Below, piece by piece: positions 1 through 64,000 of a stretch of 64,000 nt of DNA. Made by a program: the position numbers and the translations under genes. The stretch is from Segetibacter koreensis DSM 18137 (GTDB taxonomy: Bacteria > Bacteroidota > Bacteroidia > Chitinophagales > Chitinophagaceae), in the NCBI RefSeq assembly GCF_000374045.1, contig NZ_KB893337.1:310172-374171 (forward strand). The letters are read 5' to 3'. The notes below the pieces were generated by a model. That model had not been told where the DNA came from. It worked only from the letters and a program-made list of their open reading frames with translations, and made no database searches. How positions within the stretch are numbered: position 1 is the first letter of the stretch; each line of letters begins with the position of its first letter.

Positions 1-480
1 TGTCGCCCTACTTCCATTAAGCCTGCCTACCAGGTTGATGGTATCAGCAGAGCTTGAGTCAAAATAAAATTCAAAATCTGATTGCAACCCTACACCTACG
101 GTACCGCCATTTACATTTGGATTAGGATCGGCAAGAACATGCAAATAAGAATACGTATCAAATAAAAGGCTGGGTTGCTGTAACGCTTTTAACCGGTAAC
201 TGCTTTCTTTTAATGTAATTGCGGAAACTGAATCGAAACTAGATAACATACTTACCCGGTTAGAGTCATTAAATCTGAAATAGAAAGTGTAGACACCCCC
301 GCTTTTGGGGTAAATAAATCCTTTCCATCCGTTGGGGGCGGTGGTAAGTTGGGTTTGATAAGCTGCCAATGCTTCATTTATACGTTCATCAGGAGATTTA
401 CTAAATAAATGGCTGTCATCTTTTTTACATGCTGAAAATGTCAATATTGCTAAAACGATAAAGGCAATAGTTTTTCTCAT
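1..480 (-). CDS. DUF4302 family lipoprotein (partial, C-terminus beyond window)
   Basis: The reading frame starts at the ATG at 478-480 and stays open to the window edge, so only about 160 N-terminal residues are visible. It begins with a lipoprotein signal (MRKTIAFIVLAI followed by a lipobox ending FSAC, then KKDD), so it should be lipid-anchored. The mature part has a pattern typical of DUF4302: an NGWKGFIYP segment followed by YTFYFRFND and NRV. DUF4302 proteins are commonly encoded beside SusC/SusD pairs and HExxH lipoproteins in Bacteroidota; their molecular role is unknown. It is the last visible gene of the minus-strand operon that starts at susC, 22 bases after the zinc-hydrolase lipoprotein. 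Family assignment is by recognition of these motifs only. Confidence 0.8.
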   Translation of the reverse strand, partial: MRKTIAFIVLAILTFSACKKDDSHLFSKSPDERINEALAAYQTQLTTAPNGWKGFIYPKSGGVYTFYFRFNDSNRVSMLSSFDSVSAITLKESSYRLKALQQPSLLFDTYSYLHVLADPNPNVNGGTVGVGLQSDFEFYFDSSSADTINLVGRLNGSRAT

Positions 481-502
481 ATTTAATACAGTAATCATTT
501 TT

Positions 503-1414
503 TTAAAAAAGAAGTTGATCGATCGCACCTTTCGTTTTTGCCTGCAAATTGTAAAAGTCAATATTCCAGGCTTGTTTAAAATAGCTTACAACAGACGCCT
601 CCTTCTGTCTTAATCTTGCTTTTGCCTGCTCCGCCGTTATTCCGTTTGCAGTTGTACCTGTGTAGTTGATGCTGTTAACCAGGCTATCGAACCATGGCTT
701 GCCGTGTACCAACATCATAGAGACCATTTCTGCCCAATCGTCATCTTTTCCGGAAATTGAATATTGAGTTATAAAACCTTCATCTAAAGCATCTTGTTTT
801 GAAACATTCAGCCAATCAGACGTATAAGATGATGCACTTGGAGCGCTAAATTCTATCGGAACTTTTACATTTTGATCAAGAATATGGGAGAATTCATGTT
901 CAATAACATGAAACATATCTATAACAGTACTTGTATCCCGTACTGTATAACCTGGCATTCCTTTAATGCGAAAACTATTAATATTGTAAAGTACTACTTT
1001 ACGTCCGCCTTCTGCAGTTCCTAATTTTACGGCTCCTCTTTCATATGCGGGGCTGCCTACAAGAATAAAAAACTTCGGGCTTATTTTTTTAAAAAAAAGA
1101 TTTCCCGCCTCAACGACATAGGTGTTTATCCATGCTTCTTTTATTGCTGACATTACAGGTATCACTTTTTCTTCCATTGGCGGTACAAGTGTTTTATCAA
1201 GATCAACTTCAGATTGATCCCATTTATATTTTACCCCAATATTATACGGCGTTGTAAGGTTAGCATAGATCCAGTCATCAATAGGACCTTTAGCCCAAAC
1301 ATCCCCTCCAAGACCGGGAATGTTATCCACGTTTCCTAAAGCATCTTCTTTTTTACAAGAAATTGCAACAACAGAAACTGAAAGTGTAAAAAAGATGAAT
1401 TTTAAGATTTTCAT
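503..1414 (-). CDS. SusCD-associated HExxH zinc metallohydrolase lipoprotein
   Basis: This 303-residue protein starts with a signal peptide and a lipobox ending in ISC at about residue 20, so it is predicted to be an outer-membrane-associated lipoprotein. A zinc-binding HEFSH motif (HExxH) lies at about residue 172 in the segment FHVIEHEFSHILDQN. A downstream acidic region (DALDEGFITQY) could supply a third ligand. Length and motif fit the family described as substrate import-associated zinc metallohydrolase lipoproteins, which are encoded with SusC/SusD and DUF4302 genes. It lies 17 bases after the SusD gene and is probably co-transcribed with it. The substrate is unknown. Secreted peptidase activity is inferred from the HExxH motif and not shown. 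Confidence 0.8.
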   Translation of the reverse strand: MKILKFIFFTLSVSVVAISCKKEDALGNVDNIPGLGGDVWAKGPIDDWIYANLTTPYNIGVKYKWDQSEVDLDKTLVPPMEEKVIPVMSAIKEAWINTYVVEAGNLFFKKISPKFFILVGSPAYERGAVKLGTAEGGRKVVLYNINSFRIKGMPGYTVRDTSTVIDMFHVIEHEFSHILDQNVKVPIEFSAPSASSYTSDWLNVSKQDALDEGFITQYSISGKDDDWAEMVSMMLVHGKPWFDSLVNSINYTGTTANGITAEQAKARLRQKEASVVSYFKQAWNIDFYNLQAKTKGAIDQLLF

Positions 1415-1431
1415 ATAAGTTACTTTAAAAA

Positions 1432-2892
1432 CTACCTCGGATTTTGTTCCAGACCTGCAAGGGAGGTTGATTGCGGTAGCTGTAAGACTCTTCTTAGATC
1501 ATCAGCTGACAATGTTATCACTTGTCCGTCTTTTGTAGTATGTACAACTGGTATTTTATACCTTAATATATCAAACCATCGCATACCTTCATGAATAAAC
1601 TCTGCCCTTTTATAAAACAAAATAGATCGTATCAAACCAACCTGGATATCTGAAGTACCGGTCACCGATTTGATCCTTGCTTCAGTTAAAGTATTAGTGG
1701 CAGGAGAATAATTATTAATGCGTGTGCTTGCATAAGTGTTGAGATCTGATATAGCGCCGGTAATATTTCCTGTATAAGTATAAGCTTCCGCTCTGTTAAA
1801 CAAGACTTCTTCTGTTGTAAAAAGCGGAACCATTACGTATGCATCTCCAATATTAGCGTTTACTGAAACTTTTACGAAATACTCGTCAATTTTTGGCACC
1901 AACTCGTGAGTACCTTCAAATACAGAATATAGTTTAAAGGCAAAGTTCCCTCCGGTTAGTGGATCTGGCTTCGGAAATATTTCACTTTGTTTCTGTTCAC
2001 TTACACCATACCTATTTGTGTAGTAGTAACGCGACCAGTAGGATTTCGTTTCCTGTAAAAGCAGATTTGCCGGCTCGGTAGCCTTTGCATAAATTTTAAA
2101 CAATTCATTTACATCTGTGATATTTTGATAAGTACTATTCCAACCGCGTAGATGCCCTGCAAAATTTCCCGGGACTGCTTCATTAGCATATTGAATAACC
2201 TTTGGATAGTCTTTTTTATATAAATAAAAACGGGCGGCAAAGGCATTTGCCGCAGCATGGTTAAAATGATATTTAGGTACATTATAAATTTTATCTTCTA
2301 TTAATGGCAGCCCTTCCAACAGATCTTTTTCCACCATGTCGTAAACATACTGAACTGTTTTTCTTTCGTACTTTTTAAATACAATAGTTTCTGGAGAGGT
2401 AACGTATGGTATACCCGGATCGGTAGATGCAGTCGAGGCGTCATAAAATTTCGAAAAGAAGTTGACAAGCATGAAGTGAGCATAGGCCCTGGCCACTAAA
2501 GCCTCACCTTTTTGAGCCTTGTAATTTTCCGGATCTGAAACCTTACTAATGGTTTCTAAGGCCTGGTTTGCGGCCGCAACTGCTGCATAGCAGGAATCCC
2601 AATAGTTTTCAGGGGAATCCTCCTGGGTCTCACGGCTGTCAACAAAAAAATAAGGATCATGTATAACATTGTTTGTAATAGGATCTCCGCTGCCAATATC
2701 CGTTACATTATCTGTCATTGTCTCCGCAAAAGCTTGGTAATTAGCCTGGGGATAGGCAGTACCTAATAACTGTGAGACTTTTTCAGGTGTATTTAATTTA
2801 ACCCTGTTATCTGGTTCTTTATCGAGGTATTTGTTACACCCCCCATTTAATAAGAGGCAGAATAAGGAAATATATAATGATAATCTTTTCAT
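1432..2892 (-). CDS. RagB/SusD family nutrient-uptake outer membrane lipoprotein
   Basis: The 486-residue protein has a lipoprotein signal with the lipobox cysteine at about residue 19 (LLNGGCNKYLDKEPD). The post-cysteine NKYLDKEPD sequence is a hallmark of SusD-like proteins. The C-terminal part has the usual SusD features: an EEVLFNRAEAY helix with TPR character, and RSILFYKRAEFIHEGMRWFDILR, the family-typical R-x-E-F-x-x-E-G-x-R-W-x-D-x-x-R pattern. SusD proteins sit on the cell surface as a lid over the SusC barrel and bind the substrate before import. The gene lies 9 bases downstream of susC. The protein ends soon after the final conserved helix, as usual. The substrate cannot be read from the sequence. 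Confidence 0.93.
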   Translation of the reverse strand: MKRLSLYISLFCLLLNGGCNKYLDKEPDNRVKLNTPEKVSQLLGTAYPQANYQAFAETMTDNVTDIGSGDPITNNVIHDPYFFVDSRETQEDSPENYWDSCYAAVAAANQALETISKVSDPENYKAQKGEALVARAYAHFMLVNFFSKFYDASTASTDPGIPYVTSPETIVFKKYERKTVQYVYDMVEKDLLEGLPLIEDKIYNVPKYHFNHAAANAFAARFYLYKKDYPKVIQYANEAVPGNFAGHLRGWNSTYQNITDVNELFKIYAKATEPANLLLQETKSYWSRYYYTNRYGVSEQKQSEIFPKPDPLTGGNFAFKLYSVFEGTHELVPKIDEYFVKVSVNANIGDAYVMVPLFTTEEVLFNRAEAYTYTGNITGAISDLNTYASTRINNYSPATNTLTEARIKSVTGTSDIQVGLIRSILFYKRAEFIHEGMRWFDILRYKIPVVHTTKDGQVITLSADDLRRVLQLPQSTSLAGLEQNPR

Positions 2893-2901
2893 TATTTTAA
2901 T

Positions 2902-5900
2902 TTATAGTCCCAATTTTAGCGAAAGTGTAAATTGTTTTTGAATGGGTTGAGCAACTCCGCCCGAATTGAAAAACTCCGGATCCTGGCCTTTCAATTTTTT
3001 GTCAGAATAAATTAGCCAGGGGTTAGCGGCAACAGCTGTAACAGATAATGAGTTGAACACGCTTTTCTTTAAAGCTTCCGAATTTAGATTATATGTTAAT
3101 GAGACTGTTTTAAGTCTTACAAAGCCTCCGTCAGCAATCCGGACATCAGAATAATTATAATTATTATATGGAAAACTTCCTTCTGCGTTGATAAGATATC
3201 TCTGATACGCATCCAGCACTGAAGGAACATTGGTTACTTTTTCATCTCCCGGCATTACCCATCTGTCAGTAAACTCTCTTGGTAATGCATCAAAGTCTGT
3301 GTAAGCAGTTTTAAAGGATGGATTTAATCTTATCTTATTACCAGCCTGGTAAGTGACGAAAATATTTAGGGAAAAAGACTTATAATTAAATGTATTCGAA
3401 AATCCGCCTGTTAACTTAGGATCAACAGATCCCGAAAATACGAGGTAAGAAGTAACCTGGTCCTGAAGGTAAACATTAGAACTTACTTCTCCTTTTTCAT
3501 TTACAAATAAAGGTACTCCCGTTGTATGGTCCAACCCAGAAAACCGCAACGAGAAGATGCTGTTTACAGGGTAGCCGCCGGTATTTCCACCTTCAGCTTT
3601 AACCAGATCAAAAATTGTGGGAACATTTCTTACATTCGTTATTTTCGTTTCATTATATCCTGCAGTTAAATTTATCCGCCATCCCCAGTTTCTTTTTCTG
3701 ATTATTGGTCCGCCGATCACTGCTTCCGCACCTCGCGACGTCATGTCCGCATAGTTGGCAGCCTTATATGCTTCGCCACCGACGCCAGACGTTTTTATGA
3801 TGCTTATCAGGTCAAAACTTTTTCTTTCGTAAATATCAAAGCTCGTACTTAATTTTCCTTTAAATAAACCTGCATCTAATCCTACGTTTGCCTGGTAGTT
3901 CTTTTCCCAGGTCAGATCAGAGTTTTCAAGGTTTGCTAATCTTATAATTGATTCTCTTTCGCTAGGATAAGTTCTGTTTGTAATCTGACTTCTTAAAACG
4001 ATATTTGAGTTAGTTGCAGGACCGAGGCTTGCAGTAAGTCCGTAGCTTGCTCTCAACTTAAGGAAACTAATCCAGTTTACATCCTTTATAAATGATTCTT
4101 CCTCCACATTCCATGCTCCGCCAAAGCTCCATGTTGGCAGCCAGCGTGCTTTGGGCGACGATCCCAATTTGTTCGATCCATCATATCTTACTGTTCCGTA
4201 GAAATTATATTTTTTTTCGAAAGTATACTGACCATTAAGGTAAAAGGCAGCGAAACGATCATAATCTTTAGTCATCTCGTAATAAGGAAAACTGCTTTCG
4301 ATCGTTTGTTTTAAAATACGATAATCAACAAAAGGAATACCGCCGTTATCATATTGATACCCATAACCGGTGTTAGTAAAATTTTGCCGGTCTGCGTACT
4401 TTACCTGTTGGCCAAGCAAAATATTTATATTGTGCTTTTCATTAAAAGTGTTGGTGTAAGTTAAACTATTGCGAACATCAAAATTCAATAACTGATTTTC
4501 TGTTCTGTTATAAAAACCTCCATACGGCAAAACAACTACGGGCTGTGCTGCGGGATTATCTGGATCTCGATACAAGAATTTGTTATTCGCGGCAATCGTT
4601 GCATTTTCATTAGCCCTATAAGCCTCAGCCATATTTGCGTTTTCGGTAATTTGATGCTCTGAAGTTGATCTCACATACCTTAATGCTCCAATAAATTCGT
4701 ATCTTAAGTGGTTATTAAATTTATAACCTAACTCGCCTTGCAATTTCAGATCGACAACAGTAATATTCAGATAGTTATTTTGTAACTCATTAATAATATT
4801 GAAAGGGGCAAAATTTCTCCTGAAATATTCCAGTTGACCGTTGTCGTCATAAGCGGTTAAAGTTCTGCTTGAGTTTAAGGCATAACTGAACGGATTAATA
4901 TCGAAATCGCGGTCAAATTGTCCTGATACAGGATTGCTTACACGACTTAAAGCGCCGGGAGCTCTTTGCTGGCGAACTGAACCTACTGTTGTAAACCCTG
5001 TTGATAATTTGTCGGAGAAATTATAGTTGTTGCGAAAGTTAAGTGTGTAGCGTTTTACGTTATCAGCTATTGTCCATCCTTTATCATAATAAAAACTGGT
5101 CGAAAAGAAATTTTGCGATTTTTCAGTGCCTGAAGAGATGCTTAGAGAATGTTCCTGCGTCAACGAATTTTTAAATAAAACATCAAACCAATCTGTGTTT
5201 GCTTTAGCATACTTTTTTAAAAATGCAGCTTTAGCTTCAGGAGTATTCATTAAGGCAAAGTTGCCATTTGCATCAGGGGTGTTGATTAGATCGTACATTT
5301 TACCATAAACTCCATAATCGGCGCGACTCAATATATCAGGAGCTAATATACCTTTACGGTCCAGTTCACCTAAAACAGACATCTGTTCGGCGGAATTCAT
5401 TATATTGTAATTGCTGTAGCTCGGTTTTAACTGAGTGCTGAAGTTCCCGGTATAATTAACAGAAGGTTTGCCGGCACGTCCCTTCCTGGTAGTGATCACC
5501 ACAACACCGTTCATTGCTCTTGCACCATATAAGGCTGTTGCTGCGGCATCTTTTAGAATATCAAAAGTTTCTATATCATTAGCGTTAATGCCAGCGACAG
5601 ATGAACCTAATAAGGTAGTAGGATCACCGCTTGATAATTGTTCGTTTGAAATATTTACAATGTCTTCAAGCACGACTCCATCTACCACCCACAGGGGCTT
5701 GTTTTCTCCATTTATCGATGTAGCTCCACGAATGTGGACTTTAGGAGCGCTGCCAAAAGTGCTGGAAACATTTTGAACAGATACACCTGCTGCCCGTCCC
5801 TCGAGCATTCTGCTTACATCTATAACGCCTTCTGTTTTTACATCTTCGGCTCTCAGCGTTACCGCCGCGCCGGTAAACTTTTTCTTCTCAATTCGTTGAA

Positions 5901-6279
5901 AACCTGTTACAACTACCCCCTGCAGGTTGCTTACATCTTCATGCATTACTACATTTACTGCTCTTTGACCCGCAGTCAGCCTCACCTCCTGTGTTGTTAA
6001 TCCAACAAAACTTATTACCAGAGTTGATCTGGCTGGCACCTGGTTTAAAACAAATTCACCTGATGCATTTGTGCTGGTACCTATTCTGGTTCCTTTTACC
6101 AGTACAGATACGTCTGACAAAGGCTTTCCAATTGAGTCTGTTATTTTGCCACGAACTGTATTATTCTGTGAATTAGCGGCAAAGCAAAATAGCAAAAAAA
6201 ATGAAATGTTCAGGACAAAAAGAAAATCCTTCAATTGTAGATTTTGAAGAATAAAACATCCTAACATTTTTTTAATCAT
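2902..6279 (-). CDS. SusC/RagA family TonB-linked outer membrane protein
   Basis: This 1125-residue TonB-dependent transporter has a signal peptide (about residues 17-37), then a carboxypeptidase D regulatory-like beta-sandwich domain (about 42-115, TVRGKITDSIGKPLSDVSV). A plug domain follows, with the SusC signature (VHIRGATSINGENKPLWVVDGV, about 180-200) and the DAAATALYGARAMNGVVVITT segment. The rest is a long beta-barrel ending in an aromatic/leucine terminus (FTLSLKLGL), typical of outer-membrane insertion. It imports a bound ligand across the outer membrane using TonB energy, together with the SusD lipoprotein downstream. It is the first gene of a four-gene minus-strand operon. No ECF sigma or anti-sigma gene lies next to it. 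The neighbouring HExxH lipoprotein would fit a peptide or protein substrate better than a glycan, but this is inference. Confidence 0.94.
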   Translation of the reverse strand: MIKKMLGCFILQNLQLKDFLFVLNISFFLLFCFAANSQNNTVRGKITDSIGKPLSDVSVLVKGTRIGTSTNASGEFVLNQVPARSTLVISFVGLTTQEVRLTAGQRAVNVVMHEDVSNLQGVVVTGFQRIEKKKFTGAAVTLRAEDVKTEGVIDVSRMLEGRAAGVSVQNVSSTFGSAPKVHIRGATSINGENKPLWVVDGVVLEDIVNISNEQLSSGDPTTLLGSSVAGINANDIETFDILKDAAATALYGARAMNGVVVITTRKGRAGKPSVNYTGNFSTQLKPSYSNYNIMNSAEQMSVLGELDRKGILAPDILSRADYGVYGKMYDLINTPDANGNFALMNTPEAKAAFLKKYAKANTDWFDVLFKNSLTQEHSLSISSGTEKSQNFFSTSFYYDKGWTIADNVKRYTLNFRNNYNFSDKLSTGFTTVGSVRQQRAPGALSRVSNPVSGQFDRDFDINPFSYALNSSRTLTAYDDNGQLEYFRRNFAPFNIINELQNNYLNITVVDLKLQGELGYKFNNHLRYEFIGALRYVRSTSEHQITENANMAEAYRANENATIAANNKFLYRDPDNPAAQPVVVLPYGGFYNRTENQLLNFDVRNSLTYTNTFNEKHNINILLGQQVKYADRQNFTNTGYGYQYDNGGIPFVDYRILKQTIESSFPYYEMTKDYDRFAAFYLNGQYTFEKKYNFYGTVRYDGSNKLGSSPKARWLPTWSFGGAWNVEEESFIKDVNWISFLKLRASYGLTASLGPATNSNIVLRSQITNRTYPSERESIIRLANLENSDLTWEKNYQANVGLDAGLFKGKLSTSFDIYERKSFDLISIIKTSGVGGEAYKAANYADMTSRGAEAVIGGPIIRKRNWGWRINLTAGYNETKITNVRNVPTIFDLVKAEGGNTGGYPVNSIFSLRFSGLDHTTGVPLFVNEKGEVSSNVYLQDQVTSYLVFSGSVDPKLTGGFSNTFNYKSFSLNIFVTYQAGNKIRLNPSFKTAYTDFDALPREFTDRWVMPGDEKVTNVPSVLDAYQRYLINAEGSFPYNNYNYSDVRIADGGFVRLKTVSLTYNLNSEALKKSVFNSLSVTAVAANPWLIYSDKKLKGQDPEFFNSGGVAQPIQKQFTLSLKLGL

Positions 6280-6762
6280 AACTTTCTTATTAATTAAGAT
6301 AATAGATACAATTTTATGTAAGGCAACAAAGGGATTTTTCTTCTATAAAGAATTTAGAAACGAACCCACAGTTTTTTTTGAACACAAGTATTATTTAAAT
6401 ATAATATTTTGAAGCGATTCATTAATAAGAATAAAAAGTAATCCAGAAATAACTTCTCAAAGAATGATTTTCATAAGAATAATACAACTTCTTTTTTATC
6501 ATTCACCTCTTAAACCTTGCATCTCCCTCATTTACATGTATAAAACATAAATACAAAACCATTGAAGAAAAATTAAAACCTCTTCCAATAATTTCTAAGG
6601 AGGCGATACAAGACTTAGATCTCTCTATTCAGTAAGTATACGCAAAAAATAATTTTGTGTTTACCCGCCTTAAAAAAGTTAAGGTTTCTATCTTATTAAC
6701 AGAAAAGATAACAGCCAAAAATGCTGCTTTTAAGAAGAAAAATTACTAAAAGTAAATGTTTA
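6280..6762. other. Intergenic region upstream of susC
   Basis: This 483-base AT-rich gap separates the end of pgi from the start of susC and must hold the promoter of the susCD operon. I found no exact TAnnTTTG match on the minus strand and no convincing terminator after pgi. A weak hairpin (TATCTT/AAGATA, about 6690-6712) is present. No gene-like reading frame was seen. Confidence 0.5.
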
Positions 6763-8418
6763 TCATTTCCTGAATTTTTTATAAGTATTAATTAAACCGT
6801 TTGTAGATGAATCGTGGTCCACTACCTCACTCTGGCTTTCAAGTTCAGGAAGAATTTTATTTGCCAACTGCTTTCCTAATTCAACCCCCCATTGATCGAA
6901 ACTGAAAATATTCCAGATAATTCCCTGCACAAAAATTTTGTGTTCATACATGGCAATAAGGCTACCAAGGCTTTTAGGTGTTATCTCTTTTAAAAGAAAA
7001 GAATTTGTGGGTTTATTGCCTCTAAACATTTTAAATTTAAGCAGCTTCCTGATTTCTTCTTTCGATTTGTTTGCTTTTACGAGTTCGGCCGTTACTTCCT
7101 CTTCTGTTTTTCCATTCATCAAAGCTTCGGTCTGCGCGAAGAAGTTGCTCAACAATTTTAGATGATGATCGCCTACCGGATTATGACTTATTGCGGGAGC
7201 GATAAAATCACAAGGTATAATCAGGGTGCCCTGGTGTATTAACTGGTAAAAGGCATGCTGGCCATTTGTACCCGCTTCACCCCATATTACCGGGCCGGTC
7301 GAGTAATTAACCTCATAACCGTTTCTATCTACACTTTTACCATTACTTTCCATATTTCCCTGCTGAAAATAGGCTGCAAAACGATGCATATACTGGTCGT
7401 AAGGCAAAATTGCTTCGCTTTGTGCTCCATAGAAGTTTGTATACCAAACGCCCAGGAGGGCCATAATAACAGGAATATTACTCGCAAACTTTGTACTTCT
7501 GAAATGTTCATCAACTATAAAGGCTCCCCTGAGTAATTGTTCAAAGTTGTCGTATCCTATTGTAAGCGAAATTGACAACCCAATAGCACTGCATAATGAG
7601 TATCTTCCACCTACCCAATCCCAGAAAACGAACATGTTTTCTGCAGCTATCCCAAAAGATGTCACTTCCTTTTCATTGGTACTGAGAGCGACAAAATGTT
7701 TTGCTACATGGCTTTCGTCTCCCGCTGCTTGTAAGAACCAGTCTCTTGCCGTTCTGGCATTGGTCATGGTCTCCTGAGTTGTGAAAGTCTTTGATGCTAT
7801 TAGAAAAAGCGTTTCTTCAGGAGTTACTTTTTTGAGTGTTTCAACTATATGCGTTGCATCCACATTGCTTACAAAATACGCCTCAATACCTTCGTGCCAG
7901 TATGGCCGTAACGCCTCAGTTACCATAACAGGCCCTAAATCACTTCCACCTATTCCAATATTTACTATGTATTTTATTTTTTTCCCTGTATATCCCTTCC
8001 ATTCGCCTGAGTGAACTTTTGCAGTAAATTCGCGCATGTGTTCTCTTACTTTTTCAACCTCAGGCATCACATCCTTTCCATCTGACATATAGGGCCTGTC
8101 GGAGAAGTTGCGCAAGGCTACATGTAAAACAGAGCGATTTTCTGTTTCATTGATTTTTTCTCCCGAAAACATTGCCTCGATACCTTCTTTTACACTACAT
8201 TCATCTGCAAGTTGAAACAGTAATTGAAGCGTTTTATTATTGATGATATTTTTGGAGTAATCAAATAATATATCTTCAAAAAATATAGAGAATTTTTTAA
8301 AACGCTCAGGATCGGTGGTAAATAACTTTCGCAAATGCGTCCTTTGCATTTCTTCATCATAATGCCTTTTTAAAAGAAGCCAAGCCTGCGTATTGGTGGG
8401 ATTTATTTTTGGGAACAT
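6763..8418 (-). CDS. pgi: Glucose-6-phosphate isomerase
   Basis: This 551-residue enzyme interconverts glucose 6-phosphate and fructose 6-phosphate in the cytoplasm (glycolysis and gluconeogenesis). The family signatures are present: [13 protein letters not shown] near residue 155, the phosphate-binding [13 protein letters not shown] region near 210, and a C-terminal [26 protein letters not shown] block near 480-505 that contains the conserved lysine segment. Length matches the usual 545-555 residues. The C-terminus continues past the last signature with a short polar tail ([14 protein letters not shown]) common in long-form PGI. It lies 36 bases downstream of the threonine aldolase gene in the same direction, so they may share a transcript. 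Confidence 0.97.
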
Positions 8419-8454
8419 TATTGATTTTTTGTTTTTTCTCCTTTATTATAAAAA

Positions 8455-9468
8455 CTAAAGACCTTCAATTATTTTAATCGTTCTTGCTACCATATCTTCC
8501 GTTATACCTAAATGCAAAACAATTCTTACCTGTGTTTTTGAGATCGGGGTTACTTTTATATCATCTTCCAGCACCCTTTTGGTAAACGAAGCAGGCGTAA
8601 ATTTTCCATTTACGTCAAAAATAAGAATATTGGTTTCTACCGGAAGAATAGTACCTGTAAACTCTTTTTTTTCTAAAGCGGCGGCGATCATTTTAGCATG
8701 ACGATGATCATCGGCAAGGCGCTCTACATGGTTGTCAAGGGCATATAAACCAGCAGCAGCAATATAACCAACCTGTCTCATTCCACCACCTAAAACTTTT
8801 CTTATGCGCCTTGCTTTTTTTATGAAATTTTTTTTACCGATCAAAATACTGCCAACGGGAGCTCCAAGCCCTTTACTTAAGCAAATGGAAATGCTATCGA
8901 AAATGTTTCCAAATTGTTCGGCCTTTTCCCCTTTTACAACAATTGCATTAAACAAACGAGCTCCGTCGAGATGCAGGGAGAGATTGTTTTTTAAACATAC
9001 TTCTTTAATTTTTTCTATTTCAGAAAAGTCATAACAACTGCCACCTCCCCTGTTCGCTGTGTTTTCCAGGCTTACAAGACTTGTTCTTGGTTTATGAATG
9101 TCATCAGGATTTATCGCATCCGCTACCTGATCTGCTGTTATTCTTCCACAGTTACCGATAATTGGCCTTACAGAACTTAAAGAATTAAAAGCAATGCCTC
9201 CGCCTTCATAAATATAAACATGAGAAAGTTGATCACAAATAACTTCATCTCCCGGTTGCGTATGACATTTTATTGCTATCTGATTAGTCATCGTTCCGCT
9301 GGGACAAAATAGGGCTGCCTCCATTCCAAACATATCCGCAGAGTACGACTCAAGTTTATTTACAGTAGGGTCTTCTCCATATACATCGTCTCCTACTTCA
9401 GCTTTAAACATAGCTTCAAGCATGCCGGGAGTCGGTTTGGTAAACGTATCCGAACGAAAATCAATCAT
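8455..9468 (-). CDS. ltaA: Low-specificity L-threonine aldolase (PLP-dependent)
   Basis: This 337-residue fold-type I PLP enzyme is predicted to cleave L-threonine or allo-threonine to glycine and acetaldehyde. It begins [17 protein letters not shown], the conserved N-terminus of the beta-eliminating lyase/threonine aldolase family. [15 protein letters not shown] follows, then the [11 protein letters not shown] segment with the PLP-contacting aspartate. The Schiff-base lysine lies in [14 protein letters not shown], near residue 199. The length is typical. The start is well fixed by the conserved RSDT motif. It lies upstream of pgi and diverges from rpoD across a 286-base gap. Confidence 0.92.
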
Positions 9469-9657
9469 AAAATCACGAAATTAAGTGAATAGGATTTATT
9501 TTACATTTTTTCGGGTATGCTTTTTGAATAATAAATATTAGTAATATTCATCGAAACAAATTCTAAGTAAGTTAAAAAGTGCATTATTATTGGTTAAGGT
9601 ATAGACAAAAACGGTAGTGTTTTTCTGTAAAGACTCGCTTTTCTGCTACTGTGGGCG

Positions 9658-9665
9658 TACCTTTG
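9658..9665 (+). promoter_or_regulatory. Likely -7 promoter element of rpoD
   Basis: TACCTTTG matches the Bacteroidota -7 consensus TAnnTTTG exactly. It lies about 90 bases upstream of the rpoD ATG, leaving an 80-base leader. No clear TTTG -33 box is seen at the expected distance, only T-rich sequence. Confidence 0.5.
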
Positions 9666-9754
9666 CAACTACTTTAGTGATTTTCTTATCTTTTTCTAAC
9701 TGAATATATACACTTGTTGTTAAAGGTTTTTAAAATTTTAAAATATTTTACATT

Positions 9755-10612
9755 ATGAGGCAACTCAAAATTGCTACCCAAATTACCAACCGCGATTCTC
9801 AGGCAGTAGAAAAATATCTGCAGGAAATCTCTAAAATCCCCATGATCACTCCTGAAGAGGAGACCATTCTTGCTCAAAAAATAAAAATGGGAGATCAGAG
9901 AGCTCTTGAAAGGTTAACAACAGCTAACCTGCGGTTCGTAGTTTCTGTAGCAAAACAATATCAGCACCAGGGTTTGTCCCTTAGTGATCTGATAAATGAA
10001 GGTAATCTTGGTTTAATTAAAGCGGCTCAACGTTTTGATGAAACAAAAGGCTTCAAATTCATATCCTATGCAGTTTGGTGGATTCGTCAATCTATTTTAC
10101 AAGCTCTGGCTGAGCAAGGCAGACTGGTAAGATTGCCACAAAATAAAATCGGTACTTATAATAAGGCAAATAAAGCTTATATGGCTTTTGAGCAAGAGCA
10201 TGAGAGAGAGCCTAGTACTGAAGAATTAGCGGACATTCTGGAGATGAGCGAAACTGAAATCAACAATATTTTTCAGAGCAATACGCGTCATACATCATTA
10301 GACGCGCCGGTACATGAGGCTGAAGATGTGGCTATGGGTGATTTACTGGAAGGTGGCGATGACACAGATGACGATGTGATGAAAGATAGCCTGAGAGAAG
10401 AAATCCGCCGCGTACTTAAGTCTCTTTCTCCAAGAGAGGCTGAAATTGTAAACGCATATTTTGGTTTAGATGGTGAAAACGGAGTTACTATCGAGCAGAT
10501 CGGTCAGAAATACGATCTTACAAAAGAGCGTATTCGCCAGATAAAAGAGAGAGCTATTAAACGCCTGCAAAAAGCGCGTTATAGCAATGCTTTAAAAGCA
10601 TACCTGGGGTAA
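9755..10612 (+). CDS. rpoD: Primary RNA polymerase sigma factor (RpoD/SigA, Bacteroidota type)
   Basis: This 285-residue sigma-70 factor lacks region 1.1, as is normal for the housekeeping sigma of Bacteroidota. Region 1.2 begins at about residue 19 (AVEKYLQEISKIPMITPEEE). Region 2 contains TTANLRFVVSVAKQY, the core-binding DLINEGNLGLIKAA, and the -10 recognition and melting helix KFISYAVWWIRQSI (about 107-121). Region 3 follows, and region 4 ends with the helix-turn-helix VTIEQIGQKYDLTKERIRQIKERAIKRL. The unusual promoter preference of this sigma (TTTG and TAnnTTTG) fits the elements seen elsewhere in the window. A strong terminator follows the gene. Confidence 0.96.
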   Translation: MRQLKIATQITNRDSQAVEKYLQEISKIPMITPEEETILAQKIKMGDQRALERLTTANLRFVVSVAKQYQHQGLSLSDLINEGNLGLIKAAQRFDETKGFKFISYAVWWIRQSILQALAEQGRLVRLPQNKIGTYNKANKAYMAFEQEHEREPSTEELADILEMSETEINNIFQSNTRHTSLDAPVHEAEDVAMGDLLEGGDDTDDDVMKDSLREEIRRVLKSLSPREAEIVNAYFGLDGENGVTIEQIGQKYDLTKERIRQIKERAIKRLQKARYSNALKAYLG

Positions 10613-10630
10613 GAACAATAATTTATTTGT

Positions 10631-10664
10631 AAAAAAGCCACTTTATTTTGAAGTGGCTTTTTTT
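10631..10664 (+). terminator. Rho-independent terminator after rpoD
   Basis: The arms AAAAAAGCCACTT and AAGTGGCTTTTTT form a stem around a short TATTTTG loop, followed by a T-run. It begins 18 bases after the rpoD stop codon. Confidence 0.9.
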
Positions 10665-10771
10665 GTGTATGAAAGTCTGGTAATATAAGGCGATGAGTAA
10701 GTTTTACTGCTATATATATCATTAATAGAATAAAACCTCATAAACAAAGAAGTAGCTATTTCCCTGATAAC

Positions 10772-10803
10772 AAAAAAGCCATTTCTAATGAAACAGCTTT
10801 TTT
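10772..10803 (-). terminator. Terminator for the OmpA-like gene
   Basis: An imperfect hairpin with outer arms AAAAAAGC/GCTTTTTT and inner arms TTTC/GAAA, separated by a CA/CA mismatch. It lies about 20 bases beyond the stop of the minus-strand OmpA-like gene and has a T-run on the minus strand. Confidence 0.65.
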
Positions 10804-10824
10804 GCCTAAAAATTTATCATTCCG

Positions 10825-11670
10825 TTACTGAGACGACGTAGGTTGAGCAGTACTGTCAGATTGAATAAGTTGCATCAACTGGTCTAATTTTGGCTCTAAA
10901 ATAATTTCTGTACGACGGTTTTTTGCTCTTCCTTCGGCAGTCGCGTTACTTTCTACAGGCTCCCAGCGACTACGGCCGCTAGCTGTAACACGCGTAGGAT
11001 CAACTTTATAAGTTTCAGTTAGAATACGTACAATTGCAGTTGACCTGGCCACACTCAAATCCCAATTGTCCTTAAACTTACCCCTGATTGGAATAGAATC
11101 TGTATGGCCTTCAATTTCTACATTGATGTCGTTGTTTGCATTTAATACATCTGCAAGTTTGCTTAGTGCCTGTTTGCCTTTAGGATTTACTACCGCACTT
11201 CCCGATGGAAAAAGTAAATTTTCCTGGAGACTTACATATACCTTACCATTTTTTGTAGAAACAGTAAGTTCATTTGAACTAAAACCTGTCAGTGCATTAT
11301 TTATTTTAGCCCTCAATTCCTGCGTGTTTTTCCTTTGCTGGTCTATCAAAGCCTGGAGTTGCTCTAGCCGGCGTTGCTGTTCGGCGATCTGCTGCTGACT
11401 CATGTTAAGCCTGGATGATGCATCTTGTAAGCGACTGGTCGCCTCGGTACGTGTAGCCTCTAATTGCTTTTGCAGGTCCGACTTGTTACTTTCTAACTGG
11501 CTTACACTTTGCTCCAAAGAACTTACACGGGTGGCAAATTGAGTACTGTCAGATTGTAATCTTTTTACTGTTTCCTGCGCTGATAAAAGCTGTCTTTTAG
11601 GTACACATGAACTTATAGACAAGACAGAGGCGATAAGCAGCGCAGATACTGATAAAAGTTTTAATTGCAT
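10825..11670 (-). CDS. OmpA-family peptidoglycan-binding lipoprotein
   Basis: This 281-residue protein has a lipoprotein signal with the lipobox cysteine at about 22 (SISSCVPKRQ). A long heptad-rich coiled coil follows (about residues 28-125), then a C-terminal OmpA/MotB domain (about 150-265). The domain contains the peptidoglycan-binding pattern NDINVEIEGHTDSIPIRG...NWDLSVARSTAIVRIL...VTASGRSRWEPVESNATAEGRAKNRRTEI. It probably anchors the outer membrane to the cell wall. It is a single gene on the minus strand with its own terminator and diverges from the DUF4249 gene. Length and domain order match the many OmpA-type lipoproteins of Bacteroidota. Confidence 0.9.
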   Translation of the reverse strand: MQLKLLSVSALLIASVLSISSCVPKRQLLSAQETVKRLQSDSTQFATRVSSLEQSVSQLESNKSDLQKQLEATRTEATSRLQDASSRLNMSQQQIAEQQRRLEQLQALIDQQRKNTQELRAKINNALTGFSSNELTVSTKNGKVYVSLQENLLFPSGSAVVNPKGKQALSKLADVLNANNDINVEIEGHTDSIPIRGKFKDNWDLSVARSTAIVRILTETYKVDPTRVTASGRSRWEPVESNATAEGRAKNRRTEIILEPKLDQLMQLIQSDSTAQPTSSQ

Positions 11671-11771
11671 AAGCTATATTTTAAAGTTTTAATGAAATTA
11701 TTATGCCAAGTTATTAATAATTAAACGATTATCACCTATTTCAAAAATGCGGGTTGTTGAAATTGTATGTG

Positions 11772-11779
11772 TAATTTTG
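11772..11779 (+). promoter_or_regulatory. -7 promoter element directly before the DUF4249 start
   Basis: TAATTTTG is an exact TAnnTTTG match and ends only 4 bases before the ATG at 11784. Transcription would start at or within a base or two of the start codon, so the mRNA may be leaderless. A TTG lies 15 bases upstream, slightly closer than the usual spacing. Confidence 0.5.
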
Positions 11780-11783
11780 CACG

Positions 11784-12665
11784 ATGAAAAATTTTTACAA
11801 CCTTCTTCTCATCTTTATTTTTGCTGGTTGTGAAAAATCTATAAACATTCAACCAGAGTCGCAAAAGCCTCTTCTGGTAGTTGATGGAACTATAGAAAAT
11901 GGACAACGGCCTTTTATTCTATTAAGTAATTCTCTTAATTATTTTAGCAAAATTGATCCGAAAATATTAGTTGCTTCCATTGTAACAAACGCAAAAGTTA
12001 CTCTTTCCAATGGAGTAACTACTACTACTTTAAAAGAGTACCATCAGTCTATAGGAGGTCTTTATGAGCTAACTTATTATAGTAGCGATACGTCAGCCAG
12101 TTCGTCTTCTATAATAGGTGAAACCGGTAAAACTTATAAACTTCAAATTGAATATAACGATAATCAATACACTTCTGTTACTACAATTCCTCGGGTTACA
12201 AAAACCCTTGATAGCATTTGGTGGAAACCGGCGCCACACAACAGCGATACAACAAAAGTAGTATTAATGGGAAAATTTACTGATCCTAAAGGATATGGAA
12301 ATTATCTCAGGTATTTTACGAAAGTCAACAATAATCCATACTTACCTGGGGCCATTTCTGTCTTCGATGACCAATTGACAGATGGAACAACGTACGATTT
12401 TCAAATTGACAGGGGAATCAACCGTAATGATCCTCCTAAGCAGGATGAGTATGGATTTTTTAAAAAGGGTGATACCGTAACTGTTAAATTCGCAAATATT
12501 GATAAAGCAACTTTTGATTTTTGGCGGACCCTCGAGTTTGCTTATCAAAGTGTTGGCAATCCCTTTTCGAGCCCGGTTAAAGTTTTGGGAAATGTTAGTA
12601 ATGAAGCGTTAGGGGCTTTTTGTGGCTACGGGGTACAATACAAGACCCTGGTAATCCCAAAGTAA
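11784..12665 (+). CDS. DUF4249 family lipoprotein
   Basis: The 293-residue protein has a short lipoprotein signal with cysteine at about residue 16 (IFIFAGCEKSINI). The post-cysteine stretch leads into QPLLVVDGTIENGQRPFILLSNS, which matches the start of the DUF4249 beta-sandwich domain. The end region includes GNVSNEALGAFCGYGVQYKTLVIP, typical of the family's C-terminus. DUF4249 proteins are usually encoded next to a TonB-dependent receptor, but here the gene stands alone between an OmpA gene and trxB, so the partner must be elsewhere. The function is unknown; it is probably an envelope lipoprotein. Confidence 0.8.
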   Translation: MKNFYNLLLIFIFAGCEKSINIQPESQKPLLVVDGTIENGQRPFILLSNSLNYFSKIDPKILVASIVTNAKVTLSNGVTTTTLKEYHQSIGGLYELTYYSSDTSASSSSIIGETGKTYKLQIEYNDNQYTSVTTIPRVTKTLDSIWWKPAPHNSDTTKVVLMGKFTDPKGYGNYLRYFTKVNNNPYLPGAISVFDDQLTDGTTYDFQIDRGINRNDPPKQDEYGFFKKGDTVTVKFANIDKATFDFWRTLEFAYQSVGNPFSSPVKVLGNVSNEALGAFCGYGVQYKTLVIPK

Positions 12666-12863
12666 ATGTAAATGTTACAAAAATCGAAAGCCTGTCAATT
12701 GTAAGGTTTTTATTTTTGGGACCGGATTTTGTAAAGTTATTCGAATTGTTTTGTTGAATACTTGTACCCTAATAAAAAAAAACAGCAATTTTGATTTTTT
12801 AGGATGTTGATCGGTCTTGCCAGTGTATGGTTTATTATGATTGTTTTATTATAAAAAGAAAGA

Positions 12864-13808
12864 ATGGAAAATAATACAGAAAAAGTTCAATGCTTGATTA
12901 TAGGGTCAGGACCAGCAGGTTATAGTGCAGCTATTTATGCTGCACGTGCTAATTTAAAGCCGGTACTATACCAGGGCATTCAACCTGGAGGCCAATTGAC
13001 TATCACGACAGAGGTGGAAAATTACCCGGGCTACCCTGATGGGATTTCAGGCCCCGAAATGATGATACAATTCGAAAAGCAGGCAACTCGCATGGGTGCC
13101 GACATCAGGTACGGATTAGCTACGAAAGTAGATTTTATGGAACCACCGTTCAAGGTATGGATAGATGAAGAAAAACTGATATTAGCAGACACAGTCATCG
13201 TAAGTACAGGCGCTTCAGCAAAATGGCTGGGGCTTGAAAGCGAGCAACGTTTAAATGGATATGGAGTAAGTGCTTGCGCAGTGTGTGACGGCTTTTTCTT
13301 TAAAGGGAAAGAAGTTGCCATTGTTGGTGGTGGTGATACTGCTGCAGAAGAAGCTTTGTATCTATCCAAGCTCTGCAGCAAAGTACATATGTTGGTAAGG
13401 AGCGACAAAATGCGGGCATCTAAAATTATGCAGGACAGGGTATTAAAAGCGCCGAATATAAAAGTTTACTGGAACTCCTCAACTGATGAAGTATTGGGTG
13501 AAAATAAGGTTGAAGCGGTAAGGATTAAAAACCACCTTACCAATGAGTTATTAGAAATACCGGTCAGTGCCTTTTTTGTAGCAATTGGGCATCAGCCTAA
13601 TAGTGAAATTTTTAAAGGATGGCTTGATATGGATGAAAGCGGTTATATCACCACTATTCCAGGTACTTCAAGAACGAATATTGAAGGAGTTTTCGCCGCT
13701 GGAGACATACAAGATAAACACTACCGCCAAGCTGTTACAGCTGCCGGAAGTGGATGTATGGCTGCCTTGGATGCAGAAAAATACCTGATGTTGCAAGGTG
13801 AGCTTTAA
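12864..13808 (+). CDS. trxB: Thioredoxin-disulfide reductase
   Basis: This 314-residue FAD/NADPH enzyme reduces oxidised thioredoxin. The N-terminal FAD-binding motif is IIGSGPAGYSAAIYAARA (about residues 12-29). The redox-active pair lies in SACAVCDGFFFKGK (CxxC near residue 137), with valine where E. coli has threonine. The NADPH-binding motif VAIVGGGDTAAEEALYLS follows, and the C-terminal FAD motif GVFAAGDIQDKHYRQAVTAAGSGCMAALDA completes the fold. Length is normal. It stands alone on the plus strand, with a 198-base gap to folB that holds a long hairpin. Confidence 0.96.
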   Translation: MENNTEKVQCLIIGSGPAGYSAAIYAARANLKPVLYQGIQPGGQLTITTEVENYPGYPDGISGPEMMIQFEKQATRMGADIRYGLATKVDFMEPPFKVWIDEEKLILADTVIVSTGASAKWLGLESEQRLNGYGVSACAVCDGFFFKGKEVAIVGGGDTAAEEALYLSKLCSKVHMLVRSDKMRASKIMQDRVLKAPNIKVYWNSSTDEVLGENKVEAVRIKNHLTNELLEIPVSAFFVAIGHQPNSEIFKGWLDMDESGYITTIPGTSRTNIEGVFAAGDIQDKHYRQAVTAAGSGCMAALDAEKYLMLQGEL

Positions 13809-13890
13809 ATTGAATTATAGCTTCTAGCCTATTTATTTGTTTTTGTTTTAATAAATATTCTTTTGTCAAAAGGTCAGAGGTTTAGATAAA

Positions 13891-13963
13891 GAAGATTAAT
13901 CAGGTTATTTCCGTCATTGATAACAATGACAGAGTAACCTGATTAAGTTTTCATTTAATCTTC
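13891..13963 (+). terminator. Long nested hairpin after trxB (probable terminator)
   Basis: Arms AATCAGGTTA (13898-13907) and TAACCTGATT (13935-13944) enclose a second perfect stem, GTCATTG (13913-13919) with CAATGAC (13924-13930), and an ATAA loop. An outer pair GAAGATTAA (13891-13899) and TTAATCTTC (13955-13963) could form as an alternative. It is followed by T-rich sequence and lies between the trxB stop and folB. It may be a terminator or an RNA structure in the folB leader. Confidence 0.55.
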
Positions 13964-14006
13964 ATCTCTTTATCCTAGTCCTGAGTAATTAAAAGACATT
14001 TTACCA

Positions 14007-14372
14007 ATGAATGCCGAAATGCAAATTCATTTACAGAAAGTAAGGTTATTTGGCTATCATGGCTTGAATGCAGGAGAGGAAATAGCGGGAGGAGAATTTG
14101 AAATTAACCTGACAACTCATTATTTACCGGATAAGTTGCCGATATTAAACATACAGGACACATTAGACTATACCTCTTTATTTGCTATTGTGAAAAACCG
14201 GATGAAGAAGCCCGTTTTTTTGCTGGAAACGCTTGCAAGCGAAATCGCAAGTGAAATAATTGCAAAATTTTCAGTAGTTACAGAGGTAGAGATTTCTATA
14301 TATAAATTGCATCCACCTATCGAAAATTTTGAAGGATCGGTTGGAGTTACTTTTAAAGTAAAAAGAAATTAA
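14007..14372 (+). CDS. folB: Dihydroneopterin aldolase
   Basis: This 121-residue enzyme of folate synthesis is predicted to convert 7,8-dihydroneopterin to 6-hydroxymethyl-dihydropterin and glycolaldehyde. It has the family N-terminus (QKVRLFGYHGLNAGEEIAGGEFEINL), where the Y-x-H-G motif with the preceding residues forms the pterin site. It also has the LDYTSLFAIVKNRM segment, and FLLETLASEIASEI with the conserved glutamate. The C-terminal EVEISIYKLHPPI strand carries the catalytic lysine region. Length is typical. Its stop is directly followed by the ATG of the TPR gene with no gap, which indicates translational coupling. Confidence 0.92.
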   Translation: MNAEMQIHLQKVRLFGYHGLNAGEEIAGGEFEINLTTHYLPDKLPILNIQDTLDYTSLFAIVKNRMKKPVFLLETLASEIASEIIAKFSVVTEVEISIYKLHPPIENFEGSVGVTFKVKRN

Positions 14373-15125
14373 ATGAAGAAAATTTTTGTGCTTGTGTTTG
14401 TAATGCTGTCTGTCCAGCTTTTTTCTCAGGATGTAAACGTACTTTTAAAAGAAGCCACAAACTTAGAAAGATCGCTAAAAGAAGAAGCAGCTTTGGCGAA
14501 ATATAAGCAAGTATTGGCAACAGATAAAAACAATATCACGGCTTTGGTGAGAAGCAGTGAGCTTTCTTCTGCGGTCGGTGCAAGACAAGCGGATAAAAAT
14601 GCTAAAACAAGCTACTACAACCAGGCGAGAGATTATGCAGATAAAGCTATCTCTATTGACTCAAACAATGCAGATGCTTATTACGTGAGAGCAGTAGCTG
14701 CGGGTAAATTAACAGAGGTGGAGACAGACAATAAAAAGCTGGTTGAAGATGTAAAAGACATCAAAACTTTTTCAGACAAAGCTCTCTCTATAAATCCTAA
14801 CCACGGAAAAGCATATTACATTTTGGGTAAATGGAATTTTGAAGTGCTGACATTATCGTGGGCAAAAAAAGCTGCCGTAAAAGTTTTGTTTGGAGGTATG
14901 CCAAAAGCCACAATCGAAAACGCGTACAAATACATGGAAAGGAGTAAAACCCTTGAGCCGTATTTTGTTCTTAACTATCTAGACCTTGCAAAAGCTTATA
15001 AATACGATCACAAACCTGCACAGGCAATTGAGGTACTTAATCAACTGGTAAAGCTGCCGACGAGAACAGAAGATGACGTGGCTTTAAAATCAGAGGGAAA
15101 AAAAATGCTTTCTGAAATGCAATAA
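14373..15125 (+). CDS. Secreted/periplasmic TPR-repeat protein
   Basis: This 250-residue protein has a signal peptide (MKKIFVLVFVMLSVQLFSQ, cleavage after SQ). A run of tetratricopeptide-like helices follows. Repeats can be seen around residues 20-55 (EEAALAKYKQVLATDKNNITAL), 85-105 (AISIDSNNADAYYVRAVAAG) and 135-155 (ALSINPNHGKAYYILGKWNFE), plus a C-terminal pair around KTLEPYFVLNYLDLAKAYKYDHKP. It is probably a periplasmic scaffold. The gene starts immediately after the folB stop codon, yet no functional link to folate is evident. Similar TPR proteins are common in Bacteroidota and have no assigned role. Confidence 0.8.
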   Translation: MKKIFVLVFVMLSVQLFSQDVNVLLKEATNLERSLKEEAALAKYKQVLATDKNNITALVRSSELSSAVGARQADKNAKTSYYNQARDYADKAISIDSNNADAYYVRAVAAGKLTEVETDNKKLVEDVKDIKTFSDKALSINPNHGKAYYILGKWNFEVLTLSWAKKAAVKVLFGGMPKATIENAYKYMERSKTLEPYFVLNYLDLAKAYKYDHKPAQAIEVLNQLVKLPTRTEDDVALKSEGKKMLSEMQ

Positions 15126-15218
15126 ATCTTTGTAAACCTACCTGCTTTTAATTAGCTAATTATGTTAATCAACTACCGGATTATTTTTTAGTATAATTGC
15201 AGTTGCAATCAAAATTTC

Positions 15219-16067
15219 ATGTCTAATAAGAGTTTTAGTATTTATAGTTCGGGGGAGGAAGGCATATCAGACATACATGACAGGCTTGTTTTAGAAGTTG
15301 GCCGTACCCACATGGCTTGTATCAATACAAACGAGCATACTAAAAGCATATCAGCTTTTGAATTATTTAATTTTACTGAAAATGAAGCTACTGACTTTTC
15401 AAAGCTTTTTGCGGCAATCGCAGCACAATCAAAGCTTCTTGACAAAGACTACCCCGGAACTGTTGTTTTTATAAACAATGAATTGAGTTTGCTTGTTCCG
15501 GTATTTAAGTTTAATACTGAAATAGCGGGGGATTACCTCGACGTTATTTTTGGAGATGATTCTAATTCTGCAATCCATTTCGACCATTTACCGATAGAAC
15601 CCGGAATGATGAATGCATACCGTGTATCAGAAGATTTATTACGTATTGTACAGGATAAATTTAAAAAAGTCACTTTTCGTCACACCTATTCAAATATTAT
15701 AAAAACAATTGTTTCTGATCTACTGGCCTACCCTTCCGAATGTATTTATATTCACTTTTATAACACTTTTCTCATTGTAACGGTAGCTAAAGACGAAAAA
15801 CTGCAACTCATCCAGTCTTTTATGTACCAGGCACCTGAAGACGTATTGTATTATTTATTGAATATTGCAGAACGGTTTGAACTGAATAGGGAAACAGTTA
15901 TACTCGAAATAAGTGGGATGATTGACCTTCATTTCACTTTATACCGGGATTTAATAACTTACTTCAGGCACGTAGAAGTACAGAATGTTCAATCTTCAAA
16001 GATGTTGATTGATATTAAAGAATATCCATTGCATTACTTCACGCCTTTCTTTAATCTTGCTTTATGA
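15219..16067 (+). CDS. DUF3822 family protein
   Basis: This 282-residue cytoplasmic protein matches DUF3822 by its layout. An N-terminal segment SIYSSGEEGISDIHDRLVLEVGRTHMACINTN resembles an actin/ASKHA-type beta strand set. A middle HTYSNIIKTIVSDL and a C-terminal VQNVQSSKMLIDIKEYPLHYFTPFFNLAL follow. DUF3822 genes in Bacteroidota commonly lie directly before rsmD, as here: the stop codon overlaps the rsmD ATG by four bases (ATGA). The function is unknown; the constant pairing suggests a link to ribosome maturation or to the downstream coaD gene in relatives. Possible -7 element TATAATTG at 15192-15199 (7 of 8 positions). Confidence 0.82.
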   Translation: MSNKSFSIYSSGEEGISDIHDRLVLEVGRTHMACINTNEHTKSISAFELFNFTENEATDFSKLFAAIAAQSKLLDKDYPGTVVFINNELSLLVPVFKFNTEIAGDYLDVIFGDDSNSAIHFDHLPIEPGMMNAYRVSEDLLRIVQDKFKKVTFRHTYSNIIKTIVSDLLAYPSECIYIHFYNTFLIVTVAKDEKLQLIQSFMYQAPEDVLYYLLNIAERFELNRETVILEISGMIDLHFTLYRDLITYFRHVEVQNVQSSKMLIDIKEYPLHYFTPFFNLAL

Positions 16068-16630
16068 GAATAATATCAGGTGAATTTCGCGGAAGAAAAA
16101 TAAATCCACCCGCAAGTATGCCTCATACCAGGCCAACTACAGACCTGGCTAAAGAAGGTCTTTTTAATATTATACAGCATCGTATAGATCTCGAGGGCAT
16201 TAAAACACTTGATCTTTTTGGTGGTACAGGAAGCATCAGTTATGAACTTGCATCAAGAGGCGCTGCCGACCTTACCATAATAGAGAAAGATGCAACAATG
16301 TACGAGTTCATTAAAAAAAACATGGAAATGCTGAAAGTGAGTAATTATAAAGTTCTTCGCTTAGATGTGTTTTCTTACCTCGCTTCCTGCAGTGAAAAGT
16401 TTGATTTTATCTTTGCCGGCCCTCCGTATGCATTAGGCACGATAGATGAATTACCTAAAATCATAGTCGAAAAAAAACTCATCGCCGAAGGCGGATATTT
16501 TGTCCTGGAGCATACGCCACGAAATGCTTATGAGAAATTTCCGGGTTTTGAGTTTCAACGTAATTATGGTACAACTGTGTTCTCATTTTTTACAAGCGAA
16601 GGCGAAAGAAATGAGGAGAAAGAAGATTGA
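16064..16630 (+). CDS. rsmD: 16S rRNA (guanine(966)-N2)-methyltransferase RsmD
   Basis: This 188-residue SAM-dependent enzyme is predicted to methylate G966 of 16S rRNA during 30S assembly. Family marks are the start MRIISGEFRGRKINPP, the TRPTTDLAKEGLFNI segment, and SAM motif I in LDLFGGTGSISYELASRGA (about residues 47-65). Motif IV reads FIFAGPPYALG, with glycine where most members have aspartate or asparagine before PPY. The rest of the protein and the length are normal. It overlaps the DUF3822 gene by four bases. The usual downstream partner coaD is absent here; instead a noncoding stretch with a dispersed repeat follows. Confidence 0.88.
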   Translation: MRIISGEFRGRKINPPASMPHTRPTTDLAKEGLFNIIQHRIDLEGIKTLDLFGGTGSISYELASRGAADLTIIEKDATMYEFIKKNMEMLKVSNYKVLRLDVFSYLASCSEKFDFIFAGPPYALGTIDELPKIIVEKKLIAEGGYFVLEHTPRNAYEKFPGFEFQRNYGTTVFSFFTSEGERNEEKED

Positions 16631-16681
16631 AATTAGAACTAACGTAAATTTCGAGAAACGCCTGAACGAAGCGATGCAGAT

Positions 16682-16735
16682 GAACGAAATGCGACGCAAC
16701 AAATGTTATTTACAGATTTTAAGCTCGTATCAAAA
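16682..16735 (+). repeat. Bipartite dispersed repeat, copy 1
   Basis: GAACGAAATGCGACGCAAC (16682-16700), a 22-base unrelated spacer, then GCTCGTATCAAAA (16723-16735). The same two blocks, in the same order and spaced by 21 bases, recur at 23083-23135. It lies about 50 bases after the rsmD stop codon. Confidence 0.7.
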
Positions 16736-16905
16736 AAAATCAAAATGATTAAAGACCTTTTTATATTGAAGAATAATGTTCTTAAATTTTAAAGGGTATT
16801 TGAATTTTGAAAGTTGTGGAATTACAATAGAAATGATTGAAAGGAATGAGATAAAAAGTAAAACAGTTGTTTTAGACAGAAAGTAAGTATCGAATAATGA
16901 AGGCC

Positions 16906-17106
16906 TTAAACGAGGTATAATTGATCTTTATCTGTTTTTCCAATTTTTTCAAATTCCAGTTCTTTGATTTGCTGAAGCAAATCATAATCAATTTCTCCTG
17001 AACATTTTTCAAGAATTTCTTTTTTGCTCAGCTCTTCTCCCGCTTCTAAAAAAGGCTTTAATTGATCGTAATTCCCTTCCAAAAAATCCGAAAATTGATA
17101 CCTCAT
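16906..17106 (-). CDS. Small acidic hypothetical protein
   Basis: This 66-residue reading frame starts MRYQFSDFLEGNYDQLKPFLEAGEELSKKEIL and is rich in glutamate, leucine and lysine. No domain is recognised. It looks like a soluble, mostly helical protein. It is probably real because no other frame competes with it, it has an ATG start, and the composition is protein-like. It lies on the same strand as the GreA-like gene, 111 bases downstream of it, so the two may be co-transcribed. A single copper/zinc-type cysteine (KCSGE) is present and no pair, so it is not a zinc ribbon. Confidence 0.5.
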   Translation of the reverse strand: MRYQFSDFLEGNYDQLKPFLEAGEELSKKEILEKCSGEIDYDLLQQIKELEFEKIGKTDKDQLYLV

Positions 17107-17217
17107 ATAATTTTTACTTTAGTGCTTATAAATTCTTTTTAGTAACAATTATGCCAACTATGTAGAGTACAAAAATTGATGTTTATCGGTAAGAATTATA
17201 TTTTCGGCATACGAATT

Positions 17218-17667
17218 TTATTTAATATCTTCAATCACATAGGTCATTCCATTTATAGTTGTGTTTTCATTTATATTTAACCCTATTAACTTACTGCCTA
17301 GAGGAGATTGGGGTGAAAGTACTATTACTGTAGTTCCTTCCACTGTTATTTTGCCTAATGGTATGCTTACAAACAAATATCCTTTGTTTGTTTTTACTAA
17401 AGTGCCGTTTGCAATACGCTGAGGTTGAATAGTAGGAATTATCTTTTCAATAAGCAGTTTTTGTAATAGTAGGTTTTCCAATTGCTTATTTGTATTTTCC
17501 TGATCAATCTGTAACATAGCCAAAGCGGTCTCGTGTTTGTCCCCCGCCGTGCTTTTAGTTTCGTTTGACGCACTTTCCTTTAAATCATTCAGCGTTTGAC
17601 GGAGTAAATGAATTTTATTGTTCAGTAATTCCTTGCACTGGTTATATACATTCTCTTTAAATGTCAT
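17218..17667 (-). CDS. GreA/GreB-like C-terminal domain protein
   Basis: This 149-residue protein has an N-terminal helical hairpin (about 5-75, with KHETALAMLQIDQENTNKQLENLLLQ) and a C-terminal FKBP-like domain. The latter carries the GreA pattern VLSPQSPLGSKLIGLNINENTTINGMTYVIEDI (about 115-148). Gre factors bind in the RNA polymerase secondary channel and stimulate transcript cleavage. The coiled coil here lacks an obvious acidic D-E pair at a tip, so it may be a Gre-fold regulator rather than a true cleavage factor. Homologues in Bacteroidota are often mislabelled as 3-oxoacyl-ACP synthase, an activity for which nothing in this sequence gives support. Confidence 0.65.
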   Translation of the reverse strand: MTFKENVYNQCKELLNNKIHLLRQTLNDLKESASNETKSTAGDKHETALAMLQIDQENTNKQLENLLLQKLLIEKIIPTIQPQRIANGTLVKTNKGYLFVSIPLGKITVEGTTVIVLSPQSPLGSKLIGLNINENTTINGMTYVIEDIK

Positions 17668-17936
17668 GTATTTGTTTACAATAAAAGCATAGTTAAACGT
17701 AATTTTTTATCAATTTGTACCATTCGGTCTTACCCAAATCCTAAGAGTAAGAGATCACGGGGCAATTTAAGTACAATAAAACTTTATGGGATGAATTTAG
17801 ATTCTCATGGTAACTTTTTTCCTCCTGGTTTAATAGTTTCGAACAATGGCAAATATTTCACATCCTGATTAAGACGTTAAGTTAGTTATATTTTTGGGCA
17901 AAGAATGTCAATCGAAATTTCAGTACCAGTTATTAT

Positions 17937-20075
17937 TTAGACCTCTGCCATCTCCGCTGCTTCCTTCTTATATGCTTCACTCAGCTTTCTTTGCATCTCA
18001 GAAGATACAGGCGCATAATGATGAAATCGCATTTTAAATCTTGCTCTGCCTTGTGTTATACTTCTAATAGTGGAAGCGAACTGGTGCATTTCCGCGTGTG
18101 GCACCTGTGCTTTTACTAATGTAAAATGGCCTTCTGTATCCATGCCCTCTACCATACCACGACGTTGCTGAATGTCACTCATTATACTTCCCCTTACATC
18201 ATCAGGGCATCGTACTTCCACTGCATATATAGGCTCCAGTACTTGTGGGTCAGCCTGCTGAAAAGCTTGCCTGAAAGCCATCATGCCTGCAATTTTAAAA
18301 GAGATATCGTTACTGTCTACCGGGTGCATTTTTCCATCAAAAACACAAACACGAATGTCTCTTACATAAGAACCAGTTAAAGGGCCTTGTTGCATTTTTT
18401 CCATAAGTCCTTTAAGAATAGAAGGGAGAAAGCGAGCATCAATTACACCGCCAACAATACAATTGTAGTACACTAGTTTGCCACCCCATGGAAGATCATA
18501 TACGTCCTTACCACGAACAGTAAGACCGTGGGGCTCTGGCATCCCTTCGTACCATGGTTCAATGCGCATAGCCACTTCTCCAAACTGTCCCGCTCCGCCA
18601 GATTGTTTTTTATGGCGGTATGTTGCTTCAGCTTCTTTGCGGATGGTTTCCCTAAAAGCAATCTTAGGTTGAGAATACTGAACATCCAACTTATAAATAT
18701 TCTGAAGTTTCCATTTTATAACTGAAAGATGCATTTCTCCCTGGCAGTGCAATAAGGTTTGTCCAAGTTCTGCTGATATTTCGACCTGCACGGTGGGGTC
18801 TTCTTCCTTTAACTGGTGCAATGCTGAAGCAAGTTTTTCCTCTTCTCCTCTCTTTGTATTAGCAATGGCAATACTCATTACAGGTTCAGGAAAAACAACA
18901 GATTGCAATTCTAGCTGCTTGCCTTTTTCGTGTAAAGTATTATTGGTGTGGGAGTTGCGCAACTTTAAAGTAGCACCAATATCGCCTGCCACCAATTGAT
19001 TTATATTGATACGCTTGTTGCCTTCGATAACAAACAATTGATTTATCTTTTCTGTTGTGCCTGTATTTTCATTTACCAGTTCCATACCGCTTTTTATAGT
19101 TCCGGAATACACTTTAAAAAAGCTGAGATCGCCAATGTGTGGCTCACTTACCGTTTTATAAATGAAAATGCACGCCGGACCATCTGCGTCACAACTGACT
19201 ATGGTGCCGTTTTTAGTAACTTGCGGCGGCATTTCAGACGCTGGTGGACAAACATTATCTATGTAACTCATTAGCCTTGCCACTCCCCTGTTTTGTTTGG
19301 CCGATAAACAAAAAACGGGGAAGAGATCATGCCGAACCATTGAAAGATGGAGACCTTCTTTCATTTCATCTTCAGTCAGTTCACCCTTTGCAAAATACTG
19401 CTCCATCAGCGTTTCGTCATTTAATGCAATGGCTTCGATCAGTTCTTTATGCATTTCTTCGGCTTTTGCTTTTTCCGTTTCAGGTATTGGCAGCTTTTCG
19501 GGTTTGCCACCCCCTGAAGTATACCGGTACATTACCATATTTACCACGTCTATTATTGCATTAAAACCTAAACCAGGATTAATCGGGTACTGAACAGCCA
19601 CTACGTTATTTCCATAGTGATTTTTAGCTTCCTGTAAAGTTTTCGAATAATCCGCCTTCGGATGATCTAATTGATTAATAACAAGAATCACGGGCGTTTT
19701 AAACTTCTCAGTATACTCCCAAATTACATCTGTTCCAACTTCTACGCCTGCACTTGCATTTAGCAACATTACCCCGGTATCCGATACGCGCAATGTTGTT
19801 AGCACTTCTCCTAAAAAATCTTCATACCCGGGCGTATCTAATATATTTATCTTATAACCTTTCCAGTTTGCGTGTAACAACTTCGAAGAAAGTGAATTAC
19901 CTCGTTCTTTTTCAATATCAGTATAGTCACTCACTGTGCTTTTTTCTTCCACACTTCCGCATTTGTGAATTAATCCTGCTTCAAAAAGCATGCTTTCAGC
20001 GAGAGTCGTTTTTCCACTGCCGGAATGACCCAACAGTACAATGTTTTTAACGTGAGCGGCATCGAAGTCTGGCAT
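17937..20075 (-). CDS. Elongation factor G-like GTPase (EF-G paralogue)
   Basis: This 712-residue translational GTPase has EF-G architecture. G1 is GHSGSGKT (residues 16-23), the switch I segment is EKERGNSLSS in place of the classical ERGITI, G3 is DTPGYEDF (about 79-86), and G4 is NQLD instead of NKxD. Domain II follows at about 300-390. Domain IV carries KKQSGGAGQFGEVAMRIEP, and domain V ends near residue 690. These departures place it in the second EF-G family, not the housekeeping fusA. Members of that family have been linked to roles other than normal translocation; its role here is not known. It is the last gene before a long gap and is transcribed separately from the helicase. Confidence 0.85.
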   Translation of the reverse strand: MPDFDAAHVKNIVLLGHSGSGKTTLAESMLFEAGLIHKCGSVEEKSTVSDYTDIEKERGNSLSSKLLHANWKGYKINILDTPGYEDFLGEVLTTLRVSDTGVMLLNASAGVEVGTDVIWEYTEKFKTPVILVINQLDHPKADYSKTLQEAKNHYGNNVVAVQYPINPGLGFNAIIDVVNMVMYRYTSGGGKPEKLPIPETEKAKAEEMHKELIEAIALNDETLMEQYFAKGELTEDEMKEGLHLSMVRHDLFPVFCLSAKQNRGVARLMSYIDNVCPPASEMPPQVTKNGTIVSCDADGPACIFIYKTVSEPHIGDLSFFKVYSGTIKSGMELVNENTGTTEKINQLFVIEGNKRININQLVAGDIGATLKLRNSHTNNTLHEKGKQLELQSVVFPEPVMSIAIANTKRGEEEKLASALHQLKEEDPTVQVEISAELGQTLLHCQGEMHLSVIKWKLQNIYKLDVQYSQPKIAFRETIRKEAEATYRHKKQSGGAGQFGEVAMRIEPWYEGMPEPHGLTVRGKDVYDLPWGGKLVYYNCIVGGVIDARFLPSILKGLMEKMQQGPLTGSYVRDIRVCVFDGKMHPVDSNDISFKIAGMMAFRQAFQQADPQVLEPIYAVEVRCPDDVRGSIMSDIQQRRGMVEGMDTEGHFTLVKAQVPHAEMHQFASTIRSITQGRARFKMRFHHYAPVSSEMQRKLSEAYKKEAAEMAEV

Positions 20076-20397
20076 AGCAAAGGTTTTAATGGTGAGGGAA
20101 TAAAAAAATTGGAGATAAACGGATTATTTATTTTACAGTCGAGTAAGACACAAGCTGTAAAAGTTGAACGATGATACATACCCTGCGAAAAAGGATAAAT
20201 GACAGTAATCATCTTTTTATGCATTTTATTATAAAGACAAGGAATCTTTATAAGTGAGCAATGAAGACTTTAAAAGAAGTGTTACAAATTATGAAAAATC
20301 TAATAACAAAAAAAACGTATTTATAAAACTATTACCCCACGTTTCATTTTATAAACCTTTGGAGAAGCATTTGAAAAAAACTCTTGCATAAAATTTC
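20076..20397. other. Intergenic region between DEAD-box helicase and EF-G paralogue
   Basis: This 322-base AT-rich stretch lies between two minus-strand genes. It should carry the EF-G paralogue's promoter. I saw no exact TAnnTTTG element, no RNA gene and no convincing terminator. Confidence 0.4.
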
Positions 20398-21726
20398 TTA
20401 CTTCTTTCCGCGCCTCGTTATTGGCTTTCCATATTTCTTCTTCATCAGATCTTTATAGCTCGTCTTTTTATTTGTCTTGCTATTCTTTACTGATTTATCA
20501 TGAAAAGATGCACCCCGTTCTTCCTTTTTAGGCACTTTAACCTGGATTTCTTTCATATACACTTTCGGCTGTTCATCTTCGGTAAGAACCGAAGATATTT
20601 GCAAGTGAGATGGTAAGGGAGATAGTGGAATTGGCATTTTCATTACATCTTCTATAGCCTGTCGGCGGTCCTGTTCCTTTTCTGTAATAAAGCTAATAGC
20701 TATTCCTTTTTTGTCTGCACGCCCCGTTCTGCCTATACGGTGAATATAATTTTCGGGAATTTGCGGCAAATCAAAATTGATTACATGAGAGACTTCAGCT
20801 ACGTCAATGCCGCGGGCAATAATATCTGTAGCGATGATAAATCTAAATGTGCCATCTTTAAATTGTCTTACCGTATTGAACCGGTAATTTTGTTCCTTAT
20901 TTGAGTGAATGATACCAATGGTACCGCTAAACTCGGGCTCCAGTTGTTCATACAGTTGATCTGCCAGTTTTTTTGAAGCCACAAATACCAACACTTTGGT
21001 CATGGTGTTGTCTTCTGTAAGTAACAACTTCAGCAGGTTTACTTTTGTGTAAAAGTTTGGAACTTCATAAGCTTCCTGTATAATATTTTCAACAGGAGTT
21101 CCTGCTGGTGCGGCTTCGATTCTAACAGCTTTATCAAAATATTCATTCATCAACTCCTCCACTTCCTCAATAAGTGTAGCAGAGAAAAGTAAATTTTGAC
21201 GTCGTGGCGGCAAGAGGTCAAGAATATTTTTTAGCTGTGCGCGAAACCCAAGGTTCAGCATTTCATCCACTTCGTCTATCACCAGTTTTTTAATTGACTT
21301 CACTTTGAATGCTCCTGCCATTGCCAGGTCATATAGCCTGCCGGGCGTTGCTACCAATACATCACATCCATTTTGAAGTTCAAGTTTTTGTGTATTAATA
21401 TTAGCACCCCCGTACACACCCACAACGTCAACGCTTATATAGGTTCCCAACTTTTTTACAGACTCTACAACCTGTGTTACCAGTTCACGCGTTGGTACAA
21501 CAACCAATATTTGGGGGTCCTTATCTTTTGAATATTTCCACAGGTTAAGAAGTGGAAGTAAGTAGGCAAAAGTTTTACCTGTCCCCGTTTGGGCTATTCC
21601 ACATACATCTGCACCAGCCATAACTACAGAAAAGACTTTTTGCTGAATGGTGGTTGGTGTAGTATAATCCAACTCATCCAAAGCACGTAATAAATGTTTA
21701 TTAAGATTAAAATCTTTAAAGTTCAT
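20398..21726 (-). CDS. DEAD-box RNA helicase (DEVD variant)
   Basis: This 442-residue ATP-dependent RNA helicase has the full motif set. The Q motif region is ELDYTTPTTIQQKVF, motif I is AQTGTGKT (about 41-48), and motif Ib is VATPGR. Motif II reads DEVD (in LVIDEVDEML) in place of DEAD. Motif III is SAT. In the second domain FIIATDIIARGIDV and HRIGRTGRADKKG (motif VI) are clear. A basic tail (about 400-442, KNSKTNKKTSYKDLMKKKYGKPITRRGKK) should bind RNA, as in RhlE-type helicases. It probably acts in ribosome assembly or RNA turnover. It stands alone on the minus strand. Confidence 0.92.
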   Translation of the reverse strand: MNFKDFNLNKHLLRALDELDYTTPTTIQQKVFSVVMAGADVCGIAQTGTGKTFAYLLPLLNLWKYSKDKDPQILVVVPTRELVTQVVESVKKLGTYISVDVVGVYGGANINTQKLELQNGCDVLVATPGRLYDLAMAGAFKVKSIKKLVIDEVDEMLNLGFRAQLKNILDLLPPRRQNLLFSATLIEEVEELMNEYFDKAVRIEAAPAGTPVENIIQEAYEVPNFYTKVNLLKLLLTEDNTMTKVLVFVASKKLADQLYEQLEPEFSGTIGIIHSNKEQNYRFNTVRQFKDGTFRFIIATDIIARGIDVAEVSHVINFDLPQIPENYIHRIGRTGRADKKGIAISFITEKEQDRRQAIEDVMKMPIPLSPLPSHLQISSVLTEDEQPKVYMKEIQVKVPKKEERGASFHDKSVKNSKTNKKTSYKDLMKKKYGKPITRRGKK

Positions 21727-21858
21727 AGTGGATTAATGAAGCGCAAAGGTAGTGCATGGCAATCCTCTACACGATTTCTAACTTATGTTGCTAAGAATAG
21801 ATTAAAAAAAATAATTTGATTTCGCTAATATTATGTCTAGCGACAAGCTCTCACCAAC

Positions 21859-23070
21859 TTATTTCATCAACTTATTATTAAATTGTACGATCAGTTTAAA
21901 TAAGTCTTCGTATTCATTTAATGGCAACGTTTCTGCCTTATCATAAACGTCATGATAAGCTTTAATGCCGCCCAGGGTATAGATAAAAAAGGCGGGAACT
22001 CCTTTTTCGGTAAACCAATAATGATCACTATTAGCAGCTTTACCCCGAACATTTATTCCTATAAGATATTTACCGGCATTATTTGCTTCATTTAAATAAG
22101 TAAACTCTTTAGAGAATTCGGTTGCATTGACAACTGTTATGCCTTCAATGCCTGTCCCTTCAAGATCGAGGTTTAGTAAGAAACGAATATTTTTTAAAGG
22201 AATTAACGGATTTTCTGTAAAATACTTCGAACCTTTTAAGCCAGCTTCTTCACCCGCAAAACAAATGAAAGCAATGGTGTAAGGCGGAGGATTGGCGGCA
22301 TAATACTTAGCTAAACCAAGGAGCAAAGAAGTGCCACTTGCATTATCATTTGCGCCCGGAAAATAAGTGTCTTTACCCATACCCCCCAGGTGATCGTAAT
22401 GAGCAGAAATAACGATAACGGAATCCCGCTTTACCGTTCCTTTTACCAAGCCACATACATTTGAAGCTTTGAAATCGGGTATCGTTTTATTGTCAATATC
22501 TGCATCAATAGTTTTAGGTATATCAGAAAACTGCTTTTTATCTACCTGAATGATTGTATAATCTGCCTCTTTTGAAGCAACTGACCAGGTCAGTTTATCT
22601 TCAAGTGAAACAATTATCCTGTTTACAGGATCAACAAAATGTGTACTATCCTGCTGATGCAAATTTCCGTGGGAATGGACGCCCCGGCTATCAGGAGAAA
22701 TTATAAAGTCTTTTCCAGGAATTAATTCTTTTCCATTTATGCTAACCTGCATCTTGTCAGGAAAAGTATTGACAGAATAAGAAAATGTTTGAAAAAAAGA
22801 GTTACCAGTCAAAGGTTTTAAACCTAATTCAGCAAACCGGCCCGCTATAAAACCTGCTGCTTTGCTCATTCCGTCTTTTGTATAACCCCTGCCCCAGAAA
22901 TAGGGAGAAGTTAAGGTGTCCACCAATTTATGAGCGTATTTTACATCTTGGGAATAAGAGAAATTTGACAGCGTTATAACCAGGATAAAAAGACAGATTT
23001 TCCGTTTGAAAAAATAGTGAACGCTGTAATTTTCAATGCACAGTCTATAGTAAACCTTACAGATGCCCAC
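21859..23070 (-). CDS. M28 family zinc aminopeptidase, secreted (start uncertain)
   Basis: The protein is a two-zinc M28 peptidase. Visible ligands are the histidine and aspartate of VISAHYDHLGG, GANDNASG, the catalytic FAGEEAGLKGS glutamates, LNLDLEG and the C-terminal AYHD. A signal peptide (KRKICLFILVITLSNFSYSQ) precedes the mature domain. No in-frame ATG lies upstream of this signal. Candidates are GTG at 23068-23070, used here, TTG at 23173-23175, or a rare ATT at 23035-23037. Upstream of the signal the frame runs through copy 2 of the dispersed repeat, so the original start may have been altered by an insertion. It follows the broken esterase gene in the same direction. Confidence 0.75.
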   Translation of the reverse strand: MGICKVYYRLCIENYSVHYFFKRKICLFILVITLSNFSYSQDVKYAHKLVDTLTSPYFWGRGYTKDGMSKAAGFIAGRFAELGLKPLTGNSFFQTFSYSVNTFPDKMQVSINGKELIPGKDFIISPDSRGVHSHGNLHQQDSTHFVDPVNRIIVSLEDKLTWSVASKEADYTIIQVDKKQFSDIPKTIDADIDNKTIPDFKASNVCGLVKGTVKRDSVIVISAHYDHLGGMGKDTYFPGANDNASGTSLLLGLAKYYAANPPPYTIAFICFAGEEAGLKGSKYFTENPLIPLKNIRFLLNLDLEGTGIEGITVVNATEFSKEFTYLNEANNAGKYLIGINVRGKAANSDHYWFTEKGVPAFFIYTLGGIKAYHDVYDKAETLPLNEYEDLFKLIVQFNNKLMK

Positions 23071-23082
23071 TGCCTTGCTGAC

Positions 23083-23135
23083 GAACGAAATGCGACGCAA
23101 CGATGATGCTATGAAAACAAATGCTCGTATCAAAA
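23083..23135 (+). repeat. Bipartite dispersed repeat, copy 2
   Basis: The same blocks as copy 1, GAACGAAATGCGACGCAAC (23083-23101) and GCTCGTATCAAAA (23123-23135), with a 21-base spacer. It lies between the esterase pseudogene and the M28 peptidase, just upstream of the peptidase's probable start. Confidence 0.7.
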
Positions 23136-23178
23136 GAAATATTTTTAAAACAACCACCGGGAACTTAGTGACCAATAG

Positions 23179-24311
23179 TTAGCGAATAATAAATGTATAG
23201 AAGTGACCAAACTCACGTGACCACGCGGCTTCATTGTGTTTGCCTATAGGAGACACTACCCGGTGCGTCTCGTACTGTCCTTTCTTTTCTATCGCGGCTA
23301 TCATCTTATCCATATCGTTCACCATTGTTTCGCTTTCTTCCCCACCTGCGTAAAAGTAAAACCTGCGGAAACCGTTTCCCCATTTTGCTGCCACAATCTC
23401 ATCATAAATTTTTGGCGCTGTGTCGAAAGCGGGAGAAAAAATGCCTGCTCCTCCAAAAACATTCGGATATTTGACCACAGCATACAAACTAATAAGGGCG
23501 CCCATGCTGCTGCCTGCAACAAATGTATGGGCAGAGTCTTTTAGCGTGCGGAAGTTTTTATCTATAAAAGGTTTTAATGTAAGTGCCAGAAAGTCTACGT
23601 ATTCGTTGCCCTCTCCTTTGCCATAATCTTTATAGTAATAGGGATTGTATTCGGTCATCCTTTTTTCTGAACCGTTATCAATTCCAATAATAATTGCACT
23701 TTTCCACCCTTTTCTACTATTGAGTCGACAGTTTCATCTACACGCCATTCTCCAAAAGCTGCAGTCTGTTCATTAAAGAGATTCTGACCATCCTGCATAT
23801 AAATTACCGGATACTTTTTTTTACCGATTGCGTAATCTTTTGGCAGATAAGCCCAAATTCTTCTTGTCCTGTTGAGTTGAGGCATGAAAAAAGCAGTGTC
23901 AATTATTTTAACCTGTCGCGTCGCTGTATTAGGTTTTGGCTTTTTGGGATAATCATCTTTCCATCCCAAGATCGTAAAATCTTGAGATACGTCTCCGCTT
24001 ACATTAATTTCGTGATTTGCCACATCTTCTCCTTTTGCTGTTGTTTCCACTTTATCAAAACTTCCACGGGTAAATTTAAATTCATATTTTCCGGCAGCAA
24101 CATCTTTTAAAACGATGCCACGCCTTGTTGTGCCAAAGGGTTTTAATTTATATTTTTCATCCTTAGGATTCCAGTTATTAAAAGAACCAGCAACATAAAT
24201 TTCATCCTGCTTCTTCGTCGCCACACTATTTACAAGAAGACGCAAAGTAAACTGCGCTTCAGATTTGATCAGAGTAAGAAAGCATACCAATAAAAACAAA
24301 GTTTTCTTCAT
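23179..24311 (-). pseudogene. CBM48-linked esterase, split by a one-base frameshift
   Basis: Two adjacent frames together encode one esterase. The first (23655-24311) has a signal peptide, an AMPK/CBM48-like sheet domain (GSFNNWNPKDEKYKL, about residues 43-57) and the start of an esterase-D-type hydrolase domain (IYMQDGQNLF). The second (23179-23658) holds the nucleophile motif AGSSMGALIS and the histidine region GKHNEAAWSREF. Adding a single A in the AAAA run at about 23700 joins them as GGKSAIIIGIDNG, which fits the family. So the gene lost one base, is a sequencing error, or uses -1 slippage. Function if intact: a secreted serine esterase, possibly on acylated sugars or siderophores. Confidence 0.8.
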
Positions 24312-24410
24312 TCCGTTAAAATAAATTTTTTCGTAAAAAGCTGTGTAAAAAGATTTTATAATTTTTGCAAATCAGAAACGCCCGAAAGGAGACAACAATT
24401 TGTAATGCAT

Positions 24411-24436
24411 AAAAAAACCGCTTTTTTTAAGCGGTT
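24411..24436 (-). terminator. Terminator overlapping the end of dapA
   Basis: On the minus strand AACCGC pairs with GCGGTT around a TTAAAAAAA loop and is followed by a run of seven T. The first arm lies inside the last two codons of dapA, and the stop codon is in the loop. Confidence 0.85.
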
Positions 24437-25329
24437 GAAAATTCGTTTAAAGCTTTTAAATATTCCTTTAGCTTTAGATGGACTTTTTCACTCAATGGCA
24501 CTAATGGTAATCGCAGGTAATTTTTTATCAAACCCATTTCAGCCAAAAAAGCTTTTACACCCGCAGGATTATTTTCTTCAAATAATAAGTCGAAACCGTC
24601 TAACAATTTATATAAAAGCCCTCTGCCAGCATATAGATCATTTTGAAGACAGTAACGCACCATCTCAGAAAATTCTTTAGGAAAACAATTAGCGGCGACA
24701 CTTATGACTCCATCCATACCAGCTGCTATGAGTGGCAGTGCAAGCTGGTCGTCACCACTTGTCACCAAAAACTCGGCAGGCCGGTTTTGGAGTATGTGTA
24801 AACATTGGCCGATATTGCCGCTCGCTTCTTTTATACCACGAATATTATCACATTCATTTGCCAGGCGAATTGTTGTTTCGGCTGAGATATTACTGCCCGT
24901 GCGGGCAGGAATATTATAAAGGATCAGCGGTTTTGGTGCAGCTTCTGAAATTAATTTGTAATGTTCAAAAATACCTTGCTGAGAAGGCCTGTTGTAATAA
25001 GGGCTGGTGCTTAAAATGGCGGCAGCTTGCTGAAGTGGGTAAGTTTCTACCTCATTTATTATTTCGCGTGTATTGTTTCCGCCTATTCCCACCACAACAG
25101 GTACTGCGTTTGTAACCCTTTCATATGTGTAATTGATTATATCAATTTTTTCAGACTTCTCAAGTGTTGGAGTTTCACCGGTTGTACCCAGAACCACTAA
25201 ATATTCTACTCCACCGTGTAACACAAAATCTATCATTGTACCAAGTGCATCAAAATCAACTTCATGCTTTTGGTTAAAGGGAGTTACTAATGCAACCCCT
25301 GTTCCTTTTAATGTATCTCTTAATGACAT
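24427..25329 (-). CDS. dapA: 4-hydroxy-tetrahydrodipicolinate synthase
   Basis: This 300-residue TIM-barrel aldolase condenses pyruvate with aspartate semialdehyde in the lysine/diaminopimelate pathway. The N-terminal GTGVALVTPFNQKHEVDFDAL is typical. GTTGETPTL carries the active-site threonines, LYNIPARTG carries the catalytic tyrosine, and GIKEASGN holds the Schiff-base lysine (near residue 167). TSGDDQLALPLIAAG also matches. Length is normal. It follows accA by 21 bases, and its own terminator overlaps the stop codon, so an accA-dapA transcript ends here. Confidence 0.96.
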   Translation of the reverse strand: MSLRDTLKGTGVALVTPFNQKHEVDFDALGTMIDFVLHGGVEYLVVLGTTGETPTLEKSEKIDIINYTYERVTNAVPVVVGIGGNNTREIINEVETYPLQQAAAILSTSPYYNRPSQQGIFEHYKLISEAAPKPLILYNIPARTGSNISAETTIRLANECDNIRGIKEASGNIGQCLHILQNRPAEFLVTSGDDQLALPLIAAGMDGVISVAANCFPKEFSEMVRYCLQNDLYAGRGLLYKLLDGFDLLFEENNPAGVKAFLAEMGLIKNYLRLPLVPLSEKVHLKLKEYLKALNEFSTA

Positions 25330-25350
25330 TAGCTATCTGTTAGTTATTAA

Positions 25351-26331
25351 TTATTCAGGCAGTTCTTCCCAAAAGCCCATTTTACCAAATTTTTCTATTC
25401 TATTATTTACCCTTTGTACGGGGTCAATTTGTTTTAGTTGTTGTAATACCGGGGCAATATACCCTTTCAAAATCGCTGATGCTTCGTTATAATCCCAATG
25501 TGCGCCACCGAGTGGTTCAGGAATAATACCATCTACCAGGCCAAATTTATACATATTATCTGATGTGAGCCTAAGTTGCTCCGCAGCTTTTTCTTTCATA
25601 TCCCAACTGCGCCAGAGGATAGAGCTGCAGTTCTCCGGAGAGATCACTGTATACCACGAGTTTTCCAACATAAATACTTTATCCCCTACCCCTATTCCAA
25701 GGGCTCCGCCACTGGCACCTTCGCCAATAATTATGCAGATTACCGGCACTTTAAGGCGAATCATTTCATAAATATTTCTTGCAATAGCCTCACCTTGTCC
25801 CCTTTCCTCTGCTTCCATTCCCGGGTAAGCACCGGGGGTATCTATCAAAGTGATGACAGGTTTATTAAATTTTTCTGCAAGTTTCATTAATCGCAAAGCT
25901 TTTCGATAACCTTCAGGATTGGCCATACCAAAATTGCGCAGCTGCCGCATTTTTGTATTTGTTCCTTTTTGCTGGCCTATTACCATAATCGTTTCACCAT
26001 CAAGCTGGGCAAAACCGCCTACCATTGCTTTATCATCGCCCATATTACGGTCGCCATGCAGTTCTACGAAATTTGTAAATATTTTAGAAATATACTTCAG
26101 GGTATAAGGCCTGTCGGGATGCCGGCTTAACTGTACCCTTTGCCATGGAGTAAGGTGTTGAGTAATTTCTTTTCTTTTTTCTAAAATAGAATCCTGCAAC
26201 TGTACAATTGTGGATGTATAATCAACTTTAGAATTTTTGTCGGCAAGTTTTTTTGTCTGATCAATTTGTTCGTAAAGTTCCTTGATAGGTTGTTCAAAAT
26301 TCAAAAACTGTCTGTTCGGATATTCGGGCAT
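25351..26331 (-). CDS. accA: Acetyl-CoA carboxylase carboxyltransferase, alpha subunit
   Basis: This 326-residue subunit works with AccD to move carboxyl from carboxybiotin to acetyl-CoA, giving malonyl-CoA for fatty-acid synthesis. The N-terminal helical part ([19 protein letters not shown]) is the family start. The crotonase-fold carboxyltransferase core contains [30 protein letters not shown] and the acyl-CoA site [33 protein letters not shown]. Length is close to the usual 315-325. It is the first gene of a short accA-dapA transcript. Its promoter lies in the 128-base gap next to tRNA-Asp, where TAATTTTA (minus strand of 26350-26357) is a near match to the -7 element. Confidence 0.96.
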
Positions 26332-26382
26332 ATCTGTTGGTTGTGATGGTAAAATTAAGTGTTGAATTTTTTTTAAGAAATT

Positions 26383-26415
26383 TTTGTTTGAAAATAATGT
26401 TTCCCCTTATCTTTG
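26383..26415 (+). promoter_or_regulatory. Promoter of tRNA-Asp
   Basis: TTTG (26387-26390, with a second copy at 26383-26386) is separated by 17 bases from TATCTTTG (26408-26415), an exact TAnnTTTG. This is the clearest Bacteroidota-type promoter in the window. Transcription should begin about 38 bases before the tRNA. Confidence 0.8.
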
Positions 26416-26459
26416 CCATCCCAAAATGACAAGTAGTACACAAAGTTATTGAGGAAATT

Positions 26460-26533
26460 GGATCGGTAGTTCAGTTGGTTAGAATGCCGCCCTGTCACGG
26501 CGGAGGTCGCGGGTTCGAGTCCCGTCCGGTCCG
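26460..26533 (+). tRNA. tRNA-Asp (anticodon GUC)
   Basis: A 74-base cloverleaf. The acceptor arm GGATCGG (26460-26466) pairs with CCGGTCC (26526-26532), with one G-T wobble and discriminator G at 26533. The anticodon loop CTGTCAC is closed by CCGCC/GGCGG and the T arm is CGGGTTCGAGTCCCG. CCA is not encoded. The gene lies directly upstream of a tyrosine recombinase gene, so its 3' end is the likely attachment site of the element. Confidence 0.97.
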
Positions 26534-26538
26534 CTTAG

Positions 26539-26591
26539 CAAAGGATTACAGCAATGTAATCCTTTCTTTATTTTACAAAGGTTTACAGTAA
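26539..26591 (+). repeat. Imperfect direct repeats beside the tRNA/integrase junction
   Basis: CAAAGGATTACAGCAA (26539-26554) and CAAAGGTTTACAGTAA (26576-26591) agree at 14 of 16 positions with a 37-base period. The first copy overlaps the tRNA terminator. They may be recombinase-binding sites. Confidence 0.4.
26540..26565 (+). terminator. Terminator after tRNA-Asp
   Basis: A perfect 10-bp stem AAAGGATTAC/GTAATCCTTT with a 6-base loop, followed by CTTTATTTT. It begins 7 bases after the tRNA. Confidence 0.85.
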
Positions 26592-26668
26592 AGTCCTGTT
26601 TTTCAATTTCTTATAACAGTCTCCTGCCCCTTCTTCGTTTTATCTTTACAATGGTTGACATATTCTTA

Positions 26669-26690
26669 ATCGAGTAAAAAATCGAGTAAA
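26669..26690 (+). repeat. Tandem 10-base repeat just before the integrase start
   Basis: ATCGAGTAAA occurs twice, at 26669-26678 and 26681-26690, with a 12-base period, ending 2 bases before the integrase ATG. The position suggests arm-type integrase sites or an autoregulatory site. Confidence 0.45.
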
Positions 26691-26692
26691 TT

Positions 26693-28048
26693 ATGTTATT
26701 ACCAATCAAACCCTTATGTGAACGGCAATTTGTTCGTAGAGATGGTACAAGTCTTATTTACATTCAATACTGTTACAGTTCTGAAAAACGCACTCTTTTA
26801 AATACTGAAATTGCCATTCCTCCAAATTTTTGGAACAAAAAAAAATTGTGTGTTACAAGCAATCTTCCTTCATCACTAGGGAATTTCGACCAGTTGAATA
26901 ATGAGTTATGGAGAATGGTGAGAATTGTAGAGGACATTGTTTCTTTTGCACTAAAAAATAAAATTCAAAATAGGGGCGCTTTTGTAAAGAATATTTTTCA
27001 CCCTGACTTCAACGTCAACAGCTTACTTTCTCCGGATACTAGCGATGCTGTTGAGGCCAATGAAACAAAGAAAGTTAATCAGGACTTGTATTTCCAAATA
27101 GATGACTATATCAAGTGTAAACAACAAAAAGTTACGAAAGCTACATTATGTGTCTATTCTTGCATGAAAGAACAACTGAAGGCTTATGAGGAATATAGAA
27201 AGAAAAAGATAACATTTGGTAGTTTTGATTTTGAATTTTACGAGGGCTTTGTAGACTTTTTAACTTTCGACTACGTAAAAAGAAGGAGAAAGACAATCAT
27301 TAGAGGATTAAAGCTCAATACAATTGGGAAAACAATTAAGCAACTAAGAATTTTTATTAAGGACCGTGTTCGTCGTAAAATAATAGCCCCTATCGATCTC
27401 CATGATTTTAGAATCCCGGAAGAAGAATCTGATGCTATTTACTTAACCTATGAAGAAATTGAGAAAATGCATACAGCTAACTTATCGAGTTATCCCTATT
27501 TAACTGAATACCGTGATTTGTTTGTTTTAGCTTGCTTAACAGGTCTAAGGTTTTCTGATTTTTCAATCCTTGAGCCTGAAGATCTAAGAAATGACATGTT
27601 GTATAAAAAGCAGGAAAAATCAGATCATTGGGTTGTCATTCCTTTAAGAAAAGAGGCTAAGGTTATATTTTCAGAACAATTCAAAGAAAAAATACCGCAA
27701 CTAACAAATCCGGAATTTAACCGCCACATAAAAACAATAGGAAAATTAGCTGGTCTGTGTAAAACAATAAAGTTTTCTTACAAAAGAGGAAATAAAAATA
27801 TTGAGATAATCAAGCCTAAGTATGATTGGATAACATCTCACACGGCCCGAAGATCATTTTGTACCAATGAATTTTTAGCAGGGACTCCGATAAAATTAAT
27901 TATGAATATAAGTGGTCATAAAAATGAAAAGGACTTTTACAAATACATTAGGGTCACACCTGAGGAGGCCGCACAAAAGATAAAAGAATTATGGCTGGAA
28001 AGAAATGATATGAAAACATTCGACACTGACCTAAAGAAGGTCTCATAA
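26693..28048 (+). CDS. Tyrosine recombinase / integrase of the tRNA-Asp element
   Basis: This 451-residue site-specific recombinase has an N-terminal arm-binding domain (about 1-85), a SAM-like core-binding domain (about 120-225) and a C-terminal catalytic domain. Catalytic residues are visible: the first arginine in LTGLRFSDFS (near 286), HTARRS (H-x-x-R, near 383), SGHKNEKDF (histidine near 409) and the tyrosine nucleophile in FYKYIRV (near 417). Architecture and length match integrases of Bacteroidota conjugative transposons. It lies 160 bases downstream of tRNA-Asp and points into the element, the usual arrangement at the left end of a tRNA-integrated ICE. The opposite attachment site was not seen. 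Confidence 0.92.
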   Translation: MLLPIKPLCERQFVRRDGTSLIYIQYCYSSEKRTLLNTEIAIPPNFWNKKKLCVTSNLPSSLGNFDQLNNELWRMVRIVEDIVSFALKNKIQNRGAFVKNIFHPDFNVNSLLSPDTSDAVEANETKKVNQDLYFQIDDYIKCKQQKVTKATLCVYSCMKEQLKAYEEYRKKKITFGSFDFEFYEGFVDFLTFDYVKRRRKTIIRGLKLNTIGKTIKQLRIFIKDRVRRKIIAPIDLHDFRIPEEESDAIYLTYEEIEKMHTANLSSYPYLTEYRDLFVLACLTGLRFSDFSILEPEDLRNDMLYKKQEKSDHWVVIPLRKEAKVIFSEQFKEKIPQLTNPEFNRHIKTIGKLAGLCKTIKFSYKRGNKNIEIIKPKYDWITSHTARRSFCTNEFLAGTPIKLIMNISGHKNEKDFYKYIRVTPEEAAQKIKELWLERNDMKTFDTDLKKVS

Positions 28049-28336
28049 TTTGATTCATAAGTTGGACGAGCAAGGCAATATCAAGGAGTAAAATGAAAGG
28101 TGAGAGAACAAATAATCTGAGAGTTATTTGAAGAAAAGGGGATTTAAGTAAAAAAACAAATGGACAAGGCTTTCATCATTTTTAAACCCTCTGGCCGGGT
28201 TAACATCTTTGTTTGATAAAGGGTGTAAAAAACGGTAATTATTGTAACTTAGCACGGTTCCGACCTTCTTCCAAAAAATGACATTGTAAAACAGCGCAGT
28301 AGTAATAGAAATAAAGATCTTCCATCTTCTCAGCCA

Positions 28337-28669
28337 TTATGAAATTGGTAATAGTTGTTGAATATCCTGCCAAAGAAAATAAACCCTTCGTCTAATTTTG
28401 TATGGTTTTAGTTTGCCATCCTTTATCCACTCATAAATTGTAGGTCGGGTAACACGGAAGACATTGCAGACATCAGCAATTTTAAATAAGGGGTAATAAG
28501 TTAATCCAGGTGTATCTGACACTGGGGTTGAGGGTTTTTCTTTTTTTATTTTTGAAATTTCCTCCCGTATTATTGAACGTATATGTTCCCAAAATTCCTC
28601 CTGGCTATAAGGAAACAAGATGGGCGTAGTGGTACTATTATTCATGTCCTCATTTTTTGTAATTTTCAT
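28337..28669 (-). CDS. Helix-turn-helix excisionase-type DNA-binding protein
   Basis: This 110-residue protein has a MerR/excisionase-like winged helix-turn-helix (HTH_17) in the C-terminal half: LFKIADVCNVFRVTRPTIYEWIKDGKLKPYKIRRRVYF (about 62-100). The N-terminus contains a charged helix (EEFWEHIRSIIREEISKIKKEK). Proteins of this type in Bacteroidota integrative elements help excision or control integrase. It overlaps the preceding gene by 20 bases and faces the integrase from the other strand (convergent). Confidence 0.75.
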   Translation of the reverse strand: MKITKNEDMNNSTTTPILFPYSQEEFWEHIRSIIREEISKIKKEKPSTPVSDTPGLTYYPLFKIADVCNVFRVTRPTIYEWIKDGKLKPYKIRRRVYFLWQDIQQLLPIS

Positions 28670-28967
28670 TTAAGTTACACTTCGGGTAAAACATGTGCAC
28701 CTTACTGCATTGATTCCGTTTAAAAGAAGGCTCATATCTAATATATCCGTATTCACTTAAATCCTTAATAATTTTGTGATAAGTGGCTCTTGCTGAAATC
28801 TTTGCCAACTTCATTATTTGGTAACTGTAGGCCGAAAATGGACTATTATAATCGTGATCCTTCCAATATTGAAGTAATGCTGCATATATCCCGATATGCG
28901 TAATACTTATGCGAGGGTCATCATCGATTGCGGCAAAAAATTCAGATAACGGATTTAACTGCTCCAT
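28650..28967 (-). CDS. Winged-helix-like regulatory protein of the element
   Basis: This 105-residue protein probably has a winged-helix fold: ISITHIGIYAALLQYWKDHDYNSPFSAYS, then YQIMKLAKISARATYHKIIKDLSEYGYIRYEPSF, in which a recognition helix (SARATYHKIIKDL) and a wing (YIRYEPSFK) can be read. It resembles the helix-turn-helix modules of replication or mobilisation regulators of Bacteroidota elements. It overlaps the excisionase-type gene, suggesting joint control of excision or transfer. The precise target is unknown. Confidence 0.65.
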   Translation of the reverse strand: MEQLNPLSEFFAAIDDDPRISITHIGIYAALLQYWKDHDYNSPFSAYSYQIMKLAKISARATYHKIIKDLSEYGYIRYEPSFKRNQCSKVHMFYPKCNLNENYKK

Positions 28968-29045
28968 CTCAAAAAACTTTTATACTCTTAATTGAAATCA
29001 TTATCATATTACTTATAATACAAATAAGACATGGCTTATTATAGG

Positions 29046-29849
29046 TCACATCCCATGCCTTTGCTTCCTTTTACTATTTTTGACAGCTTTAGGAAGTTCC
29101 AGGTTATCATCTGCTTCATTTTGCTTGTGGTTTTCTTTTTTGGCGTCGTGTGTTGAGGTATGGGCGTAACTCTGTGTTTCCCTTTTAGATTGCTTATTTA
29201 CAACACGGTGCATACTAGCATCGTAAACATTAATAGATTTAAATTGAGGATTTGCTTCGATGAAACATTTAACCTCTCTTCTATCATCAGTAAACGTTAC
29301 CGATTGCCTATTGCCTTTATTTAATGAATCAATCAGTCTTGATTTATCCTGTTCATTACTCAATTCTTTTATTGGATGATTTGAAAGCACTTTCTCTAAA
29401 TCGTAACCGTAATTTTGATGATAATGTTTTATTTTGAAGTTCCCGCTTGCATCAGTCTCCTTAAAATCCATCTGCATCCACGCATTATAGACCTGCCCTT
29501 CCTTATTCATCAAGTCTTTATTTACGGACCTTCCACTCATAAGGTTGTAAGCCTCTTTTAATGTAATGTTATTACCCTTATTAATATAAAAGCTTTGTTG
29601 AATGCTGTCTGCACTTTTTTCCTTTTTCATCCTTAGATCATATTTATTGAAAAAGTACATATCGCTTTGCTCCGATTTTTTGAAGTGCAGTGTAGCATCA
29701 GCAGTGTCGTTTCTAAATTTTGCTGTATGTAATATTGCAAATTCAGGAGATTGCTTTGCAATCCTTTCTTTAAGTTCATTTTCTAATGCCTCTCCAAAAC
29801 CTGTAAACTTTACCTGGTCTTTTAGGTAATCAAAATTTGTCTGGTTCAT
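29046..29849 (-). CDS. Conserved protein of Bacteroidota conjugative elements
   Basis: This 267-residue soluble protein starts MNQTNFDYLKDQVKFTGFGEALENELKERI. It continues with a pattern found in many ICE-encoded hypothetical proteins: ATLHFKKSEQSDMYFFNKYDLRM, FYINKGNNITLKEAYNLMSGRSV, and YGYDLEKVLSNHPIKELSN. The C-terminal 50 residues are polar and probably disordered. No catalytic motif is visible. It lies 37 bases after traN and is probably the last gene of the transfer operon, or a separate unit. Its role in transfer or maintenance is unknown. Confidence 0.75.
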   Translation of the reverse strand: MNQTNFDYLKDQVKFTGFGEALENELKERIAKQSPEFAILHTAKFRNDTADATLHFKKSEQSDMYFFNKYDLRMKKEKSADSIQQSFYINKGNNITLKEAYNLMSGRSVNKDLMNKEGQVYNAWMQMDFKETDASGNFKIKHYHQNYGYDLEKVLSNHPIKELSNEQDKSRLIDSLNKGNRQSVTFTDDRREVKCFIEANPQFKSINVYDASMHRVVNKQSKRETQSYAHTSTHDAKKENHKQNEADDNLELPKAVKNSKRKQRHGM

Positions 29850-29886
29850 AAAATTTAATTTTTAATTGATTGAAATTTCGAGAAAA

Positions 29887-30732
29887 TCAGAAGAGTAATT
29901 TTGCTTTTATAATTGTTCTATTTCGCACCAACAGTTGTAAATTCCTTCCCCCATTTTTCTCCATTAGCTCTATCAACAAGTACTTGTCATCAGGAATAGT
30001 AAATTTTGGTACAGCAAAAACGACTACGTTTGTTGCATCGCCTTTTATTGTTGAAGTATCACCATAAACATAGAGTGGATCCACTTGGAGTTCTTGGCTT
30101 GCTGTCCGCTTAGATTTCTTTTCGTCCTTAATAAAGAAGCGAAGCATATCTACATCATAATTGATGTTTGAATAATTTGCGATTTTAACTCTAAAAAAAA
30201 TTACATCAGTCTTAATATAAATTCCATCCAAAGTGAATTTGACGTCGTAATTGTAAGCTGTTACTCCATGTGTTTTTTTTCCTTTGCCGGCAATTCTTTC
30301 AGCGTCTATCTGTATTTCAGCTTCGTTATAAATCGGTTTTAATAAGTGTGGTTGCCCAACATGCATCCCATTTGTAAAAGATAAATTGATCACAGATGGG
30401 TTGCTTACGTAATCAAGGACGAAAGAGTAAAGCTTCCCGTCGGCTGTGATAACGCTTAGATTTGTCTGAGGAAAATTTTCTCTACCAGCCTTTACTAACA
30501 AAATATTTTCAACACCCTTAGCTTTTTGAGCCAACACATCCGCACTTCCTCTGTCTACACTTTTTATAGCATATTGAAAAATGAGGTTAGTAGTTTTATT
30601 TAAGGTTATCTTGAGAGGATAAGGTTCTATGATAGTAGGAAGAAATTCTCCGCCTGAACTTTGAGAAAATAAAGTATCGCTGGTGAAAAGAAAAAATACT
30701 CCAACTATCATTATTACACATATTCGTTTCAT
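29887..30732 (-). CDS. traN: Conjugative transposon protein TraN
   Basis: This 281-residue protein (start set at the ATG 30730-30732, which gives a signal peptide MKRICVIMIVGVFFLFTSDTLFSQ) matches TraN of Bacteroidetes conjugative transposons. It has the segment TLNKTTNLIFQYAIKSVDRGSADVLAQKAKGVENILLVKAGRENFPQTNLSVITADGKLYSFVLDY, which resembles the VirB9-like beta domain that joins the outer-membrane core of the type IV secretion system. A longer frame to 30810 exists, but it overlaps traM and adds a non-signal N-terminus. It lies directly after traM. Confidence 0.88.
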   Translation of the reverse strand: MKRICVIMIVGVFFLFTSDTLFSQSSGGEFLPTIIEPYPLKITLNKTTNLIFQYAIKSVDRGSADVLAQKAKGVENILLVKAGRENFPQTNLSVITADGKLYSFVLDYVSNPSVINLSFTNGMHVGQPHLLKPIYNEAEIQIDAERIAGKGKKTHGVTAYNYDVKFTLDGIYIKTDVIFFRVKIANYSNINYDVDMLRFFIKDEKKSKRTASQELQVDPLYVYGDTSTIKGDATNVVVFAVPKFTIPDDKYLLIELMEKNGGRNLQLLVRNRTIIKAKLLF

Positions 30733-30745
30733 TTTGGCAGAGTAT

Positions 30746-32110
30746 TTATGGTTGATAGTTGATGTTGTTGGAAAGAGATTGAAAAATTTGGGATGATGCT
30801 TTTTTTTCATCCCTAAGCAAAACCTGGTATCCTGCTTTAACGATAACTTTTATAAGTTTGGCTTTCCCATTCAATAGTGTTTTGGCAGCTTCCAATCCTG
30901 CAGTAGCGGCCTGCGCTTTAAAAGATGGATCTAATGTTGTAATTCCCATTTCTTGCATCGTCCGCTCCGTAGCCTTCTTAGCAAAATCATGAGTAATTGC
31001 TCCAGGTATATAAATGCCATCAATACCATCCATGTCAACTACAGATAATTCGACTGGGTAAAGAGAATTTTTATAACGAATACTAGTAATCTTAACTATT
31101 AATCGCTCTCCGTTTAAAGTTGCCATGCCAAATACAAAACTGTTCTTAGGAATAAGATTGCCGTTAATAAAAATTTCATCCAGCAACCTTAGCTTTACGA
31201 TTGAGCCATCGACCAGTACTTGCTGTTGATAAACAACTGCCTTAATTGCATTTTCAACAACCAGTTTCGTATCAACGTCTTCATTCAGTGCATAAAATCT
31301 ATTTGTTGTAAGCCTGGATTCATAAGCAGCTTTGTCACTTATTAACAAACTATTAAAATCATTATTAGCGTTAACATTAACTTCAAATATCTGCCCCTTA
31401 TTTGCTTCCGAAGTTTGTCGTATCCTTTCGTTCACCCTTTCAGGATGTTGAATGTCTAATATCTTTTCCATCACTCCATTTAATTCCTTCATCTCCGGGT
31501 CTTCATTACCAGTATCGGGTTTGTTTACTGTCATCATTTGCTCTAGTCGATTGATTTCAGAACTACCCATAGAAGGAAGTGGTACTCTTTCTACGTTTCC
31601 ATAATTACGGGATTTCTTTATAGACTTTGTTGAAACCTGGTTCATTACTTTATCTAATTGTTCAAGCTTGCTATAAACTTTTGCTTCATTTGAATCTTGA
31701 TCAGTACTGGCGTAAGGGTAAGCATCGATTTTGTTACTCCTGTAAGAAAATGTCGGTTTGTATCGTATAGCTGATAAACTATCGTTTGTCAACGGTCCTC
31801 TCCTTCCTGAATTTATTTCACCTGAATAGTATGGATCATTCTTGATTAGCCCCTTAAGCTTTGCAGAATCGGATTCGGCTTTTTCATAGTAACTCAACTT
31901 ATCTAAGGGCTTATCATCTTTTAAGTTGGCATCCGGCAATTGCGTGTTCAACCCTTGATTCGAACCTGCTTGTTCACGCTGACCATCATTTGTCTTTCCT
32001 CCACCTAATGTCCAAAATAACAGGGTTACAAATGGCAATACCAGTAACGGCAGTCCAAGTAAAAACTTACGTTTTCGTAACAGCTGAGGCGAGAATGTTT
32101 CTGTTTCCAT
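30746..32110 (-). CDS. traM: Conjugative transposon protein TraM
   Basis: This 454-residue VirB10-like protein of the mating-pair channel starts METETFSPQLLRKRKFLLGLPLLVLPF (ATG 32108-32110). It has one membrane helix (about 15-33), then a long polar periplasmic region with charged linkers. The C-terminal domain (about 270-410) shows AVVYQQQVLVDGSIVKLRLLDEIFINGNLIPKNSFVFGMATLNGERLIVKITSIRYKNSLYPVELSVVDMDG, typical of TraM/TrbI-type proteins. The start used removes an overlap with the preceding gene. It lies between the TraL-slot gene and traN, as in CTnDOT-like elements. Confidence 0.9.
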   Translation of the reverse strand: METETFSPQLLRKRKFLLGLPLLVLPFVTLLFWTLGGGKTNDGQREQAGSNQGLNTQLPDANLKDDKPLDKLSYYEKAESDSAKLKGLIKNDPYYSGEINSGRRGPLTNDSLSAIRYKPTFSYRSNKIDAYPYASTDQDSNEAKVYSKLEQLDKVMNQVSTKSIKKSRNYGNVERVPLPSMGSSEINRLEQMMTVNKPDTGNEDPEMKELNGVMEKILDIQHPERVNERIRQTSEANKGQIFEVNVNANNDFNSLLISDKAAYESRLTTNRFYALNEDVDTKLVVENAIKAVVYQQQVLVDGSIVKLRLLDEIFINGNLIPKNSFVFGMATLNGERLIVKITSIRYKNSLYPVELSVVDMDGIDGIYIPGAITHDFAKKATERTMQEMGITTLDPSFKAQAATAGLEAAKTLLNGKAKLIKVIVKAGYQVLLRDEKKASSQIFQSLSNNINYQP

Positions 32111-32114
32111 AACT

Positions 32115-32543
32115 CTATTTTTTGGATGATTGTGATTGAACAAGATTTTCAATGAAAGCCAGGCTGTCTAATAGACCATGTCTATTCTTAATAATGCCAT
32201 CATATATTTTCCTTCCGGAATCGCTTTGAGCAAGACTGTCTAGGTAAACTCTAAACTTTTTAATTTTTTCAAACTCATCTTTAGATATACCTATCGATGG
32301 GTTTATTTGTGTATACTCTTTAGCTATTATTTGTTTAGGTATTCTTATACTTGTAGTAAATAAGGATCGTATGGAATGGGTACCAGAAATGCTGACAATT
32401 ATTAAGTAAGCAGAAATACTAAAAGAGACTAAACAATATCCTACAAGAATAAACCTTTTAGTATTTGAGGGCAGCTTTTCAAATTGAATATGAAGGAAGG
32501 ATGAAAATCGTTCCTGTTTTTTACATATATTCAAAGGAAACAT
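32115..32543 (-). CDS. Small membrane protein in the traL position
   Basis: This 142-residue protein has one N-terminal membrane helix (about 31-54, FILVGYCLVSFSISAYLIIVSI) and a soluble helical C-terminus (KDEFEKIKKFRVYLDSLAQSD). It occupies the slot between traK and traM that holds traL in CTnDOT-like operons, and it has the expected size. The sequence itself carries no motif I can name, so TraL identity rests on position. It is 2 bases from traK and 4 bases from traM. Confidence 0.65.
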   Translation of the reverse strand: MFPLNICKKQERFSSFLHIQFEKLPSNTKRFILVGYCLVSFSISAYLIIVSISGTHSIRSLFTTSIRIPKQIIAKEYTQINPSIGISKDEFEKIKKFRVYLDSLAQSDSGRKIYDGIIKNRHGLLDSLAFIENLVQSQSSKK

Positions 32544-32545
32544 GA

Positions 32546-33163
32546 TTAACGATTTTCTGTTTTAACATCTCTGTTATCAATTGTATTCCAACGTTCTATT
32601 AAGAAGCCATGGGAATTATTATCCGACCTGCTTACATTTCGCAAATAGCCTTCTGTCACGAGACTTCTGAAAACTATACTGGTAGTTCTTATAATTTTTT
32701 CGGTTGCATAGCAACGGAAGTAGTAAGGGTATCGATTGATATCTATTTGAATACTGTCGACATTTACCTGCTGGCTAATATTACCTGAAATAATATTAGA
32801 ATAATAAGAGTTCTCTTTTAAGTTATCATAAGCTCTTTTTGCAGAACCATCAGCTAAATACAACGCTTTAGTTATGTTAGTTTGAATTACTTTTTCGTCC
32901 GGGTCGAGAGTAAAAAAATTTTGATGGAAGCTTTTAATGTGGTCCTTAGCTTCTACAATTATATTATCCTTTCTATCAGAAGCATAAGCCTCAAGCGCTT
33001 TCCCATTCGCGAGGATATACACCTTGCCCTGCATGCTGCCTACCAATCGATAACTTTTATAAAGAACAAAACCGCAAAGCATAATACTGGCAACAATTAC
33101 TATTAATGTAAACATTCGAACGTACCTAAATGCAGTATCTATATTTTTCATTTGCGTAAACAT
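32546..33163 (-). CDS. traK: Conjugative transposon protein TraK
   Basis: This 205-residue VirB8-like protein has a membrane helix (about 18-38, FTLIVIVASIMLCGFVLY). The periplasmic part matches TraK: ALEAYASDRKDNIIVEAKDHIKSFHQNFFTLDPDEKVIQTNITKALYLADGSAKRAYDNLKENSYY and later YYFRCYATEKIIRTTSIVFRSLVTEGYLRNVSRSDNNSHGFLIERW. VirB8 proteins nucleate the channel in the inner membrane. It follows traJ by 12 bases. Confidence 0.92.
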   Translation of the reverse strand: MFTQMKNIDTAFRYVRMFTLIVIVASIMLCGFVLYKSYRLVGSMQGKVYILANGKALEAYASDRKDNIIVEAKDHIKSFHQNFFTLDPDEKVIQTNITKALYLADGSAKRAYDNLKENSYYSNIISGNISQQVNVDSIQIDINRYPYYFRCYATEKIIRTTSIVFRSLVTEGYLRNVSRSDNNSHGFLIERWNTIDNRDVKTENR

Positions 33164-33175
33164 GGCTAATCTTTT

Positions 33176-34351
33176 TTATTTGCCTGAAATTTTATCTTTG
33201 AAATAGTCGCTACCCTTTGAACCCGCAACTCCGTTTCGTAACATATTAGAAGCATCTCCGTAAACATCTTTAACCATTGTCGCAGCAGACGTTGCTGTCG
33301 TGCTGGCTGCAAGCTTATTGGAAGAGCTCATAAAATTGCTTACTTTATAAAGAAGAGTATTTCCACCACCTGCATGAACAATATAATTAGCAACTGAAGG
33401 AACGGTGAGATAGCCCGCAATTCCTATTAGCATAAAGACCAGATATGCCATGTCCGTAGAGCTAAAAAATGTATCACCTGTGTCCTGCACCTGTTGAAGA
33501 TCCAGTATCAACATCTTTTCCTGAATCTTCGCTATGATTGAACCAAAAATGTTTGCGACAGGCAACCAAAGAAATGTATTAATATATCGGGCAATCCAAA
33601 CGGTAATGGTGTGTTGAAAACCATCAAAGACAGCAATTCCAAATACAAGGGGGCCAAGTATTGCCAATACAATTAAATTGAAAGTTCTTATTGTATTTAT
33701 ACAAAGTGCAGCAGCTTCATATAACAATTGTAATACTTCGCTCATCCATTCCTTAACCGAGTTTCTAAAATTGTACGAAACTTTGGCCAAGGCAAATTTG
33801 ATGTCATTGCCAATGCTTTCAAACATATCTTCTCCCCTTCCACTCTTGTCATCCGGATAGGTGTACTTATACCATTTATCTCTATCACCAAATCCAGTCT
33901 CACCTATATACATTTGCCATGCGCCAGAGGCTTTTGTCATTTCTTCCTTTTGTTTAAGAAGCACTGCTATAGATTGATCAGAATCTTTCATCATTGCTGC
34001 AGTAGCAGTAACCGTAGGATCCATTATTCCATTAATCATAGCAAGAACAGAAGGAAAGATCATTACTGCAAAACCTATTACAAAAGGCCTGAACAAGGGA
34101 TACAAATCAATTGGTTCTGCATTAGCAATATCTCTCCAAACTCTTGATGCTATGTACCATGTGGCTGCAAATCCTGCTATGCCCTGTCCCACTCCAATAA
34201 GCTTGCTGCATAAAGGCAGCATATCTTTGTATAACTGGTCCAGCACAGCATGTAATCCCTTTACGTCATCCGAGAATCCTTGTGCTTCGGATAAGACAGG
34301 CAATAAGATGCCTATTACCGCCCAAAGGGCAGATTTTCTATACATTGTCAT
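33176..34351 (-). CDS. traJ: Conjugative transposon protein TraJ
   Basis: This 391-residue polytopic inner-membrane protein is the VirB6-like component of the mating channel. It has an N-terminal signal-like helix, then GIAGFAATWYIASRVWRDIANAEPIDLYPLFRPFVIGFAVMIFPSVLAMINGIMDP, typical of TraJ. Several further membrane helices lie at about 190-340 (for example FNLIVLAILGPLVFGIAVF and MAYLVFMLIGIAGYLTVPSVANYIV). The C-terminus is soluble and polar. It sits between the TraI-like paralogues and traK. Confidence 0.92.
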   Translation of the reverse strand: MTMYRKSALWAVIGILLPVLSEAQGFSDDVKGLHAVLDQLYKDMLPLCSKLIGVGQGIAGFAATWYIASRVWRDIANAEPIDLYPLFRPFVIGFAVMIFPSVLAMINGIMDPTVTATAAMMKDSDQSIAVLLKQKEEMTKASGAWQMYIGETGFGDRDKWYKYTYPDDKSGRGEDMFESIGNDIKFALAKVSYNFRNSVKEWMSEVLQLLYEAAALCINTIRTFNLIVLAILGPLVFGIAVFDGFQHTITVWIARYINTFLWLPVANIFGSIIAKIQEKMLILDLQQVQDTGDTFFSSTDMAYLVFMLIGIAGYLTVPSVANYIVHAGGGNTLLYKVSNFMSSSNKLAASTTATSAATMVKDVYGDASNMLRNGVAGSKGSDYFKDKISGK

Positions 34352-34357
34352 TGCTTT

Positions 34358-34987
34358 TTAATAATTTATGCCGTACATATTTTTTAGGCTTTTTGCATCG
34401 TTTCTTTCCCTGGCTCTTTGTATAGCGAGTATAGCAGTGTTATCGTTAAAGTCACGAAGAAACACTAGTTTATCTTGCATTTCATTATAAATGTTATCGA
34501 TGGCTTTTAACCTGTCTTCATCCGACATGCGAAGTTTGTTTGCTGTAATTATGGTTATTAGGGCATCCAAATTTTTCAGGCTAAGATTAAAGAGATTTGA
34601 ATAAACTTTACTTAAGTAATTTAGTTCGTTCATACTAAAATTTCCATTACGACTAAACCTGGAATAAGCGCTCTTACTTTCCTTTACTATTGAAACCTGA
34701 AAGGTTATGATCTCTCTGACTTTGCGATATTTTTTTACTGCGGGACTAACAGCTAGTAAGCCATCTAAGAAAGATTTATGTAAATAAAAGTTTCCTTGAG
34801 ACAGATCTTTGATAGTATTATACCCGGTGCTTACAATAACATATCCCTTTTTTAAATTAGTTAGAATTTCCTTTAAATAAGCCAGCCTTTCTACATTCAA
34901 CAATAACTGCTGTGCTTCTTGTGACTGTGCTGATAATTGTACTAAATTTCCTACATTCAGAAATAAGAATATTATTGCTTTTTTCAT
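34358..34987 (-). CDS. TraI/TerB-like periplasmic protein, paralogue 3
   Basis: This 209-residue protein has a signal peptide (MKKAIIFLFLNVGNLVQLSAQ). It shares a layout with the two genes upstream: KKGYVIVSTGYNTIKDLSQGNFYLHKSFLDGLLAVSPAVKKYRKVREII, a region LSKVYSNLFNLSLKNLDALITIITANKLRMSDEDRLKAIDNIYNEM, and a terminus RARERNDAKSLKNMYGINY. Proteins of this type are often labelled as conjugal transfer TraI or TerB-family proteins in Bacteroidota elements. Mature parts are helical. It precedes traJ by 6 bases. Function in transfer is unknown. Confidence 0.82.
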   Translation of the reverse strand: MKKAIIFLFLNVGNLVQLSAQSQEAQQLLLNVERLAYLKEILTNLKKGYVIVSTGYNTIKDLSQGNFYLHKSFLDGLLAVSPAVKKYRKVREIITFQVSIVKESKSAYSRFSRNGNFSMNELNYLSKVYSNLFNLSLKNLDALITIITANKLRMSDEDRLKAIDNIYNEMQDKLVFLRDFNDNTAILAIQRARERNDAKSLKNMYGINY

Positions 34988-34992
34988 GACTG

Positions 34993-35637
34993 CTATTTTT
35001 CAATTCCATAAATGCTGCGGCTTGTTTCGATGTTATTTTTTTCTTTACTTCTTGCAACTGCTAAAACTTTTGCTTCATCACCGAAGCTTTTTGCAAATAG
35101 ATATTTATCCTCAAGAGTGTTATAAATACCCTCAATTCTTTCCAGCCTTTCATCATCTTTCATGTCCAATTTACCCGCTGAAATAACTGCAATAAGCTCA
35201 TCGATGTCATCTCCACAACTATTGATGAGATTAGCAAACACTTTAGAGACAAAGTCAATCTCAGATTTACTATATATGTGGTTTGTCTGAACGTACTTAT
35301 AAGTCTGTTTGTAAATTTCCAATACTTGTTTATGTAATGAAATAATATCCGCTACTTTAGAATACTCTCTTATTGTCGGATTAACATTTTTTAATGAGCT
35401 AAAGAAATCATCGTGGAGATTAAAATCACCTTTTTTTATGTTACCAATTGTTGTTAGTCCATTCCTCGCTATTACGTATCCTTTTTGTACATATCGGAGG
35501 TACACTTTAAAAGCTGTAATTTGTTCCAACAAATATTTTCTCTGTGTCTTCTTTTGCTTGAACCACTCGTCAAATGTTTGGCCTATGCTTATCTCGTAAC
35601 TAAATGTGATTAGAATAGCCAAGACAACTTTTTTCAT
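34993..35637 (-). CDS. TraI/TerB-like periplasmic protein, paralogue 2
   Basis: This 214-residue protein has its start set at the ATG at 35635-35637, which gives a good signal peptide (MKKVVLAILITFSYEISIGQ). The longer frame to 35673 adds residues that overlap the previous gene. The core is similar to paralogue 3: QKGYVIARNGLTTIGNIKKGDFNLHDDFFSSLKNVNPTIREYSKVADII, KVFANLINSCGDDIDELIAVISAGKLDMKDDERLERIEGIYNTLED, and the terminus RSKEKNNIETSRSIYGIEK. The tandem arrangement shows local duplication of one family. Confidence 0.8.
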   Translation of the reverse strand: MKKVVLAILITFSYEISIGQTFDEWFKQKKTQRKYLLEQITAFKVYLRYVQKGYVIARNGLTTIGNIKKGDFNLHDDFFSSLKNVNPTIREYSKVADIISLHKQVLEIYKQTYKYVQTNHIYSKSEIDFVSKVFANLINSCGDDIDELIAVISAGKLDMKDDERLERIEGIYNTLEDKYLFAKSFGDEAKVLAVARSKEKNNIETSRSIYGIEK

Positions 35638-35656
35638 GTTATCGTCCTTTTTTACC

Positions 35657-36337
35657 TTATTGTTCAAGCCCATACAGTTCCCTTACAACAGCTATGTCAT
35701 TCTCCGTTTTCGCTCGTTGCAAACTCATAAGTACATTTTGCTGATTAAAATTGATGAGGTCGCCATAATTTGTTTCAACCTGCTGATATGCCCTGTCTAT
35801 TATTTCTAATCGCTTAGCGTCAGACATCTGGGTTGAAAAAGAATTTATTACTAAAAATATCTGGTCAAGATTTTTTACACTTTCATCCAAGATGCCCGTA
35901 TATACCCTTCCCATGTATTCAATTTCTTCTTTTGTAAAATGTTTATCCTGTTTGAGAAGTCCCCACGCATGTTTATATTCAGCCACGAGTTGGACTTGTT
36001 TATCAGTTATTTCCCTTACCCTATTGTAGTAGGAAATAATAGCTTTTACTTTCCATAACTCGTCGTAGTAATCTTTGTATAACTGCCTTTGTTTTTCTAC
36101 CCAATCTGTAATTTCATTTAGCTTTGTTTCTGACATTGTATTTTCTGTTACCTTTTGCGCATTCTGTAGCCAGATAGTTTTATTCTGTAGTCTTTGAACC
36201 TTTAAATCAACTGCCCTAATCACTTTTTTAATTCCGGCCTTTATAATGTCTGCAATAGGCTCTTGTGCAGATGCTTTACTACCAGTTGCCATCAATGAAA
36301 GCATCATTATACTTATAACCACTCCTAGCCTCTTCAT
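35657..36337 (-). CDS. Conjugal transfer TraI-like protein, paralogue 1
   Basis: This 226-residue protein has a signal peptide (MKRLGVVISIMMLSLMATGSKASAQ). It is the most diverged of three tandem paralogues. It starts with a segment IADIIKAGIKKVIRAVDLKVQRLQNKTIWLQNAQKVTENTMS typical of TraI proteins of Bacteroidetes conjugative transposons. The C-terminal part follows the common plan: YMGRVYTGILDESVKNLDQIFLVINSFSTQMSDAKRLEIIDRAYQQVE and RAKTENDIAVVRELYGLEQ. It lies in the traI slot between traG and traJ. TraI is required in the transfer operon, but its mechanism is unclear. Confidence 0.82.
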   Translation of the reverse strand: MKRLGVVISIMMLSLMATGSKASAQEPIADIIKAGIKKVIRAVDLKVQRLQNKTIWLQNAQKVTENTMSETKLNEITDWVEKQRQLYKDYYDELWKVKAIISYYNRVREITDKQVQLVAEYKHAWGLLKQDKHFTKEEIEYMGRVYTGILDESVKNLDQIFLVINSFSTQMSDAKRLEIIDRAYQQVETNYGDLINFNQQNVLMSLQRAKTENDIAVVRELYGLEQ

Positions 36338-36356
36338 GAGAATGTCATTTACTTAA

Positions 36357-36764
36357 TTACTTAACAAGACTGTTTAAACTTTTGATCCTTTTATAAGTTG
36401 CACCACTCAATAACAAGAGTAAACGTTCCGGAAAAAAGGAACACTTTCTCTCGCCGCCACCCACTTCCTCGAGTTGCTTTGTCGAATTATCATAACAAGC
36501 TATCCACTTGTCAACTTTCTGTTTATGAAGCAAAGTATTATCAAAACAATTGCCCTTCCATGTTACCTGGATGATCTTATATATATCCCCCAGATCACTG
36601 ATTTTTTTTATCATAACCTTCTCAATAATCCTGCAATTACCTTCATTCCAATTTCTTCGATATATACCAGGCATACACATTAGCATTGCTTTCTCTTGGA
36701 GCGCGTTCTTATATGACAGAAATAATGACAGTTTCAGTCTGCGCAGATTGTCTTTCCATTTCAT
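36357..36764 (-). CDS. Hypothetical protein in the tra operon (between traG and traI)
   Basis: This 135-residue basic protein (MKWKDNLRRLKLSLFLSYKNALQEKAML) contains several cysteines and tryptophans and a middle region KISDLGDIYKIIQVTWKGNCFDNTLLHKQKVDKWIACYDN. No domain is recognised and there is no clear signal peptide. It is kept because it fills the operon gap exactly (38 bases after traG, 19 bases before the next gene) and has a unique frame. It could be a small cytoplasmic partner of the TraG ATPase. Confidence 0.55.
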   Translation of the reverse strand: MKWKDNLRRLKLSLFLSYKNALQEKAMLMCMPGIYRRNWNEGNCRIIEKVMIKKISDLGDIYKIIQVTWKGNCFDNTLLHKQKVDKWIACYDNSTKQLEEVGGGERKCSFFPERLLLLLSGATYKRIKSLNSLVK

Positions 36765-36802
36765 GGCTGTAAATTTTGATGATGATTGAATTATGAAATT
36801 TC

Positions 36803-39271
36803 TTATATCACTCGTGTATTTACTTTAGCAGCGAGTGCTGCAATACCTTTTTGTATGCTTCCATATTTGTGTGAGTATTGTAGCACTTTAACTTTCTCGG
36901 TTTCTTCTGTTGTGTATGCTAAATATTCTTCCAGGCTAACTTCCGTCCTATACACTTTTGATAACATTCCACCTAAGCTGATGAACACTTCTTTATATTT
37001 TTTTGATGGGTCGTTTGCTCTATTAACCGATAATATCAGCGCCTTTTCCTTTTCAGTTAAACCTAGTAATTCCTGTATTTGCCCAAACTTGTTTTGATAC
37101 TTACTTTGGTCGAGCAAAATTTTACAATCGCTGTTGTTGATAATTGCTTCCTTTACTACTTTAGACGATATAATGTCCTCAACTTCTTGCGTAACGACTA
37201 TGGCTTCCCCAAAAAACTTTCGAACTGTTTTGAACAAATACTTGATGTATTCTGCCATCCCTTCCTTTGCAATCGCTTTCCATGCTTCCTCAATAAGTAT
37301 CATCTTACGAACGCCCTTTAACTTGCGCATTTTCGAGACAAATACTTCCATAACTATGATAGTTACTACAGGAAATAGTATTGGATGATCTTTTATATTG
37401 TCGAGTTCAAACACAATAAACCTTTCTTGTAGCAACTCAAGATTTGTAGTTGCATTTAATAAGTAATCAAATTCCCCTCCTTGGTAAAAAGGTCGCAGGA
37501 CATACAGGAAGTTATCTACATCGAAGTCTTTTTCTTTCACCCGATCCTCAGCCAGTATCAGAACAAAGTCGTGGTTCAGGAAATTATAAAAGCTATTAAA
37601 ACATGGGAAAATATGTTTATTCTTGGCAAGCTTCTCATAATAAAGTTGCAATGCATTAGATAACGCCACATATTCTGACCGGTTGAAGCTTTCGTCGTCC
37701 TTTTTCCATAATGCAAGTAATAGTGTTTTCAGGCTTTCTTTCTTTTCCGTATCTAGACTATCTCCTTCTCCAATGTAGAAGGGGTTGAACTTTATAGGAT
37801 TTGTTTCATCATAAGTAAAATAATATCCGTTAACCATGTCACACAAACCCTTATAACTATGTCCAACGTCTACCAGCAAAATATGCGTTCCTTGTTCATA
37901 ATAGCTCCTAACCATATGATTGGTAAAGAAAGATTTTCCGCTACCACTAGGACCTAAAATAAACTTGTTTCTATTGGTGCATATTCCTTTTCTCAATGGT
38001 TCGTCACTTATATCAACATGCAGAGGCTTACCTGTCAACCTGTCTCCTAGACGTATGCCCGTCGGGCTAAGGGAAGATCTATAATTCGTTTCGAGGTTAA
38101 AAAAACATGTAGCTTGTTCAGCGAACGTATCGAATGTGTCATTCATGGGAAAATCAGCTTCATTGCCTGGTATACCAGCCCAAAAGATTTGAGGTGCACC
38201 GATTGTCTCTTGTTTAACAGATGCATCCATCTGTGCGAGAGCAGAAGTCACTTTATTCTTTATTTCCTTTACCTCATCTTTATTGTCTGTCCATACAAAT
38301 AAATTGAAGTGAGCTTTAACAGGCAACCTTTGTTGGCTGACCGCCTCATTTAAAAAATCATTAGTAGCATCTCGAGCCAGCGTATTTTCACGGGAATAAG
38401 CAGAAAGAGATTGAAGTTTTAATCGTTTACTTTCAAATTTGCGAATGGCCTGTCGGTAGTTTTCTATAAAAATGTACTGATTATAAATGTGATTACATGG
38501 CAAGAGCTGTCCCAGGGCACATGCAAAACCAACACTAAATTTTGTTTGATCTGTTGAATACTTATCGTAATTTATTCTTGATCCACATAATGCCGGCAAA
38601 TCGTCAGCGCTTGCCAAGGTGTAAAACTGCGCATACTGGTCGCCTATTTTAATACCATTCTTAAAATCAATATCCTTTGTATGCAACCGAATATCGTTGT
38701 CAGAAAGAAAACAGTACTTCTCAATAACACCTACTCTTTTCGCTTGACTAATCAAATGTTCATCTGTCAGTCTTCTCAATGTAACAAATCCGCTGTCTTC
38801 CATGATACGTTTAAACTGTCCTGCGACTGTTACAAAATCTTCCAGCATTTGAGCATTTAGAACTTGTGGTGGTACAATTGAAGGACGAAGCAAATTTGAA
38901 AAAAGGGATGTAGAGAGTTTTCTTCCGACTGGTTTTTTCGTTAAAAAAATATAACAAGTATGATTTAGAAAAGGTCTCTCATTAAAGAAACGATCACTGC
39001 TACCAGAAAGAAAGCTGGTATTGCACTTTAGAAAATCGGGGGCATATTTCTTATCAATAAACCAGTCCTGCTTATGAAAAACTGATAGTTTAGGTAAAAC
39101 TTTAATGGCTTTAACCCATGCCTGGTGAAATGCTTCATACTCCTGATTCGATAAAGTAAAAATCTCAGGCAGTTCAACTTCAAATACAATAGTTATATCT
39201 CCTTGTTTTGATAGGATACAATCGTGTTCTACACCCATTATCGGCAGAAGTTCATCTAGATATCTTTCCAT
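36803..39271 (-). CDS. traG: Conjugation system ATPase TraG (VirB4 family)
   Basis: This 822-residue ATPase powers the transfer channel at the inner membrane. N-terminal residues 1-420 form the CagE/TrbE/VirB-type domain. The Walker A motif is LGPSGSGKSFFTNHMV (near 437), with a Walker B-like FLIEEAW region (MILIEEAWKAIAKEGM, near 655). The TQEVEDIISSKVVKEAIINNSDCKILLDQSK segment is the usual VirB4 sensor region. Length matches TraG of Bacteroidetes conjugative transposons (about 830). Its start overlaps the end of traF by 20 bases. This is the VirB4-type TraG and not the VirD4 coupling protein. Confidence 0.94.
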   Translation of the reverse strand: MERYLDELLPIMGVEHDCILSKQGDITIVFEVELPEIFTLSNQEYEAFHQAWVKAIKVLPKLSVFHKQDWFIDKKYAPDFLKCNTSFLSGSSDRFFNERPFLNHTCYIFLTKKPVGRKLSTSLFSNLLRPSIVPPQVLNAQMLEDFVTVAGQFKRIMEDSGFVTLRRLTDEHLISQAKRVGVIEKYCFLSDNDIRLHTKDIDFKNGIKIGDQYAQFYTLASADDLPALCGSRINYDKYSTDQTKFSVGFACALGQLLPCNHIYNQYIFIENYRQAIRKFESKRLKLQSLSAYSRENTLARDATNDFLNEAVSQQRLPVKAHFNLFVWTDNKDEVKEIKNKVTSALAQMDASVKQETIGAPQIFWAGIPGNEADFPMNDTFDTFAEQATCFFNLETNYRSSLSPTGIRLGDRLTGKPLHVDISDEPLRKGICTNRNKFILGPSGSGKSFFTNHMVRSYYEQGTHILLVDVGHSYKGLCDMVNGYYFTYDETNPIKFNPFYIGEGDSLDTEKKESLKTLLLALWKKDDESFNRSEYVALSNALQLYYEKLAKNKHIFPCFNSFYNFLNHDFVLILAEDRVKEKDFDVDNFLYVLRPFYQGGEFDYLLNATTNLELLQERFIVFELDNIKDHPILFPVVTIIVMEVFVSKMRKLKGVRKMILIEEAWKAIAKEGMAEYIKYLFKTVRKFFGEAIVVTQEVEDIISSKVVKEAIINNSDCKILLDQSKYQNKFGQIQELLGLTEKEKALILSVNRANDPSKKYKEVFISLGGMLSKVYRTEVSLEEYLAYTTEETEKVKVLQYSHKYGSIQKGIAALAAKVNTRVI

Positions 39272-39593
39272 TGTGTAAGCTTAATTTCATAAAGGTTTTT
39301 CTTGAATTTGACCTGATAGCGTTAGGAATTGACTTATGTGCGAGTTTTTTCATCATCCCGTGTTCTCCATATTTGTTACTGGCTGCGTATACTTTAAGTA
39401 TAAGAATGATCCCCAAAATCAAAATAGTTCCAACGCAAATGAAGGGATTAATACCAATTATATAAAGGATAGCAAATAGTATTAATAGCCCCACCAGGCC
39501 TGTCGCCAGGTACCATATGTACTGTGCCTTTAGTCCTTTAAATTCAATTGGCCTGTTGATGCCCTTGTTTATTTGGTATACACTATTGCTCAT
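39252..39593 (-). CDS. traF: Conjugative transposon protein TraF (DUF4133)
   Basis: This 113-residue small membrane protein has two hydrophobic segments (about 27-48 and 50-70, IWYLATGLVGLLILFAILYIIGINPFICVGTILILGIILILKVY). The N-terminus (VYQINKGINRPIEFKGLKAQYIWYLA) is typical of DUF4133. DUF4133 proteins are the VirB3-like partners of the TraG ATPase and always lie just upstream of it, as here. It overlaps traG by 20 bases. Confidence 0.9.
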   Translation of the reverse strand: MSNSVYQINKGINRPIEFKGLKAQYIWYLATGLVGLLILFAILYIIGINPFICVGTILILGIILILKVYAASNKYGEHGMMKKLAHKSIPNAIRSNSRKTFMKLSLHNGKISR

Positions 39594-39779
39594 TTTCCTT
39601 TTTTAAAATCAACAGTACAATTTTCAATACGACTTGTTGCAACATTCTTCAAACCTTCGAACTACTATACTCCGAAGAAGACCTTAATTACTGTCGCTAC
39701 GACGACTAGAAAAATGCATCCTCCGAACCATGCGGAGACGGATTTGTTTGTGTTTTCGTCGCCAGAAACCCACCTCTGA

Positions 39780-41677
39780 GTCGAGTAGGCAAAAGCATTT
39801 CAGCTTAAGCCTCTCACAGCACCGTACGTGAGCGTCTCCGCTCATACGGCTCTTCTTATTCAGTCATTACTGGTCGTCTTCTATTCTTCGGACTTGCAGT
39901 AGGCTTAACTCCCCATTTCCAATGTGCGAACAAATTAGGATTGGCTAATGCCATATCTCCCAGCCTGTACACTGCTTTGGTCTTGTGTTTCCTAAACCCT
40001 TTGAACTTATCACGAACCCAACGAGACAATTTCATGTTTACCGGGAATAATACTTCCTTCAAATCCCTCACGTTATGCTTGCCATAGTAGTTGATCCACC
40101 CTTGAATGATGGGGTTAATCTCTTTAGCAATTTCTTCGAGTGTAAGCTGTACCCAATAATGACGGTTCCACTTCCTCACTGTTTCCCAAATCTCTTTCTT
40201 AGCTGCATTGCTGATTGCTGGAGAGAAATTTATAAAGACTTCCTTGTTTTGATCAACTGCCCGCCTCGGCCTAAAAGTGTAACCAAGAAAATCAAACTGG
40301 ATACAATCATACTCGATGTCGCGATGGTTCTTTTTACAATAAACAATCTTTGTCTTGGTCTCGTTGAGTTCCAACTTGCACTCCACTAATCGCTGCTGAA
40401 TTTGGCGTTTAATAAATTCCGCCTGTTTCAGACTTACACAGTGACAGATGATATCATCCGCATATCTTTCAAATGAGATGTTCGTATGATTACGTTTCAT
40501 CCATTCATCGAATGCATAGTGAAGGAAAAGGTTTGACAATATCGGTCCTATTACAGAACCTTGAGGAACACCTTTGTTTCTCTCCACTTGTGTACCATCT
40601 GCCATCTGGCAGGGAGCTTTTAACCACCGTTGGATGTACATCATAGCCCATTTGCATCTAACATGCTTTTGTAAAGCTTTGATGAGAAGATCATGATCTA
40701 TCGTATCGAAGAATTGACGAATGTCCAAATCAACTACCCAATGAAATACATAGCTGCGTTCTTTCGCTTTTGCTATTGCATCATGTGCAGATTTGTTCTT
40801 CCGGTACGCATACGAATCTTCATGAAAGTGTGGTTCAATAAACCCTTCAATGGTTAGAACTACAACCATCTGTGCCACACGATCTCCAACAGTTGGTATA
40901 CCCAGAGGTCTTGTACCACCATTTGCTTTTGGTATCTCTACCAATTTCACGGCTGGAGGCACATAGCATCCTGAACTCATTCGGTTCCAGATTTTGTACA
41001 AATTGCTTTTGAGATTTTTCTCAAATTCAGTAATTGATACATCATCAATTCCCGCTGCGCCTTTGTTTGCTTTCACTCTTTGGTACGCTTCCATAACAAG
41101 TTGTTTGGAAATCTCAAATGACTTTGCTTGTTGCATTAAATCCTCCTAATTTCTTAGTTGTTCAATTCAATTCGCTGAATAAGCTGACCCCTTCGCTCCA
41201 CCTCAATTACAGAGGCTTCGTCACTACTACAGGTCAGTCCGCCCCTGTGCTTAGCATTGGTACTCTCATCCTTGCAGGTTCTCTGCTTGAATTTCTCCCT
41301 TGGCATCTAAGCGACAGGTTCCCAAGTTCCTCGTAAAAGCCTCTATGCAACTCGTGCCATCTCAATACCGGATGCCACTTGAACAATAAACAGGTTTCCT
41401 TCAAGCTTGTCCCAAACTAAGTCTAGGAGTTCGGTTTTGACATCATCTAACAATATTTCGATACCTCATCGATGGTTCCCTTGCGGTCACCTTTTGCATA
41501 GTCACCTGCCGGTTTAATACCGACTTTTCACGTATCGCTCACGACCAGGGCTCTTAACCAAAGCCGCATACGTTGGTTTGAAAGCTGTTCCTGCAAACCG
41601 CTTTCAGCGGGCCTACCGCCATCTCTTACGAAGCATTCAATTGCTGTTATTCAAGCAGCAATCAATTCTTGGCACAC
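39780..41677 (-). mobile_element. Group II intron inserted in traE
   Basis: On the minus strand the element starts GTGTGCC (41671-41677), matching the GUGYG 5' consensus, and ends CTCGAC at 39780 (terminal AY). Before the end lies a domain V stem (GAGCCGTATGAGCGGAGACGC... 39806-39850 region) with its reverse partner CTCACGTACGGTGC, and a domain VI-like stem with a bulged-A region. The total is about 1,898 bases. A reverse transcriptase gene fills domain IV. The ends were set by restoring the DUF4134 reading frame, which independently supports them. Confidence 0.9.
39856..41136 (-). CDS. ltrA: Group II intron reverse transcriptase/maturase
   Basis: This 426-residue intron-encoded protein has RT domains 0-7 and a thumb/maturase (X) domain. 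The polymerase catalytic motif YADD is in FERYADDIICHC (near residue 224), with the first aspartate block in VVDLDIRQFFDTIDHDLL (near 142). RT0 begins with ANKGAAGIDDVSITEFE and the IPKANGGTRPLGIPTVGDRVAQ block follows. No HNH endonuclease domain follows the X region (PNLFAHWKWGVKPTASPKNRRRPVMTE), so this is an endonuclease-free class that inserts by reverse splicing into single-stranded or replicating DNA. It splices and mobilises the intron. Confidence 0.93.
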   Translation of the reverse strand: MQQAKSFEISKQLVMEAYQRVKANKGAAGIDDVSITEFEKNLKSNLYKIWNRMSSGCYVPPAVKLVEIPKANGGTRPLGIPTVGDRVAQMVVVLTIEGFIEPHFHEDSYAYRKNKSAHDAIAKAKERSYVFHWVVDLDIRQFFDTIDHDLLIKALQKHVRCKWAMMYIQRWLKAPCQMADGTQVERNKGVPQGSVIGPILSNLFLHYAFDEWMKRNHTNISFERYADDIICHCVSLKQAEFIKRQIQQRLVECKLELNETKTKIVYCKKNHRDIEYDCIQFDFLGYTFRPRRAVDQNKEVFINFSPAISNAAKKEIWETVRKWNRHYWVQLTLEEIAKEINPIIQGWINYYGKHNVRDLKEVLFPVNMKLSRWVRDKFKGFRKHKTKAVYRLGDMALANPNLFAHWKWGVKPTASPKNRRRPVMTE

Positions 41678-41977
41678 TAGACCTTTACCGCTCCGACCAA
41701 ACCAAGAATAGCACCAACCGCATACATAAGACTAGTCCCGCCGCGTAATAACTTCTTACCATCGTATTAGCTTGATTAATACCTGCAGCAGCATCTTGCG
41801 CATATACTTGTAAGTTTACTACAACCAAAATTGTTGTGACAACTACTGGCAATAGTGTTTTATAAAGGAGTGTATCCTTTAATTTACCTTTACCCATATA
41901 CTTATTTTTAAGGTTTTTGTTGCAATTTTCAGATCCCTATCTAATGACAATTGAAATGAGAATTCGAAGACTCGCAG

Positions 41978-42670
41978 TCATTTTGAGCATATTTTTTTCA
42001 TATCCTTCTCGCTTAATATGAAGGGACATTTTTCTTTGCACTGCACAAGTATAAAGTCATTTACGAATACCTGGAAAGAGGCAATGCCTATCACAGGATA
42101 CAGGGATAACGTGGCATGCAGAATAGATACTAACCTTTCCTTTTTATAAAAACGCCTTGGTGCTGTCTCAAATACACCGGTTATGTCAGTAATAAGATCA
42201 TGAACAATAGTGAAAGGATCTGATACACTATATGCTGCCGGAGAAGATTTTCCAACCATCTCATCTTGATTCTTGCCCTTTTGATCTATGCTCTCTTTCT
42301 TAGTGTTTTCCTGAATGATGTTATCTTCCGTTTCACTTTCAGTAATTATACCTCCTCCGATTGCATCTTCCGGATTTGTATTTTCTAAAAAAATATTCTC
42401 GGATTGTGTTGACGTATCGAAGGTGTAATCCTCATCCGTACTTGTCTCGTCAACTTCCGCTTCCCCGACACGGGAAGCCTTGTTATCGTCAGAATTAATT
42501 TCATGCTCGTTAGTGGCGTCAAAGTCGCCATCATCCACAAACTTTTGATCACGTTTTAGAAATAGGTAGATCTCCTGTCTGTAATAAAATAAGAAAAGAG
42601 CTACATAGTAAATTATCAGTATGATAAAAACCGTTTGTATATACATCTTCCAGGAAATTGTTGAGAACAT
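41978..42670 (-). CDS. TraD-slot membrane protein of the conjugation operon
   Basis: This 230-residue protein starts with a membrane helix (about 10-29, IQTVFIILIIYYVALFLFYY) followed by RQEIYLFLKRDQKF. A long acidic, low-complexity stretch then follows (about 45-135, rich in D, E, N, T). The C-terminal domain is FYKKERLVSILHATLSLYPVIGIASFQVFVNDFILVQCKEKCP. It is the first gene of the minus-strand tra operon, directly upstream of traE, the place of traD in related elements. Function is unknown; the acidic middle suggests a periplasmic or cytoplasmic adaptor. The identity rests on position. Confidence 0.65.
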   Translation of the reverse strand: MFSTISWKMYIQTVFIILIIYYVALFLFYYRQEIYLFLKRDQKFVDDGDFDATNEHEINSDDNKASRVGEAEVDETSTDEDYTFDTSTQSENIFLENTNPEDAIGGGIITESETEDNIIQENTKKESIDQKGKNQDEMVGKSSPAAYSVSDPFTIVHDLITDITGVFETAPRRFYKKERLVSILHATLSLYPVIGIASFQVFVNDFILVQCKEKCPFILSEKDMKKICSK

Positions 42671-42742
42671 ATCATTTGTTTTATCTGTTGTTATCTCTTA
42701 TTGCAAATAAACTATCAGAAAATGCACAAAAACAGTCCTAAC

Positions 42743-42754
42743 GGTCATATGACC
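42743..42754. promoter_or_regulatory. 12-bp perfect palindrome upstream of the tra operon
   Basis: GGTCATATGACC is a perfect palindrome, 73 bases upstream of the first tra operon gene and 60 bases downstream of the XRE regulator gene. It is a candidate operator for that regulator or another controller of transfer. Confidence 0.45.
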
Positions 42755-42814
42755 ACCTGTAACTAATTGGAAATCAAATAGAAAAATTTTTAAAAAACTT
42801 AATACAATTAGGGA

Positions 42815-43048
42815 CTAGTCGATAGTGTAAGTAAGTAAAGCTGAAGGATGAAGCTCTAAAGCAGAAGCGAGATCAAGAATTGTAGTGAAAGTAATATTGA
42901 TTTTACCCTGCTCAATTTTTAAGATATTGCTATAGTCTATGTTACAGGCAGAAGAAAGCTCCCGAAGAGTTAATCCTTTATCTTCACGGAGCTTTCGCAG
43001 ATGAGTCCCTAATTTTTTTAAAGCTATTTTATCACTTTCTTTGATCAT
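42815..43048 (-). CDS. XRE-family helix-turn-helix regulator
   Basis: This 77-residue protein (start at the ATG 43046-43048; a longer frame uses TTG at 43081) is a single Cro/CI-type HTH: KKLGTHLRKLREDKGLTLRELSSACNIDYSNILKIEQGKINITFTTILDLASALELHPSALLTY. The recognition helix is CNIDYSNILKIEQGK. An almost exact -7 element, AATCTTTG, lies at 43079-43086 on the minus strand, which fits the shorter start. It is the likely repressor of the tra operon or of a neighbouring promoter. Size and placement resemble regulators of Bacteroidota ICEs. Confidence 0.85.
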   Translation of the reverse strand: MIKESDKIALKKLGTHLRKLREDKGLTLRELSSACNIDYSNILKIEQGKINITFTTILDLASALELHPSALLTYTID

Positions 43049-43189
43049 TTCTACTTTGCTATTGCCAAAGAGAAAATTCAAAGATTTAGTTGTAATTATT
43101 GTTGGTTAATAACACCACAATGAAAAGTTTTGTACTTTTACCCTTCCATCTATCTGCAAAATTTATTTTCTAAGTTTCAATTCTTTCGC

Positions 43190-43414
43190 ATGGAGAATCA
43201 TTTATTACTAAAGAAACCTATAAACGAACTTCCTCTCACAGAAGAATTTAAAAGAACGGCAGAGATCAACGGATTCGAGAATTTGGAGGAAATTCTTTCC
43301 TTCTCTGCAGTTTCATGGTTGCAGAGGGAAGGGGTTACTTATCATTTATATAAGGAGCTCGCAGATTATTTACAAGAGAATAATCTTTTACATCTGTTAC
43401 AGCATCAGTACTGA
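43190..43414 (+). CDS. Small RNA polymerase alpha-CTD-like protein
   Basis: This 74-residue protein (ATG 43190) resembles the C-terminal domain of RpoA: LLKKPINELPLTEEFKRTAEINGFENLEEILSFSAVSWLQREGVTYHLYKELADYLQENNLLHLL follows the alpha-CTD plan (hydrophobic start P-x-x-x-L-x-L, helix, helix-hairpin-helix-like GFENLEEIL, then final helix). The frame also opens upstream (43130), but that part (MYFYPSIYLQNL...) has no domain and is probably not translated. It is transcribed away from the XRE gene and toward the RteC-like gene. It may act as a free-standing domain that interferes with or recruits RNA polymerase; this is inference. Confidence 0.7.
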   Translation: MENHLLLKKPINELPLTEEFKRTAEINGFENLEEILSFSAVSWLQREGVTYHLYKELADYLQENNLLHLLQHQY

Positions 43415-43422
43415 AATTATTC

Positions 43423-44583
43423 TTACATTTTGGTTGTGAGGGTCACTAGTTCAAGTAGAATACCTCTTACCCCTTTTATTGCCGAAGCTTCCGCTTTATA
43501 ATACTTTCCATAAAGGCTACCGTAAGAGATATCTTCAGCTCTATAAGTTCTGAAATTAGAGGCAAAAATTTTTATGACCTCCATTTGGTTATTGTTAGTA
43601 ATAACCTTTCCTAAAGTTAACACCCGAACAAGAACAGCTAGTTGGGCCACTGATAGAGCTACATTAATTTTTGTCTCTGCAACTTGCTCGACATTCTTTT
43701 CGGGACTGTATTCTTGAGGTTTGATCTGCCTCTCCATAAAAAAAATTTCTTCTTCAATCCAATGTAAGACCTGATCTTTCATGGGTATAAGATCAGAAAA
43801 TAGTACATAGCTGAACTGATCCAACATTTGCCTGAATTGTTTTCGATGGTACTTCAATACATCAAGCTTAGCCTCGAGCGTTTCTAATATGTTGTATTCT
43901 TCCTGTAGCTGGTCTATCAGGTATTTGAAAAACCTTATATGATTAAAGTTTAGATAGAGTAAAAGTTGTTTTACAGATTTATGAATACTTGTATTCGTCG
44001 CTACATCATTTAGCTGCCTAAACAACTCTTTTTTATAGACCAAATCCCGGTAAGTGAAAGATTTTTTGTTTAATCCTTGTTCGAAGAACTGGTAGTGGGA
44101 ACCGACGATCTCGATTAATTGCAGGTCTTCAGACCTTCCTTCAAACCGAACTTTCAATTCACTTAACTGTTGTTCAAATTCTTTAGTTAAATATGAATAT
44201 TCATTGTCAGGAATTTTTGCATCAAGGTTAAAATGTGGAGAAAAATAAGTTTTTATGTAGCTAAGGAGATCGCCCACTGAATTAATGAGGGAGCTATATA
44301 GATGAATAAGTTCTCGGTTCTCGGTCTGTTGCTGATACGCAAAGAGGTCGTCAAGTAATTTTATTATGAGGGATTGATAGTTTTGAATTAAAGATGCGTA
44401 TTCGCTCTTCCTACGAGGATTGAACAGGTAAACTATTAAATACTTTTTAATGAATTCGATTTCAGAAGAAGCGGAATCTAAAAGCATTTTAAGTCCCGGT
44501 TCAGATAAATCAAGACTTACTGCATTTTCGGGATGAACTGTAACGCCAACAATCTCTATTATTTTTGCTATTCCCTGTTCCAC
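43423..44583 (-). CDS. Helical protein with RteC-like C-terminus
   Basis: This 386-residue protein is nearly all helical, with long charged segments (about 40-310). The C-terminal 75 residues (LSVAQLAVLVRVLTLGKVITNNNQMEVIKIFASNFRTYRAEDISYGSLYGKYYKAEASAIKGVRGILLELV) resemble the helical DNA-binding end of RteC, which controls excision of CTnDOT-type elements. The larger N-terminal part is not found in RteC and has no recognised domain. Position inside the element, next to other regulators, supports a regulatory role. Confidence in the RteC link is low. Confidence 0.55.
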   Translation of the reverse strand: MEQGIAKIIEIVGVTVHPENAVSLDLSEPGLKMLLDSASSEIEFIKKYLIVYLFNPRRKSEYASLIQNYQSLIIKLLDDLFAYQQQTENRELIHLYSSLINSVGDLLSYIKTYFSPHFNLDAKIPDNEYSYLTKEFEQQLSELKVRFEGRSEDLQLIEIVGSHYQFFEQGLNKKSFTYRDLVYKKELFRQLNDVATNTSIHKSVKQLLLYLNFNHIRFFKYLIDQLQEEYNILETLEAKLDVLKYHRKQFRQMLDQFSYVLFSDLIPMKDQVLHWIEEEIFFMERQIKPQEYSPEKNVEQVAETKINVALSVAQLAVLVRVLTLGKVITNNNQMEVIKIFASNFRTYRAEDISYGSLYGKYYKAEASAIKGVRGILLELVTLTTKM

Positions 44584-44707
44584 ATGTGTTTGAATTTATC
44601 TCCACTTTGTACCTTAGGAAAGAGAGAACTAGTATTGGTAGATGCGTCATCTTCATTGTAAAATTATTGCTTGTATTATTCATTTCAAATTGATAAAAGT
44701 CATCAAA

Positions 44708-45271
44708 TCAAATCTTACTTTTTATACGGCTAAGGGTTTCTTCGCTGATGCCTAAATAGGATGCTAAATACTTGGAAGGCACTCTCTGTATGAGTTCAGG
44801 ATATTTCTCTCGCAAAAATGCATATCGTTCTGGCGCACTATGTTTGCGGAGGGAATAGAGACGTTCCTCGGCCAGTACATAATACTTTTCCGTCAAAACC
44901 CGGGCTACAAAATTCAACTCTAAAAAATTCCAATACATCTTTTGGAGTTCATCGTACCCCAAGCACAAAAGGCTGCAATCCTCTAAGGCCTGAATACTTT
45001 CATAGGAGGGTTTTTGTGGAAAAAAGCTGGGAACTGAGATAATTAGATCTCCCTCTTTCATAAACCACGAACATACTTCTTGAGAGTTAGTAGTATAAAA
45101 ACATCGCAACAAGCCTTTCTCAATGTAATAAATGCTTTTGCATAGTTCGCCTTCCGTGAGCAAAAAACCTTTTCGCTCCAGGTCTTGCGTTTTTAGTGAT
45201 TGTAACAAATTTTGTTGAAGGCCTAAAGATAACTCATGTATGGAGCTTAGTAGGTTGAAAAACTCTTTCAT
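44708..45271 (-). CDS. Crp/Fnr-family transcription regulator
   Basis: This 187-residue protein has an N-terminal cyclic-nucleotide-binding-type beta-roll (about 20-115, ERKGFLLTEGELCKSIYYIEKGLLRCFYTTNSQEVCSWFMKEGDLIISVPSFF). A dimer helix and a C-terminal HTH follow: YLASYLGISEETLSRIKS. The nucleotide-binding cassette lacks an R-x-A/S-T/S phosphate-binding pair, so it may not bind cAMP. It is transcribed alone on the minus strand. Such proteins in Bacteroidota commonly control stress or carbon genes; its target is unknown here. Confidence 0.88.
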   Translation of the reverse strand: MKEFFNLLSSIHELSLGLQQNLLQSLKTQDLERKGFLLTEGELCKSIYYIEKGLLRCFYTTNSQEVCSWFMKEGDLIISVPSFFPQKPSYESIQALEDCSLLCLGYDELQKMYWNFLELNFVARVLTEKYYVLAEERLYSLRKHSAPERYAFLREKYPELIQRVPSKYLASYLGISEETLSRIKSKI

Positions 45272-45422
45272 AGCTGTTGTTTTAGATAAAAATTAGATTG
45301 GATAGTTGCAGTCGTCGAATGGCTAATAAAAATAATACTTGTTTTTGCAAAATAAAATTGACAAATGTCAATAAATTTCATTGCGGTCACTTTTGTGATC
45401 CGTGAACATCTTGTCGCCTCAC

Positions 45423-46157
45423 CTACTTACTTGTAATTACTACTATTTCATAACCGGCTGCTGCCATCAGCAGGTGTTTAAGAGAATGCCCGCTAACAAT
45501 ATTGTCGAGCAGACCGTAAACTTCTTTGTCAAAGGTTTCACAAAACTTAGCGAAACCAAAGAACAGAAAAATAAGAGTTATTTCCTTCCCGAATTTAATT
45601 CGCGGCTTGTATAATATCAGAATTAGAGGCATTGCTATTATGGGAAAAAACTGAACCATGCCATACCACCTCAAATCACCCTTACCCAACTTTTCACTAA
45701 CGATCCAATAGATAACACTAATAACGCCAATCATATTAAATATCCAAAACGCATTGTATCCAATTGTTTCGTTTATGGAACTATAAATTATAAAAGCGAA
45801 AAAAGACATCAGAATAATAGTAATCGGTATCCTATCATAAACCAAAGTAGCATTTTTTGGCAACCAGTGGTAGTATCCGCTTCCTAGTGTTACAAGGATA
45901 AAGCCAATAAAAAGGGTATAAAAAATATGCCTTAGTTCCTTTACCTTGATGTCCTTTGCGCCTTTTAATCCAAAGAATCCAACTAAAGCGAAAGGAAGGT
46001 TTGTTACTACATTTAGGAAATTAGGAACGTTCCACAACTTTCTCTGATCTGCAAAATCATGATAATTCTGGTCCTGAGGCACCGGCCCTAAGATTATGAG
46101 GGCGACGACGCACAAAGAACCAAGTAGTAGTATTATATATTGTTTTCTAAACACCAA
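45423..46157 (-). CDS. Ceramidase/alkaline phytoceramidase-like membrane hydrolase (CREST superfamily)
   Basis: This 244-residue protein has seven predicted membrane helices and the CREST-type metal ligands: the NLPFALVGFFGLKGA helix, GSGYYHWLPKNATLVYDRIPIT (H and D ligands), and SGHSLKHLLMAAAGYE (two histidines near the C-terminus). This arrangement (H...D...H...H) matches alkaline ceramidases and PAQR-type hydrolases. It would act inside the membrane on an acyl-amide lipid such as ceramide, which is plausible since many Bacteroidota make sphingolipids. It is the last gene of a three-gene minus-strand cassette with a small membrane protein and a lipoprotein. Confidence 0.8.
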   Translation of the reverse strand: MVFRKQYIILLLGSLCVVALIILGPVPQDQNYHDFADQRKLWNVPNFLNVVTNLPFALVGFFGLKGAKDIKVKELRHIFYTLFIGFILVTLGSGYYHWLPKNATLVYDRIPITIILMSFFAFIIYSSINETIGYNAFWIFNMIGVISVIYWIVSEKLGKGDLRWYGMVQFFPIIAMPLILILYKPRIKFGKEITLIFLFFGFAKFCETFDKEVYGLLDNIVSGHSLKHLLMAAAGYEIVVITSK

Positions 46158-46187
46158 TTTTTCAAGAGTTACTGATGTCCGAATTTC

Positions 46188-46625
46188 TTACTTCCAGATA
46201 TTCAAACCATTAGAACTTTTTTTTCCGACAGTTTTATAAATTTTGATAATAGCTGCAACTATTGTTGTCAATGCAATTAGGAGAAACAGAATTAAGGTGA
46301 TTTGGGGTACTAACTGGTAAAATGTTCCATAATTATAATGCTCATAGTCAGTATAAAAAAATGTAAATATTGAAGCGAGCATAAGTAAAACTCCCAGTAA
46401 ATTTAATATGGGTTCAGATACGGAAACGGCAGTTTTTTTACTATGAAAAGTTATCAGAATAAGAACTATACCCGCTAAAGCTGTGATAGCATAAATACTA
46501 AAATGAGGTAATGCTAGTAGCAGGTAAGTAATATAAAAGTTCCCGACATGTTCACCGCTAATAATTATAATGAAAAAACTAATTATAATGGTATAAGGGT
46601 TAGTTAGGACATTTATTATTTTCAT
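46188..46625 (-). CDS. Small four-helix membrane protein
   Basis: This 145-residue protein has four membrane-spanning segments (about 11-31, 38-60, 70-93, 105-128) and short loops. No conserved motif was recognised. A histidine-glutamate pair (GEHVGNFYITY) and a tyrosine-rich loop (FFYTDYEHYNYGTFYQLV) are notable. It lies between the papain-like lipoprotein gene (11 bases) and the ceramidase-like gene (30 bases), so it is probably co-transcribed. It may be an accessory of the ceramidase-like enzyme. Function unknown. Confidence 0.65.
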   Translation of the reverse strand: MKIINVLTNPYTIIISFFIIIISGEHVGNFYITYLLLALPHFSIYAITALAGIVLILITFHSKKTAVSVSEPILNLLGVLLMLASIFTFFYTDYEHYNYGTFYQLVPQITLILFLLIALTTIVAAIIKIYKTVGKKSSNGLNIWK

Positions 46626-46636
46626 AAGATTTTAAG

Positions 46637-47935
46637 TTAATTGCAAGGACCGGTGGCATCACCAACGAAAGCTTTGCCACCAGGTATAGTTATATTATCG
46701 CTTTCAATTCCTTGTTGTTGCATACTCTTTAACTGGTTATATAATCCCTGAGGAGTATTTGTTCCACTTATAGCAGTTCCTCCCGGTATATCATATCGAG
46801 GTATTTCCAAGGCATTTGAAATCCTGGTAGCATTAAAAACATCTAATGCAAAATCAGTACAGTTAAATTCGTCTACATCATACTTTACAAATCTTGAGAG
46901 TTCGACCATTTTATCTAATGTTTTTTGCAATTGTGCCGCTGACAGATTCATCTTAAGGCTAGCGTTGTATTCATGTTCACTGTTATCGACAAATTTTCCT
47001 GCCACGGGCGCTGTTGTCAATAACGATTTCCAACCTTCGACCGGATAGAAGCCGATATTTTGCATCACCGAGAGACTGCCATTTGTTTTTTTAATCTGCA
47101 AAAAAGTATGACCGGGGGATTGAGTTCGCCAATTAAATAATTTATTGGAATTATCGTCCACGGGTATATCAGCAAAGATTTCAATAGAACAAGTTGATCC
47201 TTGATCAGGAATGGACGAGAAGCATTTAACATACTTGGTAACGTCAATTGCAGCTAAACTTTCAATAAATTCAAAGTCTACTAACATTTCGTCTTCTTCG
47301 TCTGCTCCTCTATCTGTTCTGGAGCCATAACTTTCCTCATCATATCTTCTGCCCTCAACAGGACTATAACCAACAGATCGTCCGCCCGAATTAAATCCAA
47401 AAAAACCGGATGAATTTGCATAAGGCATACCGCCATAATACCAGTCCACTATGATATCAGGATATTCTTGCTTTGCCTGGGGAACCACTAAAGCCCTTTG
47501 AGCTAAAGGCTGTTCATTAAGTGCATTTATATAACCGTCTTTAATGTCGGAAATCAGCTTGACTACTCTATTTAAATAACTTATTTGAATTTTTCCATTA
47601 TATAAATATTTTGATCCACTGCTGGTTTCTGTTTGGTGTAGTTGAACTCTTAAGGCATTCAAAATTTTACCAGAAATGTCGGTATATAAAAGGAGAAAAT
47701 CATCTGAAAATTTGCTTCCTTTAAAAGAAACCTTGAAGAAGAGAGTGCGAGTATCTTTTTTAGTTTTTACAGACCTCGTAAAATCAAGATTAGCATAATC
47801 ACTGGCAGTTAAACTATCTTTTAAAGTTGCTTGTATGTTCTCTATATATCCTCGTTTAGAATTAGCAGGCGGAATATTCTTTTGGCATGAAAGAAAAAAA
47901 GCTGCTACAAATGATATAAGTAGAACACTTTTCAA
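46637..47935 (-). CDS. Lipoprotein with permuted papain/LRAT-like C-terminal domain
   Basis: This 432-residue protein has a lipobox cysteine at about residue 17 (FFLSCQKN), a beta-rich N-terminal half, and a glycine/serine-rich region around 170-210. The C-terminal domain carries a His in SPGHTFLQIKK (about 274), then Cys in DEFNCTDFALDVFN (about 358). The order His-then-Cys and the N-C-x-D/E-F pattern resemble circularly permuted NlpC/P60 proteins such as LRAT-type lipid acyltransferases. Assignment is by motif only. It is the first gene of the three-gene cassette, so an envelope lipid-modifying role is possible but inferred. Confidence 0.6.
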   Translation of the reverse strand: MKSVLLISFVAAFFLSCQKNIPPANSKRGYIENIQATLKDSLTASDYANLDFTRSVKTKKDTRTLFFKVSFKGSKFSDDFLLLYTDISGKILNALRVQLHQTETSSGSKYLYNGKIQISYLNRVVKLISDIKDGYINALNEQPLAQRALVVPQAKQEYPDIIVDWYYGGMPYANSSGFFGFNSGGRSVGYSPVEGRRYDEESYGSRTDRGADEEDEMLVDFEFIESLAAIDVTKYVKCFSSIPDQGSTCSIEIFADIPVDDNSNKLFNWRTQSPGHTFLQIKKTNGSLSVMQNIGFYPVEGWKSLLTTAPVAGKFVDNSEHEYNASLKMNLSAAQLQKTLDKMVELSRFVKYDVDEFNCTDFALDVFNATRISNALEIPRYDIPGGTAISGTNTPQGLYNQLKSMQQQGIESDNITIPGGKAFVGDATGPCN

Positions 47936-48136
47936 TTGTCTAACATTTCCTTAAAATTAAAACCGTTTTTCGTAAATTTCAAATTGATAAAAGTCAAGAA
48001 AATAAAGCATTCTACATAGTATTGGTAATGTTGGCTGGTTTAATACCATGCTTCGGTTACCAATAGGAGAAATGCACACAATGTGATTACCGCATACTAT
48101 TTGCTGCCACAGCTACTGTTACTATTTTAAATAATT

Positions 48137-48168
48137 GAAAATTTTCGTTTTTTAAGTCGAATATATTC
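48137..48168. promoter_or_regulatory. Paired palindromes at the toxin-antitoxin promoter
   Basis: GAAAATTTTC (48137-48146) and GAATATATTC (48159-48168) share the form GAAnATnTTC and are spaced 22 bases centre to centre, about two DNA turns. They lie 30-60 bases before the ParS-like ATG. A near -7 element TAACTTTA (48171-48178) follows. They are candidate operators for autorepression. Confidence 0.5.
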
Positions 48169-48196
48169 AATAACTTTAAGGTATAATAATATCGTC

Positions 48197-48634
48197 ATGT
48201 CTATAGCCGTTTCAGCTAACAATAAATCTTTTATAAAAAATCGTTTTAAAGGTCTCGATTTAAGAAGCCTTCATGCAATAGTGTTCTCCGCCCGAAAAGG
48301 TCTAAAGACTAAAATTTTTTATGATTTTGCAGAAGCTATTAAGATGCCGGAAAAATCACTTGCAAACATTATAAATCTATCAGCCAGAACGATAAGCAAT
48401 TATAAGGAGCAGCAAAAAGCTTTAGAACCTGTACATGCCGAACATCTTCTGAAACTTATAAGCCTTTATGAAAAAGGCGAAGAAATTTTTGGCAACATTG
48501 ATGAGTTTAATTATTGGATGAAAAAGCCTTTCTGGAATTCACAGGAAACTCCTATCGATTGGGTTATCACTCCCGGAGGTGTTGATCTACTAATGGAAGA
48601 ATTGGATAAGCTGGCACAGGGCTATCCTGTATAA
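48197..48634 (+). CDS. parS: Type II antitoxin, Xre/MbcA/ParS family
   Basis: This 145-residue antitoxin has the N-terminal helical part (GLDLRSLHAIVFSARKGLKTKIFYDFAEAIKMPEKSLANIINLSARTISNYKE, including an HTH in about 55-75). The C-terminal toxin-binding domain is LISLYEKGEEIFGNIDEFNYWMKKPFWNSQETPIDWVITPGGVDLLMEEL, the DUF2384 motif with the W-x-x-x-P core. It is 13 bases upstream of the RES-domain toxin and should neutralise it and repress the promoter. Confidence 0.93.
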   Translation: MSIAVSANNKSFIKNRFKGLDLRSLHAIVFSARKGLKTKIFYDFAEAIKMPEKSLANIINLSARTISNYKEQQKALEPVHAEHLLKLISLYEKGEEIFGNIDEFNYWMKKPFWNSQETPIDWVITPGGVDLLMEELDKLAQGYPV

Positions 48635-48647
48635 AAAACCCTCATGG

Positions 48648-49124
48648 ATGGTAGTATTCAGGATCACCCACAAAAATTATAGTAATCAGTTATTTGCTTC
48701 GGGCCTTAAAGGAAGATGGAACGGTGCCGGAAACAAGGTAATTTACTGCGCGGAGTCAATTCCTTTGGCCTTTTTAGAAAACATGATAAGAAGACAAGGC
48801 GTTGGCTTTAATCATGACTTTAAAATAATGGTGATTGAAATACCGGATGACCTGCCAGTAACGTCAATCTCGGTAAATGATCTAAAAGAGGGTTGGCGAG
48901 ATTTTAAAGATTACTCTCTCTGTCAGCCGCTGGGAGATAAATGGTATGCGGAATGTAAAACATCGCTGCTTAAAGTACCATCGGCAGTCCTTCCTGAATG
49001 TTACAATTATGTAATCAATACTGAACATACTGATTTTAAAAAAATAAAATTAGTAGAAACTACAGACCTAATTCCTGACAAACGGATTGAAGATATTTTA
49101 AAGAGATACAGGGATAGGCAGTAA
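48648..49124 (+). CDS. parT: RES-domain toxin (ParT/MbcT family)
   Basis: This 158-residue toxin has the RES fold. Key segments are VFRITHKNYSNQLFASGLKGRWNGAGNKVIYCAESIPLAFLE (with the conserved R, G-R-W-N and Y/E residues), and later KVPSAVLPECYNYVIN. RES toxins act on NAD+ (phosphorolysis or hydrolysis) or ADP-ribosylate targets. The ParS-family antitoxin lies directly upstream. The two genes form a stability module in the accessory region. ATG 48648 is used. Confidence 0.93.
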   Translation: MVVFRITHKNYSNQLFASGLKGRWNGAGNKVIYCAESIPLAFLENMIRRQGVGFNHDFKIMVIEIPDDLPVTSISVNDLKEGWRDFKDYSLCQPLGDKWYAECKTSLLKVPSAVLPECYNYVINTEHTDFKKIKLVETTDLIPDKRIEDILKRYRDRQ

Positions 49125-49190
49125 AAATATGTGCTTGCCATTCTAGACAGCAAATGAATCGTTCCTAAAAATAACACTTATAATCGCCAT

Positions 49191-49970
49191 TTATTCCAAA
49201 CTCAATTCGGGCAGCTTTTCCCATTCAAAATGTTCATCCTTTCCTTTCCCATCAGCTCTCATTTTTGATGACCGGATAGTATCAACCGTATGATAAGTCA
49301 ATCCTTCAGAAGGCATTTCAAAATCAAGAATAGCTTTATAATCTTCAGGGGCTAAATCTCCTTCCACCCATTTTTTTGACAACTCCAACGGAAGAAATAA
49401 AGGCATACGCCATTTATTTTCACCACCATTATGAATCATCTTCATTACTTCATTTGCGGCTCTTGTAATTATTGTGAAACTCCAACGTTTAATAGCCTCA
49501 CCCGTTTCCCTATCGGGTAGCTCTGCCACCGAATATAATCCCGGTATAAAAAACATGGGCTGTTCTTTTAATCCTACTAAATATGGCACTTTCTTTTTCC
49601 ACCCCTTCACTTCCCTATGTTCGTAAATTCCGGTCACCGGCATTAAGCATCTCCGGTTCCTTATTTTATACCAATAGCTTCCCGTGTCCTCAAGTATTCT
49701 TTCACTACGCGCATTTAACATCGTAGGCCTGTTCTTTTTAAAGAGGCTCTCATCTTTTACGTAATAGGGAATACAGCCCCACTCCATTAGTCTGCAGTGC
49801 AACTTACCATCCTCACGGTTTTGATATATTATCGGGTGCTCACCATAGGCGTGACCAATGACATGAACAGACGCATCGAAATTTATAGTTATCTGATCAT
49901 CAAAAATTAAATCAGGAAAATAATCCTCTAATTGGCTTATTTCCACTTTAAACGAAATATCATAACACAT
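49191..49970 (-). CDS. yedK: SOS response-associated peptidase YedK (SRAP/HMCES family)
   Basis: This 259-residue protein forms a stable crosslink with abasic sites in single-stranded DNA. Catalytic Cys2 is directly after the start methionine (MCYDISF). The NARSE segment (TMLNARSERI, near 92) and the GIYEH and TYHTVDTI (near 237) residues form the active site. Length is typical. It is the last gene of a minus-strand operon after the UmuD/UmuC pair. The arrangement links it to mutagenic repair of damaged DNA. Confidence 0.93.
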   Translation of the reverse strand: MCYDISFKVEISQLEDYFPDLIFDDQITINFDASVHVIGHAYGEHPIIYQNREDGKLHCRLMEWGCIPYYVKDESLFKKNRPTMLNARSERILEDTGSYWYKIRNRRCLMPVTGIYEHREVKGWKKKVPYLVGLKEQPMFFIPGLYSVAELPDRETGEAIKRWSFTIITRAANEVMKMIHNGGENKWRMPLFLPLELSKKWVEGDLAPEDYKAILDFEMPSEGLTYHTVDTIRSSKMRADGKGKDEHFEWEKLPELSLE

Positions 49971-49973
49971 AGG

Positions 49974-50477
49974 TCAACTTTTTTCAATTTCGTCAAATCT
50001 AACACGTAAAGTTTGAGTTGACCGCTTCAAGATAATATAAAGTTCTCCAAAAGTTACCTGGAAAGATGGCCTAATAGTTTCGTCAGCTCCAATCCTCCAA
50101 CCTGTATTCTTAATTATATATCTTCTCATATTCTCACTATACCGGTTATTCAGGCGCATTTCCATTTCCTTTACATCTTTTACAATGCTCCAGTACACAA
50201 CATAGCGAGAAGATGGTTCTAACATCTCTCTAATTTTTTTTCTGTGTTTTTCTTTCGTCAAATCTATAATAGCCGCATACTTATCATGCGCCACTGCGTT
50301 TAAATGAATTTTAGCTAAACCCGGGTCATCATAATCAGTGACAAGTATATCCGTTTTGTATATTTCGTCGCAATGATCAAAAGCCCTTATGTAAGTTTGA
50401 CTCACCAGAAAATATTTTTTTAGTTCGATCAATCTGTTTACGTAGTTATGCTTAAACTTTTCAAAAGGCTGAAACAT
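49974..50477 (-). CDS. Conserved hypothetical protein in the SOS operon
   Basis: This 167-residue protein (MFQPFEKFKHNYVNRLIELKKYFLVSQTYIRAFDHCDEIYKTDIL) has no domain I recognise. It is soluble with mixed alpha/beta composition and a C-terminal FGELYIILKRSTQTLRVRFDEIE segment. It lies between umuC (1-base gap) and yedK (3-base gap), so it is translated with both. The position suggests a role in translesion synthesis or abasic-site handling. Confidence 0.75.
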   Translation of the reverse strand: MFQPFEKFKHNYVNRLIELKKYFLVSQTYIRAFDHCDEIYKTDILVTDYDDPGLAKIHLNAVAHDKYAAIIDLTKEKHRKKIREMLEPSSRYVVYWSIVKDVKEMEMRLNNRYSENMRRYIIKNTGWRIGADETIRPSFQVTFGELYIILKRSTQTLRVRFDEIEKS

Positions 50478-50478
50478 G

Positions 50479-51738
50479 TTATATTCTCACTTTTAAAATA
50501 TCGTTGATGTTTGTTGTATAGCAGGGAGATAAGTGTTCTGCTTTCAGCCTGTATCTCTTTTCAAACCCCTGCACTGCTAATCGGACAATTTCCTTACCTA
50601 ATGCTCGGTTGACCTTATCCATCGTTTCCATTAACATTTTCCCCTTGTTTTTTTTGGTGGCAAATAAAGAGCCTTGCACCTGGTCTGCTGGTACAAGGTC
50701 CATCACGATCACCCCGCATTTTAAATAACTGTAGCCCTCTTTAAAAATGATATCAAAGCCTTTTGAAGCGTATTTAATTATTTCAGTTGTATTATTCGAG
50801 GGAGTTTCTAATTGAATGCTGATCGAACCCGAATATTGCTTGTCTTCCGTCTTGTGCGGGTTTGTCTGAACAAAGACATTTACCTTTTTACAGCAACTAC
50901 TCTGTTGCCTCAACTTTAAAGCACAGGCTGCAGCATAATTACACAACGCTTCCTTAATCTCTGACTTTTCTGACTGCAACTTTCCAAATGATCGCGACGT
51001 GCAAATATTTTTTTTGGGTTGGGCTTCAAATTCCCATTCGATAGCCGGTATGCCTCTTAGTTCGTTTAGTAATCTTTGACCTTTTACCGTCATTTTCTTT
51101 CGTATCCATTCGTCCGGCGCATTTCTCAATTGCAGGGCAGTTTTAAATCCGTTTCGCTTTAGAAACAATGAATATTGATGGCCGATGCCCCATACATCTT
51201 CAACCTGGGTAGATTCAAGCATTTCTTCTGTCAGCCTTTCGTTTGCTGCCCAGTGAACGCCAAGTTCTTTTCTTTTTTTCTTAGCAAACCTGTTAGCCAT
51301 TTTTGCCAACGTTTTTGTAGGTGCGATACCCACGCTTACCGGTATACCAATATTCTGCTTAATGCTGTTTCTAATCTTCATACCCAGCGTCAGGAGATCG
51401 GAGTGTAGCAGGTCGTGAATATCAAGAAAAGCCTCATCAATTGAATAAATTTCTAACCTTGGCACAAACCCCTCCAGCGTTTTCATAACCCTGTCACTTA
51501 AATCTCCATACAATGTATAATTTGAACTAAAAACAGCCACCTCATTTTTTTCAATGACTTCTTTAATCATGAAAGCAGGAGTACCCATATCAATTCCCAA
51601 AGCCTTCGCTTCTTCACTGCGGGCAATGGCACAGCCATCATTATTTGACAATACAATCACAGGTCTGCCTTCCAGCTTTGGATTAAAAAGCCTTTCACAT
51701 GACACATAAAAGTTATTACAATCTACTAAGGCATACAT
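50479..51738 (-). CDS. umuC: DNA polymerase V catalytic subunit UmuC (Y-family)
   Basis: This 419-residue translesion polymerase starts [48 protein letters not shown], the UmuC N-terminus with the metal-binding aspartate. [13 protein letters not shown] carries the catalytic DE pair (near 98). The helix-hairpin-helix region ([17 protein letters not shown]) and little-finger domain follow. The end [17 protein letters not shown] is typical of UmuC. It overlaps umuD by 13 bases and is co-transcribed with it. It should be activated by the cleaved UmuD partner. Confidence 0.95.
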
Positions 51739-52160
51739 TGTTTTAAATCATTTGCAGTGATTAAAATGGTTGTAACAACACCCCATATTTGCATATTCAT
51801 TTCATCTGTAATCTCTATATCGTTCATGGCTTTGTTTGCCGGACACAGCCAGCATTTGTCTCCTATTTTCTTAAAATATTTAACCGTAAACTCACCTGCA
51901 AGAACGGCAAAAACGATATCTCCGTTTTTAGCAGTAAGCGACCTATCTATAATGAGTTTGCATTTCGGAGGAATAAATGCCTCAATCATTGAAGTTCCGG
52001 CACAATCGATAAGAAAAGTCGAAAGAGGATGTTTAATAAAAACTTTATTTAAGTCTATTCTTTCTTCGAGATAGTCCATTGCAGGCGACGGAAATCCGGC
52101 AGGAACGCGGAAATTATAATAAGGTATGCCCTTTTCCGTTTTGCTTGCCTCGTCTATCAT
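51726..52160 (-). CDS. umuD: UmuD-like S24 autoprotease, subunit of DNA polymerase V
   Basis: This 144-residue protein is a short UmuD. The self-cleavage site is between A21 and G22 in [20 protein letters not shown], very close to the E. coli CGFPSPA site. The nucleophile Ser lies in [11 protein letters not shown] (near 59) and the general-base Lys in [10 protein letters not shown] (near 96). It is cleaved on RecA filaments and then pairs with UmuC. The start codon overlaps a palindrome, described separately. It overlaps umuC by 13 bases. Confidence 0.94.
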
Positions 52161-52211
52161 TTTGCTAATATTTTTAGCAAAACTATCTTAAAAACTAATA
52201 GCTAGAACAAA
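52160..52211 (-). promoter_or_regulatory. umuD promoter with overlapping palindromic operator
   Basis: On the minus strand TTTG (52208-52211) is 22 bases before TAGTTTTG (52178-52185), an exact TAnnTTTG. A perfect palindrome with 9-bp arms, TTTTGCTAA (52160-52168) and TTAGCAAAA (52174-52182), runs from the -7 element to the A of the start codon. A repressor bound there would block transcription; LexA or UmuD-type control is likely. Confidence 0.65.
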
Positions 52212-52386
52212 TGTTGAAAGATTTTATTTTTTTATCCCACATTCTGCACGCCTTTAGACTTCTTATTTTAATCCATTCCGATAATCGAATTGTTGCATTA
52301 GAAAGGAATGAGGAGATTGGCTTAATATTTCAATAAGGAAGGTATTCATAAGAAAAGTGTCATACATTATGACTATTTCGCCGAAA

Positions 52387-52406
52387 AATCACATAAATAT
52401 GTGATT
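52387..52406. promoter_or_regulatory. 20-bp palindrome upstream of the defence operon
   Basis: Arms AATCACATA and TATGTGATT are perfect inverted repeats with a 2-base centre. The site ends 46 bases before the helicase start codon and 34 bases before its probable -7 element. It is a likely operator. Confidence 0.6.
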
Positions 52407-52440
52407 GGACAAATTGGGAAAAAGTCTACATTAGCAATTC

Positions 52441-52448
52441 TAAGTTTG
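52441..52448 (+). promoter_or_regulatory. -7 promoter element of the defence operon
   Basis: TAAGTTTG is an exact TAnnTTTG match and ends 4 bases before the TTG start codon of the helicase gene. A TTG at 52414-52416 is 24 bases upstream. The transcript may begin at the start codon. Confidence 0.5.
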
Positions 52449-52452
52449 ACCA

Positions 52453-55400
52453 TTGATTGCTAATCGAAACCCCGAACAACTTGTCCGCGACCAGATAGAC
52501 AAGATGCTGCACGCATCGGGTTGGTTAGTACAATCAAAAAAGCAAATAAACCCGGCTGCAAATATTGGTGTTGCCGTTCGCGAATACCAAACGAACGTTG
52601 GTCCTGCTGATTATATTCTTTTTGTAAACAAAAATCCAGTTGGAGTAATAGAGGCTAAACGTGAAGAAGAAGGTGTACGACTTACAGTGCATAAAGACCA
52701 GACAGAAGGTTATGCAAAGGCGAAACTTCGGCTGATAGATAATGATCCTTTGGTTTTTGCTTATGAAAGTACCGGTGAAGTAACACGGTTAACTAATAAA
52801 AGCACTTCTCTTTCTCAAGACTTTTCTTCAAATGAAGGTTTTCCCGTACTTTCCGGCAATAATAATATGACCACTAATTTTTTTACAAACCATAACGGAA
52901 ACTCCCTCTTAAAGAAGTTCAATGGCGCCTTTGAGCACATCGCCACTATATATGCTTTCCATGCTGTAGTTGGATATTTCAGGGCTTCAGGATATTACGC
53001 AATAAGGGAACATCTTATGAATGTACCCGAGGTAAAAATTCTTGTAGGCATCAATGTAGATTCTATAAGTGCTGAAGCGAAACGAAGAGGTCTGATGTTC
53101 TTCGGTGATCCAGAGAAAACCAGAGATGAGTTTATCCGATGGATGCGTCAAGACATTAAGGAGGCCGCTTATACCAAAGAAGTTGAAGATGGTATCCTTA
53201 AGTTCATGGAGGATATTATGGACAGGAAAATCCAGTTAAGGGTACATAAAACGAAGAAACTTCACGCGAAGATTTACATCTTCCTGCCTCAGAACTATAA
53301 TGAATACTCAGGTGGTGAAGTAATAACGGGTTCGTCTAACCTTACTGCTGCAGGATTGGGAATAGAAGACGAAGGAAATTATGAGTTTAATGTATCGCTA
53401 AGGGACTATAATGATGTTGCTTTTGCCGAACAAGAGTTTAAAAAGTTGTGGGAAGACGGAGAGGAGATTTTGCCTATAGACGTTGACAGGATAAAACATA
53501 AGTCGCACATAGGCCAACTGTTTACACCGTTCGAGATTTATATCAAATTCCTGATTGAATACTTTGGTAAGAACATAGATTATGACCCCGATGCGGTCGG
53601 TGACCTGCCAAAGAATTTTAAAAAGCTGAGTTACCAGGTAGATGCAGTCAACCAGGGATACCAGATGATCTTAGATCATAACGGTTTTATACTCGCCGAT
53701 GTGGTGGGTTTAGGAAAGACTGTTATTGCCAGCATGATTGCAAAGCGGTTCCTGATTGCTAATGGTAGTTTAAGTACCAAAATACTGGTTGTATATCCGC
53801 CACCATTAGAAAGAAACTGGAAGTCCACCTTCAGGCAGTTTGGTTTGGACAAGCATACCCGCTTTATTAGCAACGGAAGTCTTCATAAGATTTTGAAAGA
53901 CGATGAAGATTATTGGCCCAAAGAAGATTATGACCTAATTTTGGTAGACGAAGCACACAAGTTTCGTAACCACAAATCATTGATGTTTGATAATCTTCAA
54001 ACGATTTGTAAAGCACCCAGAAGCATTATCGGCAATGTATATGGACATCGTAAGAAGGTGATACTTATTTCAGCAACTCCGCTTAACAACAGGCCGGACG
54101 ATATTTACTACCAGTTGCAATTGTTTCAGGATGCGAGAAAATCAACTTTATCTACTACCAACCTGCAAAGCTTTTTTGCTCCATTAATTAGGAGGTATAA
54201 GGAGGTGTTGGCTGCAGCTAAAGTGACCGGTAGGCCTGATTTAAATGCTTTACGCGGCATTTATGGAGACATAAGAGATAAGGTGCTTGAGCCGATAACC
54301 GTAAGAAGAACAAGAACCGATGTAAAAAATTACCCAGCGTATTTGCGGGACCTGGAATCACAGGGTATCAAGTTTCCGGATATTGCCCCTCCAAAGGCAG
54401 TTGAATATGAATTAGGCCCCGAACTAGAACAATTGTTTTACGATACGATTGCTCACTTGGTAGATGAGATAGGCTATTTCAGGTACCAAGCAATAGCGTA
54501 TTTACTTCCTGAGGTACAAGACAAGTATTACTCGCAAGCTGAAAGAATTTCCAAGACACTAGCACAGATTATGATGACCCAAATGGTGAAACGTTTGGAG
54601 AGTTCTTTCTATGCTTTTAAAAATTCGCTTAATCGCTTTCGTATATCCACTCAGCGGATGATCACCATGTTCGAAAAAGGAAAGATTTATGTGGCACCGA
54701 GCACCAATATCAATTCCTTGATGGACCAGGACTGGAGTGATGAACAAATTGAAGAAAAGATATTGGAGCTGTCTGCAGAAGACCCCAAGAACCAGATTTT
54801 TTCACCTGCTGACTTCCAGGAAGAATTCCTCGACTTGCTACACGCAGACCTGCAGCATATAGAACATATATGCGACCAGTGGGAGGTTGTAACAGCAGAT
54901 CCTAAACTGGATATGTTCAAGCAGCTGTTAAAAAATGAATTGTTCCGTCACGATATCAATAAAACAGGCAAGCTGGTCATCTTTACCGAATCGAAAGAAA
55001 CTGCTATCTACCTTACTGAACAACTCAAATACCCGAAAACCTTGACGGTATCAGCTGAAAACAGGAAAGCGGTTTTTGATATCATTCAGAAGAATTTTGA
55101 TGCGAATTATAGCGGCGAGTTTCATCACGACTATGACGTCATCATTTCAACCGAGGTATTGGCAGAAGGTGTAAACCTGCATCGCTCAAACATTATCGTC
55201 AACTACGATACCCCATGGAATGCTACCAAGCTGATGCAGCGTATAGGCAGGGTAAACAGGATAGGAAGTATTGCTGAAGTGATTTATAATTATGCCTTCT
55301 ATCCTTCACGGCAAAGCGACCAGTTAATTAATCTGTACAACAATGCATTCATCAAACTCCAGGGTTTCCATACAGCCTTTGGTGAGGATAGCCGGATATA

Positions 55401-56166
55401 CACCGTAGAAGAGGTATTGGAACAGGTAAAGCTCCACACCCAGGGCATTGGTGAAGACGAAGACAAGCGCCTTATTTACCTCCGCTTCATCCGTGAGTTT
55501 AAGGAAAAGAATGAGAAGGAGTTTAAACGCATTAGGCAGTTACCATTGAAAGCACGAACAGGACGCAAACCTGGTAAACAACACAAGGAGATAACTGGTG
55601 GAAGCCTCATATTTATGAAGTCGCCTTATAAACTGGAGTTTTATAAACTGCATAAAAAAGTAACCATTGAACCCTTGACATTTATCCAGGCGGCTGAGAT
55701 GTTTGAAGCCAAAGTGAATGAAGTGTCTGAAGCACTGCCCGATTATCATCACAAGCATGTAGAAAAAGCGACTGCGCATTTTGAACAGGAATTATTTTCC
55801 AGTTCGATAGAAACTGTATCGGGCGAAACGGCAGATGCAAAAACCAACCAAGCTAAAAAGTTTATACGCGAACTGCGTGCCGATAGCAGGGATGAGAAGT
55901 TTAGAAATGCGGCTGAAACCATTCTGCTGATGCTGGATAAGGGCACCATTACCAATTTGTCAAGCGAACTCAACAAGCTACGGCTAAAGTACAACAAAGG
56001 CGATATAAAAGCACATGCCGTAGAAAACCTCATCATGCAGTATGCAGCCAAGTACGCCAGCATCAACAGCGAAATGGATGATGCAGATGCATTGGATGCA
56101 CCACTCTTGCCATTAGAAATAACCCAGAAGCCGGATATTATTTTATCTGAAACATTTACCAGCTAA
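52453..56166 (+). CDS. Nuclease-PLD-SNF2 helicase fusion of the defence operon
   Basis: This 1237-residue protein has three modules. An N-terminal HsdR-like nuclease domain carries D53 and E67-x-K69 (GPADYILF...GVIEAKREEEG). A phospholipase D-like module follows with KLHAKIYIF (H-x-K, near 270) and GSSNLTAAGLGIEDEGNYEFNV. The rest is an SNF2-type helicase: LADVVGLGKT (Walker A, near 420), VDEAHKF (near 500), and the C-terminal lobe with LAEGVNLHRS...MQRIGRVNRIG (near 930). It starts with TTG; the conserved N-terminus would be lost with the next ATG (residue 18). The MTase gene follows after 18 bases. Role: translocating restriction or DNA-targeting component. Confidence 0.88.
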   Translation: MIANRNPEQLVRDQIDKMLHASGWLVQSKKQINPAANIGVAVREYQTNVGPADYILFVNKNPVGVIEAKREEEGVRLTVHKDQTEGYAKAKLRLIDNDPLVFAYESTGEVTRLTNKSTSLSQDFSSNEGFPVLSGNNNMTTNFFTNHNGNSLLKKFNGAFEHIATIYAFHAVVGYFRASGYYAIREHLMNVPEVKILVGINVDSISAEAKRRGLMFFGDPEKTRDEFIRWMRQDIKEAAYTKEVEDGILKFMEDIMDRKIQLRVHKTKKLHAKIYIFLPQNYNEYSGGEVITGSSNLTAAGLGIEDEGNYEFNVSLRDYNDVAFAEQEFKKLWEDGEEILPIDVDRIKHKSHIGQLFTPFEIYIKFLIEYFGKNIDYDPDAVGDLPKNFKKLSYQVDAVNQGYQMILDHNGFILADVVGLGKTVIASMIAKRFLIANGSLSTKILVVYPPPLERNWKSTFRQFGLDKHTRFISNGSLHKILKDDEDYWPKEDYDLILVDEAHKFRNHKSLMFDNLQTICKAPRSIIGNVYGHRKKVILISATPLNNRPDDIYYQLQLFQDARKSTLSTTNLQSFFAPLIRRYKEVLAAAKVTGRPDLNALRGIYGDIRDKVLEPITVRRTRTDVKNYPAYLRDLESQGIKFPDIAPPKAVEYELGPELEQLFYDTIAHLVDEIGYFRYQAIAYLLPEVQDKYYSQAERISKTLAQIMMTQMVKRLESSFYAFKNSLNRFRISTQRMITMFEKGKIYVAPSTNINSLMDQDWSDEQIEEKILELSAEDPKNQIFSPADFQEEFLDLLHADLQHIEHICDQWEVVTADPKLDMFKQLLKNELFRHDINKTGKLVIFTESKETAIYLTEQLKYPKTLTVSAENRKAVFDIIQKNFDANYSGEFHHDYDVIISTEVLAEGVNLHRSNIIVNYDTPWNATKLMQRIGRVNRIGSIAEVIYNYAFYPSRQSDQLINLYNNAFIKLQGFHTAFGEDSRIYTVEEVLEQVKLHTQGIGEDEDKRLIYLRFIREFKEKNEKEFKRIRQLPLKARTGRKPGKQHKEITGGSLIFMKSPYKLEFYKLHKKVTIEPLTFIQAAEMFEAKVNEVSEALPDYHHKHVEKATAHFEQELFSSSIETVSGETADAKTNQAKKFIRELRADSRDEKFRNAAETILLMLDKGTITNLSSELNKLRLKYNKGDIKAHAVENLIMQYAAKYASINSEMDDADALDAPLLPLEITQKPDIILSETFTS

Positions 56167-56184
56167 ACCAATAGAACGATCGTC

Positions 56185-59100
56185 ATGGACCAGCAGACCC
56201 TTAAACGGATATTTGAAAAAGCATACGACTCTAGCGAATGGATAGAAGTAGCAAAAGAAGTTTTTAAAGCAGATAATATTCTTACCAAACCAGCTAAAAT
56301 TAACCTGCCTGCAAACGACTGGGAAGCCACAGGTGTAGAACTGGGAAGCTTTGAAACCACGGATAACAGGCAGATTGGCTTGTATGAATTAACCATAGGA
56401 CCTAAGGCACAATTGCACCGCAACAAAAAAGGGATGCGCGAACTATTGGCCAAAGTGTACAAAGAAGATGTGGATGCTGCGCTGATTGTATTTGTACAAG
56501 GCAACAAATGGCGGTTTAGTTATGTAAGCGAAATATATACCCGCGACGATAAAGGCAGACGGCAAAAGAAATCAACCGACCCTAAGCGCTACACCTACCT
56601 TCTGGGTGAAGGTGAAAGAAGCAAAACCGCTGCGGACCGATTTGCCAAAGTAAGAACTACCGCCAGTCTCTTTAAAACAGGTGTGTCGCTCGAAACATTG
56701 GAAGAGGCGTTTAACGTAGAGAAGATGTCGAAAGACTTCTTCAATGCTTATCGTAAGCACTACGGTGCGTTTACGGCTTACCTCACCGGCGAAGATGAAA
56801 ACAGCAAGGAAGTGTGCAAATCTGCTGCGGCCTTTACCTCTGTTTTTAAAAAAGACAAAAAATGTGCACGTGACTTTGTAAAAAAACTGCTGGGCCGTAT
56901 TGTATTTATGTACTTCCTTGAAAAGAAAGGATGGCTTGGTGTAAAAGAGGGAGAAAAGTGGGGGGATGGTAACGAGAATTTTCTAAGGGATCTGTTTAGA
57001 GATACCAAACACAAGCAAAACTTTCATCCCAATGTATTGGTGCCGCTGTTCTATGAAACATTGAACACTGACCGAAAAGATGAATTGTTTAAAATAGATA
57101 AAAGCGAGTTTACCCACGGAGACTACCACAAACTGAAAATTCCTTTTCTGAATGGTGGCTTGTTTGAAAACGATATGCTCGAAGCAGACGGGCTGGTGTT
57201 GCCAGAAAAACTGTTTGCCGACCTGTTTACTTTTTTTGACCAGTACAACTTTACCGTGTACGAAGACAGTCCCGATGAACATACCGTAGCGGTTGACCCG
57301 GAAATGCTGGGACATATATTTGAAAACCTGCTGGAAGACAATAAGGACAAAGGCGCATTTTATACCCCGAAAGAAATTGTGCACTATATGTGCCAGGAAA
57401 GCCTGATAGAATATCTCTTTACTAAATTGAACGATCAGGGTGAAACGGTTAAAAGAGAATCAATAGAGAAATTGATTAAGCGTCAGGAAGCTGCAGAATT
57501 AATAGAATATGATGAAGCCATTTTAAAAGCTTTACGTGAAGTAAAAGTTTGCGACCCGGCTATTGGTTCAGGTGCGTTTCCCATGGGCTTACTAATGGAG
57601 ATATACCACGCTGTTGAGGTCTTATATTTTGTAAGCCCTGATGTGACGGAGAAAGTTTGGAAGATGAAAGACTGGAACCCGGCGAAAGTAAAGTCAGACA
57701 TTATTCAAAACTCTATTTATGGGGTTGATATAGAAAAAGGTGCTGTTGATATTGCCCGATTACGTTTTTGGTTGAGCTTGGTAGTAGATGAGACAAAGCC
57801 ACAGCCATTACCTAACCTTGATTATAAAATTGTAGTGGGAGATAGCTTGTTGAGCAAGTTTGAGAATCATGTAATTGACATTGAGTGGAACTATACTACT
57901 AGTCATGGTACGGCAGATACCAAAAAGCTTATTACTGAGCAAGTAGGCTTATTGCAGAGGCTTTCGGCATGGCAAGGTGCCTATTATAACCACAAAATAA
58001 ACAAGGAAAAATATCAAAGAGACATTAAAAATCTAAAGATCGATATACTTATCAATCAGCTTACTTTAAGCAGGAAAAGCTATAGAGACAAAAACAAAAC
58101 CATTGTTCCTTTAGATGGGTTTCCTCTTACAGCTAAGCAGATTAAGACTAATCTTGAGAATGATTTAGTTATTGCAGAATTCGATCAGAATATTCAAAAG
58201 CTGCAAACCATAAAGAAAGATGCTGCTGCAAAGCTTGAATTCTTTGATTGGAGGCTTGACTTTCCTGCAGTAATGAATAGTAGTGATAAGAGTAAAGAAG
58301 GTTTTGACATTATAATTGCAAATCCTCCATATGTGGACATAAAAGGGCTACCTCCAGCACACGTCAAATCTTACTTTCTAACCTTTGCAACTTGCGAAAA
58401 CAGAATAAATCTATACTCCATCTTTATTGAAAAATCTCTTCGCTTATTACGAAACGACGCTTCACTTTGTTTTATAGTCCCCAATTCCTTGTTATTAAAT
58501 AGTTCTTACAAAAAGATTAGAAATAGGCTCGTAAATCATCTAACTCAATTAATTAAGTTACCTGACGCAATCTTCGAAAATGCAATAGTTGAAACCATAA
58601 TTTTCCAAATTAAGACCTCAAACTTACTGGAGGAGATCAAAGGAAAGGTTTATCCTAATGATTTTAAAACTGACCTAAGAAATATTGTTTTTAATTCTTT
58701 TGAAAGATCGCAATGGCGAGAAGATCCCGAGAATAAATTTAATATTTTTTCGGATGGTATAGTATCAGCTTTATTGTTACATATGGAAAAGGACAGTGTT
58801 GCTTTAGAAACGTTGGCCGACTTTTCATTAGGAATTACACCGTACGATAAATACAAGGGACATACTGAAGAACAAATTCGAAATCGCGTTTTCCATTCAG
58901 ATAAAAAAACTTCAAAATTTCACGTGCCAATGATTTCCGGTAAAAACATTCTTCCTTATGTTGTTACCGATCAAATTGAAGAATATTTGGAATACGGAAG
59001 CTGGTTAGGAGCTGCAAGAGAAAAACGGTTTTTTATACAACCGAGAATTATAGTTAGACAAATAATTTCTGGTAACCCTCCTCGAATTTATGCAGGGTAT

Positions 59101-59520
59101 ACCAGTATGGAACTTTATTTCACTCAAATCGGCTTTGCCATAACCACGAATAAAGAAGATGATTTAAAGTATATTCTATGTATACTTAACTCTAAACTAA
59201 TGAACTTTTATCATAAATATAAGTATTTAGATATCGAGAAAAATACATTTCAGAAGATTCTGATAGCAAATTGCAAGAGATTTCCGATAAAGAAAGTAGA
59301 TACAGAAACAAAGAAATCCCTAAGTAAATTAGTTGATAAAATTATTTCAAGAAAAACTGAAGAACAGATCGGTAACATAACAGAGGAAGCGACCATTGAT
59401 AAATGGCTCTACAAGATATATGCCTTGAATTATACTGAAGCTTGCCTTATTGAAGGGAACAACGAGTGGATGACTAAAGAGGAGTACGAAGCGTTCACAT
59501 TACCGGGAGAGAAAGAATAG
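56185..59520 (+). CDS. Eco57I-type N6-adenine DNA methyltransferase
   Basis: This 1111-residue protein is a class I SAM DNA methyltransferase. The SAM motif is VCDPAIGSGAFPMG (near 455), preceded by the conserved GAFYTPKEIVHYM block (near 391). The catalytic motif IV is IIIANPPYVDIKG (near 712). A C-terminal region (about 830-1090) contains two target-recognition-like parts with the usual VALETLADFSLGITPYDKYKG and LKYILCILNSKLMNFYHKY. It resembles restriction-modification proteins of the Eco57I/PglX type. With the helicase it would form a self/non-self DNA discrimination pair. No nuclease motif was seen in its N-terminus. Confidence 0.9.
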   Translation: MDQQTLKRIFEKAYDSSEWIEVAKEVFKADNILTKPAKINLPANDWEATGVELGSFETTDNRQIGLYELTIGPKAQLHRNKKGMRELLAKVYKEDVDAALIVFVQGNKWRFSYVSEIYTRDDKGRRQKKSTDPKRYTYLLGEGERSKTAADRFAKVRTTASLFKTGVSLETLEEAFNVEKMSKDFFNAYRKHYGAFTAYLTGEDENSKEVCKSAAAFTSVFKKDKKCARDFVKKLLGRIVFMYFLEKKGWLGVKEGEKWGDGNENFLRDLFRDTKHKQNFHPNVLVPLFYETLNTDRKDELFKIDKSEFTHGDYHKLKIPFLNGGLFENDMLEADGLVLPEKLFADLFTFFDQYNFTVYEDSPDEHTVAVDPEMLGHIFENLLEDNKDKGAFYTPKEIVHYMCQESLIEYLFTKLNDQGETVKRESIEKLIKRQEAAELIEYDEAILKALREVKVCDPAIGSGAFPMGLLMEIYHAVEVLYFVSPDVTEKVWKMKDWNPAKVKSDIIQNSIYGVDIEKGAVDIARLRFWLSLVVDETKPQPLPNLDYKIVVGDSLLSKFENHVIDIEWNYTTSHGTADTKKLITEQVGLLQRLSAWQGAYYNHKINKEKYQRDIKNLKIDILINQLTLSRKSYRDKNKTIVPLDGFPLTAKQIKTNLENDLVIAEFDQNIQKLQTIKKDAAAKLEFFDWRLDFPAVMNSSDKSKEGFDIIIANPPYVDIKGLPPAHVKSYFLTFATCENRINLYSIFIEKSLRLLRNDASLCFIVPNSLLLNSSYKKIRNRLVNHLTQLIKLPDAIFENAIVETIIFQIKTSNLLEEIKGKVYPNDFKTDLRNIVFNSFERSQWREDPENKFNIFSDGIVSALLLHMEKDSVALETLADFSLGITPYDKYKGHTEEQIRNRVFHSDKKTSKFHVPMISGKNILPYVVTDQIEEYLEYGSWLGAAREKRFFIQPRIIVRQIISGNPPRIYAGYTSMELYFTQIGFAITTNKEDDLKYILCILNSKLMNFYHKYKYLDIEKNTFQKILIANCKRFPIKKVDTETKKSLSKLVDKIISRKTEEQIGNITEEATIDKWLYKIYALNYTEACLIEGNNEWMTKEEYEAFTLPGEKE

Positions 59521-59541
59521 AATGGATATAAACCAAATCTT

Positions 59542-60504
59542 ATGGCAACCCTATTCACCCAACACCTTTACCAGCCTAAAAACAAGAGTGTAGTTCGGCT
59601 GGTAAGAAGCTTCCAACTAAACTATTCTCACACCTTTACTAAGGTTCGAAACCAGTGGTTGCCAGCAATAAGAGAGTTTCTTCGAGAAGAGACGGGTCTT
59701 AAAATGCACCAGAAGGTAATAGGGACTAAAATTCAAAAGGATAGTAACATCAGTTTTCATTTTGTAACGGACAGAGAAGAAACATTCCTCAAACTGATTG
59801 ATCAGCATTACCTGAACCTCGATTTTGACGAATACACTGCATTTAACAAGCTGCGGTTACAAATGCAATCTTCTTCCAGGTTTTTTAAAAAGGAAGGTGA
59901 GGGGAGCGCTTTTTTACTGGATATCCTTGAAGAAAAGCCTCATGCGTCCTTTCATGAACTCGAGAATTACCTTGATGACTACTTTAAACAATACGATCTT
60001 AATAAGCTGATACAAACGCTTTTTAAGAATGCCGGCAGAACGGCAGATATCTGGGGCACTTATACCTATGCTTCCAGTAGAGTTGAAGTTTATTATGTTC
60101 CCCTCATCTTGTTTTGCCAGATCAACAACCTTCCATTAGAGCATTCTATTCTATCTACATTAGTTCACGAAATGGCACATGCCTATCACCACCTGGGTAA
60201 GGATAAAGACAACAGCCAATGGTCGGCCATGAATGTGACCGATAAACACATTGTAGAAGGGATGGCTGAATATTTTACGTGGCTATTTATTGAAGCCTAC
60301 AAAGACAATCACCCGGGAATGGAAAAGACATACAGCTGCATGTTTAACTGCCTGGCTGATGAATACACTTGTTTTAAGAAGTGGACACCAACGTATAGCA
60401 AGGAGGCAATTAAGTCTGCGCTACTAAGTACACGTCGTAAAGGTGTGAAAGACTATAACGAGTTTTTGAAACTGTTGCAAAGTGTAAAGACGATAATGCA
60501 TTAG
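59542..60504 (+). CDS. SprT/gluzincin-like metallopeptidase candidate
   Basis: This 320-residue protein has the zinc motif HEMAH in LSTLVHEMAHAYHHLGKDKDN (near 211), followed by a further glutamate in VEGMAEYFTWLFIEAY (near 240). The N-terminal half is helical with no recognised domain. It resembles SprT-like or M48-like peptidases by motif only. It lies 21 bases after the methyltransferase and 29 bases before the McrB gene, so it is part of the operon. It may cut a DNA-bound protein or an invader protein, or be a structural zinc protein. Confidence 0.7.
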   Translation: MATLFTQHLYQPKNKSVVRLVRSFQLNYSHTFTKVRNQWLPAIREFLREETGLKMHQKVIGTKIQKDSNISFHFVTDREETFLKLIDQHYLNLDFDEYTAFNKLRLQMQSSSRFFKKEGEGSAFLLDILEEKPHASFHELENYLDDYFKQYDLNKLIQTLFKNAGRTADIWGTYTYASSRVEVYYVPLILFCQINNLPLEHSILSTLVHEMAHAYHHLGKDKDNSQWSAMNVTDKHIVEGMAEYFTWLFIEAYKDNHPGMEKTYSCMFNCLADEYTCFKKWTPTYSKEAIKSALLSTRRKGVKDYNEFLKLLQSVKTIMH

Positions 60505-60533
60505 AAATTGAGAACAACTAACCCTGATACCCT

Positions 60534-63062
60534 ATGAGTGATGAAAAAATTACTTTTTTGCTTGTAAACCTGACATGGAATAGTAATAATTGGCAACAGC
60601 CAAGCGAAGACAAAAGCAATCATAAATGGGTCGACGCAGGTAATACTCCACATGAAAGCTGGAATTTTGACTTCAATAACGTAAGAAATACAAAAGAAGA
60701 AATAAGAGGTTATGCTCAATTTACGAAACCACCTAAAGTTACAGGTGCAAACAACCTCATTATTTTTCATTCACAAAACCAGATTGTCGGTTTTTACGGG
60801 AAAGCTGTGATACTTCCGAATGCTGTAGAAGTGAATGCCAAACAGAGCTTTAATCTTATAGCATCTAGAACTCTGGCTGTAGTATTAAGTAATAAGATTG
60901 TATCAGCAAAAGAGAAAGGATATTTTGATGGCAGAGAACGGATGGGGCAAGTTGGTTTTATATACCTCGAAACAGAAGAAGTTGTCGCATCGATGCTCAA
61001 TGAAGCTTTGGAGTTAAATCCTCACCTGTCCTCGCAAATATTCGCAATCAAAGCATGGGTGGGTATCAATGGAGATAAATCAACTAAGTATTGGGTCTTT
61101 CAAGCTAGCCCTAAAGTTTACAGGATTGTGGATGCATTAAGAGATGGAATATTGAAAACGTGGACAGTCAGTCAGAATAAGTCTAAGATTGGTATAGGCG
61201 ATAAAGTAATCCTGTGGGCAACAGGAGCAAATGCCGGGGTGTACGCACTTGCAACAATAACTTCTCCTGTTTATGAGACTAGCGACCCTGAGGAAGAATT
61301 GCCTTATTATACTGGGGTCGTTGACCAGCCGCAAATATCAGATAAAGTAGATCTCAAGTTAGATTACAATTTAGTAGATGATCCTATTTTGAAACCACGA
61401 GTTTTATCTCATGCTATACTCAAAGACTTAAAACATAGTGTGCAAGGGACAAACCTAGCAGCTACAGAAGACCAATACAACGCAATATTAAAATTGATAG
61501 AAGCTATGCCTGCAAACACAAACAACAACTCAATGCCTTTGAACCAGATTTTGTATGGGCCTCCAGGCACAGGTAAGACATATACTACTATTGAAACAGC
61601 CATTCGCATTGCCAATCCGCAATTCATTTTTATTGACAGAACTAGAAAGGAGATTAAAGATGAATATGAAAGGCTGCAGAAAAAGGGCCAGGTAGAGTTT
61701 GTAACCTTTCATCAAAGCATGACTTATGAAGATTTTATCGAAGGAATTAAACCGGTGGAGCCGAAGCCGGGTGATACTTTTTTGCAGTATGAAACGAAAC
61801 CCGGGATTTTCAAAAGAATAGTAGCAAAAGCGTTGTTCACTCCTTCCTCAGAGAATAGTCGCTTCTCATTATCTGAAGATGATTTTACAAAAGCGACTTT
61901 TTATAAAATCTCGTTGGGGAATACAGCAAATCCGGACGATGACCAGATTTTCCAATATTGTATGGACAATAATTGCATTGCGTTGGGCTGGGGTGATGCA
62001 ATAGACTTTACAGGAAAGTCAGAAGCGGAAATTCAAAAAATGGTACCTGATCAGTTGGATAAGTTTGCCGCACAGGAAGTGAATATGTTTATTCACTATT
62101 TGAAGCAGGGAGATTATGTAGTGGTGAGCTACGGAAATTTATCTTTCAGGGCAATCGGCATTGTCACCGGAGATTACGAATATCGAAAGGTTGATGGCCT
62201 GGGAGTAAATCAATTTAAAAGTGTAAGGTGGTTGCTCAAAAATCAAAATATCCCTGTTGAAGAGCTCTATTATAAACGATTTCAGCAGCAGACTTTGTAC
62301 AAGCTGAATAAGGGAGAAATAAAGAAGGAGTTTTTCGTCAAAGGTGAAGCCAGTAACATACAGCCGCAAGTTTCCAAAGAGAATTATGTTCTTGTAATCG
62401 ATGAAATTAATAGGGGCAATATTTCGCAGATTTTCGGTGAGCTGATTACGCTTATAGAAGATGATAAACGAAAAGGGAGGGAAGAAGAGTTGGAGGTGTT
62501 GCTCCCTTACTCTGGTGAAAGGTTTTCTGTACCTGATAACTTATACATCATAGGCACTATGAATACCGCTGATAGAAGCGTCGAGGCTTTGGATTCTGCT
62601 TTAAGACGTAGATTTTCCTTTATAGAAATGCAGGCAAATCCGAAACATGAAGACATTGGCACAGATGTAACTATTGCAGGTAATTCTTTTGATTTTTCTG
62701 AAGTGCTAGCAACCGTAAACAAGCGTTTGGAAAAGCTTATAAGCCGTGATCACCAGATTGGGCATAGTTACTTTTTACCAAAAACCGGCTGGACATGGAA
62801 TAACTATTTGCTTGCATTTAATAATAAGATCATTCCATTGCTGCAGGAGTATTTCTATGGCGATTACGCCAAAATGTGCCTGGTAGTAGGCAGAGGCTTT
62901 GTTGAGCTGCAACAGGAGCAAGATGATAGTAATACTAAGTTTTTTGCTGACGCTGAACATGACGCACTTGATAGTCTATTGGAAAAACAGGTGTGGCGTA
63001 TCAAGCCAATAAATACAGAAGCTGATTTTGCTAACGCACTTAATCTACTGCTGAATAAATAA
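60534..63062 (+). CDS. mcrB: McrB-like AAA+ GTPase with EVE-type domains
   Basis: This 842-residue protein has an N-terminal unknown domain (1-175), an EVE/PUA-like domain (about 180-310, STKYWVFQASPKVYRIVDALRDGILKTWTVSQNKSKIGIGDKVILWATG), and an McrB AAA+ domain. Walker A is YGPPGTGKT (near 341), Walker B VLVIDEINRGNISQIFGELITLIE (near 620), and NTADRSVEALDSALRRRFSF (near 676-690) is the sensor/arginine-finger region. A second EVE-like module (about 435-610, with ALGWGD and GDYVVVSYGNLSFRAIGIV) is inserted between Walker A and B. It reads modified DNA and, with McrC, cuts it. The McrC gene overlaps by one base. Confidence 0.92.
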   Translation: MSDEKITFLLVNLTWNSNNWQQPSEDKSNHKWVDAGNTPHESWNFDFNNVRNTKEEIRGYAQFTKPPKVTGANNLIIFHSQNQIVGFYGKAVILPNAVEVNAKQSFNLIASRTLAVVLSNKIVSAKEKGYFDGRERMGQVGFIYLETEEVVASMLNEALELNPHLSSQIFAIKAWVGINGDKSTKYWVFQASPKVYRIVDALRDGILKTWTVSQNKSKIGIGDKVILWATGANAGVYALATITSPVYETSDPEEELPYYTGVVDQPQISDKVDLKLDYNLVDDPILKPRVLSHAILKDLKHSVQGTNLAATEDQYNAILKLIEAMPANTNNNSMPLNQILYGPPGTGKTYTTIETAIRIANPQFIFIDRTRKEIKDEYERLQKKGQVEFVTFHQSMTYEDFIEGIKPVEPKPGDTFLQYETKPGIFKRIVAKALFTPSSENSRFSLSEDDFTKATFYKISLGNTANPDDDQIFQYCMDNNCIALGWGDAIDFTGKSEAEIQKMVPDQLDKFAAQEVNMFIHYLKQGDYVVVSYGNLSFRAIGIVTGDYEYRKVDGLGVNQFKSVRWLLKNQNIPVEELYYKRFQQQTLYKLNKGEIKKEFFVKGEASNIQPQVSKENYVLVIDEINRGNISQIFGELITLIEDDKRKGREEELEVLLPYSGERFSVPDNLYIIGTMNTADRSVEALDSALRRRFSFIEMQANPKHEDIGTDVTIAGNSFDFSEVLATVNKRLEKLISRDHQIGHSYFLPKTGWTWNNYLLAFNNKIIPLLQEYFYGDYAKMCLVVGRGFVELQQEQDDSNTKFFADAEHDALDSLLEKQVWRIKPINTEADFANALNLLLNK

Positions 63063-64000
63063 TGCCGGCCAAACAATACATACGTGTATTTGAGCACGCT
63101 ACACTTCGTGAGAATGACGTAGTGGACGATGTCAAGTTTGAAGAGCATCACTTAAAGGCGATGCAAGTATACTATGGAGCAAAGGGCAATCCCTATTACA
63201 ACCTTACACACAAAGGTGTAAAGTTTACCTCTTATGTAGGCGTGCTACAGGTTGCGGGATTAACGATTGAAGTATTGCCTAAAGCGGATAAGCAAGAGAC
63301 AGATAAAACTGTATGGCACGGCTTCCTGGTAGATATGTTACGAACAGTTGGGTTGTTAGATACTTATGAGACCGGCACAGCATCCCTCAGGCTCAAGAGC
63401 CATTCCATATTAGACCTGTATATGAAGATGTTCGTAAAAGAAGTGCGTTACCTGCTGCAAACAGGATTGGTAAAGAAATACCGGAAGACAGAAAGCAACA
63501 GTTTCGCTTTAAAAGGTTCTTTACTGTTCTCAAAAAACCTTCAACACAACCTGGTGCACGCAGAGCGCCTTTATGTTCGGCATAGCACGTATGATCGGGA
63601 AAACATTTTCAATCAGGTGTTATACAAAACGCTTTTGTTGCTCCGGCATATCAACACATCATCCAATCTGGCGGGGAAAATAGAAAGCCTGCTGCTGGAT
63701 TTTCCTGAATGTAACAACCTACAGGTAAATGATGTTTTTTTTGAAAAGTTGGTATTTGATAGAAAGACGGAAGCATACAAAAAGGCTATCCAGATAGCAC
63801 GGTTACTACTGCTCCATTATCACCCTGATATACGAAAGGGAGGAAATGAAGTCATCGCCTTAATGTTCGACATGAACAAACTCTGGGAAGCTTATGTATA
63901 CAAGAAACTCCGTAAACAACTATTGGGTCGGTACACAGTAAGAGGACAGGTAGGTACAGGATTTTGGCAGCCACAAACAGGTAGAACAGTTAGGGTGTAT
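63062..64000 (+). CDS. mcrC: McrC nuclease subunit (partial, C-terminus beyond window)
   Basis: The reading frame starts with ATG at 63062-63064, overlapping the mcrB stop (TAATG), and continues in frame to the window end (313 codons visible). It begins MPAKQYIRVFEHATLRE and includes the McrC pattern YVGVLQVAGLTIEVLPKADK, LDLYMKMFVKEVRYLLQTGLVKKYRKTESNSFALKGSLLFSKNLQHNLVHAERLYVRHSTYDREN, and EVIALMFDMNKLWEAYVYKKLRK. The C-terminal PD-(D/E)xK nuclease motifs lie beyond the window. McrC provides the nuclease activity with McrB. Strong translational coupling. Confidence 0.92.
   Translation, partial: MPAKQYIRVFEHATLRENDVVDDVKFEEHHLKAMQVYYGAKGNPYYNLTHKGVKFTSYVGVLQVAGLTIEVLPKADKQETDKTVWHGFLVDMLRTVGLLDTYETGTASLRLKSHSILDLYMKMFVKEVRYLLQTGLVKKYRKTESNSFALKGSLLFSKNLQHNLVHAERLYVRHSTYDRENIFNQVLYKTLLLLRHINTSSNLAGKIESLLLDFPECNNLQVNDVFFEKLVFDRKTEAYKKAIQIARLLLLHYHPDIRKGGNEVIALMFDMNKLWEAYVYKKLRKQLLGRYTVRGQVGTGFWQPQTGRTVRVY

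Follow-up and report, generated by a model that had tools for sequence, protein, structure and literature searches.

A palindrome that runs from the umuD promoter into the umuD start codon of Segetibacter koreensis DSM 18137 is, with high confidence, to be read as the operator of the non-canonical LexA of Bacteroidota, an assignment that would place the genes umuD-umuC-X-SRAP, which include those of an error-prone DNA polymerase, under SOS control and that takes repressor binding, cleavage and induction from the literature. It is a well-supported but ordinary SOS regulatory site, with a motif that is already published. The observations behind this reading are the site itself, its recurrence at SOS genes, a single candidate repressor carrying cleavage and catalytic residues, the double operator in front of that repressor's own gene, and the co-occurrence of site and repressor in relatives. 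The window analyzed was a stretch of 64,000 nucleotides (contig NZ_KB893337.1, forward strand, positions 310,172 to 374,171), and coordinates are positions within the window unless a contig or locus is named. Features relevant to the site are as follows.

49191 to 49970, minus strand: SRAP-domain (YedK/HMCES-type) gene, 259 amino acids, fourth gene of the operon (PF02586, E value 1.3e-31)
49974 to 50477, minus strand: gene X, 167 amino acids, third in the operon, without a match to any Pfam or NCBIfam family
50479 to 51738, minus strand: umuC, 419 amino acids, Y-family polymerase, overlapping the end of umuD; its Pfam domains pass
51726 to 52160, minus strand: umuD, 144 amino acids, S24 peptidase without a DNA-binding domain; NCBIfam Pol V autoproteolytic subunit matched over the cut-off
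52160 to 52182, no strand assigned: palindrome with full 9-bp arms, the outer five pairs of which are not conserved in relatives
52165 to 52177, minus strand: operator core CTAA-N5-TTAG, reading CTAAAAATATTAG on this strand, at predicted positions -4 to +9 of the umuD transcript
52178 to 52185, minus strand: -7 promoter element TAGTTTTG, abutting the operator core (consensus from the available parts of PMC6847099 and PMC9723704)
52208 to 52211, minus strand: possible -33 element TTTG, 22 nucleotides upstream of the -7 element and a weak motif alone

On the plus strand, positions 52160 to 52182 read TTTTGCTAA-TATTT-TTAGCAAAA, which is the perfect palindrome of 9-bp arms around a 5-base center that a sequence-only reading of the window had described. 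Its end at 52160 coincides with the first base of the umuD ATG (open reading frame 51726 to 52160, minus strand), and the span proposed in that reading, from within the -7 element to the start codon, is borne out by these coordinates. The element TAGTTTTG at 52178 to 52185, read on the minus strand, matches TAnnTTTG, the Bacteroidota-type -7 element; it departs from a perfect promoter in having a G where the consensus TAHHTTTG, in the available part of PMC6847099, finds almost none. The same part of that source places the G of the -7 element at position -5 in Flavobacterium johnsoniae. By this rule, umuD transcription would start at about 52173 and leave a leader of 13 nucleotides, in agreement with the dozen or so bases first estimated. 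A sigma-70 scan of the umuD promoter gave no match, as expected for the phylum Bacteroidota, and a scan for Escherichia coli-type promoters and terminators found nothing.

The sequence-only reading had also offered the palindrome as a candidate SOS box for this lineage, to be checked by searching for similar sites at other SOS genes. That search found CTAA-N5-TTAG at the LexA-like repressor gene (two sites), recA, imuA(-imuB), dnaE2, and both other umuD genes. This recurrence, together with the SOS operator published for Bacteroidota (available parts of PMC8565304), supports the candidate. Between -250 and +10, the core was present at 7 of 9 SOS genes (three umuD genes, the repressor, recA, imuA, and dnaE2), whereas 2000 dinucleotide shuffles averaged 0.098 and never exceeded 2; dnaE2 was located through its own site, and the unbiased figure without it is 6 of 8. 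A dinB gene on contig C1 had no core in the same interval, and a second dinB, on contig C32, carried its core just inside the first-ATG open reading frame and was thus counted as a miss.

Two additional cores precede a UvrD-like helicase gene, and others precede a DUF763 gene and a DUF2130 gene. The core at the DUF763 gene (L040, contig C18) lies 2 nucleotides before the ATG, and this gene and the DUF2130 gene (L002, contig C3) are candidate extra SOS genes. A broken dinB copy (G000:C11:8736-9161) has four stop codons inside the match and retains a core just upstream, and a near copy of this dinB is found on C32, a short contig that carries dnaE2 as well. Five identical repeat copies sit at contig ends (the start of C23 at L042:1-275, the starts of C27 and C32, and the ends of C5 and C10), and each holds the start of an open reading frame with a CTAA-N5-TTAG core 36 nucleotides before the ATG. 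The 71 visible residues of this frame matched the zinc ribbon of IS1595 transposases weakly (E value 3e-4; 21.1 bits, under the cut-off of 25.4), and the repeat is possibly an SOS-linked insertion element.

The core and 5-base spacing of the umuD site are those of the operator recognized by the non-canonical LexA of Bacteroidota (Sanchez-Osuna et al. 2021, PMC8565304), and what follows concerns the available parts of that paper. It reports the core before umuDC, recA, dinB, imuA-imuB-dnaE2, and other genes in Bacteroidota, identifies the regulator as a CI-like S24 repressor family, and lists Chitinophagaceae among the families with large CTAA-N5-TTAG regulons. Binding to CTAA-N5-TTAG was demonstrated for the Pontibacter actiniarum protein in gel shifts with mutated sites, and the regulon in this organism is induced by mitomycin C. 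Genes shared between the published system and S. koreensis include umuDC, recA, imuA-imuB-dnaE2, SRAP, and the repressor itself, a CI-like HTH_3 plus S24 repressor is present in both, both have multiple sites at some promoters, and no difference in kind was seen between the published system and the umuD site. An operator that abuts a -7 element near an ATG was not found described in those parts. What the umuD site adds to the published motif is its position immediately after the -7 element and near the ATG, along with longer 9-bp arms that are not conserved. The LexA box of E. coli is likewise a palindromic operator within a promoter, served by a self-cleaving S24 repressor, but its half-site and spacing (CTGT-N8-ACAG) differ from CTAA-N5-TTAG, and E. 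coli LexA is a winged-helix protein, whereas the candidate S. koreensis repressor, encoded on contig C24, carries HTH_3.

Of the four S24 proteins over the cut-off in the S. koreensis genome, three were UmuD and one combined HTH_3 with S24. This candidate repressor (G000:C24:279094-279840; HTH PF01381, E value 1.4e-11; S24 PF00717, E value 1.3e-7) was the sole HTH-bearing S24 protein found, and it gave no match to the LexA DNA-binding domain (PF01726) that defines classical LexA. Its domain content supports assignment of the predicted regulator to the CI-like HTH-plus-S24 proteins, not to classical LexA. The residues A100-G101 (the cleavage bond), S137, and K176 were kept in 30 of 30 loci. Two cores precede the S. 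koreensis repressor gene, 43 and 20 nucleotides before the ATG. The repressor was matched in 182 of 195 family genomes, and among the best 30 of these 182 loci, S. koreensis included, 29 had the core and 18 had two or more; the exception, L154, had CTAA-N4-TTAG. Cores ended 2 to 7 nucleotides before the repressor ATG in 26 of the 30 loci, and paired cores at repressor loci were 22 to 24 nucleotides apart.

Another regulator could bind the umuD site instead, such as UmuD itself or a TetR-type protein, an alternative to which we give very little weight. A precedent for the former is UmuDAb/DdrR in Acinetobacter, where the umuD operon is likewise under a palindromic operator and where, according to the available part of PMC11332147, the repressor is a UmuD with a DNA-binding part; the UmuD encoded in the window has an S24 domain only and lacks such a part. 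A TetR-type protein is brought into consideration by two similar cores, CTAACGGTGTTAG and CTAACAGTGTTAG, that flank a TetR-type gene on contig C8, but these have a different, C/G-rich center, and across genomes CTAA-N5-TTAG tracks the HTH-plus-S24 repressor. The C8 cores (L003:1506 and 2156) have the form CTAAC-N3-GTTAG, one of them lies 18 nucleotides before the first start of the TetR-type gene, and they are probably the operator of another regulator.

Co-occurrence of the core and the candidate repressor was also seen when umuD loci were compared. The closest named relatives of umuD were from a TPA bacterium isolate (69% identity), a Ferruginibacter metagenome-assembled genome (66%; Ferruginibacter is a genus of Chitinophagaceae), and a Bacteroidetes bacterium (63%). 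In the family as a whole, umuD was found in 122 of 195 genomes, and 21 of the best 30 of these 122 loci, S. koreensis included, had the core. It was also present at umuD of the three named relatives (L083 to L085), for a total of 24 of 33 loci, and the nine loci without a site comprised eight with none and one with too little upstream DNA. With start codons assigned mechanically, the nearest in-frame ATG was 3 to 5 nucleotides past the core in 10 of the 24 sites and at most 9 nucleotides past it in 12. A close repressor (E value below 1e-90) was encoded by all 20 genomes with a core at umuD, S. koreensis excluded, while 6 of 8 umuD genomes lacking the core had no or only a weak repressor match (Fisher P value of 7e-5, which overstates the association because three genera account for all six core-less genomes). 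The remaining two core-less loci, L107 and L108 (genomes G068 and G141), had a core 350 to 503 nucleotides before umuD, ahead of a short open reading frame. This frame may represent an extra small gene of the SOS operon.

Comparison of the 24 umuD sites clarified which part of the palindrome is conserved. The proposal of an operator with 9-bp arms survived in its CTAA-N5-TTAG core and failed in its outer arms: arms of 9 bp occurred only at the S. koreensis site, complementarity stopped at the 4-bp dyad in 14 of 24 sites, and flank pairing at each of the seven tested positions was no better than among shuffled partners. Since pairing of the outer flanks was at chance, the full arms were rejected as a motif and the operator was taken to be the 4-bp dyads, a delimitation that agrees with the gel shifts in the available parts of PMC8565304, where changes adjacent to the dyads had no effect. 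The flanks were also asymmetric, with the upstream flank ending in TTTG in 11 of 24 sites and the mirror flank in 4 of 24. TAnnTTTG was exactly flush with the core in 6 of 24 sites, and position -8 relative to the core was T in 17 of 24 and position -7 was A in 17 of 24. By this comparison, one of the longer arms in S. koreensis is contributed by the -7 element and the other by the A-rich context of the start codon, with chance accounting for the rest.

These data also bear on a possible RNA hairpin that would mask the start codon of umuD and exert translational control. In a transcript started upstream, a stem of 9 bp could form across the ATG (-27.7 kcal/mol, z score of -2.2), but the -7 element places the transcription start within the palindrome, and no such stem is available to the shorter RNA (z score of -0.84). 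In addition, outer pairs showed no covariation in the 24 umuD sites, each of the seven being at the shuffled level, and the core is repeated before unrelated genes at varied distances from the ATG, leaving translational control highly improbable.

In numbers alone, neither the palindrome nor the core stood out. Two palindromes with 9-bp arms and a 5-base center occurred in the window (17369 and 52160), against an average of 0.5 per window over 40 shuffles, so palindromy by itself is weak evidence. CTAA-N5-TTAG occurred 111 times in the 6.1-Mb genome, fewer than the 164 occurrences of a reversed control pattern, and for this reason the core by itself is not specific and its genome-wide count was rejected as evidence. 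The full 18-base pattern had one exact match in the genome, with the next best match at 2 mismatches. Among 56 listed core sites with an adjacent G or C, 10 were at known SOS genes and many were within unrelated open reading frames. What exceeds chance is placement at SOS promoters, not palindromy or the number of cores. An AT-rich promoter and an A-rich start context that are symmetric by accident would fit the similar palindrome at 17369, the 0.5 such palindromes per shuffled window, and the lack of conservation in the outer arm pairs, but accident is a most unlikely source of a core repeated at SOS promoters and at 21 of the 30 umuD loci from the family.

A second exact core in the window, at 59320 to 59332, lies inside the open reading frame of a 1,111-residue methylase and was taken as chance. 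The region from 52453 to 59520, on the plus strand and divergent from umuD, encodes a 1,237-residue PLD/SNF2-type helicase and this 1,111-residue protein, which resembles type IIG restriction-methylases; the two are likely a phage-defense pair.

Downstream of umuD, gene X and the SRAP gene follow umuC directly, separated by only a few bases, an arrangement suggestive of a single four-gene operon. The best NCBIfam match of UmuC was the UmuC subfamily model, at 404.8 bits (below the 431-bit cut-off). Gene X is present in two copies in S. koreensis, with relatives in 31 of the 195 family genomes; a phylum sample of 395 genomes yielded 3 with the gene, all three from the same family. Across the 29 gene X loci read, SRAP was beside it in 26 and umuC in 23, and 5 of the 6 loci without umuC had a core upstream (L170, L175, L176, L177, and L183; not L173). 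The fold of X was predicted with confidence (mean pLDDT of 90.9, pTM of 0.81). A Foldseek search of this model against the PDB returned 0 matches at an E value of 0.001, a second structural search gave a best Z score of 5.8 over 61 residues of the heme oxygenase HugZ (below the threshold of 8), and there was no PDB sequence match. Weak matches to PADLOC PDC-M27C (E value 5e-4) and to DcpS_C (E value 0.026, in 1 of 28 members) were set aside. A link between UmuC-like polymerases and SRAP is in print (PMC12926913 and PMC3765255); gene X was not found described in the available parts of these two papers, a weak absence given the limited literature search. One tentative proposal, in which our confidence falls slightly short of even, is that X represents a new SOS protein family, confined among the genomes sampled to this bacterial family, that acts with SRAP (abasic-site crosslinking), that X-SRAP forms an SOS unit of its own without umuDC in some genomes, and that an IS1595-like element may have the core ahead of its transposase gene, which would link transposition to DNA damage.

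If the non-canonical LexA acts at umuD as the literature suggests, a repressor dimer would occupy the CTAA and TTAG half-sites directly downstream of the -7 element and over the transcription start. Bound at about -4 to +9, it would keep RNA polymerase off the umuD-umuC-X-SRAP promoter. After DNA damage, RecA filaments would stimulate the repressor to cleave itself at its Ala-Gly bond, turning the operon on.

These findings provide a sequence-level confirmation, in another genome, of the published Bacteroidota SOS circuit, with exact promoter coordinates. The location of the operator directly after the -7 element, often within a few bases of the ATG, points to simple occlusion of the promoter combined with a very short leader. 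Gene X, next to SRAP, is an uncharacterized but conserved addition to the likely SOS genes.
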